Source of the DNA: Methylomonas sp. | GTDB lineage: Bacteria; Pseudomonadota; Gammaproteobacteria; Methylococcales; Methylomonadaceae | DNA: 64,000 nucleotides | Assembly (NCBI GenBank): GCA_002929135.1 | Contig: PESC01000034.1 | Span: 1 to 64,000 of the forward strand | Reading direction: 5' to 3' | Shown here: in pieces, positions 1 through 64,000 of the stretch | Layout of the letters: each line of letters starts with the position of its first letter | Numbering within the stretch: position 1 is the first letter of the stretch | The notes under the pieces: model-generated | What the model was told of the DNA's origin: nothing | What the model saw: only the letters and a program-made list of their open reading frames with translations | Database searches by the model: none | Program-made: the position numbers and the translations under genes

Positions 1-3
1 GTC

Positions 4-79
4 TGGTGGGTGCTGAGGGGTTCGAACCCCCGACCCTCGCCTTGTAAGGGCGATGCTCTCCCAGCTGAGCTAAGCACCC
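4..79 (-). tRNA. tRNA-Val (anticodon TAC)
   Basis: A 76-nt cloverleaf reads from 79 down to 4. The acceptor arms GGGTGCT and AGCACCC pair, the T loop is TTCGAAC, the D arm has the usual AGCTCAGCTGGGAGAGC form, and the anticodon at 44-46 reads TAC (decodes GUA and other valine codons). The 3' CCA is encoded. It starts 13 nt after the hupB stop codon in the same orientation, so it may be processed from hupB read-through. Confidence 0.97.
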
Positions 80-92
80 GACTAAAGAGTTG

Positions 93-365
93 CTAGTTTA
101 CAGCATCTTTTAAAGACTTACCAGCTTTAAAAGAGGGCATTTTCGCTGCCTTGATGGTTATCTCTTCGCCGGTTTGCGGATTACGGCCTTTACGCTCCGA
201 CCGTTCCTTCACTTCAAATGTACCAAAACCAACCAGCGCAACAGATTCGCCATTTTTCAGTGCATCTTCAACCGATTTGATAAAGCCATCCAAAGCACGA
301 CCGGCATCAGCCTTGGTCAATTGTGATGCGGCGGCGATAGCATCGATTAGTTCTGATTTATTCAT
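93..365 (-). CDS. hupB: DNA-binding protein HU-beta
   Basis: Small histone-like nucleoid protein that binds and bends DNA as a dimer. The 90-residue length is typical. The N-terminal helical dimerisation half (1-45) is followed by the GFGTF turn at 46-50 and the flexible DNA-gripping arm with R61-N62-P63. The reading frame opens with MNKSELI, the standard HU start, behind an AAAGGGGA ribosome site. It lies downstream of lon in the same orientation, the common lon-hupB order, but has its own strong promoter at 474-503. Identity as the beta rather than alpha paralogue rests on this synteny. Confidence 0.96.
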
Positions 366-473
366 TTATATCCCCTTTAATGTCGTTGATTTTTATGCTC
401 GGCAAACAAGCGTTTTTTGTTACTCGCAGGCTCGGTACCATTCCTGTTCACAGGTTGAACGAAATCGCACGGT

Positions 474-503
474 TTTATATCAACCGGCAGCGAAGCGTGT
501 CAA
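474..503 (-). promoter_or_regulatory. Sigma-70 promoter of hupB
   Basis: On the minus strand TTGACA (503-498) and TATAAA (479-474) are separated by 18 nt. This is a near-consensus promoter about 110 nt upstream of the hupB start, in the 193-bp lon-hupB gap, and would let HU be made independently of lon. Confidence 0.75.
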
Positions 504-558
504 GACAGGCATACACTGAAAGCCGCGTAAATACTGCGATTGTGCGTCACACCCCGCG

Positions 559-2973
559 CTAATGCGCCATTATGGTGCGTGATTTCGGGTCATTTTTGAC
601 TGCTGCCGTTTCGACGCTGGCATCGACCACGCCCTCGGTCGGAACCGGCAGATGCTGTAATGCGATTTCCAGCACCTCATCGATCCAGCGGACACACTTG
701 ATGACCAAGGTATTTTTGATATTGTCGGGTATCTCTGCCAAGTCCTTCTCGTTTTCAGCAGGAATGATGACTGTTTTGATACCACCCCGATGAGCTGCCA
801 ATAATTTTTCCTTCAAGCCACCAATCGGCAAAACCTGACCTCTGAGGGTGATTTCGCCCGTCATGGCCACATCGGCGCGCACCGGAATTTTGGTCAATGC
901 CGATACGATGGCAGTACACATGCCTATGCCAGCACTCGGGCCATCTTTGGGCGTCGCGCCCTCTGGAACATGAATGTGGATGTCGTACTTTTGAAAGACT
1001 TCGTTATCGATACCCAGCAATGCCGACCGGCTTCTGACCACCGTCACGGCGGCGTCGATAGATTCTTTCATGACATCACCCAATTTACCGGTCGCCTGCT
1101 GCTTGCCTTTGCCTGGCATGACGGCTGTTTCGATGGTCAGCAGCTCGCCCCCCACTTCGGTCCAGGCCAAGCCTGTGACTTGTCCGATCTGATCGCTGTC
1201 CTCGGCCAGGCCAAAGCTGAAACGCCTGACGCCCAGATACTTGTCCAGGTTGGCATCATCAACGACGGCTTGCCGCATGGCCTTGTCCAACAGCAAATCC
1301 TTTGCCACCTTGCGGCAAATTTTCGAAATCTCACGCTCAAGGCCACGTACCCCGGCTTCACGTGTGTAGTAACGAACGATGTTTTTGACAGCCGTCTCGG
1401 CGATGATGATTTCAGACGACGCCAGGCCGTTATTCTTGAGTTGCTTAGGAATGAGGAAACGCAATGCGATATTGATCTTTTCATCTTCGGTGTAGCCTGC
1501 CAGACGAATAACCTCCATTCTGTCCATCAGTGGTGCCGGAATGTTCAGGGTATTGGCCGTTGCGACGAACATCACCTCGGACAAATCGAAATCGACTTCG
1601 AGATAATGGTCGGAGAAGGTATGGTTCTGTTCAGGATCAAGCACTTCCAGCAAGGCCGACGCCGGATCACCCCGGAAATCAGATGCCATCTTGTCGATTT
1701 CATCGAGAAGAAACATCGGGTTGCGCGTTTTGATCTTGGACAGATTCTGTAGAATTTTGCCGGGCATCGAACCAATGTAAGTACGGCGATGACCGCGAAT
1801 CTCGGCTTCATCGCGCACCCCGCCCAATGCCATGCGCACATATTTGCGGTTGGTTGCCCGCGCAATCGACTGGCCCAGCGAGGTTTTACCCACGCCCGGA
1901 GGCCCCACCAGACAAAGGATAGGGCCTTTCAATTGCTTCACCCGTTGCTGGACGGCCAGATATTCCAGAATACGCTCTTTGACTTTCTCAAGGCCGTAAT
2001 GCTCGGCTTCCAGTACCGATTCGGCCAATTCAAGGTCGTGACGCACCTTGGTTTTCTTTTTCCAGGGCACATTGACCATCCAGTCGATGTAGTTGCGAAC
2101 CACGGTCGCTTCAGCCGACATCGGCGACATCATTTTCAATTTATTGAGTTCCGCCATGGCCTTGGTTTTGGCCTCGACCGACATGCCGACTGCGTTGATT
2201 TTTTTCTCCAGTTCGTCGACCTCGCTGGCGGCGTCGTCCATTTCGCCGAGTTCCTTCTGAATGGCTTTCATCTGCTCATTCAGGTAGTACTCTCGCTGAT
2301 TTTTCTCCATTTGCTTCTTGACGCGATTGCGAATCTTTTTTTCCATTTCGAGAATATCGACTTCACCTTCCATCAGTGTCATCAGATTTTCCAGACGCTT
2401 GGCGACATCGATCATTTCGAGAATTTTCTGTTTCTCGTCGACCTTCAATGTCATGTGCGCCGCCATGGTATCGGCCAAACGCCCCGCATCATCGATACCG
2501 GCAAGCGAATTCAAAACTTCGGGGGGGATTTTGCTGTTCAGCTTGACGTACTGGTCGAACGAACCGACCGCCGTTCGTTGCAACACCTCCAGCTCCTGCT
2601 CACTGGCGGTCACGACATCGTCAAGCCCGACGATACTGGCTGCGCAATAGCCGTCGATCTCTTGATAACGCAAAACGGAACAACGCTGCGCACCCTCGAC
2701 CAGTACCTTGACCGTACCATCGGGCAGCTTGAGCAACTGCAAGATATTCGCCAATGTACCGACCTGATGCAGGTCATCGAATCGAGGCTCATCAATATCG
2801 GCTTCTTTCTGGGCCACCAGCATAACCTGTGTGTCTTGCCTGATGGCGGCATCGAGCGCATCGATCGACATCCCCCGACCCACAAACAGGGGGATGACCA
2901 TGTGCGGGTAAACCACGACATCCCGTAACGGCAATACGGGAACCAATTCGTCTTTGGAATCAATGGATGTCAT
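559..2973 (-). CDS. lon: ATP-dependent protease Lon (LonA)
   Basis: Cytoplasmic AAA+ serine protease that degrades damaged and selected regulatory proteins. At 804 residues it is full length. The N-terminal substrate domain (about 10-200) and coiled coil (about 200-260) precede the AAA+ module with Walker A GPPGVGKT at 357-364 and Walker B FLLDEID near 421-427. The C-terminal protease domain has the catalytic Ser680 in PKDGPSAG and Lys723 in GGLKEK. An AAGGA ribosome site precedes the ATG. The usual clpP-clpX partners are not upstream; a glucan synthase gene is there instead. A heat-shock-like promoter lies at 3020-3047. Confidence 0.98.
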
Positions 2974-3019
2974 TTGATTAAATCCTTAGGCTAAGGAAAA
3001 CAGTTTCGATTGCAGGCTT

Positions 3020-3047
3020 ATATGAGGCTGTTTATTGAAAAAACAAG
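3020..3047 (-). promoter_or_regulatory. Putative heat-shock (sigma-32) promoter of lon
   Basis: On the minus strand CTTGTTT (3047-3041), 13 nt, then CCTCATAT (3027-3020) resembles the sigma-32 consensus CTTGAAA-N11-16-CCCCATNT: the CTTG core is exact and the -10 has one mismatch. It ends 46 nt before the lon ATG. Lon is a classic heat-shock gene, which supports the call. Confidence 0.6.
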
Positions 3048-3140
3048 CCCCGACGCAGCAATAGGAGGCGGCCACCAATCCTCGGACTTCTGGCAAAAGA
3101 TCCACAACACGATTCAATCGTACTATGGGTCAGGCTTGGC

Positions 3141-5921
3141 TCAGGCATCGGCATCCAGTTCATCGGCTGACAATTTTTTGCCCGGCAAATAATTGGGGGC
3201 AACGCCAATCAGGATGGTCAGCAAGGTTGCAACGTAAGGCACGGCCTGCACGGCCAGCACCGCCACCCACAGCCTGCCACTGGTATTGTCGAATTGCGGC
3301 TCCATGCGCATGGCGATGATGCCCGCGATCAGCAAGGTCAGCAGCAATATTTCCTGCCAGATTACCAGCAAACCCGCTATCAGCGGCCCTTGGGCTTCGT
3401 ATTTCGGGGTGCGCATGAAGGGCTTACCCGAAGTGAACAGGCCTTGCAGAGTGCCTAGTGCTACGGTATGGGTCAGTGACAAACCAGCCAGGGCAGCGCC
3501 CAGGGATTGCAGCGTACTACAGGCGACGCGAGCCTTGTACAGCCACAGACCGCGCAGTACCTTGAACACGAACAAACCAATGGTCGGCAACAGGAATGCA
3601 TTGATGGGCAGTTCGCTGTGCAGCGGCTGGGCCACCAGCATCACGGTCAGAATCAGGCTGGCGCCGGTGAACAGCAAAGCCAGAGCATCAGAGAACCAAG
3701 GCAGCCAGCCGGCCACAAAGTAATAGCGTTGCGCGGGCGTCAACGCCGATTTCTTGTTGGGCAAGAAATGGCGCCAGTGCTTTTTGATTATCTGCATGGC
3801 GCCATAAACCCAGCGGAAACGTTGGGTCATGTAGCCTGAGAAGGTATCGGGCATCAAACCGCGACCAAACGATTCCTTGCAGTACACCGAATCGTAACCG
3901 GCTTCATAAAGACGTAGACCCAGTTCACTGTCTTCGCAAATACACCATTCGCCCCACGGGCCGACTTTTTCGAACGCCGATTTGCGCACCATGGTCATGG
4001 TGCCATGCTGGATGATGGCGTTGTATTCGTTGCGCTGCATCATGCCGATATTGAAGAAACCAGCGTATTCCCAATAACACATGTTTTTGAACGCGCCCTG
4101 ATGAGCGTCCCGATAGTCTTGCGGCGATTGTACGAAGCCGACGTTTTCGCGTTCGAAATACGGCACCATGCATTTCAGCCAATCGGGCGACAGGATGTAG
4201 TCGCTATCGATGACGGCAATGATTTCGGCATCCTCGGCGGTGTTTTCCAGTGCGTAATTGATGGCACCCGCCTTGTAGCCCGGCCAATTGTCCAGATGGA
4301 AGAAGCGGAAGCGGGCGCCCAGGCGGTCACAATCGTCGCGGATCGGCATCCATATATTCGGGTCTTTGGTGTTGTTGTCCATCACCAGCACTTCGAAGTT
4401 GGGATAATCCAGCTTTGCCAAGCCATTCAGGGTTTTACGCACCATATCGGGCGGCTCGTTGTACAACGGCAAATGAATGGAAACCTTGGGGTATCTGAAT
4501 TCAGGATGTGGCGACAACGGGGTAAAGGTACGGCGACCTTTGCGATGCCACAAGACTTCGGCCAGCTCCAAGCTTTCGGTCAAAAGCACCAGAATCGCCA
4601 TGACCTGCATCATCAGCAGTATGCTCCAGAACACCACCGAAAAGCCCGTCTGATATTGAGCGACGGCAATCGAGGCCGACCAGAACAACACCGATGCCGC
4701 CAAGTTGACCATGATACCGAACAGCAACTTGCCCGGCAGTTTCAGGCTACGACGGCTGAACAGAAAAGCCGCCATCAAAATCATGCTGAGTATCGCAGCA
4801 CCGGTAGCGAAATTGCGCCACATCGGATTGCCCACCACCTCGCCTTCCATCGGAAACTTGGGAAGGCGTTCGGCATTGAACAAGCCCCAGTAGGCACCCG
4901 CCGTGCCTTCGATCGAAATTTTCCAGGGCTGATCGAATGCTTCGATGACGTAATAAATCACGTCTTCCGCCGTTGCCCTGTTGAGAAACGCCCTAAGGAA
5001 TTTGGCCTGATTGATGAGCGAAGGCGTTGCGTCGCCACGCGGCGGCCCATCCGATGGCCAACCAACCTCAGTAATCACGATGGGTTTGCCAGGATACAGT
5101 TGCTGGAGTTCGTAGTAACGCTTGAATACGTAATCGACAGCGCCATAGCCTTCCACGCCTTGCGGCAGATCGACGGGAACGTTTTCCCAGTACGGCAGAA
5201 TATGCACACCGATGTAATCGACTTCGGCCACCAGTGCCGGGTTTGCCACCCAGATATCCCAGGTTTCCGAGGTACTGACCGGCTTCCAGGTGCGTTTTTT
5301 CACTTCGCGAATGTAGGCTATCAGTTGATTGGCTTTTTCCGCGACTTGCAGTTTGACCTCGTCTTCGATCTTGTTCTTGATGTCCTGCTCGCTCAACTGG
5401 CCCTTGAATTCGTTACGAACACGCTCGGCAATCGGCACTGCCAGCTTGGAGCGCGCCCGCAGCAACGATTCGTTGCCAACCAGGGTGCGAACCACGGTTT
5501 TGGGATACTGATTCGCCAGATTGACCAGGCTTTCCAGTTCGCGACGATTTTTATCCTCGATTTTCTGCTTGTCTTCCTCGGTGGTGTCGTCGTCAAACAA
5601 ATTGACCCAGGCACCCATGGCAATATTGATGCCATTCTGCACGGCAAGCTCAGGCACCACTTCCATGCCTTCCAGTGAGGTATAGGTTCTGACCGAATGC
5701 ACGTTGTTCGCCAGCAACTCCAGGTCTTCTTGAACCTGTTCCCGCGTCGGGAAGTTCTTTTTTTCCGGATTGAAATCAGCGCGCGCACCGTTGTAGGTCA
5801 CGCCCATCATGGTGCTGCTCCAGGAAGGCAGTTGCAGCGGGTTATTGACGTAAGCCCAGATGGCAATGTTGATGACAACCAGGAAGAGGATGGTAAAGAC
5901 AGTAGCTAGTTTGGCTTTCAT
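3141..5921 (-). CDS. Membrane beta-glucan synthase, GH17-GT2 fusion (NdvB-like)
   Basis: A 926-residue inner-membrane protein combining a glycoside hydrolase 17 domain with a processive family 2 glycosyltransferase. After an N-terminal membrane anchor (about 5-27), the GH17 part carries the acid/base candidate Glu151 in LVGNE and the nucleophile candidate Glu285 in ITEVGWPS. Membrane segments near 372-388, 400-422 and 428-450 lead to the GT2 domain with D515, the D-x-D at 572-574, E663-D664 and QRFRW at 700-704; more membrane helices follow. This architecture matches Pseudomonas NdvB-type cyclic beta-1,3-glucan synthases, where the GH17 part remodels or cyclises the product. It stands alone between lon and the min block. 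Product linkage is inferred from family, not seen. Confidence 0.88.
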   Translation of the reverse strand: MKAKLATVFTILFLVVINIAIWAYVNNPLQLPSWSSTMMGVTYNGARADFNPEKKNFPTREQVQEDLELLANNVHSVRTYTSLEGMEVVPELAVQNGINIAMGAWVNLFDDDTTEEDKQKIEDKNRRELESLVNLANQYPKTVVRTLVGNESLLRARSKLAVPIAERVRNEFKGQLSEQDIKNKIEDEVKLQVAEKANQLIAYIREVKKRTWKPVSTSETWDIWVANPALVAEVDYIGVHILPYWENVPVDLPQGVEGYGAVDYVFKRYYELQQLYPGKPIVITEVGWPSDGPPRGDATPSLINQAKFLRAFLNRATAEDVIYYVIEAFDQPWKISIEGTAGAYWGLFNAERLPKFPMEGEVVGNPMWRNFATGAAILSMILMAAFLFSRRSLKLPGKLLFGIMVNLAASVLFWSASIAVAQYQTGFSVVFWSILLMMQVMAILVLLTESLELAEVLWHRKGRRTFTPLSPHPEFRYPKVSIHLPLYNEPPDMVRKTLNGLAKLDYPNFEVLVMDNNTKDPNIWMPIRDDCDRLGARFRFFHLDNWPGYKAGAINYALENTAEDAEIIAVIDSDYILSPDWLKCMVPYFERENVGFVQSPQDYRDAHQGAFKNMCYWEYAGFFNIGMMQRNEYNAIIQHGTMTMVRKSAFEKVGPWGEWCICEDSELGLRLYEAGYDSVYCKESFGRGLMPDTFSGYMTQRFRWVYGAMQIIKKHWRHFLPNKKSALTPAQRYYFVAGWLPWFSDALALLFTGASLILTVMLVAQPLHSELPINAFLLPTIGLFVFKVLRGLWLYKARVACSTLQSLGAALAGLSLTHTVALGTLQGLFTSGKPFMRTPKYEAQGPLIAGLLVIWQEILLLTLLIAGIIAMRMEPQFDNTSGRLWVAVLAVQAVPYVATLLTILIGVAPNYLPGKKLSADELDADA

Positions 5922-6055
5922 GTCGGAAAGACACTCCGGACGCGGGTTAGTGAAATGAATCGGTGTAAGGTCAAAGCGCCCTGGACAGGACGTGACGTGG
6001 CTATTTGTGGTGGCGAGGAAGAGGAACCAGATAAAGCATCCTTAACCCCCGGCAT

Positions 6056-6102
6056 GAAAAACGGTCAACCAGCCTCGACGCAGCATCGATTCTGGTTGAC
6101 CG
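6056..6102 (-). terminator. Intrinsic terminator of the min block
   Basis: A perfect 11-bp stem (6092-6102 with 6062-6072, CGGTCAACCAG and its complement) with a 19-nt loop is followed on the minus strand by five T residues (6061-6057). It lies 38 nt past the stop codon of the small winged-helix gene and closes the minCDE transcription unit. Confidence 0.85.
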
Positions 6103-6139
6103 CCGCTTATACTTGCCTTAAGACCAAGAATGCCTGTTA

Positions 6140-6340
6140 CTACCGCTTCAAGGAAAGGGTCTCGGTGCGTCCATTGTTCTCGATACTGAGTTTGTCTTCC
6201 TTCAACAACCAGCCTATGGCCCGTTGCACCTCATTCTTGCCCAGACCGGTTTCGGTTGTGATTTTGTTCACACTCGCGTCACCATTCTCTTCAAGATAAT
6301 GCCAGATTTTTCCGGCGGCTTCTCCAATGACATCTTTCAT
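6140..6340 (-). CDS. Small winged-helix protein (DUF2582-like)
   Basis: A 66-residue protein with the layout of a compact winged helix: helices at about 5-18, 22-32 and 36-48 (the last containing GLGKNEVQRAIGWLL), followed by a two-strand wing ending ETLSLKR. It resembles the DUF2582 winged-helix family, whose function is unknown to me. A GAGG ribosome site precedes the ATG. It starts 45 nt after minE and shares the strong terminator at 6056-6102, so it is probably the last gene of the min operon. Whether it binds DNA or a division protein cannot be told from sequence. Confidence 0.8.
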   Translation of the reverse strand: MKDVIGEAAGKIWHYLEENGDASVNKITTETGLGKNEVQRAIGWLLKEDKLSIENNGRTETLSLKR

Positions 6341-6385
6341 ACGTTCACCTCATTGTTTCAACAAAAAAACCATTTGATTTTCGAA

Positions 6386-6643
6386 TCACCGGTCATCCGG
6401 AAGGACAATGTTCAATTCCAAGGTTTCCTGATTACCATCCTGTTCGAAATTGACGGTGATAGCATCCTGACTCACATTGACATATTTCCGTATCACTTGT
6501 AGTAGTTCTTGTTGTAATTGCGGCAAATAAGAAGGTTGATTGCGCGAAACCCGCTCATGGGCAACCAATATCTGCAAGCGCTCTTTGGCTATCGAAGCCG
6601 TACTGGGCTTGGACGACCTGAAATAATTCAAGAGACTCATCAT
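6386..6643 (-). CDS. minE: Cell division topological specificity factor MinE
   Basis: Drives pole-to-pole oscillation of MinCD by stimulating the MinD ATPase at the membrane. The 85-residue length is typical. An N-terminal amphipathic membrane-targeting stretch (MMSLLNYF) is followed by the MinD-contact helix with ASIAKERLQILVAHER at about 17-32 and the C-terminal dimerisation domain ending in LELNIVLP. Its ATG overlaps the minD stop by 4 nt (ATGA), so translation is coupled to minD. Confidence 0.96.
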   Translation of the reverse strand: MMSLLNYFRSSKPSTASIAKERLQILVAHERVSRNQPSYLPQLQQELLQVIRKYVNVSQDAITVNFEQDGNQETLELNIVLPDDR

Positions 6644-7452
6644 CTACTCCCGAACAGCTTGCTGAACAAGCCTTTCTTCTCTTCCTCTATAAAACGATGG
6701 GGTTTGTCCTCACCCAAATAACGGGCAACGACATCGGCATACGCCTGGCCTGCGTCACTTTGCTCGTCCAAAATGACCGGAGTTCCCGAGTTCGATGCGC
6801 TCAATACCGATTTCGATTCGGGAATGACGCCCAGTAAATGCAGGGACAAAATTTCCTGCACATCATCCACGCTCAGCATTTCACCCAGTTTGACCCGGTC
6901 GGGTGAATAGCGGGTGAGCAGCAGATACTCACGAATCGGTTCCTCGCCTCGCTCGGCTCGTCGCGATTTGCTCGCCAGAATCCCCAGCATGCGATCGGAA
7001 TCGCGCACCGACGACACCTCCGGATTGGTCACCACAAAGGCATCGTCGGCAAAATACATGGCCAGCGTGGCGCCGCGTTCGATGCCTGCCGGTGAATCAC
7101 AGACGATGTATTTGAATTCCTTTGACAATTCTTCAAGCACCCGTTCGACACCGTCATCCGTCAAGGCGTCTTTGTCGCGGGTTTGCGATGCCGGCAGAAT
7201 GTAAAGCTGGTCGCAACGTTTGTCCTTTATCAACGCTTGCTTCAAAGAGGCTTCGTTGTTGATGACATTGACCAAGTCGTAAACGACGCGCCGCTCACAC
7301 CCCATAACCAGATCCAGATTACGCAAGCCCACGTCGAAATCGATGACGGCGGTCTTATGGCCGCGCTTCGCCAGTCCCATCGCGATTGCGGCACTCGTTG
7401 TGGTTTTGCCTACACCACCTTTTCCTGATGTTACGACGATTATTCTGGCCAA
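6640..7452 (-). CDS. minD: Septum site-determining ATPase MinD
   Basis: Membrane-associated ParA-type ATPase that recruits MinC and MinE. The 270 residues begin with the deviant Walker A motif GKGGVGKTT (10-18) and end in the amphipathic membrane-targeting helix FIEEEKKGLFSKLFGSR. The start codon is TTG at 7452, preceded by a strong GGAGGA site 8 nt upstream; this start gives the conserved MARIIVVTSGKGG opening. Second gene of minC-minD-minE, with 23 nt after minC and 4-nt overlap with minE. Confidence 0.97.
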   Translation of the reverse strand: MARIIVVTSGKGGVGKTTTSAAIAMGLAKRGHKTAVIDFDVGLRNLDLVMGCERRVVYDLVNVINNEASLKQALIKDKRCDQLYILPASQTRDKDALTDDGVERVLEELSKEFKYIVCDSPAGIERGATLAMYFADDAFVVTNPEVSSVRDSDRMLGILASKSRRAERGEEPIREYLLLTRYSPDRVKLGEMLSVDDVQEILSLHLLGVIPESKSVLSASNSGTPVILDEQSDAGQAYADVVARYLGEDKPHRFIEEEKKGLFSKLFGSR

Positions 7453-7475
7453 GGGTGTTCCTCCGAGAAAAGCAA

Positions 7476-8249
7476 TTAGATGTCTTTGATGAGCAGAGTT
7501 TGTTTGTCGAGGCTGATTTGAACCGGCTTGTGTGGCGCGTGGCTGCCCAGGTCGTCACTGAGTTGATAAATGCCGGCAATCGAAATCAGTTCCGCCTGCA
7601 AATCCGAGCAAAAGATACGCGCCGCCGTGTTGCCCAACACACCGGCCAGTGCGCGACCGCGCAGCGTACCGTAAACGTGAATGTTGCCTTCCGCCATGAT
7701 TTCGGCACCGACACTGACGCTGGCCGTTACTATCAGATCGCCGCGCGCATAAACCCGCTGACCGGAACGGACGGGATGATCGATCAATTTGTTTTCAATG
7801 CCATTGTTTTGCGGACTATCGGAAGCAGACGAGTCATCGACCGAGGATGCAGGGTCTTCGATTTCAGGCATCGACAAAACCTTGGCCTCAGGCTTGCTGT
7901 TGAGCGGAACATTGCCGCCATGCAAGGCATGAACAGGCAAGCCCAGCGACAAGGCCACCTGGTTCTGGCTATCGGTACCGCCACGTATACCGATAGGCAT
8001 GAAGCCTTGCTGGCGAATCGATGCAATCAAGACATCGATGGCTAGGTCGGCGTGTTGGGCATTGAGTTTTTGTAAATCGACGAGTAATGGCGAGTGCTTG
8101 AAAAACTCAGGCGCTTGCGCGACTTTGTCTTTGATTTGCTGTTCGATGGTTTTGCCATCGCTGCCTGTCAATATCAGAACGGGAACGGTCAGTGACGTGC
8201 TTTTGAACTCCAATACCGCTTTAGGGACAGATACGGCGACGTTTGACAT
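7476..8249 (-). CDS. minC: Septum site-determining protein MinC
   Basis: Inhibitor of FtsZ assembly away from midcell. The 257 residues split into the N-terminal FtsZ-destabilising domain (about 8-110), an acidic, Ser-rich linker (about 125-150, IEDPASSVDDSSASDS) and the C-terminal beta-helix that binds MinD, with the glycine-rich repeats GQRVYARGDLIVTASVSVG and GNIHVYGTLRGRALAG. It opens the min transcription unit; the 120-bp gap to rapZ upstream shows no convincing terminator, so partial read-through from rapZ is possible. Confidence 0.96.
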   Translation of the reverse strand: MSNVAVSVPKAVLEFKSTSLTVPVLILTGSDGKTIEQQIKDKVAQAPEFFKHSPLLVDLQKLNAQHADLAIDVLIASIRQQGFMPIGIRGGTDSQNQVALSLGLPVHALHGGNVPLNSKPEAKVLSMPEIEDPASSVDDSSASDSPQNNGIENKLIDHPVRSGQRVYARGDLIVTASVSVGAEIMAEGNIHVYGTLRGRALAGVLGNTAARIFCSDLQAELISIAGIYQLSDDLGSHAPHKPVQISLDKQTLLIKDI

Positions 8250-8369
8250 AAATTCGTGGGCGTTTGAAACGGTTGGAAAAATACTACCATTTACCTAAGG
8301 AAAATAACACAGACGAGGCTTTACATCCCAAAGCAAACACGACTGTGAACGTTTCGACAAGCCCTGCCG

Positions 8370-9227
8370 TCAACGCAACTCGCGGTGCCTGACGATGACA
8401 TTGGGAATGCTGTCGCGAAAATGTGTGCTCAGTGCCTCGACCAGATAAACCGAGCGGTGCTGGCCACCGGTGCAGCCGATAGCGATGGTCAGATAGCTGC
8501 GGTTGTCCGATTCGAACCGGGGCGCCCAACGGCCAATGAAATGGGCAATGTCATGCAGAAACTCTTTGACCGGGGTTTCGTTCTGCAAAAAATCGATCAC
8601 TGCCTGATCTTTTCCCGTCAGGCCGCGTAGTTCCGGCACCCAATACGGATTGGGCAAGCTGCGCGCATCGAAGACGAAATCGGCATCCAGCGGGATACCG
8701 TATTTGAAACCGAAAGACTGGAACATCATCGACAACTGGCTTTTGCCTTTTTCACCCATGCGGTTTTTCAGCAGATCGCGCAGCTGATGGTAGTGGGTAT
8801 AACTGGTGTCGATGACGATGTCGGCCTGTGTCGCCAGGGGGCGAAGCAGTTCTTGCTCGATAGGCAAGGCCTCGCGCAGCGAGCGGTCGGCGGTGGTCAG
8901 CGGATGGCGGCGGCGCGTTTCACTGTAACGCTTGACTATGATGCGCTCTTCCGCATGCATGTAAACCACTTCGCAATCGATGCCTTTGCTACGGATGAAG
9001 GCCAGAATGTCGGGAAAATCGGGAAGTTTATCAGTCTGATTACGGGCATCGATGCCGATGGCGGTTTTGGCGTAGGTTCGTTCATCGTTCAACATGACGT
9101 TGACGACGAACTCCTGCAACAAGGTTACTGGCAAATTATCGATGCAGTAATAACCGCAATCTTCCAAGGTATCGAGCGCGATGCTTTTTCCAGACCCCGA
9201 CAGACCGCTGATGATGACGAGCTTCAT
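8370..9227 (-). CDS. rapZ: RNase adapter protein RapZ
   Basis: In enterobacteria RapZ binds the small RNA GlmZ, directs RNase E to it and senses glucosamine-6-phosphate; other lineages use it as a nucleotide-binding regulator. From the ATG at 9227 the protein is 285 residues and begins MKLVIISGLSGSGKS, the Walker A of this family (8-15), behind a GGGGG ribosome site; an upstream in-frame extension overlaps hpf and is not credible. The C-terminal RNA-binding part has the conserved GCTGGQHRSVYL motif near 256-267. The usual neighbour ptsN is absent: hpf is followed directly by rapZ after 52 nt. Confidence 0.95.
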   Translation of the reverse strand: MKLVIISGLSGSGKSIALDTLEDCGYYCIDNLPVTLLQEFVVNVMLNDERTYAKTAIGIDARNQTDKLPDFPDILAFIRSKGIDCEVVYMHAEERIIVKRYSETRRRHPLTTADRSLREALPIEQELLRPLATQADIVIDTSYTHYHQLRDLLKNRMGEKGKSQLSMMFQSFGFKYGIPLDADFVFDARSLPNPYWVPELRGLTGKDQAVIDFLQNETPVKEFLHDIAHFIGRWAPRFESDNRSYLTIAIGCTGGQHRSVYLVEALSTHFRDSIPNVIVRHRELR

Positions 9228-9279
9228 GATCCCCCTTTGACGGAATGGGGCGAAGCCTGTCTGCCCGCCCCGTTCTATC

Positions 9280-9570
9280 TTAACGATGGTTGTGTAGTTT
9301 TTCCTTGTGCTTGAGTATTTGCCTGTCCAGTTTGTCGACCATGTTGTCGATGGCAGCGTACATATCTTCCTGGGTGTCTTCTGCGTACAGCTTGGCACCG
9401 CTGACCTGCACGGCGGCTTCGGCTTTTTGTTCGAGTTTCTCGACGGTCAGAATGATGTGGACATCGACCACGTTGTCGAAATGACGCTTGATCTTGGCGA
9501 TTTTTTCTTCCGAGTAAGCTTTCAGCGCTTCGGTGACTTCGACGTGGTGGCCTGTGATACTAACTTGCAT
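9280..9570 (-). CDS. hpf: Ribosome hibernation-promoting factor, short form
   Basis: Binds the 30S decoding region in stationary phase and promotes inactive 100S dimers. The 96-residue length and lack of a C-terminal dimerisation domain mark the short gammaproteobacterial type. The opening MQVSITGHHVEVTEALK, the DVHIILTVEK strand and the DMYAAIDNMVDKLDRQILKHK helix are family-typical. An AGGAG site lies ahead of the ATG. It follows rpoN by 42 nt, the usual rpoN-hpf order. Confidence 0.96.
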   Translation of the reverse strand: MQVSITGHHVEVTEALKAYSEEKIAKIKRHFDNVVDVHIILTVEKLEQKAEAAVQVSGAKLYAEDTQEDMYAAIDNMVDKLDRQILKHKEKLHNHR

Positions 9571-9612
9571 GGAGATACTCCTAAGGTTTGGAAAATGTGC
9601 TTGCCGAATGGA

Positions 9613-11067
9613 TCAAATCAGCCGCTTGCGCTGGCTGGTAGATGGAACCAACATGGCCTCGCGGTATTTTGCAATCGTGCGACGCGCAACATTGATACCT
9701 TTCTCCTTCAAAAGGTCGGCTATTTTACTATCGCTCAATGGTTTGGCTGGATTTTCATTGTCGACCAGTTCCTTGATGAGTGCCCGAATCGCCGTTGCCG
9801 AACATTCGCCGCCGTCCTCGGTATTGACGTGGCTGGAGAAAAAATATTTGAATTCGATGACGCCCTGCGGCGTGTGCATGTATTTCTGCGTGGTCACTCG
9901 CGAAATGGTCGATTCATGCAGACTCAGTTCCTCGGCGATGTCGCGCAACACCATGGGCCGCATGGCAATCGGGCCATGGTCGAAAAAATCGCCTTGCCTG
10001 TCGATGATGGATTTGGCCACCCGCAGCAGAGTGTCATTGCGGCTGTGCAGGCTTTTGATGAACCAACGGGCTTCCTGTAGATGGTTCTTCATGCTGACAT
10101 TGTCCTGGCTGTTATCCGCGCGTTTTACCATGCCCGAATAAAACGGGTTGACACGCAATTTGGGCGCAATATCGGGGTTGAGGCTGGCCAGCCATTGGCC
10201 ACGAATTCTGGAAACGAACACGTCGGGTACGACGTATTCGACATCGTTGGCCTGCAAACTCAAGCCGGGCTTGGGATCCAGTGTGCGTATCAGTGTCAGC
10301 ACCGACTTGATCTGGTGCTCGGGCCATTCCAGGCGTTTGCTCAATTTGGCAATATCGCAGCTGGTCAGCAGATCAAGATGGCGGGCGATGAATTCCAGTG
10401 CCAGCGCCTTGTACGGCGTAGCATCGGGCAGTTGCGCAACTTGCAGATGCAGGCAGTCGGCAAGGTCGAGAGCGCCGACACCCGAGGGGTCGAAATTCTG
10501 GATCAAATGCAGAACGGCTTGCACCTCGTCGCGCTCCAGGCTTTCCAGGTGGTCGAACAGGCCTTGCCAGAGGTCATCGACGCTGCTGGCCAGATAGCCA
10601 TCGTCATTGATGGCATCGATGATCGCCACACCGATGACGTAATCCCTGTCGGAGACAGGCGTCAATTCCAGCTGCCATAACAGATGATCGCGCAGGGTTT
10701 CGGTTTTGCTGCGAAAGCTTTCGAACTCGGGCGCCTCCTCGCCATTGTCGCCATTGTCGCCAGCGGGCAGGCTGCTTTCGAATACATCGTCCCAACCCGC
10801 GTCGACCGGCAATTCGTCGGGCATATCGGTTTGCGATCCCTCACTGGTGATCTGGTCGCTGTTATCGATTTTCTTTTCCTGCTTTTCCTGATAATCCCGC
10901 CCCGATTGTTCGTCCTCCTCGACTTCGAGCATGATGTTCGATTCCAGGGCTTGCTGAATTTCCTGTTGCAAATCCATGGTCGACATTTGCAGCAGCTTGA
11001 TAGCCTGCTGCAATTGCGGCGTCATGGTAAGACTCTGGCCTATCCTTAGCTGTAGTGACTGTTTCAT
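9613..11067 (-). CDS. rpoN: RNA polymerase sigma-54 factor
   Basis: Alternative sigma factor for -24/-12 promoters that need enhancer-binding ATPases. The 484-residue protein has the Gln- and Leu-rich region I (1-50, with LTMTPQLQQAIKLLQMS), an acidic region II, the core-binding domain, the helix-turn-helix around 370-400 and the RpoN box ARRTIAKYRE near 461-470. It sits between lptB and hpf as in most gammaproteobacteria, 10 nt after lptB. Confidence 0.98.
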   Translation of the reverse strand: MKQSLQLRIGQSLTMTPQLQQAIKLLQMSTMDLQQEIQQALESNIMLEVEEDEQSGRDYQEKQEKKIDNSDQITSEGSQTDMPDELPVDAGWDDVFESSLPAGDNGDNGEEAPEFESFRSKTETLRDHLLWQLELTPVSDRDYVIGVAIIDAINDDGYLASSVDDLWQGLFDHLESLERDEVQAVLHLIQNFDPSGVGALDLADCLHLQVAQLPDATPYKALALEFIARHLDLLTSCDIAKLSKRLEWPEHQIKSVLTLIRTLDPKPGLSLQANDVEYVVPDVFVSRIRGQWLASLNPDIAPKLRVNPFYSGMVKRADNSQDNVSMKNHLQEARWFIKSLHSRNDTLLRVAKSIIDRQGDFFDHGPIAMRPMVLRDIAEELSLHESTISRVTTQKYMHTPQGVIEFKYFFSSHVNTEDGGECSATAIRALIKELVDNENPAKPLSDSKIADLLKEKGINVARRTIAKYREAMLVPSTSQRKRLI

Positions 11068-11077
11068 AGCTCAAAAT

Positions 11078-11803
11078 TCATAGACTGAACCGATCGCCCA
11101 AATACACGCGGCGAACCTCTTCGTTGTTCACCAATGCGTCCGACCGCCCCTCTGCGATGACGCGGCCCTCATTCAGGATATAAGCTCTGTCGCAAATTTC
11201 CAGTGTCTCCCGTACCTTGTGTTCGGTAATCAGGATACCGATGCCACGATCGCGCAGATGAGCAATGATTTTCTGCAAATCCAGCACCGAAATCGGATCG
11301 ACACCGGCAAAGGGTTCATCAAGCAAGATGAATTGCGGCTCGGACGCCAGGGCGCGGGCAATCTCGCAGCGCCGCCGTTCGCCGCCCGACAGGCTCATCG
11401 CGATATTGTCGCGCAAATGTTCAATGCCGAACTCGGCCAGCAGCTCGGCTATCATCAGCTCGATCTGGCCATCGGTCAGATCATTGCGTATCTGCAACAC
11501 CGCCCGCAGATTGTCGGCCACGCTCAGTTTGCGGAACACCGAGGCTTCCTGCGCCAGATAGCCTATGCCCATCCTGGCACGACGATGCATGGGATAGTGA
11601 GTGACATCCTGGTCATCGAGGACGATTCGGCCCTGATCGGCGCGTACCAAGCCAACCAGCATGTAAAAACTGGTGGTTTTTCCGGCACCATTCGGCCCCA
11701 GCAGCCCGACGATCTCACCGGTTTCAACCTGCAAGCTCACGCCATCGACCACCGTGCGGCGACCATAACGCTTGTACAGCGCTTCAGCAATCAAACGGGC
11801 CAT
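11078..11803 (-). CDS. lptB: LPS export ABC transporter ATPase LptB
   Basis: Cytoplasmic ATPase of the LptB2FGC complex that extracts LPS from the inner membrane. The 241 residues show Walker [10 protein letters not shown] near 35-43, Q-loop region YLAQEASVF, signature LSGGERRR near 139-146, and Walker [13 protein letters not shown]. The signature and D-loop match the LptB type. One nucleotide separates it from lptA upstream, consistent with translational coupling in the kds-lpt operon. Confidence 0.97.
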
Positions 11804-11804
11804 G

Positions 11805-12302
11805 CTATTGCGCCGGTTTGGGCTTGATGACGGAATGTACGCGCTTGCCGTCGGTGTTGGACTCGCCGGCTTTCAGCAATGAATTTTTGGTGTCGTATTC
11901 GATGCGCTCGCTCGATTGCTTGGCATCACCCTGCCAGACCGACGCATTTTTCATGAAAATCAACAGGTTTTTTTCAGGGTGAAACTCGATGATCTGGCCT
12001 TCGCCATGCATTTCTTCCTTGCCAACCGCAGGCAGTTGCTTGAATCGCGATGGATTACCGGTAGCGACCAGCTTATCGATACCGCCATTCTTCAAATTAA
12101 CCACCAGCTTGTCGGCGTTGATCTTGATGCTGCCTTGGGTAGCCACCACGTTGCCAATATAGGTACTGGTTTGGGCTTTTTCATCGTACATCGCGTGGTC
12201 GGAGTCGATATAAACCGGTTGTTCGGCATCGCTCTCCAGTGCCATCAAGGCAGGAACGATCAGCAGCAAAACCAACCCGATCAGCAGCTTAGTTAATTTC
12301 AT
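11805..12302 (-). CDS. lptA: Periplasmic LPS-bridge protein LptA
   Basis: Forms the periplasmic beta-jellyroll bridge carrying LPS from LptC to LptD. The 165 residues start with a Sec signal peptide ([21 protein letters not shown], cleavage near 21) and continue with OstA-type repeats such as [22 protein letters not shown] and [10 protein letters not shown]. It overlaps the lptC stop by 14 nt and is followed at once by lptB. Confidence 0.93.
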
Positions 12303-12855
12303 AACGGCCTTTGACTTTGGATAACAATTTCAGATGGATAGGGCTCGTAAATGTAACCTCCATGCCGGTTCCCGAGGACTTGTTCGGCGGATTGATGATT
12401 TCTGCCCAGTCAGCGGTTTCTGCGTAATTCTTCGACAACTGCACCCGCAAATTCGATGTATTGACGGTCAGCGCCCTGGCCGTCTTGCTGGCTTCCCGTT
12501 TGATGAGAGCCTTGCCGTTCAGCTGTAAATGATCGCCATCCGCCGCCATGATGCCGGTTTCCGACTCGATCAGCCACGGCGCCGCATTGGCGTTGTACAA
12601 CGTCATCACCGGGCTGACGAGGTGGATTTCGCCACTGGTCTTGAAATGCTGCATGGTCTCGGCCCGCAATTCGCTTTTTACGACTCCGAACGCATCCATT
12701 TCTTTTTTATGGTAGGCGTGGCTGAAAAAATCGGCACCGCCTTCGGCAACCCGCAATGTGGTATCGCGCTGTTGGTAGATACTCAGCAGCCACCACGACA
12801 ACAAGGCCGCGATGCCCACGTAAACATAGGCGCGATAATTATCCCAAACAATCAC
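12289..12855 (-). CDS. lptC: LPS export protein LptC
   Basis: Bitopic inner-membrane protein linking LptBFG to LptA. The 188 residues carry one N-terminal membrane helix (about 8-28, VYVGIAALLSWWLLSIY) and a periplasmic jellyroll containing KTSGEIHLVSPVMTLYN and LNGKALIKREAS. It overlaps kdsC by 4 nt and lptA by 14 nt. Sequence conservation in this family is low; the call rests on length, topology and synteny together. Confidence 0.9.
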   Translation of the reverse strand: MIVWDNYRAYVYVGIAALLSWWLLSIYQQRDTTLRVAEGGADFFSHAYHKKEMDAFGVVKSELRAETMQHFKTSGEIHLVSPVMTLYNANAAPWLIESETGIMAADGDHLQLNGKALIKREASKTARALTVNTSNLRVQLSKNYAETADWAEIINPPNKSSGTGMEVTFTSPIHLKLLSKVKGRYEIN

Positions 12856-13391
12856 AGATAAGCCTCCAGCACGCCGTCGAACGTACCCTGAACCTGCATG
12901 ATGGTGTCGCAGACTTCGCGCACGGCACCCAGGCCGCCGGGCGTCTGTGTCTGCCAGTGCGCCCGCTGCCGAACGGCGAAATGGCCATCGTGAACCGCTA
13001 CCGCAAAACCCGCTTGCAACATGATGGGCAAATCCAGCACATCATCACCAACATAAGCCACCTGGTGTGGCTGCAACTGCAAAATCCGCAGTATGTCCTG
13101 AAACGCCGCCCGCTTGTTGTCGTGGCCCTGATAAACGTGTTTCACACCCAGGCTTTGCATACGCAGCGTCACGGAATTTGATTGGCGACCGGAAATCACC
13201 GCCACCTCGACGCCGGTTTGACGTAACAGCTTGATGCCGTGACCGTCACGGGCGTGAAAGCACTTGTATTCCTTGCCCTGGTCGTCGAAAAACAGACGGC
13301 CATCGGTTAGTACGCCGTCGACATCGAGAATCAGCAGCTTGATGGGTTTGATGCGTTCCTGTTGTTGTAACGTCAATTGCATGGTTGTCAC
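12852..13391 (-). CDS. kdsC: 3-deoxy-D-manno-octulosonate 8-phosphate phosphatase
   Basis: HAD-family phosphatase that removes phosphate from Kdo-8-phosphate in LPS inner-core synthesis. The 179 residues carry HAD motif I LILDVDGVLTDG (nucleophile Asp23, acid Asp25), motif II VISG, motif III Lys near NKRAAF, and motif IV YVGDDVLDLPIM. No cap domain, as expected for the tetrameric C0 type. The start shown is GTG at 13391; an ATG at 13382 is an equally good alternative. It abuts kdsD. Confidence 0.96.
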   Translation of the reverse strand: MTTMQLTLQQQERIKPIKLLILDVDGVLTDGRLFFDDQGKEYKCFHARDGHGIKLLRQTGVEVAVISGRQSNSVTLRMQSLGVKHVYQGHDNKRAAFQDILRILQLQPHQVAYVGDDVLDLPIMLQAGFAVAVHDGHFAVRQRAHWQTQTPGGLGAVREVCDTIMQVQGTFDGVLEAYL

Positions 13392-14372
13392 TCAAACGAT
13401 ACCGGCACGTAACAAATCGTGCATGTTCAATGCGCCAATCAAGGCCCGGCGCTCGTCAACCACCAGCAAGCCGTTGATCTTTCTGGCTTCCATGATCTGC
13501 ATGGCTTCGGCAGCCAGAATGCCGTCGCCTATCACCTGACACGGACTGGTCATGACATCGGCAACAGCGGTGGCATGAATGTCGAGGTTTTTCGCCAGCA
13601 TCCGCCGCAAATCACCATCGGTAAACACACCCGCCACACTATCGTCTGCGGTCACAATCGCCGTCATCCCCAGTTTTTTGGCCGTCATTTCCAGCAAGGC
13701 ATCGCTCACCTTCGCATCGACGGCAACTTTGGGCACGGCATCGCCGGTGTGCATGATGTCGTCAACCTGCAACAACAAGCGCTTACCCAGACTCCCCCCC
13801 GGATGCGACAAGGCAAAATCATCGCGGGTGAAGCCTTTGGTCACCAGCAACGAAACCGCCAGCGCATCGCCCATCACCAGGGCAGCCGTCGTGCTGGAGG
13901 TAGGCGCCAGACCCAGAGGGCAGGCTTCCTGTTCAACCGAGGTATCGAGATGCACCGTGGCAAACCGCGCCAGCGCCGACCCGGCATTCCCCGTCATCGC
14001 AATCAACGGCACACCCAGGCGTTTGATGATAGGCAAAATGGTGAGGATTTCCCCGGTTTCACCCGAGTTCGACAGCGCCAGCACGACATCCTGGCGGGTA
14101 ATCATGCCAAGGTCGCCATGGCTGGCCTCACCCGGATGGACGAAAAACGCCGGTGTCCCGGTACTGGCCAGCGTCGCGGCGATTTTGCCGGCGATATGAC
14201 CCGACTTGCCCATGCCGGTTACCACGACGCGGCCACGACAAGCCAAGAGCAGATGACAGGCCGCAACGAAGTTTTGGTCGATACGCTCGACCAGGCGCGA
14301 AATCGCCTCGGTTTCGGCCTGAATCACCGCCGCCGCCAGCGCCCGAATGTCGCGATCTTCGTTCAGACTCAT
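13392..14372 (-). CDS. kdsD: Arabinose-5-phosphate isomerase KdsD
   Basis: Converts ribulose-5-phosphate to arabinose-5-phosphate, the first step of Kdo synthesis. From ATG 14372 the protein has 326 residues, close to the E. coli enzyme; the 40 extra upstream codons do not look like family sequence. An N-terminal SIS domain (about 35-180, with VVTGMGKSGHIAGKIAATLAS and SNSGETGEI) is followed by two CBS domains (about 205-320). It heads the kdsD-kdsC-lptC-lptA-lptB-rpoN unit and is divergent from mlaF. Confidence 0.95.
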   Translation of the reverse strand: MSLNEDRDIRALAAAVIQAETEAISRLVERIDQNFVAACHLLLACRGRVVVTGMGKSGHIAGKIAATLASTGTPAFFVHPGEASHGDLGMITRQDVVLALSNSGETGEILTILPIIKRLGVPLIAMTGNAGSALARFATVHLDTSVEQEACPLGLAPTSSTTAALVMGDALAVSLLVTKGFTRDDFALSHPGGSLGKRLLLQVDDIMHTGDAVPKVAVDAKVSDALLEMTAKKLGMTAIVTADDSVAGVFTDGDLRRMLAKNLDIHATAVADVMTSPCQVIGDGILAAEAMQIMEARKINGLLVVDERRALIGALNMHDLLRAGIV

Positions 14373-14607
14373 GCCAGACCAACAACCCTGCAAAAAAGGC
14401 GTCATTATTGCATAGATAAATTTCCCTAAAAGCGCTTGTGCGATAGGCGCAAAACACCAAAGCGCGGAAATTTGGGAAAATTCAACAGCCATTCAATAAG
14501 TTACCATTGCCATTTTCACCCCGGCTTCACCTCGGTCATTGACTTGATCTCAATGCCTCGTGGAGAATAGCCCACCCTGTCGCAACACATTGATCTCAAA
14601 ACACTCG

Positions 14608-15435
14608 ATGGCCAACGCCGCACGATCGACCCAAGCTCTCGTCTGCATTCGCAATCTGACCTTTCTGCGCGGGCAACGCAAAATTTTCGACGACATCAGT
14701 CTGGCCATCGAACGCGGCAAAATCACCGCCATCATGGGGCCGAGCGGTACCGGCAAAACCACCTTGCTCAAACTGATCGGCGGCCAGCTCGCTCCCAATC
14801 AAGGCAGTGTTTTCGTTGATGACCAGAACGTCCATCAACTGAAAAACCGCGAGCTGTACACCCTGCGCAAACGTATCGGCATGTTGTTTCAAAGCGGCGC
14901 ACTGCTGACCGACATGAACGTGTTCGACAACGTCGCCTTCCCGTTGCGTGAACACACCCATCTGCCGGAATCGATGATACGTTCGCTGGTGCTGATGAAA
15001 CTCAACGCCGTCGGCCTGCGCGGTGCCCGCGAACTGATGCCGAACGAACTATCCGGCGGCATGGCGCGTCGCGTCGCCCTGGCCAGGGCCATCGCGCTCG
15101 ACCCGATGATGATCCTGTACGACGAACCCTTCACCGGCCAGGATCCGATTTCGATGGGCGTACTGGTGCATCTCATCAAATCGCTCAATGCCACACTGGG
15201 GCTGACCAGCGTCATCGTCTCGCATGACGTCCAGGAAACCGCCGCCATTGCCGATTACATCTACGTACTGTCCGAAGGCAAGATCGTTGGCCAGGGCACA
15301 CCACAACAACTGGCCGACTCCGACTCGCCTTGGGTCAGCCAATTCATCAAAGGCGAGGCCGACGGCCCGGTGCCTTACCATTATCCAGCCAACGATTATC
15401 TCGACGATCTGCTGTGCGTTCGCCGCTACCCTTAG
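14608..15435 (+). CDS. mlaF: Phospholipid transport ATPase MlaF
   Basis: ATPase of the inner-membrane MlaFEDB complex that maintains outer-membrane lipid asymmetry. With the ATG at 14608 the protein has 275 residues; Walker A GPSGTGKTT starts at 44, the signature is LSGGMARR and Walker B is MMILYDEPFTGQDP. An earlier in-frame ATG at 14560 gives a 16-residue tail that looks non-conserved. It is divergent from kdsD, as in E. coli, and 6 nt ahead of mlaE. Confidence 0.94.
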   Translation: MANAARSTQALVCIRNLTFLRGQRKIFDDISLAIERGKITAIMGPSGTGKTTLLKLIGGQLAPNQGSVFVDDQNVHQLKNRELYTLRKRIGMLFQSGALLTDMNVFDNVAFPLREHTHLPESMIRSLVLMKLNAVGLRGARELMPNELSGGMARRVALARAIALDPMMILYDEPFTGQDPISMGVLVHLIKSLNATLGLTSVIVSHDVQETAAIADYIYVLSEGKIVGQGTPQQLADSDSPWVSQFIKGEADGPVPYHYPANDYLDDLLCVRRYP

Positions 15436-15441
15436 AACCTC

Positions 15442-16224
15442 ATGACCAACCTGCTCGAAACACTCGGAAAAACCACACGCGCCTCGTTTGCCAAAATCGG
15501 ACGCGGTACGTTTTTCCTGATTCACACGCTGACAGGCCTGCGCGACATGCTGCCGCGTCCCAATCTTCTGGTCAGACAGATGTATTCGGTCGGCGTGCTG
15601 TCGTTTCTGATTATCGTCATCTCCGGCCTGTTCGTCGGCATGGTGCTGGGCTTGCAGGGCTATTACATCCTGTCGGACTTCGGCGCCGAGGAATCGCTGG
15701 GCGTCATGGTGGCGGCATCGCTGGTGCGTGAACTCGGGCCGGTCGTCACCGCGCTGCTGTTTGCCGGTCGCGCCGGTTCGGCATTGACAGCGGAAATTGG
15801 CCTGATGAAAGCCACTGAACAATTGTCGGGCATGGAAATGATGGCGGTCGATCCGGTTAACCGCATCATTTCGCCGCGTTTTCTGGCCGGTTTTCTGTCG
15901 ATGCCATTGCTGGCAGCCATGTTCAGCGCCCTGGGCGTCATGGGCGGGCACCTGGTCGGTGTCGGCATGCTCGGCGTCGATGACGGTGCCTTCTGGTCGC
16001 AAATGCAGAACAACATCGATTTCAAGGACGACATCATCAACGGCGTCATCAAAAGCGTGGTGTTCGGCTTCGTCGTCACCTGGATCGCCCTGTTCGAAGG
16101 TTACGACGCCATCCCAACCGCCGAAGGCGTCAGCCGGGCAACGACGCGCACCGTGGTCAACTCCGCCTTCGCAATCCTCGGCCTCGATTTCATCTTAACC
16201 GCTCTGATGTTTGGAGACATTTGA
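15442..16224 (+). CDS. mlaE: Phospholipid transport permease MlaE
   Basis: Integral permease of the Mla complex. The 260 residues contain an N-terminal interfacial helix and several membrane helices, with the family motifs [21 protein letters not shown] and [15 protein letters not shown] (the coupling region) in the centre and [17 protein letters not shown] near the end. It overlaps nothing but is 6 nt after mlaF and 1 nt before mlaD. Confidence 0.95.
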
Positions 16225-16225
16225 C

Positions 16226-18317
<2,092 letters not shown>

Positions 18318-18331
18318 CCAAAACTCAACTC

Positions 18332-18967
18332 ATGCTGACCATCGCCGTATCCAAAGGCCGGATTTACGAAGAAGCACTGCCTTTTTTGGAGCAGGCTGGC
18401 ATCACGCCGGTCGATGACCCGGCCAAAAGCCGCAAACTAATCCTGCAAACCACGCACGCCGAGGTGCAACTGGTCATCATCCGTGCCACCGACGTACCCA
18501 CCTTCGTCGAGTACGGCGCCGCCGATTTGGGCATCGCCGGCAAGGATGTGCTGCTGGAACATGGTGCCGACAGCCTGTACGAGCCGCTCGATCTCGGCAT
18601 TGCCGGTTGCCGGTTGATGACGGCAGGCCGTGTCGGCTCAAGCTTCCCCAAAGGCCGTCTGCGCGTCGCCACCAAATACGTCAAAACCGCGCAGCGTTAT
18701 TTTGCCGATCAGGGCATACAGGCCGACATCATCAAACTGTACGGCTCGATGGAACTGGCGCCGCTGGTCGGCCTAGCTGACTGCATCGTCGATCTGGTCG
18801 ACACCGGCAACACTTTGAAAGCCAACGGTCTGGAGCCGCGCGAACTGATCGCCAGCATCACCTCTAGGCTGGTGGTCAACAAGGCGGCGATGAAAATGAA
18901 GCATCAGGCCATTCAGGCCTTGATCGACCAATTCGAACAAACCTTGGCACAGAGGGCGCTGTCATGA
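18332..18967 (+). CDS. hisG: ATP phosphoribosyltransferase, short form HisG
   Basis: Condenses ATP with PRPP to open histidine synthesis. At 211 residues it is the short form, lacking the C-terminal regulatory ACT-like domain; short HisG normally needs the HisRS-like subunit HisZ, which is not in this window. Motifs include [18 protein letters not shown] at the start, [13 protein letters not shown] and the PRPP-binding stretch [14 protein letters not shown]. hisD starts inside its stop (ATGA overlap). Confidence 0.96.
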
Positions 18968-20265
18968 CTGCAATCAACTTATTCAGGCTCGATTTCGCCG
19001 CTACCGACTTCGATCAGCAGTTGCAACAACGTCTGGCCTTCGATGCCGGTTTAGACCTGGACATTCACAGCCGCGTGCTGAACATCATCGCCGACGTGCG
19101 CCAACGCGGTGACGCGGCCCTGATCGACTACACCAACCGCTTCGACGGTACGGCGTTCAATGCCGGTGCCGAACTGGAACTAGACAAAGCCACGTTGCAA
19201 CAGGTTTGGGATCACTTGCCTGACGCTCAGGCCAAGGCGCTGCAAACCGCTGCCGACCGCATCCGCGCCTATGCCGAACACCAAAAACTGCAATCCTGGC
19301 AATACACCGAAGCCGACGGCACGTTGTTAGGACAAAAAGTCACCGCACTCGACAGGGCGGGTTTGTATGTGCCGGGCGGCAAAGCGGCTTACCCGTCATC
19401 GGTGTTGATGAACGCCATACCGGCCAAAGTCGCCGGTGTCGTTGAGCTGGTCATGGTAGTACCCACGCCACGCGGCGAAACCAACGCCATGGTGCTGGCG
19501 GCCGCGCATCTTGCCGGTGTCGACCGGGTATTCACCGTCGGCGGTGCCCAGGCCGTGGCCGCGCTGGCTTACGGCACCGAAACCGTGCCTGCGGTCGATA
19601 AAATCGTCGGCCCCGGCAATATCTACGTCGCCACCGCCAAGAAACTGGTGTTCGGCCAGGTTGGCATCGACATGATCGCGGGCCCGTCGGAAATCCTGGT
19701 CATCTGCGACGGTCAGACCCAGCCGGACTGGATCGCAATGGACTTGTTCTCGCAAGCCGAACACGACGAAAACGCCCAAGCCATACTCATCAGCCCGGAT
19801 GGCGATTTTCTGGATCAGGTCGAAGCCAGCATCAATCAACTGCTGCCAACGCTGGAGCGCGCCGACATCATCCGTGCCTCGATCACAGGTCGCGGCCTGT
19901 TCATCAAAGTGGCAAACCTTGCGGAAGCCGCCGAAGTCGCCAACCGCATCGCGCCGGAACATCTGGAATTGTCGGTCGAAGACCCTGATACCCTGGCCGG
20001 ACAAATCCGCAACGCCGGGGCCATTTTCATGGGCCGCTACACTGCCGAAGCCATCGGCGATTACTGCGCAGGCCCCAACCACGTCCTGCCCACATCGACC
20101 ACGGCCCGTTATTCCTCGCCGCTGGGCGTTTACGATTTCCAAAAACGCAGCAGCGTAATCAACTGCTCGGCGCAGGGCGCATCGCAACTGGGAAAAGTGG
20201 CGTCGATACTGGCGCGAGGCGAGGGCTTGACCGCCCATGCCCGGTCGGCGGAATTCAGGATTTGA
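18964..20265 (+). CDS. hisD: Histidinol dehydrogenase
   Basis: NAD- and zinc-dependent enzyme carrying out the last two oxidations from histidinol to histidine. The 433 residues contain [21 protein letters not shown], the nucleotide-binding segment [17 protein letters not shown], the [14 protein letters not shown] stretch with the zinc/catalytic residues, and [17 protein letters not shown] near the end. Overlaps hisG by 4 nt. No other his genes follow; a 148-bp gap leads to acnB. Confidence 0.97.
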
Positions 20266-20413
20266 GGGTCATTGCGAGAACTGCCATTCCAATCCGTGTG
20301 TGCGGCTTGCGGCGGCAGAATGACTACCCGTTAGAGGGTTGATCGCTTACTATTTCGCAACCGAGACACCCGATTCACCCCGTTCATCGTGACAAAACCC
20401 ACAGGACGCCGCC

Positions 20414-22978
20414 ATGCTAGAGCAATACCGTGAACATGTAGCAGAACGCGCTGCCGAAGGCATCGCTCCCAAACCGTTGAATGCCGAACAGGTTGCCGCG
20501 CTGGTGACCTTGCTGAAAAATCCACCACCCGGCGAAGACGCTTTTCTGCTGGACTTGCTGGCCAACCGCATTCCTGCCGGTGTCGACGAGGCGGCCTATG
20601 TCAAGGCCGGTTTTTTGGCGGCGATTGCCAAAGGCGAAGCCGTGTCGCCTATCGTCAGCGCCGAAAAAGCCACCGAACTGCTAGGCAGCATGCTGGGCGG
20701 TTACAACATCGCGCCGCTGATCGAGCTGCTGGACAACCCCGCCATTGCGCCGACGGCAGCCAAGGCACTGGCGGGCACCCTGCTGGTGTTCGATGCCTTC
20801 CACGACGTGCAGGAAAAGGCCGAGGCCGGTAACGTCCATGCCCGGCAGGTGTTGCAATCCTGGGCCGATGCCGAATGGTTTACGTCGCGTCCTGACGTGC
20901 CGGAAAAACTCAGCGTTACCGTGTTCAAAGTAAGCGGCGAAACCAACACCGACGATTTGTCACCGGCGCAAGATGCCTGGTCGCGCCCCGATATTCCGCT
21001 GCACGCCAAAGCCATGCTCAAAATGCCGCGCGAGGGCATCAGCCACGCCGAACGGCAAATCGAGGCACTCAAAGCCAACGGTTTCCCGGTGGCTTATGTT
21101 GGCGATGTGGTCGGTACCGGCTCATCGCGCAAATCCGCCACCAACTCGGTGTTGTGGTACATGGGTGTAGACATCCCGTACATTCCCAACAAACGCGCCG
21201 GTGGTGTCTGCATCGGCGGCAAAATCGCGCCGATTTTCTTCAACACCCTGGAAGATTCCGGTGCATTGCCGATCGAATGCGATGTAGCCGACATGGCGAT
21301 GGGCGATGTCATCGACATCTACCCGTATCAAGGCGTCATCAAACGTCACGGCAGTGACGAACTGATTTGCCGATTCCAACTGAAAACCAGCGTTTTACTG
21401 GACGAGGTGCGCGCCGGCGGCCGGATTCCCCTCATCATCGGACGCGGCCTGACCGACAGGGCACGCAAAGCCTTGGGCTTGCCCGCATCGACGCTGTTCA
21501 GAAAACTGGCCGAGGTGGCCGATAGCGGCAAAGGCTACACCCTGGCACAGAAAATGGTCGGCAAGGCCTGTGGCCTGCCCGGTGTGCGCCCCGGCAGTTA
21601 TTGCGAACCCAGGATGACCACGGTGGGTTCGCAGGACACCACGGGGCCGATGACGCGCGACGAGCTGAAAGACCTGGCCTGTCTGGGTTTTTCGGCCGAT
21701 CTGGTGCTGCAATCGTTCTGCCACACGGCAGCCTATCCCAAGCCGGTGGACGTGCAGATGCAGCACACCCTGCCGGATTTCATCATGACCCGTGGCGGCA
21801 TCAGCTTGCGTCCCGGCGACGGCGTGATTCATTCCTGGCTCAACCGCATGTTGCTGCCGGATACGGTAGGCACCGGCGGCGATTCGCATACCCGTTTCCC
21901 GATCGGCATTTCCTTCCCGGCCGGTTCCGGCCTGGTGGCATTTGCTGCGGCTACTGGCGTGATGCCGCTGGACATGCCGAAATCAGTGCTGGTGCGTTTC
22001 AAAGGCCAGATGCAGCCCGGCATCACCTTGCGCGATCTGGTCAACGCCATTCCTTACGTGGCACTTCAGCGCGGCTTGCTGACCGTGGCCAAACAGGGCA
22101 AGAAAAACGTATTCTCCGGGCGGATTCTGGAAATCGAGGGCTTGCCGGATTTGAAAGTCGAGCAGGCCTTCGAATTATCCGATGCCTCAGCCGAGCGTTC
22201 GGCGGGCGGCTGTACCATCAAACTGAACGCAGCGCCGATCCGCGAGTACGTCAACTCCAACATCACGCTGCTGAACTGGATGATTGCGCAGGGCTATGGC
22301 GATGCCCGCACCCTTCAGCGTCGCATCAAAGCCATGCAGGCCTGGCTGGATGATCCGGTATTGCTGGCCGCCGACCAGGATGCCGACTACGCCGAGATCA
22401 TCGAAATCGATATGAATCAAATCAGCGAACCCTTGCTGGCCTGCCCGAACGACCCGGATGACATCAAGCCGTTGTCGGCGGTGGCAGGTACCAAAATCGA
22501 TGAAGTGTTCATCGGCTCGTGCATGACCAACATCGGCCATTTCCGCGCGGCGGGCAAACTGCTGGAAAAAGCCGGTGCGCTGCCGACCCGTTTGTGGGTA
22601 GCACCGCCAACCAAGATGGATCAGAACCAGTTGGTGGAAGAAGGCTATTACGGCACTTTCGGCAAGGTGGGTGCCCGCACCGAAATGCCGGGCTGCTCGT
22701 TGTGCATGGGCAATCAGGCCAGAGTCGCCGACGGTGCCACCGTGGTATCAACCTCGACCCGCAATTTCCCCAACCGTTTGGGCGCTGGTGCCAATGTGTT
22801 CCTGTCGTCAGCGGAACTGGCAGCGGTGTGCTCGCTGTTGGGGCGGATTCCGACGGTCGATGAGTACATGCAGTACGCGGCGGTTATCGATCAGAACAGC
22901 GCCGATACCTATCGCTATCTCAATTTCGATCAAATCAAGCACTATCAACCCCAAGCAACGGGGTATTCAAGCATGTGA
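20414..22978 (+). CDS. acnB: Aconitate hydratase B
   Basis: TCA-cycle aconitase with a 4Fe-4S cluster; in E. coli the apo form also binds mRNA. The 854 residues have the AcnB-specific N-terminal HEAT-like domain (1-160), then the swivel and core domains. Cluster ligands are visible in [12 protein letters not shown] and GCSLCMGNQ near the C-terminal quarter, plus the earlier Cys in [12 protein letters not shown]. An AGGA site precedes the ATG. It has its own short leader after hisD and probably a separate promoter, though I could not pick one with confidence. Confidence 0.97.
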
Positions 22979-23009
22979 TGCTCCGTAAGTCCGCAAGGAC
23001 ATTCCGTCA

Positions 23010-23038
23010 GCCCGGCAGCATAATAAAAGGCGCCGGGC
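23010..23038 (+). terminator. Possible acnB terminator hairpin
   Basis: A perfect 7-bp GC-rich stem (GCCCGGC at 23010-23016, GCCGGGC at 23032-23038) with a 15-nt loop follows acnB by 31 nt. The T-rich tract (from about 23054) is not adjacent, so it is a weak intrinsic terminator at best, or a stabilising 3' hairpin. Confidence 0.35.
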
Positions 23039-23154
23039 GATGGTAAGCGTGTGTTTTTTGTGGAATAGTGAAATAATCGTGCCATTGAATAAATGGCCGC
23101 TTTGGATTTGACCTATCGAATCGTTGAAGCCGGCAAACGATACGGGTTTCACAC

Positions 23155-23682
23155 ATGATAGATTCAAAAGGGTACCGGCCTAATGTCGGTATTATCCTTT
23201 GCAATGACGACGGTCGTGTGTTCTGGGCCAAGCGTAAAGGCACAAACTCTTGGCAATTCCCTCAGGGTGGGATCGATTGCAATGAGGAACCGGAACAAGC
23301 GATGTATCGCGAATTGTGGGAGGAAACAGGCTTGCGTTCGGAGCATGTCGAGGTATTGGGCAGAACGCGCTACTGGTTGCGCTATAAGCTGCCCGAACGC
23401 TATATCCGCAAAAACTCCATGCCTTTGTGCATAGGCCAGAAGCAAATCTGGTTCATGCTCCGCTTGCTTAGCGATGAATCCCAGGTGCGCTTCGATTGTG
23501 GCCAGAAGCAGGAATTCGATAACTTCAAGTGGGTGGAGTATTGGTATCCGCTGAAAGATGTCGTGTACTTCAAGCGCCGGGTCTACAAGAAAGCCATGGA
23601 TGAGCTGGGCGTTCTTCTGGCCAAGGATGACGGCAAAATCAACCCCGAAAGTTATCTAACCGGCAAATCCGGGTTTCAGTAA
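23155..23682 (+). CDS. rppH: RNA pyrophosphohydrolase RppH
   Basis: Nudix hydrolase that removes pyrophosphate from mRNA 5' ends and starts decay. The 175 residues start [17 protein letters not shown] as in E. coli and contain the complete Nudix box from G38 to about L60 ([11 protein letters not shown]...RELWEETGL). No clear ribosome site is seen before the ATG, but the start is well conserved. Its end overlaps the end of convergent cpdA by 7 bp. Confidence 0.96.
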
Positions 23683-24467
23683 CCACGGTTATCGAGATCC
23701 AGCCCTTTCAGCGTCTCAGGCAGCCTATAACACGCGGTGTTCAAGCTGCCGTCATCGAACAGCTCCAACACCCTGTAGCCCGGCGACGCATCGTCGATAC
23801 GAAAATTCGCACTATCCGGCGCGAACTGAAAGCAGGTCGATGGTGCTGCCAGCAAGTCGATATGCTGGTAGCGTTTCGCCAGGGCTTGATGGATGTGGCC
23901 GTTGATCAGTGCCTTGACGTTGCCATGCCTTGCCAATTGCTGGCATAAAGCCTTCCCATTTTCGATCCCCATGCCATCCAGCCAGGCGCAGCCGCTTGGA
24001 TAGGCGTGGTGATGCACGGCAACCAGAAAAAATGGGTCGGCACGGTTTTGCAGCATGGTTTCCAACCAGGCCAGTTCGTTTTCGGCCAGCTTGCCTGCGG
24101 GGTTGTTTTCGATCTGGCTGTTTAGCAGGAGAACGCGCCAGTTACCCAAGGCTATCTGTTTGTCGCAGCTGACCCAATCGTTACGCAGATGCTCTTGCAT
24201 CAGCGCAAAATCGTCATGATTGCCGGGCAGACACAGGCACGGGGTTTGGTACCCGGCCAGATGGTTTGCAATACGCTGGTAGCTGGCGGCTGTTGGTTCC
24301 TGGGTCAGATCGCCGGTAAGCAGAATCAGATCGAAAGCGTGGTGGCTGGCAAACGCATGCGCCAGGGTGCGATGGAAATAGTATTCGGTATCGACACCCA
24401 GCATCGTGGCACCTGGTGTTGCAAGAACATGTAAATCACTAATTTGCAACACATTTAATGCTTTCAT
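23676..24467 (-). CDS. cpdA: 3',5'-cyclic-AMP phosphodiesterase CpdA-like
   Basis: Class III metallophosphodiesterase. With ATG 24467 the protein has 263 residues; the 12 codons upstream are dropped because the conserved start [13 protein letters not shown] begins here. The dimetal motifs are in order: D-x-H (Asp11, His13), GD in [13 protein letters not shown] in LPGNHDDF, a lone His pair in AVHHHAY and GHIHQ. Substrate cAMP is inferred from family; some members act on other phosphodiesters. Last gene of the run mutM-AlbA_2-argA-cpdA. Confidence 0.85.
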
Positions 24468-24512
24468 ATTATCGAATCCATGAGGTGACTTGGGGCAATG
24501 CAAGCTACGGCA

Positions 24513-25826
24513 TCAGCTGACGGTTTTGAACAAGACTTTGGAATTGCGTTGCCGGTCGTAGCCGCTGCGCAAGGGTTCGGGCAAATCCTCCACCTCGCAT
24601 GACACAAAACCGCGCTCGACGAACCAGTGCACGCTTTGGGTTGATCTGACGAAAAGCCGCTGAATGTTTTGCTGCTTGGCTTTTTCGACCAGATAACTCA
24701 ACAGGCTATGGCCGCGCGCGTTGTTCTGGTAATCGGGGTGCACCGCCAGACAGGCAATCTCGCCGCACCGATCACCGGCAACCGGATGAAACGCCGTACA
24801 GCCGATAATCAAGCCGTCGCGCTCGATCACGACGTAATCACCAATCTCCATCTCCAGTTTCTCACGCGAGCGCCTGACCAGTATTCCCTGGGCTTCCAGC
24901 GGCTTTATCAGCTCCATGATGCCGCCTATGTCGTCGAGACTGGCGGGGCGAATCGATTCAAAGGCATTCGAGCTGACCAGCGTACCGATGCCGTCACGGG
25001 TAAACAATTCTTGCAACAAGGCACCGTCAACCTGTCGGTTGATGAGATGCGCACGCTCGACACCGCCCTTGCAGGCCTGCGTCGCTGCGGCCAATGCCCG
25101 CGAGATTTCAGCCGGTATCGCGGCAGCCTCTTGCAGCAGCGCTTCAGCCTGTGCCGTCGTCAGTTGCTGAAGCGCTGCGCCATCGCCCGGCGACAGGCAA
25201 TTCTGCTCGGTCAGCACTATCAGTTTTTCAGCTTTCAACGCCACCGCGACTTCGGTCGCCACGTCTTCCGCTGCCAGGTTGAACACTTCGCCGCTGGGCG
25301 AGTAACCCATCGGGGAAATCAGCACCACATGGTTGTGGTCGAGCTGTTGATGTATCGCCGCCGCATCGATGCGGCGAACCTTGCCAGTGTAGTGATAATC
25401 GATGCCATCCAGTACGCCCAAGGGCCTGGCGGTAACGAAATTGCCCGACGCCACCCGGATGCCTGCACCGGCCATCGGCGAGCCGGACACGCCCATCGAT
25501 AACGCCGCTTCGATTTCGATTCGTACCAAACCTGCCGCCTGCTTGACGTATTGCAAGGTCGTGGCATCGGTGATGCGCAGGTGATGGTGAAACGTCGGTG
25601 TATCGCCACGTTCCTGCAAGCGTTCATCCACCTGGTGACGAATGCCATGCACCAGAACCAGGCGCACCCCTAAGCTTTTCAACAGGGTGAAGTCGTGGAT
25701 CAAACCATCGAACCCCGGCTCTGTCACCGCATGACCGCTGAAGACGATGACGAATGTCCGGTTGCGGTGGGCATGGATGTAAGGCGACGAATGACGTAGC
25801 CAGGAAACGAAAGGGGACGGTGGCAT
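24513..25826 (-). CDS. argA: N-acetylglutamate synthase ArgA
   Basis: First enzyme of arginine synthesis, acetylating glutamate with acetyl-CoA. The 437 residues combine an N-terminal amino-acid-kinase domain (about 20-285; FRHS-like SWLRHSSPYIHAHRNRT start, LVLVHG, ISPMGYSPSGEVFNL) that binds arginine and a C-terminal GNAT acetyltransferase (about 300-437; EIACLAVHPDYQNNARGHSLL acetyl-CoA loop). This fused layout is the classical feedback-inhibited ArgA. Confidence 0.96.
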   Translation of the reverse strand: MPPSPFVSWLRHSSPYIHAHRNRTFVIVFSGHAVTEPGFDGLIHDFTLLKSLGVRLVLVHGIRHQVDERLQERGDTPTFHHHLRITDATTLQYVKQAAGLVRIEIEAALSMGVSGSPMAGAGIRVASGNFVTARPLGVLDGIDYHYTGKVRRIDAAAIHQQLDHNHVVLISPMGYSPSGEVFNLAAEDVATEVAVALKAEKLIVLTEQNCLSPGDGAALQQLTTAQAEALLQEAAAIPAEISRALAAATQACKGGVERAHLINRQVDGALLQELFTRDGIGTLVSSNAFESIRPASLDDIGGIMELIKPLEAQGILVRRSREKLEMEIGDYVVIERDGLIIGCTAFHPVAGDRCGEIACLAVHPDYQNNARGHSLLSYLVEKAKQQNIQRLFVRSTQSVHWFVERGFVSCEVEDLPEPLRSGYDRQRNSKVLFKTVS

Positions 25827-25870
25827 GGCAAGTCAGGATGCGTTACGGAAAGGCCATGGATGGTAAGGCC

Positions 25871-26764
25871 TTACTTGCCGAGTTTCCAGCGATTCGCGGC
25901 ATATTCCAAGGTTTCCTGCACATTGAGGTCGCGGGTGCCGCCACCGGTTCTGACGAACAGCTTGGGCGTGTTGCTCTGGGTCAGGAACACCGGACGATGG
26001 GCGGGGGAGATGATCGCCCGGCATACATCCTTGTTATCGATGGTATGAAACAGCACATGCACGTCGGCGCAGACATCGGTACCCAGTTGTTGCGAAATCA
26101 CCGTCATCAAAGTTTGCTCAAAGCCGTCTGAATCCGGCTTTTTCAATGTCTTGTAGTCGTTTTCCAGCCCCAGAATTTCGCCATCGTCGGCCACGCCTAT
26201 CAACAAGGTGCCGCCGACATGGCTGTTCAGAAAACCGGCAATGGTTTTCAGTACCACGGTTTCCAGTGCCTTGTTGACGCGGGTTTCCTGCATATCCCAG
26301 CGCAGCGACGACTTGAATTCCAGATGCGCACCTTCGCCCTGACGAATGATGGGGAGCAAGTCTTTTTCCAGCTCCACCGTGAGCGAGTCCAGATCGGCCA
26401 TGCGCCTGTGTATCATCTGGTAAAACGCCAGTGACAACAAACCCAGCAGTGCGCCGATTTCGGCATAGAATAAAATGATGTTGTTATGGCTCATCTGGCC
26501 GGTGACGACATCGGTGAATTGGGTGATGACGAACTCGATCGACGACAACGGATCGGCATCGAGCTCCCTCGAACTGATGTACTCGTAACTCGGCGCCAGC
26601 AGAAAAATACCGGCACCGGCGCCAACCCAGGCGGCCAGAAAATACAGTTTCAGCTTCTGTTTCCAGATGGTCAGCAGTTTGAGAAAAAAACGTTTCACGA
26701 ATGATTGTCGGTTAAAACCAAAAAAAAGACAGCGGGTACATCTGCCGCCCAATGCGAACGGCAT
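25871..26764 (-). CDS. Membrane-anchored AlbA_2 (Schlafen-like) domain protein
   Basis: About 297 residues. Two membrane helices (LYFLAAWVGAGAGIFLLA and IILFYAEIGALLGLLSLAFY) flank a short extracytoplasmic loop; the cytoplasmic C-terminal half is an AlbA_2 domain with GEGAHLEFKSSLRWD, then the helix KALETVVLKTIAGFLNSHVG and GGTLLIGVADDGEILGLEND. AlbA_2 domains occur in Schlafen-like and predicted nucleic-acid-binding proteins; function here is unknown. Start uncertain: ATG 26764 has AAGGG 12 nt upstream and clears mutM; GTG 26698 starts nearer the first helix. Upstream in-frame codons overlap mutM and are ignored. It lies between mutM and argA on the same strand. Confidence 0.8.
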   Translation of the reverse strand: MPFALGGRCTRCLFFGFNRQSFVKRFFLKLLTIWKQKLKLYFLAAWVGAGAGIFLLAPSYEYISSRELDADPLSSIEFVITQFTDVVTGQMSHNNIILFYAEIGALLGLLSLAFYQMIHRRMADLDSLTVELEKDLLPIIRQGEGAHLEFKSSLRWDMQETRVNKALETVVLKTIAGFLNSHVGGTLLIGVADDGEILGLENDYKTLKKPDSDGFEQTLMTVISQQLGTDVCADVHVLFHTIDNKDVCRAIISPAHRPVFLTQSNTPKLFVRTGGGTRDLNVQETLEYAANRWKLGK

Positions 26765-26804
26765 TCTAACAGTAGACCCTTCTGCGAGGAGAAGGCGCAC
26801 GGCA

Positions 26805-27620
26805 TCAGCGCTGGCACCGTGCGCAACTGTAGGTAGCGCGTTGTGCGATTTTGTAACGCTGAACCGGCTCACCGCACTGTGGGCAGGCTTGCCCGGCACG
26901 GCCATAAACCGCCAGTGCTTGCTGGAAGTAGCCGGGGTTGCCTGCGGGGTCGGTAAAATCTCGCAATGTGGTACCGCCTTGTTCTATCGCACGTTGCAGC
27001 ACGGTTTTGGCGGCATGGCTCAAGCGTGCGCAGTCATCCGCTGACAACGAACCCGCCGGGCGTTGCGGGTGGATGTTGGCCATGAACAAGGCTTCGTTGG
27101 CGTAAATATTGCCCACACCGACCACGACATGACTGTCCATGATGAGCGATTTCACCGCCGTCTGCCGACTGCGTGCCTGTGCAGCCAGATAAGCACCGTC
27201 GAAAACCGCAGATAACGGCTCGGGGCCAAGCTTCGCCAGCAGGGGGTGATTGGCGACAGGTTCGGACGTCCACAGCCATGCGCCGAAGCGGCGGGTATCG
27301 TTGAAGCGCAAGAGACTATCGTCATCGAACTGAAGGTCGATGTGATCGTGCTTGCGTGGTTTGCATCGTGAGGACACGATGCAAAGCCGCCCCGACATGC
27401 CCAGATGCACGATCAAGGTGCCAGTATCGGCGCACAACAACAGATACTTGCCGCGCCGCTGCACATCCACTATCACCTGCTCCGTCAACACAGATTCCAG
27501 CTCGGCAGGCACCGGCCAGCGCAGTCGGCGCTCGCGAACGACGACGGTTGCGATGCGTTTGCCCACGATATGCGGTGCGATGCCTGATCGGCAGGTTTCG
27601 ACTTCGGGCAATTCCGGCAT
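26805..27620 (-). CDS. mutM: Formamidopyrimidine-DNA glycosylase (Fpg/MutM)
   Basis: Base-excision repair glycosylase/AP lyase removing 8-oxoguanine and formamidopyrimidines. The 271 residues begin MPELPEVET, with catalytic Pro2 and Glu3, contain the helix-two-turn-helix region around GVGNIYANEALF (about 168-179), and end with the zinc finger CPQCG...CARCQR. All four zinc cysteines are present. The gene lies 6 nt after hflD and its stop sits inside an 8-bp inverted repeat. Confidence 0.97.
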   Translation of the reverse strand: MPELPEVETCRSGIAPHIVGKRIATVVVRERRLRWPVPAELESVLTEQVIVDVQRRGKYLLLCADTGTLIVHLGMSGRLCIVSSRCKPRKHDHIDLQFDDDSLLRFNDTRRFGAWLWTSEPVANHPLLAKLGPEPLSAVFDGAYLAAQARSRQTAVKSLIMDSHVVVGVGNIYANEALFMANIHPQRPAGSLSADDCARLSHAAKTVLQRAIEQGGTTLRDFTDPAGNPGYFQQALAVYGRAGQACPQCGEPVQRYKIAQRATYSCARCQR

Positions 27621-27626
27621 GAACGC

Positions 27627-28250
27627 TCAGACTTTGTCGCGCAACAGCCTGGCCTGATCCCGGATTTTGTTGCGCGCGAACAGCAATTTCCAGCGGCTGC
27701 CACCACACTGCCGCCACAACATGGTGGAGCGTATGCCGGCCAGCAGCAGGCTGCGGATTTTATTGACAGTGGCCGGATTGCCCAGATGTTGCTGGTCGCC
27801 GTAGACCATGATGCGGGGCTGCAAGGTGCTGACGGTGCTGTGATAGACGTCGGCCAGATTGGCGAGGACATTCTCGTGCAGGATGCCAAAATGTTCGGCC
27901 TGCGCTTGGGCGCGTGTGATGCTGGCGCGAATGCTTTGCAGCATGTGGGGCTTCTGCACCAGTTGCTTGTGCAAATAGACCAGTTGCGCAGCATAACGTG
28001 CCTGTTGCGGGTTGGCGGTGGAGCGACTGCTCAACTGGTTTTCCAGACGCTCCAGACCGTATGCGATACCCGTCAGGCCGCCGTAGATTTCGATCACGCT
28101 GTCAGCATCGATTTTCAAAACACTGCCGACACTGGCCATCATGGCGTCATGATGGGCACTGCCTGTGCCTGCCAGATCATTGACCAGGCCGCAAGCCTGG
28201 GCGATACCGGCCAGTGCAATCGTCTGGTTTTCCAGGGTAATCAGCGACAT
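27627..28250 (-). CDS. hflD: High frequency lysogenization protein HflD homologue
   Basis: HflD (YcfC) is a peripheral inner-membrane protein; in E. coli it influences phage lambda CII stability, but its general cellular role is unclear. From ATG 28250 the protein has 207 residues with LENQTIALAGIAQACGLVNDLA at the start and LASL-type helical segments after it, such as RIMVYGDQQHL and VNKIRSLLLAGIRSTMLWRQ. An ATG six codons earlier would overlap the rhodanese gene. The usual upstream partner mnmA is absent; a rhodanese gene takes its place. Confidence 0.9.
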   Translation of the reverse strand: MSLITLENQTIALAGIAQACGLVNDLAGTGSAHHDAMMASVGSVLKIDADSVIEIYGGLTGIAYGLERLENQLSSRSTANPQQARYAAQLVYLHKQLVQKPHMLQSIRASITRAQAQAEHFGILHENVLANLADVYHSTVSTLQPRIMVYGDQQHLGNPATVNKIRSLLLAGIRSTMLWRQCGGSRWKLLFARNKIRDQARLLRDKV

Positions 28251-28251
28251 A

Positions 28252-28686
28252 TCATTTACACGCAGCACTTGCGCAGTTAGGAATCAAAGGATGAGTCTGC
28301 TGCCACGCTTTCAGACCGTTCGACAGGTGATAAACGTTTTTCATGCCCCGCTGCCCGGTTAATACCTGCCCGGCTTTTCCGCTACGGTTGCCTGACCGGC
28401 ACACCAGGATGACGGGTTGATCCGGGTGGGTTTTGAGCGATTCCAGCCGGGATGTCCAGTGTTCCGGTTCGAAACGACCTTCACTGTCGAAGGCTTGCAA
28501 TTTGTGGCTCCCTGCAATCAGGCCCGAAGCCTGCCATTCGGCTTCGGTGCGTATATCGACGATCAGCGCATTCTGGTTTTTTTGCATGTCCAGCAACTGT
28601 TCCGGCGTTACTGTCTGCAATTCATCTGCCCGCAGCATAGTGCTGCACAACAACAGGGCAGGTAATAACAGGTTTAGACGTTTCAT
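28252..28686 (-). CDS. Exported rhodanese-like protein
   Basis: A single-domain rhodanese of 144 residues with a Sec signal peptide (about 1-20, MKRLNLLLPALLLCSTMLRA). The active loop CRSGNRS (96-102) keeps the catalytic Cys96, so it could carry sulfane sulfur in the periplasm; substrate unknown. Additional cysteines occur near the C terminus (NCASAACK). It is the first gene before hflD and mutM; the hflD start is one nt past its stop, indicating coupling. Confidence 0.88.
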   Translation of the reverse strand: MKRLNLLLPALLLCSTMLRADELQTVTPEQLLDMQKNQNALIVDIRTEAEWQASGLIAGSHKLQAFDSEGRFEPEHWTSRLESLKTHPDQPVILVCRSGNRSGKAGQVLTGQRGMKNVYHLSNGLKAWQQTHPLIPNCASAACK

Positions 28687-28799
28687 GACTGTGCGAGTCC
28701 CGTAAGGTTTATGCCGCCTGAACCAAGCGCGTTCTGGCGCTTTTTCAAAGCCAGGTCAGGTTGAGAGGCGTTGTTATTGTACCAGCGTCCTGCAAATGT

Positions 28800-30413
28800 T
28801 CAGGACTGCGGCAAAAGCACAGAGGGTGCGGGTTTGACATCGAACGCCACGCAAACCCGCTCCTGATCGGAATGGAACGGCAGAGTGCGATGAAACAGCG
28901 ATGACGGAAACAGCACCAGGTCACCGACCTGTTGATCTACGATGTGTCTGGGAAAGTCGTCGTGCAATCGAGGGTAGTCGTCGCCGTCGGTGCTGTATTC
29001 GAAGCTGCCTTCATGGCCGTTGTTCTTTTCCGGCAGTTTCAGGTAAACACAGCCGCTGATCCAGCCTTCCTCGTGGATGTGCGAGGTCAGGTAGCCACCT
29101 TTGTTCATGCGCAAATACCACGAACTGGTGAAATCGATGTCGTTCGGGAAGGCCTGTATCAATTGGTAGGGGCTGAAGGCAAACTGCTGACGGTAGTCGT
29201 TGATCTTGGCTTTGAGCAGGGTCGCCAGTTGTTGTATCGAGGTCTCGCCGCGTTGCAACAGATTACCTGCCGACTGCATGCCGTAATACAGGCGGCCTTG
29301 TTTGCGCTCGGCGATGGCCAGATGTTGAATATCGTGCAGCAGGTTTTCCAGCAGCAGGCTGTCGCCTTGTGCCAGGGCGTCGATGCGGGTGTGCATCACG
29401 TAATTCATGGGTTCCTGGCAGAAATCGTAGCGATCGGCTACGCGAAAATTGCTGGCGTAGTGCGTCGAGAGTGTGCCGATCAGAATGGAATGGTGAGGCG
29501 CTTGTGTGCTCAGCTGGCCTAGCCGTCGTTCGAAGCGATCGAACTGTTCGGTTTTGTACAAACATTGAAGGGCGCGGGCCGGTGCATCGGCGAAATGTGA
29601 TTGTTCGAAATAGGTTATGGCCTCGTGCAACTGGCCATCCAGACAATGAAATTCACCCAGGTTGTAAAGCGCACGGGCATGGCCAGCCTCGACATGTAAA
29701 GCTTGGCGATAACAGCGCACGGCTTCGATCATGTCGCCTTGGTCGCGGTGGGTTTCGCCCAGGTCGTTCCAGGCATCGGCAAACTGCGGCTCCAGCGTCA
29801 GGGCGTTGCGGAATTCGACTATGGCATCGGCATGATGGCCCTGATCGTGCAGGGCCGTGGCCAGATTGAAGTGGCTGCGGGCATCGGATTTCAGCGCCAG
29901 AGCCTGGCGGTAGCATTGTGCCGCCGCCTCCAGATGGCCTTGCAATTGCAGCACAGCACCGTAGTTGCCCAGTGCTTCGAAAAAATCCGGTTGCAGGGCA
30001 ACGGCTTTCTGGTAATGCCATGCCGCTTCTGCCAGCAGTCCTTGCGCTTGCAGCAAGGTACCCAGATTGAAATGGCCTACGGTGAAATCGGGTTTCAGAT
30101 TCAGTGCCTGGCGGTAACTGGTGATAGCCGCCTGCGTTTGACCCAGTTGCGCTTGCAGGACGGCGATATTGAAATGGATTTCGGCAATTCTCGGGTTGAT
30201 GCCCAAAATGCGCTGGAAGCTGAATAGCGCGCCCGGCAAATTGCCTTGCTGCTGCTGGCTCATACCCAAACAGTTGTACAGCATCAACTCGTTAGGGAAA
30301 GCTTGCAGCAGCGTGCGGGCTTTTTTCTCGGCGACAGCCCATTGTCCGGTTTGCAGCAGGTTGTGGATGGCCTGGATTTTTTCGGCGTTAGGTCGCTTGA
30401 CGGGTTTTTGCAT
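28800..30413 (-). CDS. TPR protein with C-terminal 2OG-Fe(II) oxygenase domain
   Basis: A 537-residue soluble protein. About eight tetratricopeptide repeats span 10-290 (units like AEIHFNIAVLQAQLGQTQAAI), a mixed linker follows, and the C terminus (about 415-530) matches the putative 2OG-Fe(II) oxygenase family with HIH at 445-447, the distal H508 in LFPSSLFH and R519 as candidate 2-oxoglutarate anchor. Such fusions are thought to hydroxylate proteins or peptides held by the repeats, but no substrate is known. It starts 12 nt after the ABC gene at 30426-32120, so the two are almost certainly one operon. Confidence 0.88.
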   Translation of the reverse strand: MQKPVKRPNAEKIQAIHNLLQTGQWAVAEKKARTLLQAFPNELMLYNCLGMSQQQQGNLPGALFSFQRILGINPRIAEIHFNIAVLQAQLGQTQAAITSYRQALNLKPDFTVGHFNLGTLLQAQGLLAEAAWHYQKAVALQPDFFEALGNYGAVLQLQGHLEAAAQCYRQALALKSDARSHFNLATALHDQGHHADAIVEFRNALTLEPQFADAWNDLGETHRDQGDMIEAVRCYRQALHVEAGHARALYNLGEFHCLDGQLHEAITYFEQSHFADAPARALQCLYKTEQFDRFERRLGQLSTQAPHHSILIGTLSTHYASNFRVADRYDFCQEPMNYVMHTRIDALAQGDSLLLENLLHDIQHLAIAERKQGRLYYGMQSAGNLLQRGETSIQQLATLLKAKINDYRQQFAFSPYQLIQAFPNDIDFTSSWYLRMNKGGYLTSHIHEEGWISGCVYLKLPEKNNGHEGSFEYSTDGDDYPRLHDDFPRHIVDQQVGDLVLFPSSLFHRTLPFHSDQERVCVAFDVKPAPSVLLPQS

Positions 30414-30425
30414 GGCGACGCACCA

Positions 30426-32120
30426 TCAGCAGAGCGTGATCTGGCGCTGATGCATGGCCTGGATGCTGGGTTGCTTGCTGATGGTCAGCAAGGTTACATC
30501 TGGTAGATTGCTATCGATGAGTTTTATCATGGCCATTTCGCCATGAGGATCGAGCGAATCGAAGGCTTCTTGCAGCAATATCCATTTCGGGCGGTGGATC
30601 AACAGCCGCACCATGCCCAGACGTTGCTGCTGTTCGCGTTCCAGATTTTTTTCCCAGTCACCGGATTCATCGAGATGCGCTATCAGCTCTGCCAGGCCGA
30701 CTTGATGCAATGCCGTTTCCAGCTGGTTTTGCTGGTAACTGTCGCAACTGGCGGGATAGCAGATGGCTTGTCGTAATGTACCGGTTGGCAGATAGGGCCG
30801 GGGCGGCATGTAGAAAATGGGTTCATCGTCGGGCAATTCGATACTGCCCTCGCCCCAGGGCCACAAACCGGCAATGGCTTTGAACAGTTTGTTGCCGGTG
30901 TAGGGGTTGCCGGTAATCAGCACGCGCTCACCGGCTTTGATTTCTTCATCCAGGCTGGCCAGACAGACGATGCCATCCAGCCGTGACAAACAGAGGCTGC
31001 TGAAACGCAGAACCGATGCGTCTTTTTTAACGCGATGTATGCGTTTCGGATCGGTTTTGCTGATTTCGCGTTCAAGTTTGTCGAGCGCACTGGTCAGACC
31101 CAGTATGCGCTCGACCGACGCTCGCCATTCGGCAATCTTGCCCATGTTGTCGACCGGCCACGACAGCGCCGCCACCATGTGCTGGAACGCTAGTGCCGAT
31201 TGCATCAGCGCACCCAGACTGATGACGCCCAGCACATAACGCGGCGCGGAAACCAGAATCGGGAAGGCCATCGACAGCACCGAGTAGCCAGAGGTGAACA
31301 TCATGATGCGCTTCCAGGCATCGGTTTGTTCATCCCAGACGGTGACTATGTTGCTGAAAAGTTGCTTGAAATGTGGGGTTTCATGGCGCTCGCCCTGAAT
31401 CATGGCGATGGCCATGGAGTTTTCGCGGGCCTTGACCAAGCTGAAGCGGAAGTTGGCTTCCACGGTCTGCCGGTTGTCGGTGGCTTTGGTGAGTGGTCTG
31501 CCTATCCACCAACCCAGAATGGCGGCACTGGCGGCATAGAGTAGCGCCAGCCACACCAGGTGGCCACGAATCTGGAAATCGGTGATGCCCAAATCCAGTG
31601 TGATGACCCCGGACAAACCCCAGAGGATTTCGGTGAAGCTGATTAGCAACAGCAAGCTGAAGGTCAGGCTGTGAATCAGATCGATGGCGAACTCCGTGGC
31701 AATACGGGCATCTTCGGCGATGCGGCCATCCGGATTGTCGTGCTCGCCGCCGATATGGGTCACCAGATAATGCCGACCGCTGTTCATCCATCGACTGATG
31801 AGTCGATCGGTAAGCCAGGCCCGCCAATCCATCTGGATGCGGCGCTTGATCACGAGGTGGCTGGCAGTGACAGCGATGTTGGCGATAAAGATCAATACGA
31901 TAAAGCCGACCTGAGTCAGCAGGCGCGACATCGAGCGTTGATCCAAAGCGTCGAACAAGTCGGCGCTCCACACCGTGATGACGACCGAAATCGCAATTTG
32001 CAGCACGGTCAATACCAACAATACGGCGCTGAATGTGCGGATTCTTACTTTGTTTTCAGACTGCCAGAACGGCCCGGCAAGCTTGATGAACTGAATGATG
32101 AATCTGCTGCTGGTGCGCAC
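30426..32120 (-). CDS. SbmA/BacA-type ABC membrane protein with degenerate ATPase
   Basis: 564 residues. The N-terminal half (about 20-330) is an SbmA/BacA-like (ABC_membrane_2) domain with helices such as FSAVLLVLTVLQIAISVVI and the signature DNPDGRIAEDARIATEFAID. The C-terminal half is a full-length nucleotide-binding domain in which each ATPase motif is altered: Walker A reads GNPYTGNK (404-411, Lys displaced, one residue shorter), Q-loop Gln is Pro440, the signature is LEREQQQ (493-499), Walker B Asp is Gln517, and the H-loop His is Lys549. Family members import vitamin B12 or antimicrobial peptides. This one probably cannot hydrolyse ATP. GTG start with GGGAG site, which lies inside tandem leader repeats. 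Confidence 0.9.
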   Translation of the reverse strand: MRTSSRFIIQFIKLAGPFWQSENKVRIRTFSAVLLVLTVLQIAISVVITVWSADLFDALDQRSMSRLLTQVGFIVLIFIANIAVTASHLVIKRRIQMDWRAWLTDRLISRWMNSGRHYLVTHIGGEHDNPDGRIAEDARIATEFAIDLIHSLTFSLLLLISFTEILWGLSGVITLDLGITDFQIRGHLVWLALLYAASAAILGWWIGRPLTKATDNRQTVEANFRFSLVKARENSMAIAMIQGERHETPHFKQLFSNIVTVWDEQTDAWKRIMMFTSGYSVLSMAFPILVSAPRYVLGVISLGALMQSALAFQHMVAALSWPVDNMGKIAEWRASVERILGLTSALDKLEREISKTDPKRIHRVKKDASVLRFSSLCLSRLDGIVCLASLDEEIKAGERVLITGNPYTGNKLFKAIAGLWPWGEGSIELPDDEPIFYMPPRPYLPTGTLRQAICYPASCDSYQQNQLETALHQVGLAELIAHLDESGDWEKNLEREQQQRLGMVRLLIHRPKWILLQEAFDSLDPHGEMAMIKLIDSNLPDVTLLTISKQPSIQAMHQRQITLC

Positions 32121-32128
32121 GAGGCTGC

Positions 32129-32176
32129 TCCCGATTAAAGGTAATCCCGGTTAAAGGTGATCCCGATTAGAGGTGG
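32129..32176 (-). repeat. Three tandem 16-bp repeats upstream of the ABC gene
   Basis: Three head-to-tail 16-bp units (32129-32144, 32145-32160, 32161-32176; consensus on plus strand TCCCGATTAAAGGTGA) with one to three differences each lie 9-56 nt upstream of the GTG start of the ABC gene. The unit nearest the gene supplies its ribosome site (GGGAG). They could be a repeated operator or a slippage-prone leader. Confidence 0.85.
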
Positions 32177-32318
32177 CGGTCACTATACAAAATGTGATTG
32201 TCGAAAAACAACCCAAATATCGATTCGACGGTGGCCGGTGCGTGGCCTGGGTAGCGGTACTCAACGCTTGAAAATACGAGCTGCCGAGCGCGTCGAATGT
32301 GTTGTGGCAGGAATGAAA

Positions 32319-33581
<1,263 letters not shown>

Positions 33582-33679
33582 ACGGTCAGGAAAAAGAATG
33601 CGTAGAACGGCATGAAACCGTTTACAGGCGGGATGGATGGGATTGTTTGACGGTGGCGGAACGAAGAGCGGCGCCAGGG

Positions 33680-33708
33680 ATTCTAGCGCAAAGGCCGGGC
33701 TAGTCCAA
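33680..33708 (-). promoter_or_regulatory. Sigma-70 promoter of rho
   Basis: On the minus strand TTGGAC (33708-33703), 17 nt, then TAGAAT (33685-33680). It gives a transcript with about 90 nt of leader before the rho ATG, in keeping with the long, autoregulated rho leaders known in enterobacteria. Confidence 0.7.
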
Positions 33709-33744
33709 TGAATTCAGGCAGGCCCGGTGAGAATCGGGGCTGGA

Positions 33745-34071
33745 TTAGATATTGCTATCGATGAAAGCGCTCAACTGCGATTTGGTCATTGCGCCTACTT
33801 TGGTGGCTTCGACCTCGCCGTCCTTGAACAGCATCAGCGTGGGGATTCCGCGCACACCGTAGTGTTGCGGCATTTTGGGATTGTCGTCGATATTGAGTTT
33901 TGCGACAGTGAGTCTGCCCTGGTATTCGGCAGCCACTTCATCGAGAATCGGGGCAATCATCTTGCAGGGACCACACCATTCTGCCCAGTAATCGACCAAA
34001 ACAGGGCCTGTGGCTTTGAGTACGGTATCGTTGAAATCGGCGTCTGATACATGAAGGACTATGTCGCTCAC
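33745..34071 (-). CDS. trxA: Thioredoxin 1
   Basis: Cytoplasmic disulfide reductant. The GTG at 34071 with GGAG 8 nt upstream gives a 108-residue protein starting [10 protein letters not shown], matching E. coli length and layout; the ATG farther up yields an unlikely 20-residue tail. The redox motif WCGPC is at 32-36 (Cys33, Cys36), with the buried Asp27 and the cis-Pro segment RGIPTLMLF conserved. It is divergent from rhlB and followed by rho. Confidence 0.97.
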
Positions 34072-34101
34072 GCAATTCTCCATCTGGTTTGCAAAGTTGG
34101 A

Positions 34102-34131
34102 ACTATAGTTTCGGCCCGCTTCCATTGTCAA
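34102..34131 (-). promoter_or_regulatory. Sigma-70 promoter of trxA
   Basis: On the minus strand a consensus TTGACA (34131-34126), 18 nt, then TATAGT (34107-34102), 31 nt before the trxA GTG. It lies in the divergent trxA-rhlB gap. Confidence 0.75.
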
Positions 34132-34173
34132 TCGATTTCAACGGCAAACGGTTTTACGTTATCCTACCCGGCT

Positions 34174-35526
34174 ATGAAAAAAGCGCATCTGACAGAAACA
34201 CGATTCAGCAATCTCGAACTCTCGGCGTCCATCATCAAAAGCTTGAAGGACGCGGGCTTCGAGCAATGCACCCCGATTCAGGACAAGGCCTTGCCGATAG
34301 CCCTGCGCGACAGGGATGTAGCCGGGCAGGCGCAAACCGGCACCGGCAAGACGGCGGCGTTTCTGCTGGCTACTTTCCAGCGCCTGCTAAACGACGAAAG
34401 CGAAAAGATCAAAAATCCGCGCGCATTGATTCTGGCGCCGACACGCGAGCTGGCGATACAAATCCATAAAGATGCGCTGACGCTGGGCAAGCACTTGGAT
34501 TTCAAGTTGGCGCTGATTTACGGCGGCACTGATTATCAGAAACAGCTCGACAAAATCAAAGGCAACGTCGACATCATCATCGGCACACCGGGCCGCATCA
34601 TCGATTTCTACAAACAGGCCGCCTTTACCCTCGACAGCATTCAAGTCGCTGTGCTCGATGAGGCCGACCGCATGTTCGACCTGGGCTTCATCAAAGACAT
34701 CCGCTACCTGCTGCGCCGTATGCCGCCGCCGGATAAACGCTTGAATCTGCTGTTTTCCGCCACCCTGTCTTATAAAGTGACGGAACTGGCCTACGAGCAC
34801 ATGAACAACCCGGTACTGGTAAAAATCGAGAGCGAGGATGTCACCTCGAAAGCCATCAAACAGTTCGCCTTCTGCCCGGCCAACGATCAGAAAATCCCCT
34901 TACTGCTGGGTTTGTTGAGGGATCACCACCCCGTGCGCAGCATCGTGTTCGTCAACACCAAACGCTGTGCCGAATTGCTGGACGACTATCTGCAAGCCAA
35001 TGGCTACAAAGTGGCCATGCTTAGTGGTGACGTACCGCAGGAAAAGCGTCAGCGCCTGCTAACCGATTTCCAGGAAGACCGCGTCAACCTGTTGATTGCC
35101 ACCGACGTTGCCGCCCGCGGCCTACACATTCCCGACGTGTCGCACGTTTTCAATTACGATCTGCCGCAGGATGTCGAAGACTACGTTCACCGTATTGGCC
35201 GCACCGCGCGTTTCGGCGCCAGCGGCGAAGCCATCAGCTTCATTTGCGAGGAATACGCCTACTCGATGCCGGATATCGAAGATTACATCGGCGAAAAAGT
35301 CCCGGTGCTCGCCATCGAAGCCGAGCTGCTGGTCGATGATGTCATCAAACCCGAACGCCGCGAGCCGCGTGAACGCATCCCTCATACCAGCAAACGCCCC
35401 CAGCACAAACCAGGCGAACGCGATCGCAAACCTCGACCGCATCGCGAAGCACGGTCTGGCTCCGCTACAACCCCGTCATCAACCAGCGAAAATCCTCAAC
35501 CGCAGGAAACGCCTCAATCTGTCTGA
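34174..35526 (+). CDS. rhlB: DEAD-box RNA helicase RhlB
   Basis: ATP-dependent RNA helicase; in E. coli a component of the RNase E degradosome. From ATG 34174 there are 450 residues, starting MKKAHLTETRFSNLEL as RhlB does. Q motif around FEQCTPIQ (29-36), Walker A AQTGTGKT (53-60), DEAD in VLDEADRMFD, SAT in LLFSATLS, and HRIGRTAR are all intact. The basic, Pro-rich tail from about 395 is likely unstructured and RNA-binding. Divergent from trxA, as in E. coli. Its last 62 bp overlap the end of convergent yrfG. Confidence 0.95.
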   Translation: MKKAHLTETRFSNLELSASIIKSLKDAGFEQCTPIQDKALPIALRDRDVAGQAQTGTGKTAAFLLATFQRLLNDESEKIKNPRALILAPTRELAIQIHKDALTLGKHLDFKLALIYGGTDYQKQLDKIKGNVDIIIGTPGRIIDFYKQAAFTLDSIQVAVLDEADRMFDLGFIKDIRYLLRRMPPPDKRLNLLFSATLSYKVTELAYEHMNNPVLVKIESEDVTSKAIKQFAFCPANDQKIPLLLGLLRDHHPVRSIVFVNTKRCAELLDDYLQANGYKVAMLSGDVPQEKRQRLLTDFQEDRVNLLIATDVAARGLHIPDVSHVFNYDLPQDVEDYVHRIGRTARFGASGEAISFICEEYAYSMPDIEDYIGEKVPVLAIEAELLVDDVIKPERREPRERIPHTSKRPQHKPGERDRKPRPHREARSGSATTPSSTSENPQPQETPQSV

Positions 35527-36121
35527 CCGGGCGCTGGCTGTCCGGTTTACTGATCGAAACCAGATGGCCGATGCCGAAGCTCTGCGCCGAATGCAGCACG
35601 GCCAGACTGTCATCGACCAGCAAGGTTCGCTGTTTTTCGAACCGGTAATGATCTTGCAGGATTTGCCAGAACCCATCCTGCTCTTTCGCCAGGCCGTAGT
35701 CGTGTGAACTGACGATGTCGTCAAAATACCGGTACAGACAGGTTCTTTCCATTTTCAAGCTCAGGCTGTCGCGGTGGGAATTGGTGACCAGCATCAAACG
35801 CCGCCCGGTGGCACGAACGGCATCCAGAAACTCGACGACATGCGGATGCACGGCAATCAAATCGGCAACGTCCTGCTTCAGCCCGGCAATGTCCAGATTC
35901 AGCTCTTTACTCCAGTAATCCAGGCAATACCATGCCAGCTTGCCTTCCGTAGCCTTGAAGCGCGGCGCCAGTGTCTGTTTGGCATCGTCCAGCGTCAGGC
36001 CGTGCAGGTCGCCATAATGCAGTGGCACGAATTCCTGCCAGAAATGATTATCGAAATTCAAATCCAGCAAGGTGCCGTCCATGTCCAACAGCACGGTATC
36101 GATGTCATGCCAGGCCAGCAT
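35465..36121 (-). CDS. yrfG: HAD nucleotidase, GMP/IMP-type (YrfG-like)
   Basis: A 218-residue haloacid-dehalogenase phosphatase. Motif I is LLDMDGTLLDLNFDNHFW (nucleophile at the first Asp of DMD), motif II is MLVTNSH, motif III is near GLAKEQ and motif IV is LLVDDSLAVL. E. coli YrfG dephosphorylates GMP and IMP; the sequence around DNHFWQEFVP supports that subgroup but substrate is inferred. The 3' end overlaps the rhlB coding end by 62 bp tail to tail. Confidence 0.88.
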   Translation of the reverse strand: MLAWHDIDTVLLDMDGTLLDLNFDNHFWQEFVPLHYGDLHGLTLDDAKQTLAPRFKATEGKLAWYCLDYWSKELNLDIAGLKQDVADLIAVHPHVVEFLDAVRATGRRLMLVTNSHRDSLSLKMERTCLYRYFDDIVSSHDYGLAKEQDGFWQILQDHYRFEKQRTLLVDDSLAVLHSAQSFGIGHLVSISKPDSQRPVRQIEAFPAVEDFRWLMTGL

Positions 36122-36198
36122 GACAGACCTGTGCGTGGTGTTGATCGAAGCGCATTGTTTGATTTACCACTCGACGGCTCCCAGCCCCTTCGGCTGAC

Positions 36199-37125
36199 TC
36201 ATCGCGGCACCGGCGCAACGTTTTGCGCTGACCGCATGAATGAAATCGGCGCATCCTCGGCGTTTTCGAAGGTCACCATTTCCCAGGCATCGGCTTGAGC
36301 CATCAGCGTCAGCAGCAGCTTGTTGTTGAGCGCATGACCGGATTTGAAGCCCTGATACTCGCCAATCAAACTGTGGCCCAGCAGGTAAAGATCACCAATC
36401 GCATCCAGAATCTTGTGCTTGACGAACTCATCGGCATAGCGCAAGCCGTCTTCGTTCAAAACCTTGTCGTCATCGACCACGATGGCATTGTCCAGGCTAC
36501 CGCCCAGCGCCAGCTTATTCTCGCGCAGAAACTCGATGTCGCGCATGAAGCCAAAGGTTCGCGCCCGCGCAACCTCCTTGACGAAGGTGGTGGACGAGAA
36601 ATCCATGACCGCTGTTTTCAAATGCTCGGAAAAGGCCGGATGCTCGAAATCGATGGTAAACGTGACCTTGAAGCCGTCGAACGGCTCGAACGCCGCCCAT
36701 TTGTCGCCCTCTTCGACGCGAACCGGGCGCTTGATGCGGATGTACTGCTTGGCAGCCTCCTGTTCGACCACACCAGCCGACTGCAACAGGAACACGAACG
36801 GCCCGGCGCTGCCGTCCATGATGGGCACCTCCGCCGCGCTGACATCGATAACGGCATTGTCGATACCCAAACCCGCCAGAGCCGACAGCAAATGCTCGAC
36901 GGTGGACACTTTGACGCCGTCCTTGACCAGCGTCGTCGACAGCATGGTCTCGCCGACGTTTTCCGGCCTGGCCTGGATCATGACCGGCTGCGCCATATCG
37001 ACACGCCGAAAGCGGATGCCGGTATTGGCATCGGACGGATGCAGCGTCAGGTAAACCTTGTCGCCGGTGTGCAAACCGACGCCCGTGGCGCGTATGGTGT
37101 TCTTGAGTGTGCGTTGCTTGATCAT
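36199..37125 (-). CDS. lpxC: UDP-3-O-acyl-N-acetylglucosamine deacetylase
   Basis: Zinc amidase for the committed step of lipid A synthesis. The 308 residues begin [21 protein letters not shown]; zinc ligand His78 lies in [10 protein letters not shown], and the [15 protein letters not shown] segment carries the second His and the Asp ligand, with GHALNN near the end holding the catalytic His. It closes the dcw cluster downstream of ftsZ, but after a 348-bp gap that contains a palindromic element. Confidence 0.97.
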
Positions 37126-37473
37126 GAAGTACGGGGGAAGATAAAAAACGGTAACTATTCAGTGCAAGCTGAATTCGGCAGTTGCTTGCGATTTTACAAT
37201 GCCCCCCTCATCCCCGGCCCTTCTCCCTCATGGAGAAGGGAGCAAAGCCCCTCTCCTTGCGGGGAGAGAGCGAAGCGAGGGGGCGAAGCCGGTTGGGGTG
37301 AGGGGGGGGAGGAAGCGCTTCACTGAATAGTCATAAAAAACGAAGCGTCCAAGTCCATCACATTACGTTGGTTTTTGCCAGCTCCTCGCAAGAGACTGTC
37401 CGCTGGACATCGGTTGGCAACTCGGCATCGGGCCGCTTGTCGGCCCGATGCCAAAATTGACGATGATTGGCGC
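37126..37473. other. ftsZ-lpxC intergenic region
   Basis: 348 bp without a gene. It holds the 108-bp palindromic element at 37202-37309. The lpxC-proximal side (37126-37201) is AT-richer and may hold the lpxC promoter, but I cannot name the hexamers. The ftsZ-proximal side (37310-37473) shows nothing I recognise. Confidence 0.6.
37202..37309. repeat. Palindromic intergenic element (REP/MITE-like)
   Basis: The outer ends are inverted: CCCCCCTCATCCCC at the left and GGGGTGAGGGGGG at the right. Inside are a perfect 9-bp hairpin (37218-37226 with 37232-37240) and a second CTCTCC/GGAGAG hairpin. A related half copy lies at 59436-59490. Such G/C-rich palindromes are dispersed in many proteobacterial genomes; family not identified. 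Confidence 0.8.
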
Positions 37474-38634
37474 TCAGTCGGCCTGACGTCTGAGGAAAGC
37501 CGGTACGTCCAGATACTCCAGATCGGAATCGGTTCTGGGTTGCGCACCGAAACGGGTTTCGCGGGTCGATTCCTGTTTTTGCTGATGACGAATGACGGTC
37601 GGTTTTTCCAACTGGTCGTAATTGACCTCTCCGGCGGCCACTTTTTGCACCAGTTTGATCGGTGGATTGGCCTTGACTTTTTCGCCCATGCCGGTGGCCA
37701 CCACAGTGACCTTGACTTCATTGCCCATGGACGGATTGACCGCCATGCCGATTTTGATGTCGGCTTCGTCCGAGGCAAACGCCTGCATGATCCTGCCGAT
37801 TTCGTCAAACTCGTTCAAACCCAGGTCACCGTTCGAGGTGACGTTGACCAAAATGCCGCGCGCGCCTTGCAGATTGATGTCTTCCAGCAGCGGGCAGGCA
37901 ATGGCTTTTTCGGCGGCCAGGCGGGCGCGGTTTTCGCCGCTGGCAACACCGGTACCCATGATCGCGCTGCCCATGTTGGACATCACCGTTCTGACGTCGG
38001 CAAAATCGACGTTCATCAAGCCCGGATGGGTAATCAGTTCGGTGATACCCTGAACCGCATCCAGCAACACGTCGTTGGCTACGCGGAACGACTCGACCAG
38101 CGAACGGTTGTTACCCAGCGTCGGCAACAACTTCTGGTTGGGAATGATAATCAGCGAATCCACCAGCTTTTCCAGATCGCGCAAGCCGCTTTCGGCCACT
38201 GCTTTCTTTTTGGCGCCTTCGAAATCGAAGGGTTTCGACACGACGGCGACGGTCAATACACCCAGTTCACGGGCGATCTCGCCAAACACGGTAATCGCGC
38301 CGGTACCGGTGCCACCGCCCATGCCAGCGGTCAGAAACACCATGTCGGCACCATCGATGACTTCGCGGATGCGCTCACGGGTTTCTTCTGCGGCCGCGCG
38401 GCCCACTTCAGGCCGTGTCCCCGCACCCAGGCCCTTGGTCAATTCGACGCCCAGTTGCACGACGGTATCCACATTCATCTGGCGCAAGGCTTGTGCATCG
38501 GTGTTGGCGCAAATGAACTCCACGCCGTCGATGCCAACCTTGACCATGTGGTTGACGGCATTGCCGCCGCCACCGCCGACGCCTATGACTTTAATGTTGG
38601 CGTTGCCGCTGTTATCCATCAGTTCATATTTCAT
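37474..38634 (-). CDS. ftsZ: Cell division protein FtsZ
   Basis: Tubulin-like GTPase forming the Z ring. From ATG 38634 (GGAGGG 8 nt upstream) it has 386 residues; two earlier ATGs are too close to the ribosome site. The GTP-binding signature GGGTGTG is at 106-112, the T7 loop near NVDFADVRTVM, and the C-terminal peptide LDVPAFLRRQAD that binds FtsA and ZipA is intact. A hairpin element lies in the 84-nt ftsA-ftsZ gap. Confidence 0.98.
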   Translation of the reverse strand: MKYELMDNSGNANIKVIGVGGGGGNAVNHMVKVGIDGVEFICANTDAQALRQMNVDTVVQLGVELTKGLGAGTRPEVGRAAAEETRERIREVIDGADMVFLTAGMGGGTGTGAITVFGEIARELGVLTVAVVSKPFDFEGAKKKAVAESGLRDLEKLVDSLIIIPNQKLLPTLGNNRSLVESFRVANDVLLDAVQGITELITHPGLMNVDFADVRTVMSNMGSAIMGTGVASGENRARLAAEKAIACPLLEDINLQGARGILVNVTSNGDLGLNEFDEIGRIMQAFASDEADIKIGMAVNPSMGNEVKVTVVATGMGEKVKANPPIKLVQKVAAGEVNYDQLEKPTVIRHQQKQESTRETRFGAQPRTDSDLEYLDVPAFLRRQAD

Positions 38635-38663
38635 TGTCATACCCTCCACAACCCTCGAAAATT

Positions 38664-38730
38664 AAAAATCAGAAATTGCCTTATGCGTTCCCACGCGGAA
38701 CGTGGTAACGAGAAAAAATCAGAAATTACC
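38664..38730. repeat. 17-bp direct repeat flanking a small palindrome, ftsA-ftsZ junction
   Basis: AAAAATCAGAAATTGCC at 38664-38680 recurs at 38714-38730 with one change; the second copy includes the ftsA stop codon and last codons. Between them is a 33-bp segment with a 10-bp hairpin (38686-38695 with 38701-38710, 9 of 10 pairs, 5-nt loop). The layout looks like insertion of a palindromic unit with duplication of the target. Confidence 0.8.
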
Positions 38731-39945
38731 CTGAAACCAGTTTTTGATCTTGGCCCACACATCCGCCCCTTCATCGTTCAACCCCACCACCCGGCCATGG
38801 TGATCCTTGCCGTAAATCAACAACCCGACGGCGGTCGAATAAATCGGGTTGTGCGCTACGTCGGTCAGACCCGAGACATGTAGTGGCGTACCTATTCTGA
38901 CCGGCATGTGGAAAATCTCCTCCGCCAGATCAGGCAAACCTCGCACCTGCGAACTGCCACCGGTTATCACCATACCGGCGGCGATCAGGTCTTCGTAACC
39001 GCTGCGGCGCAGTTCGGCCTGCACCAGCAGCATCAGTTCCTCATAACGTGGCTCGACGATCTCGGCCAGGTTCTGCGCCGAAATTTTGCGCGGCTCGCGG
39101 TCGCCGATGCTGGGCACGTTGATCATCAGTTGCGGGTCGGCCATGCCGGTCAGCGCACAGGCATACTGGCGTTTGATGTCTTCGGCATTCTTGGTCGGTG
39201 TGCGCAGAGCCACGGCAATGTCGTTGGTCACCTGGTCGCCGGCAATGGGAATCACCGAAGTGTGCTTGATCGCGCCTTCGGAAAATATCGCCAGATCGGT
39301 GGTGCCGCCGCCGATGTCGATCAAACACACCCCCAGGTCTTTTTCGTCGTCGGTCAATACCGCCGAACACGAGGCCAGTTGTTCCAGCACGATGTCATCG
39401 ACATCTAGGCCACAGCGGCGGATGCACTTGACGATGTTCTGTTCGGCACTGACGCTGCTGGTGACCATGTGCACCTTGGCTTCCAGGCGGATGCCGGACA
39501 TGCCGATCGGCTCCTTGATGCCTTCCTGCTGATCGATGACGAACTCCTGCGGCAGGATGTGCAGGATTTTCTGATCAGCCGGAATCGCCACGGCGCGGGC
39601 CGAATCGATCACCCGATCGATGTCGTGCTGGGTGACTTCCTTGTCCTTGATGGCAACGATGCCGTGCGAATTCAGGCTTTTGATATGGCTGCCCGCAATA
39701 CCGGCGAATACCGACTTGATCCGGCAGCCCGCCATCAGCTCGGCTTCCTCGATAGCGCGCTGGATTGAATGCACGGTCGATTCCAGATTGACGACGATGC
39801 CTTTTTTCAGCCCCTTCGACGGCGCAGTGCCGATGCCGATGACTTCGATTTCATCGCCACCGCGATATTCGCCGACGATGGCGGCCACCTTGGTCGTGCC
39901 GATGTCCAGTCCCACCAATAAATTACGATCTGTCTTTTTAGCCAT
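38719..39945 (-). CDS. ftsA: Cell division protein FtsA
   Basis: Actin-like ATPase tethering FtsZ to the membrane. The 408 residues carry the phosphate-binding strands VGLDIGTTKVAAIVGEY (12-28) and LIDIGGGTTDLAIF, the 1C domain between, the GMVITGGSSQVRGL adenosine loop, and the C-terminal amphipathic membrane helix VWAKIKNWFQGNF. Followed by ftsZ after 84 nt; preceded by ftsQ after 27 nt. Confidence 0.97.
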   Translation of the reverse strand: MAKKTDRNLLVGLDIGTTKVAAIVGEYRGGDEIEVIGIGTAPSKGLKKGIVVNLESTVHSIQRAIEEAELMAGCRIKSVFAGIAGSHIKSLNSHGIVAIKDKEVTQHDIDRVIDSARAVAIPADQKILHILPQEFVIDQQEGIKEPIGMSGIRLEAKVHMVTSSVSAEQNIVKCIRRCGLDVDDIVLEQLASCSAVLTDDEKDLGVCLIDIGGGTTDLAIFSEGAIKHTSVIPIAGDQVTNDIAVALRTPTKNAEDIKRQYACALTGMADPQLMINVPSIGDREPRKISAQNLAEIVEPRYEELMLLVQAELRRSGYEDLIAAGMVITGGSSQVRGLPDLAEEIFHMPVRIGTPLHVSGLTDVAHNPIYSTAVGLLIYGKDHHGRVVGLNDEGADVWAKIKNWFQGNF

Positions 39946-39972
39946 TGTGATGCTCGATAAGCGTATGAATTT

Positions 39973-40755
39973 TCAAATTTTGTTTCCGTTCGCGCCGCTT
40001 ACGATCGGTGCATTGTCGTCTATACCTTTCTGGCCACGGGCCACGGCTTTCCAGTCGATGGGCGGTGTGCCTGGTTTCCAGGTAACGGCAAAGCCATTGG
40101 GATAGCGGGTATCGACGCTCGCCATCAAGGCAACCTGTTCGTCGCCAATCAACGCCAGGGTTTTCAGAAATCGCTGCATGTTTTCCAGCGGCGCCCGCCG
40201 CCCCAGTTGCATTTCCAGGCCACTGGCCAGCTTGATGCGCCAGGCCCTGCGATCGTTGACGTGAAATTCCGCCAGTTGCAGGGATTTGTCGCGCAACGCG
40301 ATGTAAAGGCCTTTCATGATCTCCAGCAATTTCTTTTCCTGGCCCTCGGGGCCGGTAATCAGCGGCAGAGTGCTGAATGCGCCGATGTCGTCGGGTATCA
40401 GCAATTCACCTTGTTTGTTCAGCAGGCCGTTCTTGCCCCAACGCACGACCGGTATCTCCTCACGAATCTTGATGTGTACCGCATCCGGCCACACTCGTTT
40501 GACATCGACCTGCGCCACCAGCGGCAGGCTGCCAATAGCGCGCTGAAGCGTGTTCATGTCGGCATGATAAAAACCGCGCCGGATTTCCGGGGCCACCACG
40601 GCTTTCAGGCGCTCCTTGTCGGTGTATTGAAACGCCCCCTCGATCCTGACATAGCGAATCGGCTTGCTGGCAGCATCGCGCCAGCGCACCAGTTGCCAAC
40701 CGCCCGCCGCCATGACCAGCAGCACAATCAGGATGACAGCCTTGCCAGACTTCAC
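39973..40755 (-). CDS. ftsQ: Cell division protein FtsQ
   Basis: Bitopic divisome protein joining with FtsL and FtsB. With the GTG at 40755, one base past the ddl stop, the protein has 260 residues: cytoplasmic tail, membrane helix about 5-22 (KAVILIVLLVMAAGGW), POTRA domain about 33-105 (IRYVRIEGAFQYTDKERL, DVKRVWPDAVHIKIREEIPV) and the beta domain. The ribosome site GAGAGG lies within ddl. A longer frame reaching 40815 overlaps ddl by 59 bases and is unlikely. Confidence 0.93.
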   Translation of the reverse strand: MKSGKAVILIVLLVMAAGGWQLVRWRDAASKPIRYVRIEGAFQYTDKERLKAVVAPEIRRGFYHADMNTLQRAIGSLPLVAQVDVKRVWPDAVHIKIREEIPVVRWGKNGLLNKQGELLIPDDIGAFSTLPLITGPEGQEKKLLEIMKGLYIALRDKSLQLAEFHVNDRRAWRIKLASGLEMQLGRRAPLENMQRFLKTLALIGDEQVALMASVDTRYPNGFAVTWKPGTPPIDWKAVARGQKGIDDNAPIVSGANGNKI

Positions 40756-40756
40756 G

Positions 40757-41704
40757 TCAAGCCGCCTCTCCGCCCGGCACACTGGTTTCCAGGATGCGCC
40801 AGACCAATTCCTCAAATTCGATGCCTGCCGCCCTGGCTGCCATGGGCACTAGACTGTGATCGGTCATGCCGGGCACGGTATTGACCTCAATCAATTGCGA
40901 CGCGCCGCTGTGATCGATAAAGACATCGACTCTGGCCCAGCCCGTCACCCCCAGCGCAGCGCAAGCCTGAATCGCCAGCTCTTGCAACACCTGCTCGCGC
41001 GCGGCATCCAGGCCGCACGGACAGTGATAGCGCGTGGTGTTGGCGCGATACTTGGCGTCGAAGTCGTAAAACGCATTCGGTGTTTCCAGGCGAATCGCCG
41101 GTAGCGCCTCGCCGTCCAGAATGCCCACCGTGTATTCCTGGCCTTGCACCCAGCCTTCGGCATAGACATCACAATGGTATTGGCTGGCCAGTTGCAGGGC
41201 GGCAAGCAGTTCGTCACGGTCGTGGGCCTTGCTCATGCCGATGCTGGAACCTTCCTGCGCCGGTTTGACGATGACGGGAAAGCCCAGGCGCTCGATGCAG
41301 GCATCGATGTCGTCAGCGCTTTGCAATAGCATCCAGTTCGGCGTCGGCAAGCCCAGGCCCTGCCAGCACAGCTTGGTGCGCAGTTTGTCCATCGTCAGCG
41401 CCGACGCCAGAACACCAGAGCCGGTGTAGGGCAATCCCAAGGTTTGCAGCACGGCCTGCAACACGCCGTCTTCGCCGCCGCGACCGTGGATGATGTTGAA
41501 CACCCGGTCGAAGCGTTGCCCGGCCAGGGCATCTATCGGACTGGCCGTCACGTCGATGGCAGTGGCCGCTATGCCGCTGGCCCGCAAGGCTTGGTAAACC
41601 GCGTTGCCGCTGTTCAATGAAACACTGCGTTCGGCAGCAGTACCGCCCATCATGACGGCAACGTTGCCGAAATCGGCAGGATGCTGGATGCGCAAGCTTT
41701 TCAT
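40757..41704 (-). CDS. ddl: D-alanine--D-alanine ligase
   Basis: ATP-grasp enzyme making D-Ala-D-Ala for peptidoglycan. The 315 residues contain VMMGGTAAERSVSLNSG (start), the ATP-grasp lid region KPAQEGSSIGMSKAHD, and ARVDVFIDHSGASQLIEVNTVPGMTDHSL with metal ligands. This is the DdlB position of the dcw cluster. Overlaps murB by 4 nt. Confidence 0.96.
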   Translation of the reverse strand: MKSLRIQHPADFGNVAVMMGGTAAERSVSLNSGNAVYQALRASGIAATAIDVTASPIDALAGQRFDRVFNIIHGRGGEDGVLQAVLQTLGLPYTGSGVLASALTMDKLRTKLCWQGLGLPTPNWMLLQSADDIDACIERLGFPVIVKPAQEGSSIGMSKAHDRDELLAALQLASQYHCDVYAEGWVQGQEYTVGILDGEALPAIRLETPNAFYDFDAKYRANTTRYHCPCGLDAAREQVLQELAIQACAALGVTGWARVDVFIDHSGASQLIEVNTVPGMTDHSLVPMAARAAGIEFEELVWRILETSVPGGEAA

Positions 41705-42585
41705 GCGGCCTCACCTATGCGGCAGACTTCCGGCTCAAGCCGAATGCCGAAACGCTGCTCTACTTGGCGCTGGACATGGGCAATCAGGCTCTCGATGTCG
41801 AACGCCGTGGCATTGCCGCTGTTTTCGATGAAATTGGCATGTTTTTCCGATACTACGGCGCCGCCGATGGCGTAGCCTTTGAGACCGCAAGCCTCGATCA
41901 AGCGCGCGGCGTGGTCGCCCGCTGGATTCTTGAACACCGAGCCGCAGGTGGGTTTGCTGGTGGGCTGGCTGGCGTTGCGCTTTTCCAGCAAAGCCTTGAT
42001 GTGTTGCTGACTGGCCTCGCTGTCGCCTTTTTCGAGTTGCAGTTGCGCCGACAAAAACCATTCGTCGTTCTGGCCTTTGACCGAGCGGTAGGTGATGTCG
42101 AATGCCTCGGGCTTGCGTTCGATGACATGGCCCCGGCGGTCTATCATTTCCACCCGGTCGACGATGCGCCAGGTTTCGCCACCAAACGCCCCGGCGTTCA
42201 TGCACAAGGCACCGCCCAGCGTGCCGGGAATACCGGCCAGAAATTCGGCACCGGTCAGACCGAGGTCGCTGCAAAAGCGCGCGACATGAGCACACGGCAC
42301 ACCGGCTTCGACATAAACCCGTTGCGAGTCGATCAGATGCATGGCTTTCAAACGGTTGCGGGTGTTGATGACCGTACCGCGTATGCCGCCATCCCGCACC
42401 AGCAGATTGCTGCCCAGGCCTATCCAGTACAGCGGCTCGTCACCGGGCAGACTGGCGATGAAGGCAATCAGGTCGGCCTTGTCATTGGGAATGTACAGCC
42501 GTTGTGCTGGCCCGCCAACCCGCCAACTGGTGTATTTCGCCAGCGGTTCATCGGTGAGCAATGTGCCTTTCAGTGCGGCCATCAT
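41701..42585 (-). CDS. murB: UDP-N-acetylenolpyruvoylglucosamine reductase, type II
   Basis: FAD enzyme reducing the MurA product to UDP-MurNAc. The 294 residues include [16 protein letters not shown], the FAD loop [38 protein letters not shown] and the C-terminal catalytic stretch [18 protein letters not shown]. It lacks the extra loop of E. coli type I enzymes. Placed between murC and ddl, each joined by a 4-nt overlap. Confidence 0.96.
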
Positions 42586-44018
42586 GCCAGTGCTCCGGCC
42601 AGTTTTTCCGGCAGTTCAGCGGCGATCTGGCCGACATTGCCCGCGCCCATGGTCAAAATCACGTCGTCTTTTTCGACGATGCCGACCAGAATGGTGGCCA
42701 GGTCGTCGCGGTTCTGCACGAAGATCGGATCGACCTGGCCGCGCACCCGGATCGAGCGGCTCAAGGCCTTGCCGTCGGCACCGGCGATCGGTGTTTCGCC
42801 TGCGGCATAGACATCGAGCAGAATCAACACATCGACGCTGGACAGCACTTCGACGAAATCTTCGAACAAATCGCGGGTGCGGGTGTAACGATGCGGTTGA
42901 AACACCACGATCTTGCGCCGATGCGGCCAAGCCTGGCGCAAGGCTTCCAGCGTCGCCGCCAGTTCGCGCGGATGATGGCCGTAGTCGTCGACCAGGGTCA
43001 GTTGGCCACCGCGATAATCGATATCGCCGTTGAGCTGGAAACGACGGCCAACCCCCTTGAACTCGGCCAGACTCTTGACGATGGCGTCATCGTCCACACC
43101 CAGGGCGGTGGCAATCGTGGTTGCAGCCAGGGCATTGAGCATGTTGTGCCAGCCAGGCAGATTCAGCGTCACCCGCAGCCGGGGCAGTTCACCCCGGCGC
43201 AGCACCGTGAAGTGGGTACGCAAGCCATCCTGTTCAATATCGACGGCCCGCACATCGGCGTTTTCAGCAACGCCGTAGGTTTTCACCGGCTTGGAGATGG
43301 CGGGCAGCACGTCGGCAACGCCCGGATCATCAATGCACAGCACCGCCAGACCGTAGAACGGCAACTGATGCAGGAATTTGATGAAGGTGTCCTTCAGGCG
43401 GTCGTAACTGCCGCCGTAGGTTTCCATGTGATCCTGGTCGATATTGGTCACCACCGCCATCATCGGCTGCAAATACAGGAACGAGGCATCGCTTTCGTCG
43501 GCTTCGGCAACCAGATATTTGCCCAGGCCCAGCTTGGCATTGGCACCGACGCTGTTCAAACGGCCACCAATGACGAAGGTGGGGTCGAGTCCGCCTTCGG
43601 CCAGCATCATCGTGGTCAGGCTGGTGGTCGTGGTCTTGCCGTGGGTACCTGCCACGGCGATGCCGAAACGGAAACGCATCAGCTCCGCCAGCATTTCGGC
43701 GCGCGGGATGACAGGAATCCGGTTTGCGTAAGCCGTGGTGATTTCCGGGTTGCCACGGTCGACGGCGGTCGATGTCACCACCACATCGACATCGGCGACA
43801 TTTTCGGCATGGTGGCCGAAGTACACCTTGATGCCCATATCCTCCAGACGGTCGGTGGCGGACGAGGCCTTGATGTCAGAACCGGACACGCTGTAGCCCA
43901 AATTGGACAACACTTCGGCGATACCGCTCATGCCGGTGCCGCCGATGCCGACGAAGTGAATCTTGTCGATGTTACCCAAGCCCTGGGCCGGGTGAGTGTC
44001 GGAGCCAGGACGGTTCAT
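42582..44018 (-). CDS. murC: UDP-N-acetylmuramate--L-alanine ligase
   Basis: Adds L-Ala to UDP-MurNAc. From ATG 44018, which overlaps the murG stop by 4 nt, there are 478 residues: N-terminal UDP domain with [19 protein letters not shown] loop [10 protein letters not shown], central ligase motif EADESDASF and C-terminal [14 protein letters not shown]. Seven codons upstream of this ATG are in frame but less likely. Confidence 0.97.
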
Positions 44019-45079
44019 GGCTTGACCTCTACCACACACAGGTCGGCAACGGTTCGGGTGGCGTCGGGTCTGGCCAACTGTCTGGCAGCACGACTCATGG
44101 CGGATAAGGTGGTCATGGCTTGTTCAATGGCGGGTCGCAGTGTTCGCGCATTCAAATCGGCTTGTTTCAGCATCAAGGCCGCGCCAGCGTCGCGCAGGTA
44201 ACGGGCATTGGCGGTTTGGTGATCGTCGATGGCATGGGGCAGCGGTACAAAAATGGCGGGCAAGCCGCAGACCGCGACTTCGCTGATCGTCATCGCACCG
44301 GCGCGGCAGATGACGAGATCGGCCCAGCGGTAGACCGATACCATGTCGTCGATGAAGGCCGACACCGTGGCAGTGATGCCCAGAACGGCATAATTCGATG
44401 CGACCTGATCGCGCATGGCGGTACCGGTTTGATGGGTGACCTCCAGATTGTGCAGACCGGCGAGCGCATCGGGCACCCGCTCGTTCAACACTTGGGCACC
44501 CTGGCTGCCACCCAGCACCAGAATACGCAGCTTGCGGCCCAGGCCGGGGTGCCACATCGTCTTTTCGGGGATGTCGCTGAACGCCGCGCGCAACGGATTG
44601 CCAGTGCAGATCGCGTTGACAGCGGTTGCGAAACTGTCGGGGAACGCTTGCAGGGTGACGCGGGCCGCCCATTTGACCAGCCAGCGATTGGTGGTGCCGG
44701 GTATGCGGTTCTGTTCGTGGACGATCAGCGGCAGGCCCAGCCACTTTGCCATCAAGCCACCCGGCCCGGCAACGAAGCCGCCCATGCCCAGCACTACATC
44801 GGGCTGACGTCGTTTGAGGATTTGCCGTGCCTGGATACAGGCTTGCAACAGTTTGAACACGGCGGTGAATTTCGCCACGCGACCTTTGCCGCGCAGGCCT
44901 TTGACCGCCAGCCAGTCGATGTCGAAGCCGTTGGCAGGCACTACGCGAGCCTCCAGACCTTCACGGGTGCCCAGCCAACTGACGCGCCAGCCACGCTGAC
45001 GTAATTCGTCGGCAACCGCCAGGGCCGGGAATACATGGCCGCCGGTACCGCCCGCCATGATGACGATGCGTCGGCTCAT
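44015..45079 (-). CDS. murG: Lipid II synthase glycosyltransferase MurG
   Basis: Membrane-associated GT28 enzyme adding GlcNAc to lipid I. The 354 residues contain the N-terminal loops [16 protein letters not shown] and [14 protein letters not shown], and the C-terminal donor site with [40 protein letters not shown] and DDHQTANA. Four-base overlaps with ftsW and murC. Confidence 0.97.
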
Positions 45080-46254
45080 GCGGTTCTGCCCTTGACGTTG
45101 CGCTTATCCCGTTCCGTGGTTTCGTAATGAATGCGGAACAATGCAGCCACCGCGCCGCACATCACCATCATGCTGCCACCGCCGTAACTCATCAACGGCA
45201 GGGTCAGGCCTTTGGTCGGCAACAGCCCCATGTTGACGCCCATGTTGACGATGGCCTGAAAGCCGAACCAGATCGTCAGACCGTAGGCTACCAGCGACGA
45301 GAATTGCTCACCGACCCGGGCCGCAGCATCTGCGATGATGAAGCCACGAATAATGAGCACGCTGAACAGGAAAATGATGGTCATGACGCCGACCAGCCCC
45401 AATTCCTCGCCCATCACCGAGAACAGAAAGTCGGTGTGGGCTTCCGGCAGATAAAACAGTTTTTGCAGGCCGTTACCCAAACCGACGCCGCTGACCTCGC
45501 CCCGACCAAATGAAATCAGCGCCTGAGTCAGTTGATAGCCGCTGTCGCGGGCGTGATCCCATGGGTCGAGAAAGCTGACGACCCGTTTCCAGCGATACGG
45601 CTCGGTGTAGGCCAGCAAGGCTGCCGCCGTCGACACCAGGCCAACCAGCAACACGAAGGGCGACAAGCGGGCGCCGCCGACAAACATCATGCCCATGGCG
45701 ATCATCAGGATGACGACGGCAGAACCAAAGTCCGGCTCCATCAGCAACAGCAAACAGGCGACGGCAAACAGCAGTAAGGGCCGTACCAGGCCGAACAGCG
45801 ATGTGCGGACATGTTCAGCGTGGCGGGTGATGTAGCCCGCCATGTAAATCACTGAAATAAACTTGACGACTTCCGACACCTGTATCCTGAGCCCGAACAC
45901 CGACAACCAGCGGACACTGCCATTGACCTTGACGCCAACACCGGGAATCAGCACCACCAGCAACAATACCAAGCCGCCCAGAAACAGCGGCTGGCCGATT
46001 TTCTGCCAGCTTTTCATCGGCACCAGCAGCACGCCACCGGCAACCACTAATCCCAGCAGGATGTGCAGCAACTGCTTGATCGGGTAGTGCGAAATGTCGT
46101 CGGCCAGCTTGACGCCGAGGTGTAGCGAGGACGACGTCACCATGACGAAACCGATAACCAGCAGGCTGAGTGTGGCGAACAGCAGGCTTTCGTCGATGTG
46201 CAAGCGTTGACGCTTTCTGGGTTTGCTGGTAACTGAGGGGGCGGGAACGGACAT
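45076..46254 (-). CDS. ftsW: Septal peptidoglycan polymerase FtsW
   Basis: SEDS-family glycosyltransferase that polymerises lipid II with FtsI. The 392 residues hold about ten membrane helices, beginning near residue 27 after a basic tail. Conserved segments include GVKVNGSVRWLSVFGLRIQVSEVVK, MEPDFGSAVVILMIAMGMMF, and the terminal GLLPTKGLTLPLMSYGGGSMM. Overlaps murD by one base and murG by four. Confidence 0.97.
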   Translation of the reverse strand: MSVPAPSVTSKPRKRQRLHIDESLLFATLSLLVIGFVMVTSSSLHLGVKLADDISHYPIKQLLHILLGLVVAGGVLLVPMKSWQKIGQPLFLGGLVLLLVVLIPGVGVKVNGSVRWLSVFGLRIQVSEVVKFISVIYMAGYITRHAEHVRTSLFGLVRPLLLFAVACLLLLMEPDFGSAVVILMIAMGMMFVGGARLSPFVLLVGLVSTAAALLAYTEPYRWKRVVSFLDPWDHARDSGYQLTQALISFGRGEVSGVGLGNGLQKLFYLPEAHTDFLFSVMGEELGLVGVMTIIFLFSVLIIRGFIIADAAARVGEQFSSLVAYGLTIWFGFQAIVNMGVNMGLLPTKGLTLPLMSYGGGSMMVMCGAVAALFRIHYETTERDKRNVKGRTA

Positions 46255-47618
46255 CAGGTCAACTCCATCACGGCTTCGGCAAACTGGTTGCCGCGATCCG
46301 CGTAACTTTTGTATTGATCGAGACTGGCACAGGCTGGCGACAGCAACACGCTGTCACCGGCTTCAGCCAGATTTGCCGCAATGCGCACGGCCTGTTTCAT
46401 GTTGTCGGCAAAATGCGTGGGTACACTGTCGGCGATGGCCTGGGCTATCAGATGGGCATCTTTGCCCAGCAGGATGACGGCCTTGGCCTTGGTGGCGACG
46501 ATCGGCTTCAGTTCGACCATGTCAGCACCTTTGGCATCGCCACCGGCAATCAGGATGACCTTGCGACGATAACCCTCCAAAGCGGCAATACAGGCACCGA
46601 TGTTGGTGGCCTTGGAATCGTTGACCCAGCGCACCCCCTCCACATCGGCGACCCGCTGCATACGGTGCGGCAGGCCTTTGTAACGCTTCAGGGCACGACA
46701 CATGGCGTTCATGTCCAGACCAACGGCATGGCCAAGGGCGAGGGCCGCCAGCGCATTGGCCAGATTGTGACTGCCTTCGAGCTGAAGTTCGCTGGCGGAC
46801 ACCAGCGCTTGATCGCCCTGCATCAGATGATCGTCGTCGCCATGGCGCAGATGAAAATCGGCATCACCTTTGACCGAGAACGTCAGGCAGTGACGTTCGC
46901 TTTCACGCATGGCCATGACCATGGTGTCGTCGGCATTGAGGATCATTGCGCCATCGCCACGAAAAATCCGCTGTTTTTGCTGGGCGTAGTCGGCCATGTC
47001 AGCGTGGCGGTCGAGATGATCCGGCGACAGGTTGAGCACGGTGGCGGCCCTGGCGTTGAGTGCCGAGGTGCGTTCGAGCTGGAAGCTGGACAGTTCGAGT
47101 ACATACAGCTCGGCATCCTGTTGCAACAAATCCAGTGCCGGTGTGCCCAGATTGCCGCCGATGGCGGTTTTGACACCGGCGGCGTTGGCCATGTCGCCCA
47201 TCAAAGTGGTAACGGTGCTTTTGCCGTTGGAGCCGGTGATGGCAATGACCGGTTTGTCGGTAGCGCAAGCGAACAGGTCAATGTCGCTGAGCACGACGAC
47301 ACCGGTGGCCACGGCCTTGCGTATGGCTTTTTCGTTCAGCGAAATGCCGGGGCTGATCAGCAAATGCGTTGCCACTTCGAAGGCCGATTGATCGAAGCCA
47401 CCGCAAAACACCGGGACATCGGGCATTTGTTCGCGCAATGAATCGATTTGCGGCGGTGTGCGCCGACTGTCGATGACGGCAAATTTGATCGGCGTGGTCA
47501 GCAGAAACTGGGCGATGGAATAGCCGGTTGCCCCCAACCCCACGATCAGCAGGCGGGCGCTGGCAGGATCCAGATGAAAATGCCGCTTCAAATTGTCGAG
47601 CAGGTAGGCGGTATCCAC
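46254..47618 (-). CDS. murD: UDP-N-acetylmuramoyl-L-alanine--D-glutamate ligase
   Basis: Adds D-Glu to the precursor. The 454 residues show the Rossmann start LIVGLGATGYSIAQFL, ATP loop ITGSNGKSTVTTL, LELSSFQLERT, NLSPDHLDRH with the carbamylated-Lys region, and VNDSKATNIGACIAALEG. Start 3 nt after mraY; end overlaps ftsW by one base. Confidence 0.97.
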   Translation of the reverse strand: MDTAYLLDNLKRHFHLDPASARLLIVGLGATGYSIAQFLLTTPIKFAVIDSRRTPPQIDSLREQMPDVPVFCGGFDQSAFEVATHLLISPGISLNEKAIRKAVATGVVVLSDIDLFACATDKPVIAITGSNGKSTVTTLMGDMANAAGVKTAIGGNLGTPALDLLQQDAELYVLELSSFQLERTSALNARAATVLNLSPDHLDRHADMADYAQQKQRIFRGDGAMILNADDTMVMAMRESERHCLTFSVKGDADFHLRHGDDDHLMQGDQALVSASELQLEGSHNLANALAALALGHAVGLDMNAMCRALKRYKGLPHRMQRVADVEGVRWVNDSKATNIGACIAALEGYRRKVILIAGGDAKGADMVELKPIVATKAKAVILLGKDAHLIAQAIADSVPTHFADNMKQAVRIAANLAEAGDSVLLSPACASLDQYKSYADRGNQFAEAVMELT

Positions 47619-47621
47619 GAC

Positions 47622-48704
47622 TTACCTCAGCTTCAGGGTGGCCAACCCTATCAGCACCAGAATCACCGAGATGATCCAGAAGCGCACGATGATGCGCGGC
47701 TCCGGCCAGCCTTTGAGTTCATAGTGGTGATGAATCGGCGCCATCAGGAACACCCGTTTTTTACGGGTTTTGTACGAGGCCACCTGAATGATGACCGAAA
47801 CGGTTTCGACGACAAAAATGCCGCCCATGATCAGCAACACGATTTCCTGGCGAACCAGCACGGCGACGGTGCCCAGTGCAGCACCCAGCGCCAGTGCGCC
47901 AACATCGCCCATGAATACCATGGCCGGGTAGGTGTTGAACCACAAAAAACCCAGGCCGGAACCAATGATGGCCGAGCAGAAAATGACCAGTTCACCGGAT
48001 TTGGGGAGGTGGGGAATTTGCAGGTATTGCGCAAATTCGATATGGCCGGACAGATAGGCAAAAATCGCCAGCGCCGCTGCGATCATCACGGTCGGCATGA
48101 TGGCCAGGCCGTCCAGGCCGTCGGTCAGATTGACGGCATTGCTGGAGCCGACAATGACGAAGTAGGTCAACACCACATAACCCCAACCCAAATTCAGCGC
48201 GACATCCTTGAAAAACGGCACGATGAGCTGGGTTTCGGCGACAACTTGCGCGGTGTTGAACAGATAAATAGCCGCGCTGGCGGCGACCACCGACTGCCAG
48301 GTGTACTTAGCACGGGCCGACAAGCCATCGCTGTTGCCGAGCATGACTTTTTTGTAGTCGTCGATGAAACCGATGATGCCGTGCGCCAGGGTTACCAGTA
48401 ATACAACCCAGACATAACGGTTGGTCAGATCGCCACACAGCAGGGTGCTGAAAGCAACGGCGAACAGAATCATGGTGCCACCCATGGTCGGTGTGCCGGA
48501 TTTGCAGAAATGGCTTTGCAGGCCATCTTCGCGCACGCTTTGGCCGATTTTCCTGCGCGTCAGTTTTTCGATCATCACAGGGCCTATCAGCAACGAGATA
48601 ATCAACGCGGCCAGTACACCGAGAATGGCGCGGAACGTCAGATAATTCAGGACGTGGAAGCCGCTGTGGAGGCGTGTCAGATAGTCTGCGAATAGAAGTA
48701 ACAT
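47622..48704 (-). CDS. mraY: Phospho-MurNAc-pentapeptide transferase MraY
   Basis: Integral membrane enzyme making lipid I from undecaprenyl phosphate. From ATG 48704 there are 360 residues, the standard length, with ten membrane helices; conserved loops are [30 protein letters not shown] (active-site Asp cluster) and [15 protein letters not shown]. In-frame sequence upstream to 48878 would overlap murE and is not family-like. No good ribosome site is visible. murF, which normally precedes mraY, is missing. Confidence 0.97.
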
Positions 48705-48846
48705 TGGGAGGCTCTGAAATGGTCGGCAAACGCCACGGTAACGTTTGTCATTGCTTGCGGCTGCGGGCGCCCGATCATCCGGCTTTTGTGTCCGGTGATT
48801 GCTTTGGTAAAACCTGCTGTCCGCACAACGGACTGACACATCGGCT

Positions 48847-50310
48847 TCATGCGCCACACCCCCGACGTGCCAGTGCATCGATGACGATGGCCTGATCGCT
48901 GAAAGGCGTTTTCACACCCTGTATTTCCTGGTAGTTCTCATGACCTTTGCCGGCAATGACGATGTGGTCGTCATTAGCGGCATGGGTGAGGGCGTATTCG
49001 ATGGCCTGTCTGCGGTCGTTGATGACGCGAACCTTATCGGTGAGGCAGCCTGCCAGAATCGCGGCGGTGATGTGTTGCGGGTCTTCGGTTCTGGGGTTGT
49101 CGTCGGTGATGATGACGTGATCGGCGCAGGCTTCGGCAATCCGCCCCATTTGCGGGCGCTTGCCTGAGTCGCGATCACCGCCGCAGCCAAAAACCACCCA
49201 TAACCGGCCTTCTCCGTGGATGGCTCTGAGCACTTTTTCCAGGGCATCGGGCGTGTGGGCGTAATCGACATAAACCGTGGGTTTGCCCTGTCCGCCGTAT
49301 TTTTCCAGTCGGCCAGCTACGGCTTGCAGTGTAGTCAGCGCGGCGACAGCATCTTCGAATGGCCAGTCCAGCGCCAGCAATACACTCAGCACGGTCATGA
49401 CGTTCTGCACGTTGAATGCGCCGCAAATCGAGGTGCGGACGCGCAGAATACGTCCATTCCAGTGAACATCGAAGGCCATGCCACGGGTGTCGTGAATGAC
49501 ATTGCTGGCCGTCAGGCATTCGGCATGTTGGGCAAGCCTGCCCTTTACACTGAATGTCCAGCGTTTTACCTCAGGGGCCAGGGTGTCCAGCACTCTTTGG
49601 CCATTTTCATCATCGATATTGACGACCGCGAAGCGTAAACCGGGGTTTTTGAACAGCAGCAATTTGGCTTGCAGGTAGTTTTCCATGCTGCCGTGATAGT
49701 CGAGGTGATCACGACTCAGATTGGTGAAGACGGCGCCGGTGAAGCTGATACCATCGACACGCCCCTGCGCCAGACCGTGCGACGACACCTCCATGACCAC
49801 GGCTGTTTTGTTTTGCGCGACGAAGCGGTGCAGCATCTGATGAATGGCCATGGCATCGGGCGTGGTGTTGAGTGTAGGCTGCAAACAAGCGGCGTCGCCC
49901 CAACCCAGGGTGCCGATGACACCGCAATCAGGCAGGATTTGCGCCAGCAGTTGACTGCATGTAGTTTTGCCGTTGGTGCCGGTGACGCCTATCATCATCA
50001 ACGCTCGCGACGGATGACCGTAGAAACGCGATGCCAGCGCACCGAGTTGCCGCGCCAGACCGGCAATGGCAAACAAGGGAATGCCCGCACGGGGCACCTC
50101 GGACGCCGCGATGCCTTCCGGATCGTAGAGGATGGCAACGGCGCCCCTGGCGATGGCGGCGTCGGCATGACGCAAGCCATGCTGCAAGGCGCCGTTCAAT
50201 GCAATGAAAACATCGCCGGGTTCGACGCAACGACTGTCCAGCGCCAGACCTTCAACGCTCAGTTGACTGTCAGTATCGAGGATGTGTTCGAGCAGATAGC
50301 CGAGTTTCAT
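48847..50310 (-). CDS. murE: UDP-MurNAc-L-Ala-D-Glu--meso-diaminopimelate ligase
   Basis: Adds the third stem residue. The 487 residues have the N-terminal UDP domain ([19 protein letters not shown]), ATP loop [29 protein letters not shown], and the DNPR motif in [11 protein letters not shown] that marks meso-diaminopimelate specificity. Four-base overlap with ftsI. Not fused to MurF: length is that of MurE alone. Confidence 0.97.
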
Positions 50311-52025
50311 CGTTCGCTCAACAACAAAGGCATGGTGTCTACGCCGTCGGGCTCGATGCCGTACAGACGCAAAGTACCCGCCATGACTTTGGCAAAGGCG
50401 GGCGCGGCAACCAGGCCACCGTAATATTCACCGGCGCTGGGTTCATCGACGACGACGGCAATGACGAAGCGCGGGTTGCTGGCGGGTGCCATCCCCACAA
50501 AGACCGAGAGATATTTGCCGCTGCTGTAGCCACCGGCACCGGCTTTCTTGACCGTGCCGGTCTTGCCGGCAACGCGATAGCCATCGACCCGGGCCTGATA
50601 AGCCGTGCCGTCCTTGCTGATGACGCGCTCCAGCATGGTTCGGACACGCTGGGCGGTTTCGGGTTTGAACAGCCGCTGGGCATCGACGTCATCGTCTCGT
50701 TTCAGCAAGCTGACCGAATGCACGATGCCGTCGTCGGCCAGCGCGGTGTAGGCTCTAGCCAGTTGCAGCAGCGATGTCGAGACACCGTAACCGAACGACA
50801 GGGTTGCCTGATCGAATTCGCGCCACCTTTGCACATCGAGCAAGGCGCCACTGGCTTCGCCGGGAAAGCCGACGCCAGCCGAGGTGCCGAAGCCAAGCTT
50901 GCTGTACACACCCCAGAAATAATCTTGCGGCATAGCCATGGCGATTTTTGTAACCGCGATATTGCTGGATTTTTGCAGCACCAGGGTCAGATCCATGGCG
51001 CCGTAGTTGTGGATGTCTTTGACGATATTGCGGCCAACGTGATAGATGCCTTGGGTTTCGATCACCATATTGGGCGAGATGTAGCCGCCGTCCAATGCCG
51101 CCGCAACCACGAACGGTTTTACCGTGGAGCCGGGTTCGAAGCTGTCGACCATGGCCCGGTTGCGATAGCGGTTGCCCTGCAACTCCTTGCGGTTGTTGGG
51201 ATTGAAGGCCGGCTGGCTGACCGAAGCCAATACGTCGCCGTTTTTCGCGTCCAGCACCACCAGCGAGGCGGAATGGGCTTTATGGTCGATCACGGCGCGT
51301 TGCAGTTCGCGATAGGCCAGATATTGAATGCGTTCGTCTATGGTGAGCACCAGGTCTTGACCGGGGACGGCTTCCTGGATGTTCTCGATGTCTTTGATGA
51401 TGTGGCCTTTGCCGTCTTTTATGACCCGCTTTTTACCAGGGGTGCCGCGCAGGATGTGGTCATAGCCGCGCTCCATGCCTTCCTGGCCGCTGTCATCGAT
51501 ATTGGTGAACCCCAGCAAATGACCGGAAACCGCGCCCGCAGGGTAGTAGCGCTTGAATGCCTGCTCAAAATAAACACCGGTAATGCCAAGGTCTTTGACT
51601 TTTTCAGCAAGGTCTGGATTGATCTGGCGTTTGATGTAGACAAAACGCTTGCCCGCTTCCTTTTTCAGAAAGGCTTTGAATTCGTTGCCGGGAATGTCGA
51701 GAATTCGGGCCATTTCCAGCAGCTTGTCTTGTTCGGCGTCCTTGAGTTGGCGGGTATTGAGCCAGATCGATTGCACAGGGGTGCTGATGGCGAGCGGTTC
51801 GCCGTTGCGGTCTTTGATCTGGCCACGATAGGCGGGCACGTCGACAATCGCGACGTGCTGGAGATCGGCCTTGTCTTGCAGGAATTGGCGATCCATGACT
51901 TGCAGAAACGCAGCCCTGCCTACGAGCAGCGCCATGGCTGCCAGCATCATGCCCAGCAGCAGCCGACGTCGGACAGGAAAATCCGGCGCTGTCGATAGCG
52001 TGTTGGCTCGTGTTGAAATTCGCAT
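50307..52025 (-). CDS. ftsI: Septal transpeptidase FtsI (PBP3)
   Basis: Divisome class B penicillin-binding protein crosslinking septal peptidoglycan. The 572 residues start with a cytoplasmic tail and membrane helix (about 21-43), then a pedestal domain and a transpeptidase domain with the three motifs S300-T-V-K303, S353-S-N and K488-T-G. Four-base overlap with murE and 2 nt after ftsL. Confidence 0.97.
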   Translation of the reverse strand: MRISTRANTLSTAPDFPVRRRLLLGMMLAAMALLVGRAAFLQVMDRQFLQDKADLQHVAIVDVPAYRGQIKDRNGEPLAISTPVQSIWLNTRQLKDAEQDKLLEMARILDIPGNEFKAFLKKEAGKRFVYIKRQINPDLAEKVKDLGITGVYFEQAFKRYYPAGAVSGHLLGFTNIDDSGQEGMERGYDHILRGTPGKKRVIKDGKGHIIKDIENIQEAVPGQDLVLTIDERIQYLAYRELQRAVIDHKAHSASLVVLDAKNGDVLASVSQPAFNPNNRKELQGNRYRNRAMVDSFEPGSTVKPFVVAAALDGGYISPNMVIETQGIYHVGRNIVKDIHNYGAMDLTLVLQKSSNIAVTKIAMAMPQDYFWGVYSKLGFGTSAGVGFPGEASGALLDVQRWREFDQATLSFGYGVSTSLLQLARAYTALADDGIVHSVSLLKRDDDVDAQRLFKPETAQRVRTMLERVISKDGTAYQARVDGYRVAGKTGTVKKAGAGGYSSGKYLSVFVGMAPASNPRFVIAVVVDEPSAGEYYGGLVAAPAFAKVMAGTLRLYGIEPDGVDTMPLLLSER

Positions 52026-52027
52026 GG

Positions 52028-52300
52028 TTAAGGCTTGATGTAAACAATATCGTTCTGGGCGGGCAGGGTTAGCATCAACCGGTTGCGCGCTTCTATTTCG
52101 ACCCGGTTTTCTTCGGTCAATGTCGTCAGTTCAAGCTGGAGACGTCCCCATTCCACTTGATAATCATCCAGCTCTTGGTCTTTTTTCTGAATCTCGATGA
52201 ACAACCGTCGCGACTGGTATTTGCTGTAAATGACGGCAATGGCGGACAGCATCAGCATGGCCGTCAGTATGCTCAATACGATGTTTCTGACCGTAGTCAT
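52028..52300 (-). CDS. ftsL: Cell division protein FtsL
   Basis: Small bitopic divisome subunit. The 90 residues hold one membrane helix (about 5-24, NIVLSILTAMLMLSAIAVIY) and a periplasmic leucine-zipper-like coil (about 30-75, KKDQELDDYQVEWGRLQLEL). Low sequence conservation; identified by topology and position between rsmH and ftsI. Overlaps rsmH by 4 nt. Confidence 0.93.
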   Translation of the reverse strand: MTTVRNIVLSILTAMLMLSAIAVIYSKYQSRRLFIEIQKKDQELDDYQVEWGRLQLELTTLTEENRVEIEARNRLMLTLPAQNDIVYIKP

Positions 52301-53223
52301 GACCGCTTCTCGGCCACACGCATGATCGCGCTGCGCGATCTTGGGTTGTTCGCTATCTCCTGATCGCTGGCCCGCACGGTATTGCCGACTTTCATCAATC
52401 GGCCTTTTTCGATGTCTCTTTCGAAAACCGGCAACTTGCCTGGATCATGTTTGCTGCCGGATTCGCTTTTCATGAAACGTTTGACGATACGGTCTTCCAG
52501 CGAATGAAAGGCAATCACGACCAGACGGCCACCGGGGGCCAGCAAGTCTATGGTTTGGTCGAGCGCACGCACTATCTGTTCCAATTCATCGTTGATCGCG
52601 ATACGAACGGCCTGAAAAGTGCGTGTGGCCGGGTGCTTGAATTTGTCTTTGTATGGCGCGCTGTCTTCCACCAGTTTTGCCAAATCCGCTGTCGTCGAAA
52701 TGGGTAGCTTCTGCCTACGCTCGATAATCGCGCGGGCGATTTTTTTGGCGAAACGTTCTTCGCCGTACTCGAACAAAACGCTGATTAGCTCTTTTTCATC
52801 CACTGCGGCGAGATAGTCAGCCGCCGTCAGCCCGGTCGTCGTGTCCATGCGCATGTCCAGCGGGCCGTTGCGCAAAAAACTGAATCCACGCTCAGCCCTG
52901 TCCAGTTGCGGCGATGAAACGCCCAGATCCATCAAGATGCCATTCACTTTGCCTGCCAAACCTGCATGGCCAACGATGGCAGCCAATTCGGAAAAGCGGG
53001 CGTGATGCAAACCAAACCGTGGGTCTTGCAGCATTTGTTGGGCCTGGATGCTGTTGATGGCGTCCGGGTCGCGATCGAATGCCAGCAGCCGTCCCGATTC
53101 ATCCAGGCTTTGCAGAATGCCGCCACTATGGCCACCACGACCAAACGTGCAGTCGATATAAATGCCATCGGTACGGATATTCAGGCTATCCAGGGCCTCT
53201 TGATACAGAACGGTTTGATGCAA
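52297..53223 (-). CDS. rsmH: 16S rRNA (cytosine1402-N4)-methyltransferase
   Basis: SAM-dependent methyltransferase fine-tuning the ribosomal P site. The 308 residues begin at a TTG codon (53223) and contain YIDCTFGRGGHSGGIL (SAM loop), GILMDLGVSSPQLDRAERGFSF and AIAFHSLEDRIVK-type VIAFHSLEDRIVKRFM. It lies 11 nt after mraZ and overlaps ftsL. Confidence 0.97.
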   Translation of the reverse strand: MHQTVLYQEALDSLNIRTDGIYIDCTFGRGGHSGGILQSLDESGRLLAFDRDPDAINSIQAQQMLQDPRFGLHHARFSELAAIVGHAGLAGKVNGILMDLGVSSPQLDRAERGFSFLRNGPLDMRMDTTTGLTAADYLAAVDEKELISVLFEYGEERFAKKIARAIIERRQKLPISTTADLAKLVEDSAPYKDKFKHPATRTFQAVRIAINDELEQIVRALDQTIDLLAPGGRLVVIAFHSLEDRIVKRFMKSESGSKHDPGKLPVFERDIEKGRLMKVGNTVRASDQEIANNPRSRSAIMRVAEKRS

Positions 53224-53234
53224 GGCGCTTTCCG

Positions 53235-53702
53235 TCAGAACGATAGCGAGCCGAGATCTTCAAGCCCTTCGGTATCGCTGCCATCCAGCCATTGCTGTTC
53301 TTTGGCCTGCCAGGCTGCCTCACTCCAGAGTTCGAATTTGTTGAGCTGACCTACCAGCATGATCTGCTTGTCCATATTGGCGAATTGCCTGAGTTTTTCC
53401 GGGATGAGCAAGCGCCCCTGTGCGTCCATTTCGCATTCTGTGGCATTGCCAATCACGAAACGGCGCAGCTTGCCTGCCATTTTGTTCAGTGTTGGCAATT
53501 TGCTGATGGTTTGTTCCAGTTTTTCCCATTCGGGCAAGGGATAAAGCCACAAACAGCCCGGTTCACCAACGCATTTGTCATCGACGGCAACCGTTACCAC
53601 GAGCTGTCTGTCGCAGCATTCCTGCATTTCGTCACGATAGCGCGTGGGGATTGCGATACGCCCTTTTACATCGAGACTGATGGCACTGATACCGCGGAAC
53701 AA
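53235..53702 (-). CDS. mraZ: Transcriptional regulator MraZ
   Basis: First gene of the dcw cluster; forms a ring of AbrB-like folds and represses its own promoter in E. coli. The 155 residues have two halves with the DxxxR motifs in SLDVKGRIAIPTRYRDE (about 9-25) and MDAQGRLLIPEKLRQF (about 93-108). The start codon is TTG at 53702; the AGGTG just upstream doubles as ribosome site and the last MraZ box. Some 8-10 residues longer than typical at the C terminus. Confidence 0.96.
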   Translation of the reverse strand: MFRGISAISLDVKGRIAIPTRYRDEMQECCDRQLVVTVAVDDKCVGEPGCLWLYPLPEWEKLEQTISKLPTLNKMAGKLRRFVIGNATECEMDAQGRLLIPEKLRQFANMDKQIMLVGQLNKFELWSEAAWQAKEQQWLDGSDTEGLEDLGSLSF

Positions 53703-53706
53703 ATGT

Positions 53707-53741
53707 CACCTCAAAGAACCTAAAAAATCCATTTTTATCCA
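53707..53741 (-). promoter_or_regulatory. MraZ-box array, four 5-mers at 10-bp spacing
   Basis: On the minus strand TGGAT (53741-53737), TGGAT (53731-53727), AGGTT (53721-53717) and AGGTG (53711-53707) sit exactly 10 bp apart. E. coli MraZ binds TGGGN repeats separated by 5 bp, the same period. The array lies between the promoter and the mraZ start. Confidence 0.7.
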
Positions 53742-53761
53742 CTTTACATCATTTTTTGACC

Positions 53762-53790
53762 ACTATAGTTTTCCATGCCGGGTTAGTCAA
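53762..53790 (-). promoter_or_regulatory. Sigma-70 promoter of the mra/dcw operon
   Basis: On the minus strand TTGACT (53790-53785), 17 nt, then TATAGT (53767-53762), a strong match 60 nt upstream of mraZ. An AT-rich tract with a TGTTGAA/TTCAACA inverted repeat lies just upstream and could act as an UP element. Confidence 0.8.
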
Positions 53791-53926
53791 GCCTGTTGAA
53801 GATTAAAATCCTTCTTTTTCAACAATGACTTACGACGGCAAGATTACAATTTGCGAGGCTGAAAACGCTAAAATAAAATGCCTTTTTATCAGACGCTTAA
53901 TTGCGTTTATTGATGTGAGGCATGAG

Positions 53927-53969
53927 AAAAAAACCGCTTTTCATGGAAAAGCCGCCCTTGGAGAGGGCG
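53927..53969 (-). terminator. Tandem-hairpin terminator of gpsA
   Basis: On the minus strand a 6-bp stem CGCCCT/AGGGCG (53969-53964 with 53958-53953) is followed by a 7-bp stem GCTTTTC/GAAAAGC (53952-53946 with 53942-53936) and then seven T residues (53933-53927). Ends the arsR-rhodanese-secB-gpsA unit ahead of the mra promoter. Confidence 0.85.
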
Positions 53970-53983
53970 TATCCATGCGGATT

Positions 53984-54991
53984 TTAAGCCTCGTACTTCT
54001 CGGGCTTTTGGTCGCGGGCCAGCAGGTTGATGACGGCTTGCTCGGGTGGGATGTCGTCGAACAGGACGCGATAGACCTGCTCTGTAATGGGCATTTCGAT
54101 TTGGTGAACTTGGGAGAGCCTGTAAGCCTCCCGCGCAGCGGCAATGCCTTCAACCGATTGATTGATTTCAATTAACGCTTGTTCGCAGGCATTGCCCTGA
54201 CCAAGCGCCAGGCCGAATCGGCGGTTGCGGGATTGATCGTCGGTGCAGGTCAGAACCAGATCACCCAGCCCGGCAAGCCCCATCAGGGTGTCGGATTGGC
54301 CGCCCAGTTTCGCGTTCAGGCGCATGATTTCAGTAAGGCCGCGTGTGATGAGTGCCGCGCGGGTATTGGCGCCAAAACCCAGGCCATCGGCTATGCCGGC
54401 GGCAATGGCCAGTACGTTTTTGCTGGCACCACCGACCTGAACGCCGATGATGTCGCTGCTGGTATAGACCCGGAAACAATGGTCATGCAGCGTTCCAGCC
54501 AATTGTTCGGCAAATTCGCGGGTCGTTGCGGCAACCGTCAACGCGGTTGGCAGTCCTTCTGCCACTTCTTTGGCAAAGGTCGGCCCGGATAGAACGGCGA
54601 TGGGCAGGTCGTTTCCCAGTAATTGCAAGGCCACAGTGCTCAATAAGCCCTGATCTTCGCTGTCGAAGCCTTTGGTTGCCCAGGCAATCCGGCTGTTGTG
54701 GGTCAGAAATGGTTTTATGCCCGTCAGCGTTTCCCGGAAGGCATGGCTTGGAACGGATAGCAGCAGCAAGTCGCTGAATGATGCGCAGTCATTCAACGAG
54801 CGGGTCAGGTGCAGATTGTCGGGCAGGCGGATACCCGGCAGATAACGCCGGTTTTCCCGATGTGTTTCGAGTTCGGCAATATGTCGAGGGTTGTGCGCCC
54901 ACAATAGCGTTTCGCAACCATTGCGGGCGGCTTGCAAGGCCAGCGCGGTGCCCCAGGAACCCGCGCCCAGTACGCTGAGGGTGTGCCGCAT
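53984..54991 (-). CDS. gpsA: Glycerol-3-phosphate dehydrogenase [NAD(P)+]
   Basis: Makes sn-glycerol 3-phosphate from dihydroxyacetone phosphate for phospholipid synthesis. The 335 residues begin with the dinucleotide loop VLGAGSWGTALA (6-17) and have ATKGFDSEDQGLLS, the catalytic Lys region VGGASKNVLAIAAGIADGLGFG and AGLGDLVLTCTDDQSRNRRFG. It abuts the secB stop directly and ends at a strong terminator. secB-gpsA is the E. coli order. Confidence 0.97.
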   Translation of the reverse strand: MRHTLSVLGAGSWGTALALQAARNGCETLLWAHNPRHIAELETHRENRRYLPGIRLPDNLHLTRSLNDCASFSDLLLLSVPSHAFRETLTGIKPFLTHNSRIAWATKGFDSEDQGLLSTVALQLLGNDLPIAVLSGPTFAKEVAEGLPTALTVAATTREFAEQLAGTLHDHCFRVYTSSDIIGVQVGGASKNVLAIAAGIADGLGFGANTRAALITRGLTEIMRLNAKLGGQSDTLMGLAGLGDLVLTCTDDQSRNRRFGLALGQGNACEQALIEINQSVEGIAAAREAYRLSQVHQIEMPITEQVYRVLFDDIPPEQAVINLLARDQKPEKYEA

Positions 54992-55459
54992 TCAGTTTAG
55001 CGTTTTGCCTTGACTATTCTGCTGGGCGTTTTGCAGATGCTGCATATACAGCGCATCGAAATTGACGGGCGCCAGAATCAATTGCGGAAATCCGCCTTTG
55101 CTGACCAGGTCGGAAATGACTTCCCGAGCGTAGGGAAACAGAATGTTGGGGCAGAAGCTACCGAGCATGGGTCCCATCTCTTGTTCGGTAAAGCCTGTGA
55201 CGGTAAAGATGCCGGCCTGCTGTATTTCGACCAGATAAGCCGTGCTTTCGCCGATTTTTACCGTGGCCGTGATGGTCAGGGTAATCTCGAACATGTCGTT
55301 TTCCAATGTCTGAACATTGGTGCCCAGATTCAAATCCAGCGCGGGCTCCCATTTCAAAGTGAAAATTCTAGGGGAGTTCGGTGTTTCGAAAGAAACGTCC
55401 TTACTATAGATTTTCTGGATTGCGAATTGCTTTTCGCCAGCGTTGTTGGTTTCTGCCAT
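54992..55459 (-). CDS. secB: Protein-export chaperone SecB
   Basis: Tetrameric cytosolic chaperone delivering preproteins to SecA. The 155 residues include FAIQKIYSKDVSFETPNSP, LEITLTITATVK-type FEITLTITATVKIG, and the conserved GMxxP-like CPNILFPYAREVISDLVSKGGFPQLILAPVNFDALY near the end. grxC, which commonly precedes it, is missing; a membrane rhodanese gene lies 29 nt upstream. Confidence 0.97.
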   Translation of the reverse strand: MAETNNAGEKQFAIQKIYSKDVSFETPNSPRIFTLKWEPALDLNLGTNVQTLENDMFEITLTITATVKIGESTAYLVEIQQAGIFTVTGFTEQEMGPMLGSFCPNILFPYAREVISDLVSKGGFPQLILAPVNFDALYMQHLQNAQQNSQGKTLN

Positions 55460-55488
55460 GATCTTTCGATGAGGTTGTTTAAGTGTGG

Positions 55489-55926
55489 TTAGTCTTTGAT
55501 TTTGCTTAACTTTACTGGGAGTTTATCGTCCTCCCAGGCTTGCATGCCGCCCAGCATGTTGAACACGACATCAAAGCCGGCCTTAGTCAGGGTTTTGCAG
55601 GCCGGCACCGAACGTGCGCCGCTTTGGCAGGTGACGATGATAGGGTGTTTCTTGTGCTTTTCCAGTTTTCCGAGTTGTTCTTCCAGCTTGCCCAACGGGA
55701 TATTGACTGCATTTTCGATATGACTTTTCAGGAACTCATTAGGCTCTCTAACATCGAGAACGACACTATTTTCATCGCCCATTTTGGTTACGGCGATGAG
55801 CGGCGAAATGCTTTCGAACTTGTTGAACGAGTTGGATACGAAATCCTGAATGAGCAGAAAAACAACGCAAACCAACGCAAAAGACAATAAGTAGTGGTTG
55901 CTGACAAATTCGATATATTGTTCCAT
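55489..55926 (-). CDS. Membrane-anchored rhodanese (YibN-like)
   Basis: From ATG 55926 there are 145 residues: an N-terminal membrane helix (about 11-29, HYLLSFALVCVVFLLIQDF) and a cytoplasmic rhodanese domain with VVLDVREPNEF, the active loop CQSGARS (Cys100-Ser106) and NMLGGMQAWEDDKLPV. It is the YibN arrangement. A TTG farther upstream (55956) is in frame but less likely. It follows an ArsR-family repressor by 35 nt; together they look like a sulfane-sulfur response pair. Confidence 0.9.
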   Translation of the reverse strand: MEQYIEFVSNHYLLSFALVCVVFLLIQDFVSNSFNKFESISPLIAVTKMGDENSVVLDVREPNEFLKSHIENAVNIPLGKLEEQLGKLEKHKKHPIIVTCQSGARSVPACKTLTKAGFDVVFNMLGGMQAWEDDKLPVKLSKIKD

Positions 55927-55961
55927 CTTTAGGTGCTTCGGTTGGTTTAGGTTCAAGTCGA

Positions 55962-56285
55962 TCAGGATGTAGCCGACGTTCCGCAGAATACACTACGCAT
56001 CATGTGAATCAGGCTGATGACTCGCTTGTCATCGATATAGTAGAAAACGCGATTGGCATCTTTCCGGTAGTCCAAAATGCCTTTGTCCCTGAGTATGGCC
56101 AAGTGCTGGGAAATGTTGCTCTGGCTGGTCCCAACCTGCTCGACGATACCTTGTACGCTGATGGCCTTGTCGCCCAGAACACACAGTATTTTGAGCCTGA
56201 TCGGGTGCGACATCGCCTTCAAGCATTTTGCAGCCCGGTTGATGTCCGTATCGTCGTAATGAATCAAATGGTCATTGTTTTCCAT
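55962..56285 (-). CDS. ArsR-family repressor with BigR/SqrR-like cysteine pair
   Basis: A 107-residue winged-helix repressor. HTH is SVQGIVEQVGTSQSNISQHLAILRDKGI (about 43-70) with a beta wing DYRKDANRVFYYI. The metal motif ELCVCD of ArsR/SmtB is absent. Instead Cys35 in RLKILCVLG and Cys101 in RSVFCG occupy positions that, from memory of the family, match the dithiol of persulfide sensors BigR and SqrR; Cys21 is extra. Next gene is a rhodanese, which fits. The regulated operon is probably its own. Confidence 0.82.
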   Translation of the reverse strand: MENNDHLIHYDDTDINRAAKCLKAMSHPIRLKILCVLGDKAISVQGIVEQVGTSQSNISQHLAILRDKGILDYRKDANRVFYYIDDKRVISLIHMMRSVFCGTSATS

Positions 56286-56608
56286 GTTTAGGGCGTGGTG
56301 GCGGGACTATGGTCTATGCTGCCTTTCCGCAGGGCGCGTGTAACAGAGCTGTTGTTATAATAATGGCTTGCACTCGAATTACGTGCGGCTATGGCGCAGA
56401 CACGATTGATGGCAAGAATCATTGAAAAAGCCGGGTCAATCTAACAGACGCCGTATTTTTGTTCAATACGCACACCGGACGATACGAAGGGTTTCATAAC
56501 GTGTTGCTGATGAACGAAAACAACCTCCACTCAATCGAAAGCCCCCGGATTTATGGATTCTTGCAGGTTTTACCAACCTTACGTGCACTCGGTCACCCCG
56601 TCGTCACC
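56286..56608. other. arsR-envC divergent intergenic region
   Basis: 323 bp without a gene. It should hold promoters for both flanking genes. A TATAAT is present on the plus strand at about 56356-56361 but lacks a good -35. A 12-bp palindrome lies at 56342-56353. The 150 bp before the envC ATG are open in frame but start with TTG and look non-coding. Confidence 0.55.
56342..56353. promoter_or_regulatory. Small palindrome, candidate operator
   Basis: AACAG-AG-CTGTT with 5-bp arms, 57 nt upstream of the ArsR-type gene and next to a TATAAT on the plus strand. It could be the site of the neighbouring repressor; the arms are short, so this is weak. Confidence 0.25.
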
Positions 56609-57847
56609 ATGAATCGCAACACACGCCACTGGCTATTTCTGGCACTGTTGCCAGCCATTTGTGTCGCAAACGACGCCGACAAATCCACAGAACTCAAACA
56701 CATCAGAGCGCGTATCCGCGAGATAGCTGAGGATGTTCGCGATCTGGCTAGCGAAAAGTCGACTCAGGTCAACCAGTTGAAATCGCTTGAAAAACAATAT
56801 GGCGAACTCATCAACAGCCTAGATAGCATCAAGTCCGAAATCAATCAGCAAGAACGCATGCTGCAAGACATCAAAAACAAAATAATTCGAACCCAGGCCA
56901 GCATAGCCAGCCAGCAGACCGAGCTTTTAGCCTTGGTAAAAGCGGCTTATTCGATGGGCGAACAGAATGGCTTGAAGGTGTTGCTGAACCAGCGAGACGC
57001 CGCGTTATCGGGGCGCATGCTGACGTATTTCAACTATATCGGCAAAGCGCGCGGCCAGAAGCTCGAAACGATAAAAAACAGCGTTACCGACATGCAGCAA
57101 CTGGAGCGACAAAAAACCACCGAAACCCAATTACTGCAAATTGCATTGCAGAAAAAACAACAGGAAACCGAGGCTTTACAGCGCGTCAAACACCAGCGCG
57201 AGCAAGTTATCGCGGAACTGGGGCAAGCCTATTCAACCAAACAGGGTCAGTTGTCATCGCTGATACACGATGAAAAAAAATTGGAGTCCCTGGTAGCGTC
57301 CTTGCAAAAATCTGATGATAATGCCCAGCAATTGCAGCCGCCGCCCGTCGTCACAGCTCCTCAAACACCCAAGCGGGAACCGCCAGCCCAGCCTGCCCCG
57401 AGCAAACCTCCAGAGCCGATTGCCACGCCAATCGTTTCCGGCAAGCCGTTTGCCGAATTCCAGGGCCAGTTACCCTGGCCGGTTCAAGGCGACATCGTCG
57501 AACGGTTTGGCGACCGGCGTTTCGAGACAAGCTGGGATGGCACCGTCATCGGCGCCCGGGAAGGTGCCGACATCCGGGCCGTCGCTTCAGGCCGGGTAGT
57601 TTTTGCCGATTGGCTGCGTGGCTACGGCCTGATGACCATCGTCGATCACGGCAAAGGCTACATGACGCTTTATGGCTTCAATCAAAGCCTGCACAAACGG
57701 GTTGGCGATGTCGTAAAAACCGGGGATCGTCTGGCATCCGTCGGCCGCAGCGGCGGACGAGCGCAGGCGGCGCTTTATTTCGGCATACGCAAGCAAGGCC
57801 GCGCCGTCGACCCGGAACACTGGTGCCGAAAGCCGGACAGAAATTAA
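56609..57847 (+). CDS. envC: Murein hydrolase activator EnvC
   Basis: Periplasmic activator of cell-separation amidases. From ATG 56609 it has 412 residues: signal peptide (about 1-20, RHWLFLALLPAICVA), a long coiled coil (about 25-260), a Pro-rich linker (about 270-305) and a LytM (M23) domain. The LytM zinc ligands are gone: where active enzymes have HxGxD the sequence is WDGTVIGAREG, and HxH reads YFG, so it is a non-catalytic activator as in E. coli. The ctpA gene follows by 39 nt. Confidence 0.94.
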   Translation: MNRNTRHWLFLALLPAICVANDADKSTELKHIRARIREIAEDVRDLASEKSTQVNQLKSLEKQYGELINSLDSIKSEINQQERMLQDIKNKIIRTQASIASQQTELLALVKAAYSMGEQNGLKVLLNQRDAALSGRMLTYFNYIGKARGQKLETIKNSVTDMQQLERQKTTETQLLQIALQKKQQETEALQRVKHQREQVIAELGQAYSTKQGQLSSLIHDEKKLESLVASLQKSDDNAQQLQPPPVVTAPQTPKREPPAQPAPSKPPEPIATPIVSGKPFAEFQGQLPWPVQGDIVERFGDRRFETSWDGTVIGAREGADIRAVASGRVVFADWLRGYGLMTIVDHGKGYMTLYGFNQSLHKRVGDVVKTGDRLASVGRSGGRAQAALYFGIRKQGRAVDPEHWCRKPDRN

Positions 57848-57886
57848 TCTTTTCAGGAATCTCACGTTGTTGGAGTCTTTATATTC

Positions 57887-59230
57887 ATGCGGAAAAATAC
57901 AAACGTTTTAATTTTGCTGACCGGCTTTCTTTTGGGAGCGACAGTCAGTTTGTGTAGCGGCGTTCTGGCCGAAAAGACTGCGCCCGCGCCCAAAACGGAT
58001 GACATCAACGTTTTGCCTTTCGATGAACTCCGGCTCTTCACCGAAATTTTCGGTCGCATCAAACAGGATTATGTCGAGCCCGTGTCGGACAAAAAACTGC
58101 TGGAAGATGCCATTCGCGGCATGCTGTCTGGCCTCGATCCCCACTCCGCTTTTCTGCTCAGTGAAGAATACAAGGAACTGCAAGAAGGCACGACAGGCCA
58201 GTTTGGCGGCCTGGGCATTGAAGTCAGCATGGAAAGTGGCTTCGTCAAAGTGGTTTCACCGATCGACGACACCCCCGCACAGCGTGCCGGTATCAAATCC
58301 GGCGATTTGATCGTGCGTCTCGACGACAAACCGGTCAAAGGCATGAGCCTGCCGGAAGCCGTCAAAATCATGCGAGGCGAACCAGGCAGCAAAATCGTAC
58401 TGACCGTCATTCGTGAAGGCGAGGCGGCACCGCTGAAATTTGAACTGACCCGGGACATCATCAAGGTCAAAAGCGTAAGAGGCCGCATGCTGGAGAAAAA
58501 CTATGGCTATGTTCGCATCAGTAGCTTCCAGTCGGGAACCGGTCAAGGCTTGGTCGACACACTCGACGACCTGAAAAAGGAAAACGAAGGCGCATTGAAA
58601 GGCATCGTGCTGGACTTGCGCAACAATCCGGGTGGCGTACTGAATGCCGCCGTCGATGTCAGTGATGCCTTTATCCAATCGGGCCTGATCGTCTACACCG
58701 AAGGCCGTATCCGCAACTCGGAAATGCGCTTCAATGCCACCCCAGATGACATCATCGATGGTGCACCGATTGTCGTGCTGATCAATGCAGGTTCTGCCTC
58801 GGCATCGGAAATCGTCGCGGGCGCCCTGCAAGATCACAAACGCGCTGTCATCATGGGTGAAAAATCCTTTGGCAAAGGCTCGGTGCAAACGATATTGCCG
58901 ATGAGCAACGGCGGCGCAATCAAATTGACCACCGCACGCTACTTCACGCCATCTGGACGTTCGATTCAGGCCGAAGGCATCGAACCCGATGTCACGTTGG
59001 CACGCTTTAGGCTGGAGGCGCTGGGCAAGCGAGTCGACGTGGTGAAAGAGGCCGATTTGACCCGGCACCTTGAAAAACCCTCAGCCAAGGAAAAAGACGC
59101 GAATGATCGTGGCACGAATGAAGAGGACGCCGCTGAAAAAGCCGCAGAATCCGACCCAGACGCCCGTGACTATCCGCTTCACGAAGCCTTGAATCTGCTC
59201 AGAGGCGTTTCCATCTGGCACAGGCGATAA
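57887..59230 (+). CDS. ctpA: C-terminal processing peptidase CtpA (S41)
   Basis: Periplasmic serine protease. The 447 residues include a signal peptide (about 1-28), a PDZ domain (about 100-185, GQFGGLGIEVSMESG) and the S41 catalytic domain with Ser305 in GSASASE and Lys330 in SFGKGSVQ as the dyad. The C-terminal tail (about 395-430) is charged. Often linked to envC; CtpA enzymes with this partner trim peptidoglycan endopeptidases and lipoproteins. Ribosome site GGAG is 12 nt upstream. Confidence 0.95.
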   Translation: MRKNTNVLILLTGFLLGATVSLCSGVLAEKTAPAPKTDDINVLPFDELRLFTEIFGRIKQDYVEPVSDKKLLEDAIRGMLSGLDPHSAFLLSEEYKELQEGTTGQFGGLGIEVSMESGFVKVVSPIDDTPAQRAGIKSGDLIVRLDDKPVKGMSLPEAVKIMRGEPGSKIVLTVIREGEAAPLKFELTRDIIKVKSVRGRMLEKNYGYVRISSFQSGTGQGLVDTLDDLKKENEGALKGIVLDLRNNPGGVLNAAVDVSDAFIQSGLIVYTEGRIRNSEMRFNATPDDIIDGAPIVVLINAGSASASEIVAGALQDHKRAVIMGEKSFGKGSVQTILPMSNGGAIKLTTARYFTPSGRSIQAEGIEPDVTLARFRLEALGKRVDVVKEADLTRHLEKPSAKEKDANDRGTNEEDAAEKAAESDPDARDYPLHEALNLLRGVSIWHRR

Positions 59231-59251
59231 ATCCGGGATTTCTATTTCACC

Positions 59252-59306
59252 GGATAAGGTTTTTCCCGTTCGTCCGAGCACAGTCGAAGCATGGACGGGA
59301 AAATCC
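59252..59306. repeat. Imperfect palindrome downstream of ctpA
   Basis: TTTTTCCCGTTCGTCC on the left pairs imperfectly with GGACGGGAAAATCC on the right around a core CGAGCACAGTCGAAG. It resembles the dispersed CGTTCG...CGAACG palindromes of proteobacteria and may act as the ctpA terminator. Confidence 0.6.
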
Positions 59307-59435
59307 TGCCAGCCAGCCCGTAGGCGGTAAGCAACGCGCACCGTATCGATTGCGATTGATGCGGTGTGCGCCTCAAGCTCTGCGTGGCGCAAGCTCGGCA
59401 CACAGAGCGTGAGAACAAGAGGAGCTTACCTGTAT

Positions 59436-59490
59436 CCCCCCCTCACCCCAGCCCCAAACCTTCGCTTCGCTCTCCCTGATGGAGAGGCGA
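59436..59490. repeat. Half copy of the 37-kb palindromic element
   Basis: CCCCCCTCACCCCAGCCC followed by an inner hairpin CTCTCC/GGAGAG at about 59470-59486 mirrors the left end of 37202-37309. The right end is missing, so this looks like a decayed or half-size unit. Confidence 0.6.
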
Positions 59491-59531
59491 AATGCGGACG
59501 TTATTTTTAGCTGTATCCCAAAAGCGCCGCA

Positions 59532-60236
59532 TTACTCACGCGCTTGCAGGATGTTGCGCAAGGCGGACGGATTGCGCAGCGTGATGAAGCGATGCCGCAC
59601 ACCGATCAGGCCATCATCCTGAAACTTCTTCAACAACCGGCTTACGGTTTCCAGCGCCAGCCCCAGATGGTTGCCAATTTCCTGACGGGTCAGCGACAGC
59701 TTGAATTCCGATGCGGAAAAACCACGGCGGTGCAATCGCTCCGACAGGCTAATCAGAAAATAGGCCAGGCGTTCTTCAGCCGGGCGCTTGCTGAGCACCC
59801 GTTGATTCCGGTCTTCCAGAAACTTTTCGCCGGTGTGTCTGAACAGTTCCCGGGTCAGGCCGGGCAACGTTTGAAACAAGTGTTCCAAACTATCGGCTGG
59901 CAGGATGCAGAACATCATGGTTTCCAGTGCAATCGCGGCGCAGCCATGGTGTTCGGTCGACAAGCCATCGAAGCCCAATAACTCACCCGGCAAAAGGATA
60001 CTGATGATGTGTTCGTTGCCGTGCGCATCGTTGGCAACCAGTTTGGCGCTGCCCGACTTGATGGCCAGAATGCCGCGAAAGCGGTCGCCTTCGTGGTAGA
60101 TGAAGTCGCCGCGCTGCAAGGTTTTGTGCGCCTTGACAACTTTGCTGATGTCATTGATTTCACTTTGCGACAAACCGCGCGGCAGGCACAAGCTGTCCAG
60201 ACTGCAATGGCTGCAACTGACTTGACTATGAGTCAT
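59532..60236 (-). CDS. fnr: Oxygen-responsive regulator FNR
   Basis: CRP-family regulator with an oxygen-labile 4Fe-4S cluster. From ATG 60236 it has 234 residues; upstream in-frame sequence overlaps fbp. The N-terminal cluster cysteines C8, C11 and C17 (CSHCSLDSLC) and the central C110 keep the exact E. coli spacing (93 residues from third to fourth). The cyclic-nucleotide-like barrel is about 30-150, and the recognition helix lies in ALETVSRLLKKF. It starts 2 nt after fbp, so it is co-transcribed with it. Confidence 0.95.
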   Translation of the reverse strand: MTHSQVSCSHCSLDSLCLPRGLSQSEINDISKVVKAHKTLQRGDFIYHEGDRFRGILAIKSGSAKLVANDAHGNEHIISILLPGELLGFDGLSTEHHGCAAIALETMMFCILPADSLEHLFQTLPGLTRELFRHTGEKFLEDRNQRVLSKRPAEERLAYFLISLSERLHRRGFSASEFKLSLTRQEIGNHLGLALETVSRLLKKFQDDGLIGVRHRFITLRNPSALRNILQARE

Positions 60237-60238
60237 AT

Positions 60239-61249
60239 TCAATCGTCCGCTGATGCGTAATAGTTGACGATGCGTTCGACTTCGTTTCGGGAGCCGAATA
60301 TCAGTGGCACACGCTGATGGATGTCGCCGGGTTCGATGTCCATGATGCGTTGCCGACCACTGCTGCACAAACCGCCCGCCTGTTCGACGATGAAGGCCAT
60401 GGGGTTGGCTTCGTACATCAGGCGCAAACGTCCGGCCCGCGAGCTATCGCGCACATCGTAGGGGTAGAGGAACACGCCGCCGCGATTCAGAATGCGGTAG
60501 ACATCGGCCACCAGCGAGGCAATCCAGCGCATGTTGAAATTGCGGCCACGCGGGCCATCGCTACCGGCAACGCATTCGTCCACATACCGCTTGACCGGTG
60601 CTTCCCAGAAACGCTGGTTCGACATGTTGATGGCGAACTCGCTGGTTTCGTCCGGAATGCGCAGATTGCGATGGGTCAGGATGAACTCGCCGATGTCCTG
60701 ATCCAGCGTGAAAGCGTCGACGCCGTTGCCGGTGGTCAATACCAGCAGGGTCGATGGGCCGTACAGCACGAAACCGGCGCACACCTGTTCGCGGCCAGGC
60801 CGCAGAAAATCCTTGAGTTCGGGTTCGGCGCCCTCGCTACAGCGCAGAATGGAAAAAATGGTTCCGACGGTCAGGTTGATGTCGATGTTGGATGAGCCGT
60901 CGAGCGGGTCGAACAACACCAGATACTGGCCTTTGGCGTATTGACCCGAAACCGGGATGAGCGCTTCTGCCTCCTCGGAGGCCATGCCGCTGACGTGACC
61001 GCTCCAGCCCAGCGCCGACACCATGATGTCGTGGGTGATGATGTCGAGCTTTTTCTGCACGTCACCCTGGATGTTTTGCGTACCCGCGCTACCCAGCACA
61101 CCGATCAGATCGCCCCGGTTGACGAGGTGGGCAATCCGTTTGCAGGCAGTGACGATGTCGTTGAGCAGCAGGGTAAAGCTGCCGGAGGCTGCGGGCATTG
61201 TGCGCTGCCGCTCGATGATGAACTGGGTGAGGGTGATATGCTCGCGCAT
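60239..61249 (-). CDS. fbp: Fructose-1,6-bisphosphatase, class I
   Basis: Hydrolyses fructose-1,6-bisphosphate for gluconeogenesis or carbon-fixation cycles. From ATG 61249 (GGAAG 8 nt upstream) it has 336 residues; the ATG at 61264 lies right after a run of nine C with no ribosome site. Metal-binding motifs ASEEAEALIPV and LFDPLDGSSNIDINLTVGTIF are complete, as are YGPSTLLVLT and the C-terminal DIHQRVPLIFGS. Confidence 0.95.
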   Translation of the reverse strand: MREHITLTQFIIERQRTMPAASGSFTLLLNDIVTACKRIAHLVNRGDLIGVLGSAGTQNIQGDVQKKLDIITHDIMVSALGWSGHVSGMASEEAEALIPVSGQYAKGQYLVLFDPLDGSSNIDINLTVGTIFSILRCSEGAEPELKDFLRPGREQVCAGFVLYGPSTLLVLTTGNGVDAFTLDQDIGEFILTHRNLRIPDETSEFAINMSNQRFWEAPVKRYVDECVAGSDGPRGRNFNMRWIASLVADVYRILNRGGVFLYPYDVRDSSRAGRLRLMYEANPMAFIVEQAGGLCSSGRQRIMDIEPGDIHQRVPLIFGSRNEVERIVNYYASADD

Positions 61250-61269
61250 TGCGTTGGCTTCCATGACGA

Positions 61270-61278
61270 GGGGGGGGG
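61270..61278 (-). repeat. C9 homopolymer ahead of fbp
   Basis: Nine C residues (minus strand) fill the gap between the FliK-like stop codon and the fbp start region. Runs of this length can slip during replication. Here it lies outside both reading frames and would only alter spacing or leader structure. Confidence 0.8.
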
Positions 61279-62754
61279 TCAGGCTTTTTCGTTCAACAGT
61301 TTGAACGGCGGTTTCAGCGGGTTTTGTGCGCTTGTCGATTGTCCTTGGTGTGCATCCATGAATCCGGCTTTCAGTCCCTGGGCTTCAAATTGTTGTTTCA
61401 AATGATCGAGATGGCGGTCGATCCGGCTGACGGTGTCAGCGGACTGACTCCAGAATCGGGTGTTGATGCTGCCGTCGTAACAGGAAATCGTGCAATGTAT
61501 TGTAGCAAGGCTGGGGGGCGTCAGCGTGAGGTTGACTGCCCAGCGCTTACCGGCTGCGTCGGCTCGCTCGCCGGTTTCGCGTTCGATTTCGATTTCGATT
61601 TCGATGTGTACGCTGTCCACTTCACCACCGCGCCAGAACGGCAGTTCCAATGTCCAAACTTGCCTGGACGCATCATCCTTGGGTAGTGAGTTGAGTTGGT
61701 CGAGTACCAAACCCGCCAGCGCGGCCCGGGTTTCATGCAGCAGCTCGTTCAACAGGTCTTGCGTTGCCGATTGTGCGGGAGACGGATTCATGGTTTGCGT
61801 CAGCAGCAACTGTTCGAGTTTGCACAGCTTGACCTTGACATCATCGTGCAGCATCGGTAATCCGCCGTGCAGCAGCGCTGCCAGCTTGCTTTCCATGAAC
61901 AGGCCGCTGTCGCGGATTGCCGTTTGCAGCCCTTGCGGATGGGTCAGATCGGTGGCCTGCGGCAGGGTTTGCAGTATGCTTCTGGCCAGAAAGGTCAGGG
62001 TTTCGGCAACATTCGGCGCCTGCGTCATTTGTGGCAAAACCAGGCTGATGTGGTGCAGCAAGGTTTTGGGCGTATCCTGAATCGGCAGCAGCGTCTTCAA
62101 GGCATCGATGATGTCGTGGTGGGTTGATGCCGGTTCAACAACGCGGATGCTGAATTGCGCCTTGCCGCCAGCCGTGTCGATGGGCTGCAATTCGACCGCT
62201 GCACCGGGTTTCAGCGCCTTGGCCGCAAGGTGGTCTGGCCATTGCAGTTGTCGGCTGTCCAGCGTCAGCAACGGGGGCGCGGCTGCACTGCGCTGCCCGC
62301 CTTCGCTGGTTGCCAGCAATTGCAGGGTAATGCCGCGCGACGAAACCTCGACGACCTGTGCTGGCAGACGCGCATTGGGCGGTATTTGCGCTTGGCTGGT
62401 TGGCGTGGGGACAGACGGCAGAGTGATGCTTGCGGGCTTGGCACCGGCGACAGCCAAGGTCAGCGTGACGGCAGGCGCCGACGCCGTGTTGGGCGGCAAC
62501 ACCCGGAATTCTAGCGTGGGCTGAAGCTGTTGCACCTGCAACTGCAAGGTATCGCCGCTGAGTGGCCTAAACCCCGGTGGCGTTTTGAGCTGCACGGTGT
62601 GGCCAGCCAATTCGACGGCAACGGTCTGCAAGGCGATCCGGGTTTCGATGACTTTGGCGGCGATGATCTGCTCAACTTTCAGATTGAAGCGCTGGGCGAT
62701 GTCGCCAGCCAGCACTGGAGTGGCCATGGTCGGTTGCTTAGGCGGGATCTGCAT
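61279..62754 (-). CDS. FliK-like flagellar hook-length control protein
   Basis: 491 residues, rich in Gln, Thr, Leu and Pro. The N-terminal two-thirds are low complexity with regions such as LQLQVQQLQPTLEFRV. The C-terminal portion (about 330-470) contains VWTLELPFWRGGEVDSVHIEIE and WAVNLTLTPPSLATIHCTI, the FliK C-terminal domain type that contacts the export gate. A four-copy hexanucleotide repeat encodes an Ile-Glu run here. No other flagellar gene is nearby, so the partner genes must lie elsewhere. It heads a unit with fbp and fnr. Confidence 0.75.
   Translation of the reverse strand: MQIPPKQPTMATPVLAGDIAQRFNLKVEQIIAAKVIETRIALQTVAVELAGHTVQLKTPPGFRPLSGDTLQLQVQQLQPTLEFRVLPPNTASAPAVTLTLAVAGAKPASITLPSVPTPTSQAQIPPNARLPAQVVEVSSRGITLQLLATSEGGQRSAAAPPLLTLDSRQLQWPDHLAAKALKPGAAVELQPIDTAGGKAQFSIRVVEPASTHHDIIDALKTLLPIQDTPKTLLHHISLVLPQMTQAPNVAETLTFLARSILQTLPQATDLTHPQGLQTAIRDSGLFMESKLAALLHGGLPMLHDDVKVKLCKLEQLLLTQTMNPSPAQSATQDLLNELLHETRAALAGLVLDQLNSLPKDDASRQVWTLELPFWRGGEVDSVHIEIEIEIERETGERADAAGKRWAVNLTLTPPSLATIHCTISCYDGSINTRFWSQSADTVSRIDRHLDHLKQQFEAQGLKAGFMDAHQGQSTSAQNPLKPPFKLLNEKA
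61582..61605 (-). repeat. Four tandem TTCGAT hexamers inside the FliK-like gene
   Basis: TTCGAT occurs four times head to tail on the plus strand. It encodes the alternating Ile-Glu stretch of the C-terminal domain. Copy changes would keep the reading frame and lengthen or shorten a strand by two residues each. Confidence 0.85.
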
Positions 62755-62970
62755 GTTCTCGCATGACCTGTCGGGTTGCCGATGGAAGAATGGGCATCAA
62801 AAATCCGCTGCGGCCTCATTCGAAGGCTTTGCAGCGAGACGCGGGCCAACTTATATCATGGCCATCGGCAGGGGCCAGGAGGCTGTCCGAGAATAGAAAA
62901 CCTGCCGCGGATCACGGTCGAATTCAGCAACCAGCCAACCCGATGGCAGGAATGCGGAACGCCAGGCGTG

Positions 62971-64000
62971 TTACACGGCATCCAGCCTGGCGTAAGCCAG
63001 CATCAGCCATTTGATACCGACGCGGCGGAAGTTGATTTGCACTTTTTCCTGATCGCCCGCACCTTCGGTTTGCAATACCACGCCGTCGCCGAATTTTTCG
63101 TGGCGCACAGCTTGGCCGATGCGGTAGCGGCCAGTTTGCGCTACGGTGCCCGCATCCGGTTTCATCCGTGTCAACGGGCGGTTGACCTGGGCACGCAGAC
63201 GGATTTCCTGACACGATTCCACCGGTAGTTCGCGCAGAAAACGCGAGGGGCGCGGGTAATTGTCCTTGCCGTACAGCCGCCGCGATTCGGCATGGGTCAG
63301 GTACAACTGCTCGCGGGCGCGGGTGATGCCGACGTAACACAAGCGACGTTCTTCCTGTAGGCGACTGGCATCGTCCAGACTCTGCTGCGATGGAAACAGG
63401 CCGTCTTCCATGCCAACCATGAACACCAATTTGAATTCCAGCCCCTTGGCCGAATGCAGCGTCATCAATTGCACGCAGTCCTGGTCGGCTTCGGCCTGCA
63501 TGTCACCGGCTTCCAGTGCCGCGTGGTTCAGGAACAGGTCGAGTTCGCCGAGATTATTTTCGTCAATGAGGTCGGGATCGAACAAGCGGGCGGCGTTGAC
63601 CAGTTCCTCCAGGTTTTCGACCCGGGTTTCGCCTTTATCCTGTTTCTCTTTTTGATACAGCTCGATCAGGCCGCTACGCTCGACGACGTGCTTGACGGTT
63701 TCATGCAGCGGCAAACTGGACGTATCCTGACCGAGCTGGCGGATCAGGTTGAGAAAGCCCGACAAGGCATTGGCGGCACGCGGTGTCAGCATCGAATGGA
63801 TCAGCATGTGTTCGGCGGCTTGCCACAACGACAAGGCGTTATCGCGGGCTAGCAGCCGCATGTCGTCCAGGGTTTTGGCGCCGATGCCGCGTGTCGGCGT
63901 GTTGACGACGCGCTCGAACGAAGGATCGTCATCGTGATGACTGGCCAGGCGCAAATAGGCCAGCGCGTTCTTGACTTCCATGCGTTCGAAAAAACGCAGG
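62971..64000 (-). CDS. uvrD: DNA helicase II UvrD (C-terminal part)
   Basis: Superfamily 1A helicase for nucleotide-excision and mismatch repair; cut by the window edge, so only the last 342 residues or so are seen. The frame remains open through 64000 with LRFFERMEVKNALAYLRL, and an ATG at 63981 is internal. Motif V LMTLHSAKGLEFKLVFMVGMEDGLFPS and motif VI EERRLCYVGITRAREQLYL are intact, and the C-terminal Tudor-like segment (KFGDGVVLQTEGAGDQEKVQINF) ends the protein. Confidence 0.95.
   Translation of the reverse strand, partial: LRFFERMEVKNALAYLRLASHHDDDPSFERVVNTPTRGIGAKTLDDMRLLARDNALSLWQAAEHMLIHSMLTPRAANALSGFLNLIRQLGQDTSSLPLHETVKHVVERSGLIELYQKEKQDKGETRVENLEELVNAARLFDPDLIDENNLGELDLFLNHAALEAGDMQAEADQDCVQLMTLHSAKGLEFKLVFMVGMEDGLFPSQQSLDDASRLQEERRLCYVGITRAREQLYLTHAESRRLYGKDNYPRPSRFLRELPVESCQEIRLRAQVNRPLTRMKPDAGTVAQTGRYRIGQAVRHEKFGDGVVLQTEGAGDQEKVQINFRRVGIKWLMLAYARLDAV

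Follow-up and report, generated by a model that had tools for sequence, protein, structure and literature searches.

An ABC-type transporter with a degenerate nucleotide-binding domain conserved in Methylomonas and its relatives

One gene in a 64,000-nucleotide stretch of Methylomonas sp. DNA (the whole stretch is called the window here) raises the question of what an ABC transporter does once its ATPase has lost the usual catalytic motifs, and this question bears on how the proton-driven SbmA arose from an ABC transporter. In its accessible text, a study of 2026 (PMC13316013) argues that SbmA goes back to a YddA-like protein that became separated from its nucleotide-binding domain (NBD), on the grounds of a tree and of sporadic genes that are split or have no NBD, and the accessible part of PMC12003926 classifies SbmA/BacA and BclA. 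The word "degenerate" is absent from the former, and both "degenerate" and "nucleotide-binding" are absent from the main text of the latter; a description of a lineage with a dead NBD was likewise not found in the literature by title or start of abstract, among the best matches of larger sets covering few subscription journals.

Architecture and ATPase motifs

The transporter gene (Table 1) lies in a genome of 2.57 Mb in 63 contigs, and the nearest named homologues of its product are from Methylomonas, with M. lenta at 74% identity. The protein has the same architecture, a membrane domain (TMD) followed by an NBD, as the ATP-driven half-transporters YddA, BclA and Rv1819c (mycobacterial BacA), and its closest homologue of solved structure is 6tqe, aligned over residues 10-563 (E 1.7e-64), which we take to be the Rv1819c cobalamin transporter. 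Unlike in these half-transporters, the catalytic motifs, intact in the 33 relatives examined, are lost. The membrane domain is homologous to that of the SLiPT proteins SbmA and BacA, proton-driven peptide importers (PF05992, 68 bits against a cut-off of 24 in a scan of proteins of the window), and, like them, the window protein would be an ABC-derived transporter working without ATP hydrolysis. It reaches 47.3 bits with the NCBIfam SbmA equivalog NF008306, below 492, and 20.4 bits with the ABC_tran profile PF00005, below the cut-off of 25; 17 of the 33 members of alignment A1 match PF00005 at E 0.01.

Table 1. Features of the transporter gene and its immediate neighbours, in window positions
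Feature	Position	Strand	Remarks
Pseudo-ABC transporter gene	30426..32120	(-)	564 aa, GTG start, open frame
TMD, residues 1-345, ABC_membrane_2 / SbmA_BacA family	31086..32120	(-)	PF06472 123 bits, PF05992 68 bits
Degenerate NBD, residues about 365-564	30429..31028	(-)	Aligned with the NBDs of 6tqe and ABCD proteins
Walker A remnant GNPYTGNK (404-411)	30888..30911	(-)	Canonical Lys column is a gap
Q-loop position, Pro440	30801..30803	(-)	By alignment
Signature remnant LEREQQQ (493-499)	30624..30644	(-)	By alignment
Walker B remnant, Gln517-Glu518	30567..30572	(-)	By alignment
H-loop position, Lys549	30474..30476	(-)	By alignment
Glu143, TM3 region by SbmA alignment	31692..31694	(-)	Three residues before the SbmA E203 position (146)
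His150, TM3 region by SbmA alignment	31671..31673	(-)	Near-fixed in the clade
rho, directly upstream of the transporter gene	32319..33581	(-)	Named from sequence alone
TPR protein with C-terminal 2OG-Fe(II) oxygenase domain	28800-30413	(-)	Starts 12 nt downstream of the transporter gene

The motifs were compared in 263 rows, reduced to 208 distinct ones by removing identical rows. A row was assigned to the clade of the window protein when its TMD identity exceeded 50% and it had no canonical Walker A, which gives 153 clade rows, beside 3 transitional and 33 intact ones; the rest are eight rows of a second degenerate group, eight TMD-only or truncated rows (one of them, L058, cut by a contig end), one fragment, SbmA and YddA. 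Since no row examined with over 34% identity to the window protein has a canonical Walker A, the clade rule masks no intact close relative among these rows.

The earlier note had described a full-length NBD in which all catalytic motifs are altered. The domain is indeed full length in an open frame of 564 aa, and every quoted substitution is in place (G404-NPYTGN-K411, Pro440, L493-EREQQQ, Gln517 and Lys549). The displacement of the Walker A Lys, with the loss of one residue, is confirmed by alignment with the 33 distinct intact relatives, all of which have K where the window protein has a gap; the same gap is present in all 153 clade rows and all 3 transitional rows. The Q-loop position 440 is Pro in 152 of 153 clade rows and Gln in 32 of 33 intact rows, the signature Gly position (496, Glu in the window protein) is G in a single clade row and in every intact one, and position 517 is never Asp in the clade (140 Q and 13 E) and always Asp in the intact set. 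At the H-loop position 549, His occurs in 26 of 153 clade rows (33/33 intact), and the statement that all motifs are altered therefore holds for the window protein but not, as regards the H-loop, for the clade. The further claim that only Glu518 keeps a usual residue is too narrow, as the D-loop S522-L523-D524 and the Walker A residues Gly404 and Gly409 are likewise conventional; the D-loop Asp is retained in 108 of 153 clade rows, and Glu518 itself, the Walker B catalytic Glu, in 131 of 153 and in all 33 intact rows.

Among the hallmarks of an ATP-driven ABC protein, the window protein lacks Walker A, the Q-loop Gln, the signature Gly, the Walker B Asp and the H-loop His, and has the Walker B catalytic Glu. 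Judging from these motifs, ATP hydrolysis by a protein of this type is very unlikely, and ABC architecture alone is no proof of ATP drive. Chance or sequencing error was rejected as the source of the motif loss, given that the pattern is identical across the clade.

The protein might instead be the degenerate half of a heterodimer, paired with an intact ABC half-transporter encoded elsewhere, although we rate this as highly improbable. Exporters with one degenerate site, which are the known cases, keep one canonical site per dimer, unlike a homodimer of the window protein, which would hold none. The window's genome yielded no intact family member (the next match has 23% identity, E 1.5e-4), none of the 42 matches listed at E 1e-20 across the 37 genus genomes is an intact relative, and at least 2 of the 96 family genomes that carry the gene have one (G089 and G040, from the best nine candidates per genome). 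Members that consist of the TMD only also speak against a heterodimer. What favours it is that heterodimers in which one of the sites is degenerate are a familiar type (PMC7756269). The exporters concerned (TmrAB, TM287/288 and ABCC1) resemble the present case in that selection keeps their degenerate catalytic residues.

Distribution, selection and relatives without the domain

The gene is present in all 37 Methylomonas genomes, the window's own counted, and in 96 of 151 sampled family genomes from 19 of 29 genera, one of the 96 (G058) having a broken fragment only; beyond the family, the dead form occurs in three genomes of the same order (G176, G235 and G240). For 103 non-independent pairs drawn from 63 rows, with dS of 0.1-1.2, the median omega is 0.071 for the NBD (maximum 0.26) and 0.044 for the TMD, the NBD value being the higher in 90 pairs. 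Pairs that include the window protein have reached or approach synonymous saturation (dN 0.16-0.18 in the TMD and 0.20-0.23 in the NBD, five pairs computed), so these omega values speak for the clade, the window branch being too diverged for a clean value. In the clade, the NBD is kept by purifying selection.

A local pseudogene or local decay was rejected on the basis of open frames, the same substitutions clade-wide and purifying selection. Simple decay of an ATP-driven transporter, to which the degenerate motifs and the fragmented transporter and GH5 genes of G058 might point, is refuted for the clade overall by the same frames and substitutions together with omega medians of 0.04-0.07, and we give it a probability close to nil. 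The two checks that the earlier note had proposed against decay turned out in favour of its idea: close homologues share the substitutions, none above 34% identity having a canonical Walker A, and dN/dS in the NBD is low, with a clade median of 0.07. What it had named as the mark of decay, close homologues with intact motifs together with relaxed selection on this copy alone, was not found.

The relatives form a series, from intact ATPases (up to 34% identity) through half-degraded proteins (46-48%) and the dead-NBD clade to proteins with a TMD only, and thereby back the idea of a natural intermediate beyond what had been proposed, with half-degraded and TMD-only relatives in the same clade. 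The half-degraded state is represented by three transitional proteins from another order of the class (3 of 4 genomes), at 46-48% identity, which all have the gap at the Walker A Lys column, all lack the H-loop His and all keep Glu518; the Q-loop Gln and the signature Gly are each retained in two of the three, and the Walker B Asp in one, the others having Glu or Gln.

TMD-only relatives are found in 4 of the 37 genus genomes (59-61% identity), in G086 (family f1) and in 2 of 5 genomes of another order. At the seven TMD-only loci, no remnant of an NBD was found (best E 0.21), and from this, and from the existence of such members, it follows that relatives are able to do without the NBD. All six pairs of the four Methylomonas copies give omega of 0.023-0.029. 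The G086 copy may have been truncated recently, since a stop interrupts its match to the full-length protein and its branch is longer than that of its sister. Two of the Methylomonas TMD-only genes (at L059 and L062) have short genes around them, of which we take one to be CsbD-like, and neither adjoins an NBD gene.

In a TMD tree of 61 rows, the dead, half-dead and TMD-only proteins form one group (support 100/100). The TMD-only state requires three changes on this tree, where starred branches force three, and three again on a quick tree of 89 rows. The careful 61-row tree excludes SbmA, YddA and ten intact rows; in the quick tree, SbmA has a branch length of 4.14 and a weakly supported placement. 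An NBD that is retained under selection and yet repeatedly lost argues for a transporter that does not need it, and the maintenance of a dead NBD by selection, together with relatives that have none, suggests that an ATP pump is seen here on its way to becoming a transporter of another kind. Living relatives make up a series in which the NBD is intact, half-dead, dead or absent; the dead form and one absent form are measurably under selection, and several of the methanotrophs concerned are cultured strains, so that the change of energy source is directly testable.

A second degenerate group was seen in eight proteins (L160, L167-L170, L175, L179 and L180), six of them taken from among the matches in the sister family f4 of the order. 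In all eight, the Q-loop position is Glu and the catalytic Glu is replaced, with the Walker A Lys retained in six and Asp517 in five. These eight cluster with two intact proteins (100/100), and by this pattern the second lineage degenerated independently; a single origin of both degenerate lineages was rejected (AU p 3.6e-25, with a program warning of long branches).

Membrane domain and possible energy source

The reading that we favour, and consider fairly probable, is that of a conserved pseudo-ABC importer that would work independently of ATP hydrolysis, probably by ion coupling, with its NBD kept as a scaffold. The membrane domain, dimeric by analogy with SbmA and Rv1819c, would undergo alternating access without ATP hydrolysis, and the NBD would be folded and docked through retained coupling segments, acting as a dimer scaffold or regulator. 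The drive would most likely be ion (proton) coupling or simple facilitated flux, coupling perhaps being achieved through clade-fixed ionizable positions in or near TM2-TM3, namely H88, K92, R93, E136, E143 and H150.

How far this resembles SbmA can be judged from the alignment, helix names being those of the SbmA paper and helix positions being set by alignment. According to the accessible text of PMC13316013, SbmA has neither an NBD nor coupling segments, has extra TM0 helices, and requires a full glutamate ladder (E193, E203, E269, E276, E287 and E378). Unlike SbmA, the window protein has an NBD-like region (365-564), keeps the coupling stretches that join TM2 to TM3 and TM4 to TM5 and that SbmA lacks, and has no N-terminal TM0 extension; its residues at the ladder sites are, in order, E136, I146, T214, E221, R232 and E331, that is, three of six Glu. 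The earlier idea of an SbmA-type proton-driven importer accordingly goes further than the alignment, in which E193, E276 and E378 align as Glu and E203, E269 and E287 do not. Moreover, the three shared glutamates are no evidence of proton drive, as they also occur in ATP-driven relatives: E136 and E221 are each present in 22 of 33 intact relatives, and all three are present in YddA. E331 is Glu in 92 of 153 clade rows. The case looks like a parallel to SbmA and not like its ancestor.

Other ionizable positions are more specific to the clade. H88, K92 and R93 are present in all 153 clade rows. Position 143 is acidic (E/D) in 153/153 clade, 3/3 transitional and 8/8 TMD-only or truncated rows, compared with a share of 0.15 among intact ones, and His150 is found in 151 of 153 clade rows, in all 3 transitional rows and in 1 of 33 intact rows; in the TMD-only or truncated rows, position 150 is His in four and Tyr in four, the latter being the four Methylomonas TMD-only proteins. 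Glu136, Glu143 and His150, spaced seven apart, would share a helix face. Ionizable residues make up 8 of 38 clade-specific TMD positions, as a raw count without an expected share.

Instead of serving as a scaffold, the NBD might bind a nucleotide or another ligand without hydrolysis and gate the membrane domain as a sensor, a reading that we regard as unlikely. It would account for the purifying selection on the NBD and for the fixation of its altered residues: in both alignments (A1 and A2), Pro440 does not vary and Lys411, Pro439, Glu496 and Gln517 vary little or not at all, while Arg495 is invariant in A2 only and Glu518 nearly invariant in A1 only. It is opposed by the gap at the Walker A Lys column and the missing Walker B Asp in all 153 clade rows, and by relatives in which the NBD is wholly missing.

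Gene neighbours and possible cargo

In the first degenerate lineage, GH5 is the commonest same-strand neighbour (133 loci). Of the 153 distinct clade genes, 141 entered the count, each followed by 1 kb of sequence or more, and 94 of these have a GH5 gene no further than 400 nt downstream, at a median gap of 26 nt; the 12 left over are short of sequence or are not the best match of their locus. The remaining 47 of 141, the window's included, have no GH5 within 400 nt, although a GH5 lies further off at three of them (L068, L080 and L089) and a fragment at one (L039). Among the family genomes, taken as one draw of 151 for both counts, GH5 occurs in 80 of 96 with the transporter and in 1 of 55 without it (fragments in G058, G150 and G157 counted; Fisher p 3e-25, which overstates the association because the genomes are related). 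At locus L066 (contig C41 of G058), the transporter and its GH5 neighbour are both broken, as if the pair had decayed jointly.

The GH5 proteins match exo-beta-1,3-glucanases, presumably of the fungal Exg1 type (E 5.9e-61 to 1.9e-44 for the best 13 chains), that of L254 resembling glucan 1,3-beta-glucosidase A at E 5.9e-61. NEP and GEW motifs, which we take to be the GH5 catalytic motifs, are present in 96 of 98 distinct GH5 ORFs of at least 340 aa. The start motif is preceded by at most 20 residues in 77 of 101 distinct ORFs and by more in 6, the pattern being absent in 18; judged by the ORF start relative to this conserved motif, the enzyme is cytosolic-looking, with no apparent export signal. 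Given that the transporter gene sits just upstream of a gene for such a glucanase, most relatives probably take a glycoside or a glucan-derived molecule as cargo, which would be carried inward. GH5 was found at none of the loci with enough sequence that are transitional (0/4), TMD-only (0/7), intact (0/32) or of the second lineage (0/8), redundant loci included, and it is missing from the window's genome and from 10 others of the 37 genus genomes. With all transitional, TMD-only and intact loci and 47 of 141 clade genes lacking it, a glucan cargo cannot be claimed lineage-wide or for the window's genome.

The tight two-gene linkage with GH5 in most relatives, along with the lack of an evident energy source, would also suit a protein that does not transport at all and serves as a membrane anchor or receptor, recruiting the glucanase or sensing a ligand. 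We consider this quite unlikely, though less so than the heterodimer or simple decay, since the TMD is the slower-evolving part (omega 0.044) and TMD-only members persist without an adjoining GH5, although in the four Methylomonas genomes with a TMD-only copy GH5 adjoins the full-length copy. Returning to the pseudo-ABC importer, it is tempting, although we hold this only tentatively and at somewhat less than even chances, to see here a second and independent case of an ABC transporter giving rise to a secondary one, observed in mid-course, with ATP-driven, half-dead, dead-scaffold and NBD-free forms coexisting, many of them importing glucan-like glycosides, and with ion coupling rebuilt in TM2-TM3 on a ladder unlike that of SbmA.

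On the other side of the gene, a rho homologue is present at 49 of 264 loci, in 46 of them no more than 300 nt from the transporter gene. In the window, the gene for the TPR protein with an oxygenase domain occupies the place where most relatives have GH5; a role as partner of the transporter is not supported, as it was matched in 1 of 264 loci, a locus taken to be the window's own. Beside four of the eight second-lineage loci there is an F5/8 type C gene, on the same strand just downstream in three and divergent in one, with a weak match to six-hairpin glycosidases (24.1 bits against a cut-off of 24.5). Further along the window, the longest ORF of a Schlafen/AlbA_2 domain protein (25871-26905, minus strand) begins within the end of the upstream ORF at 26805-27620.
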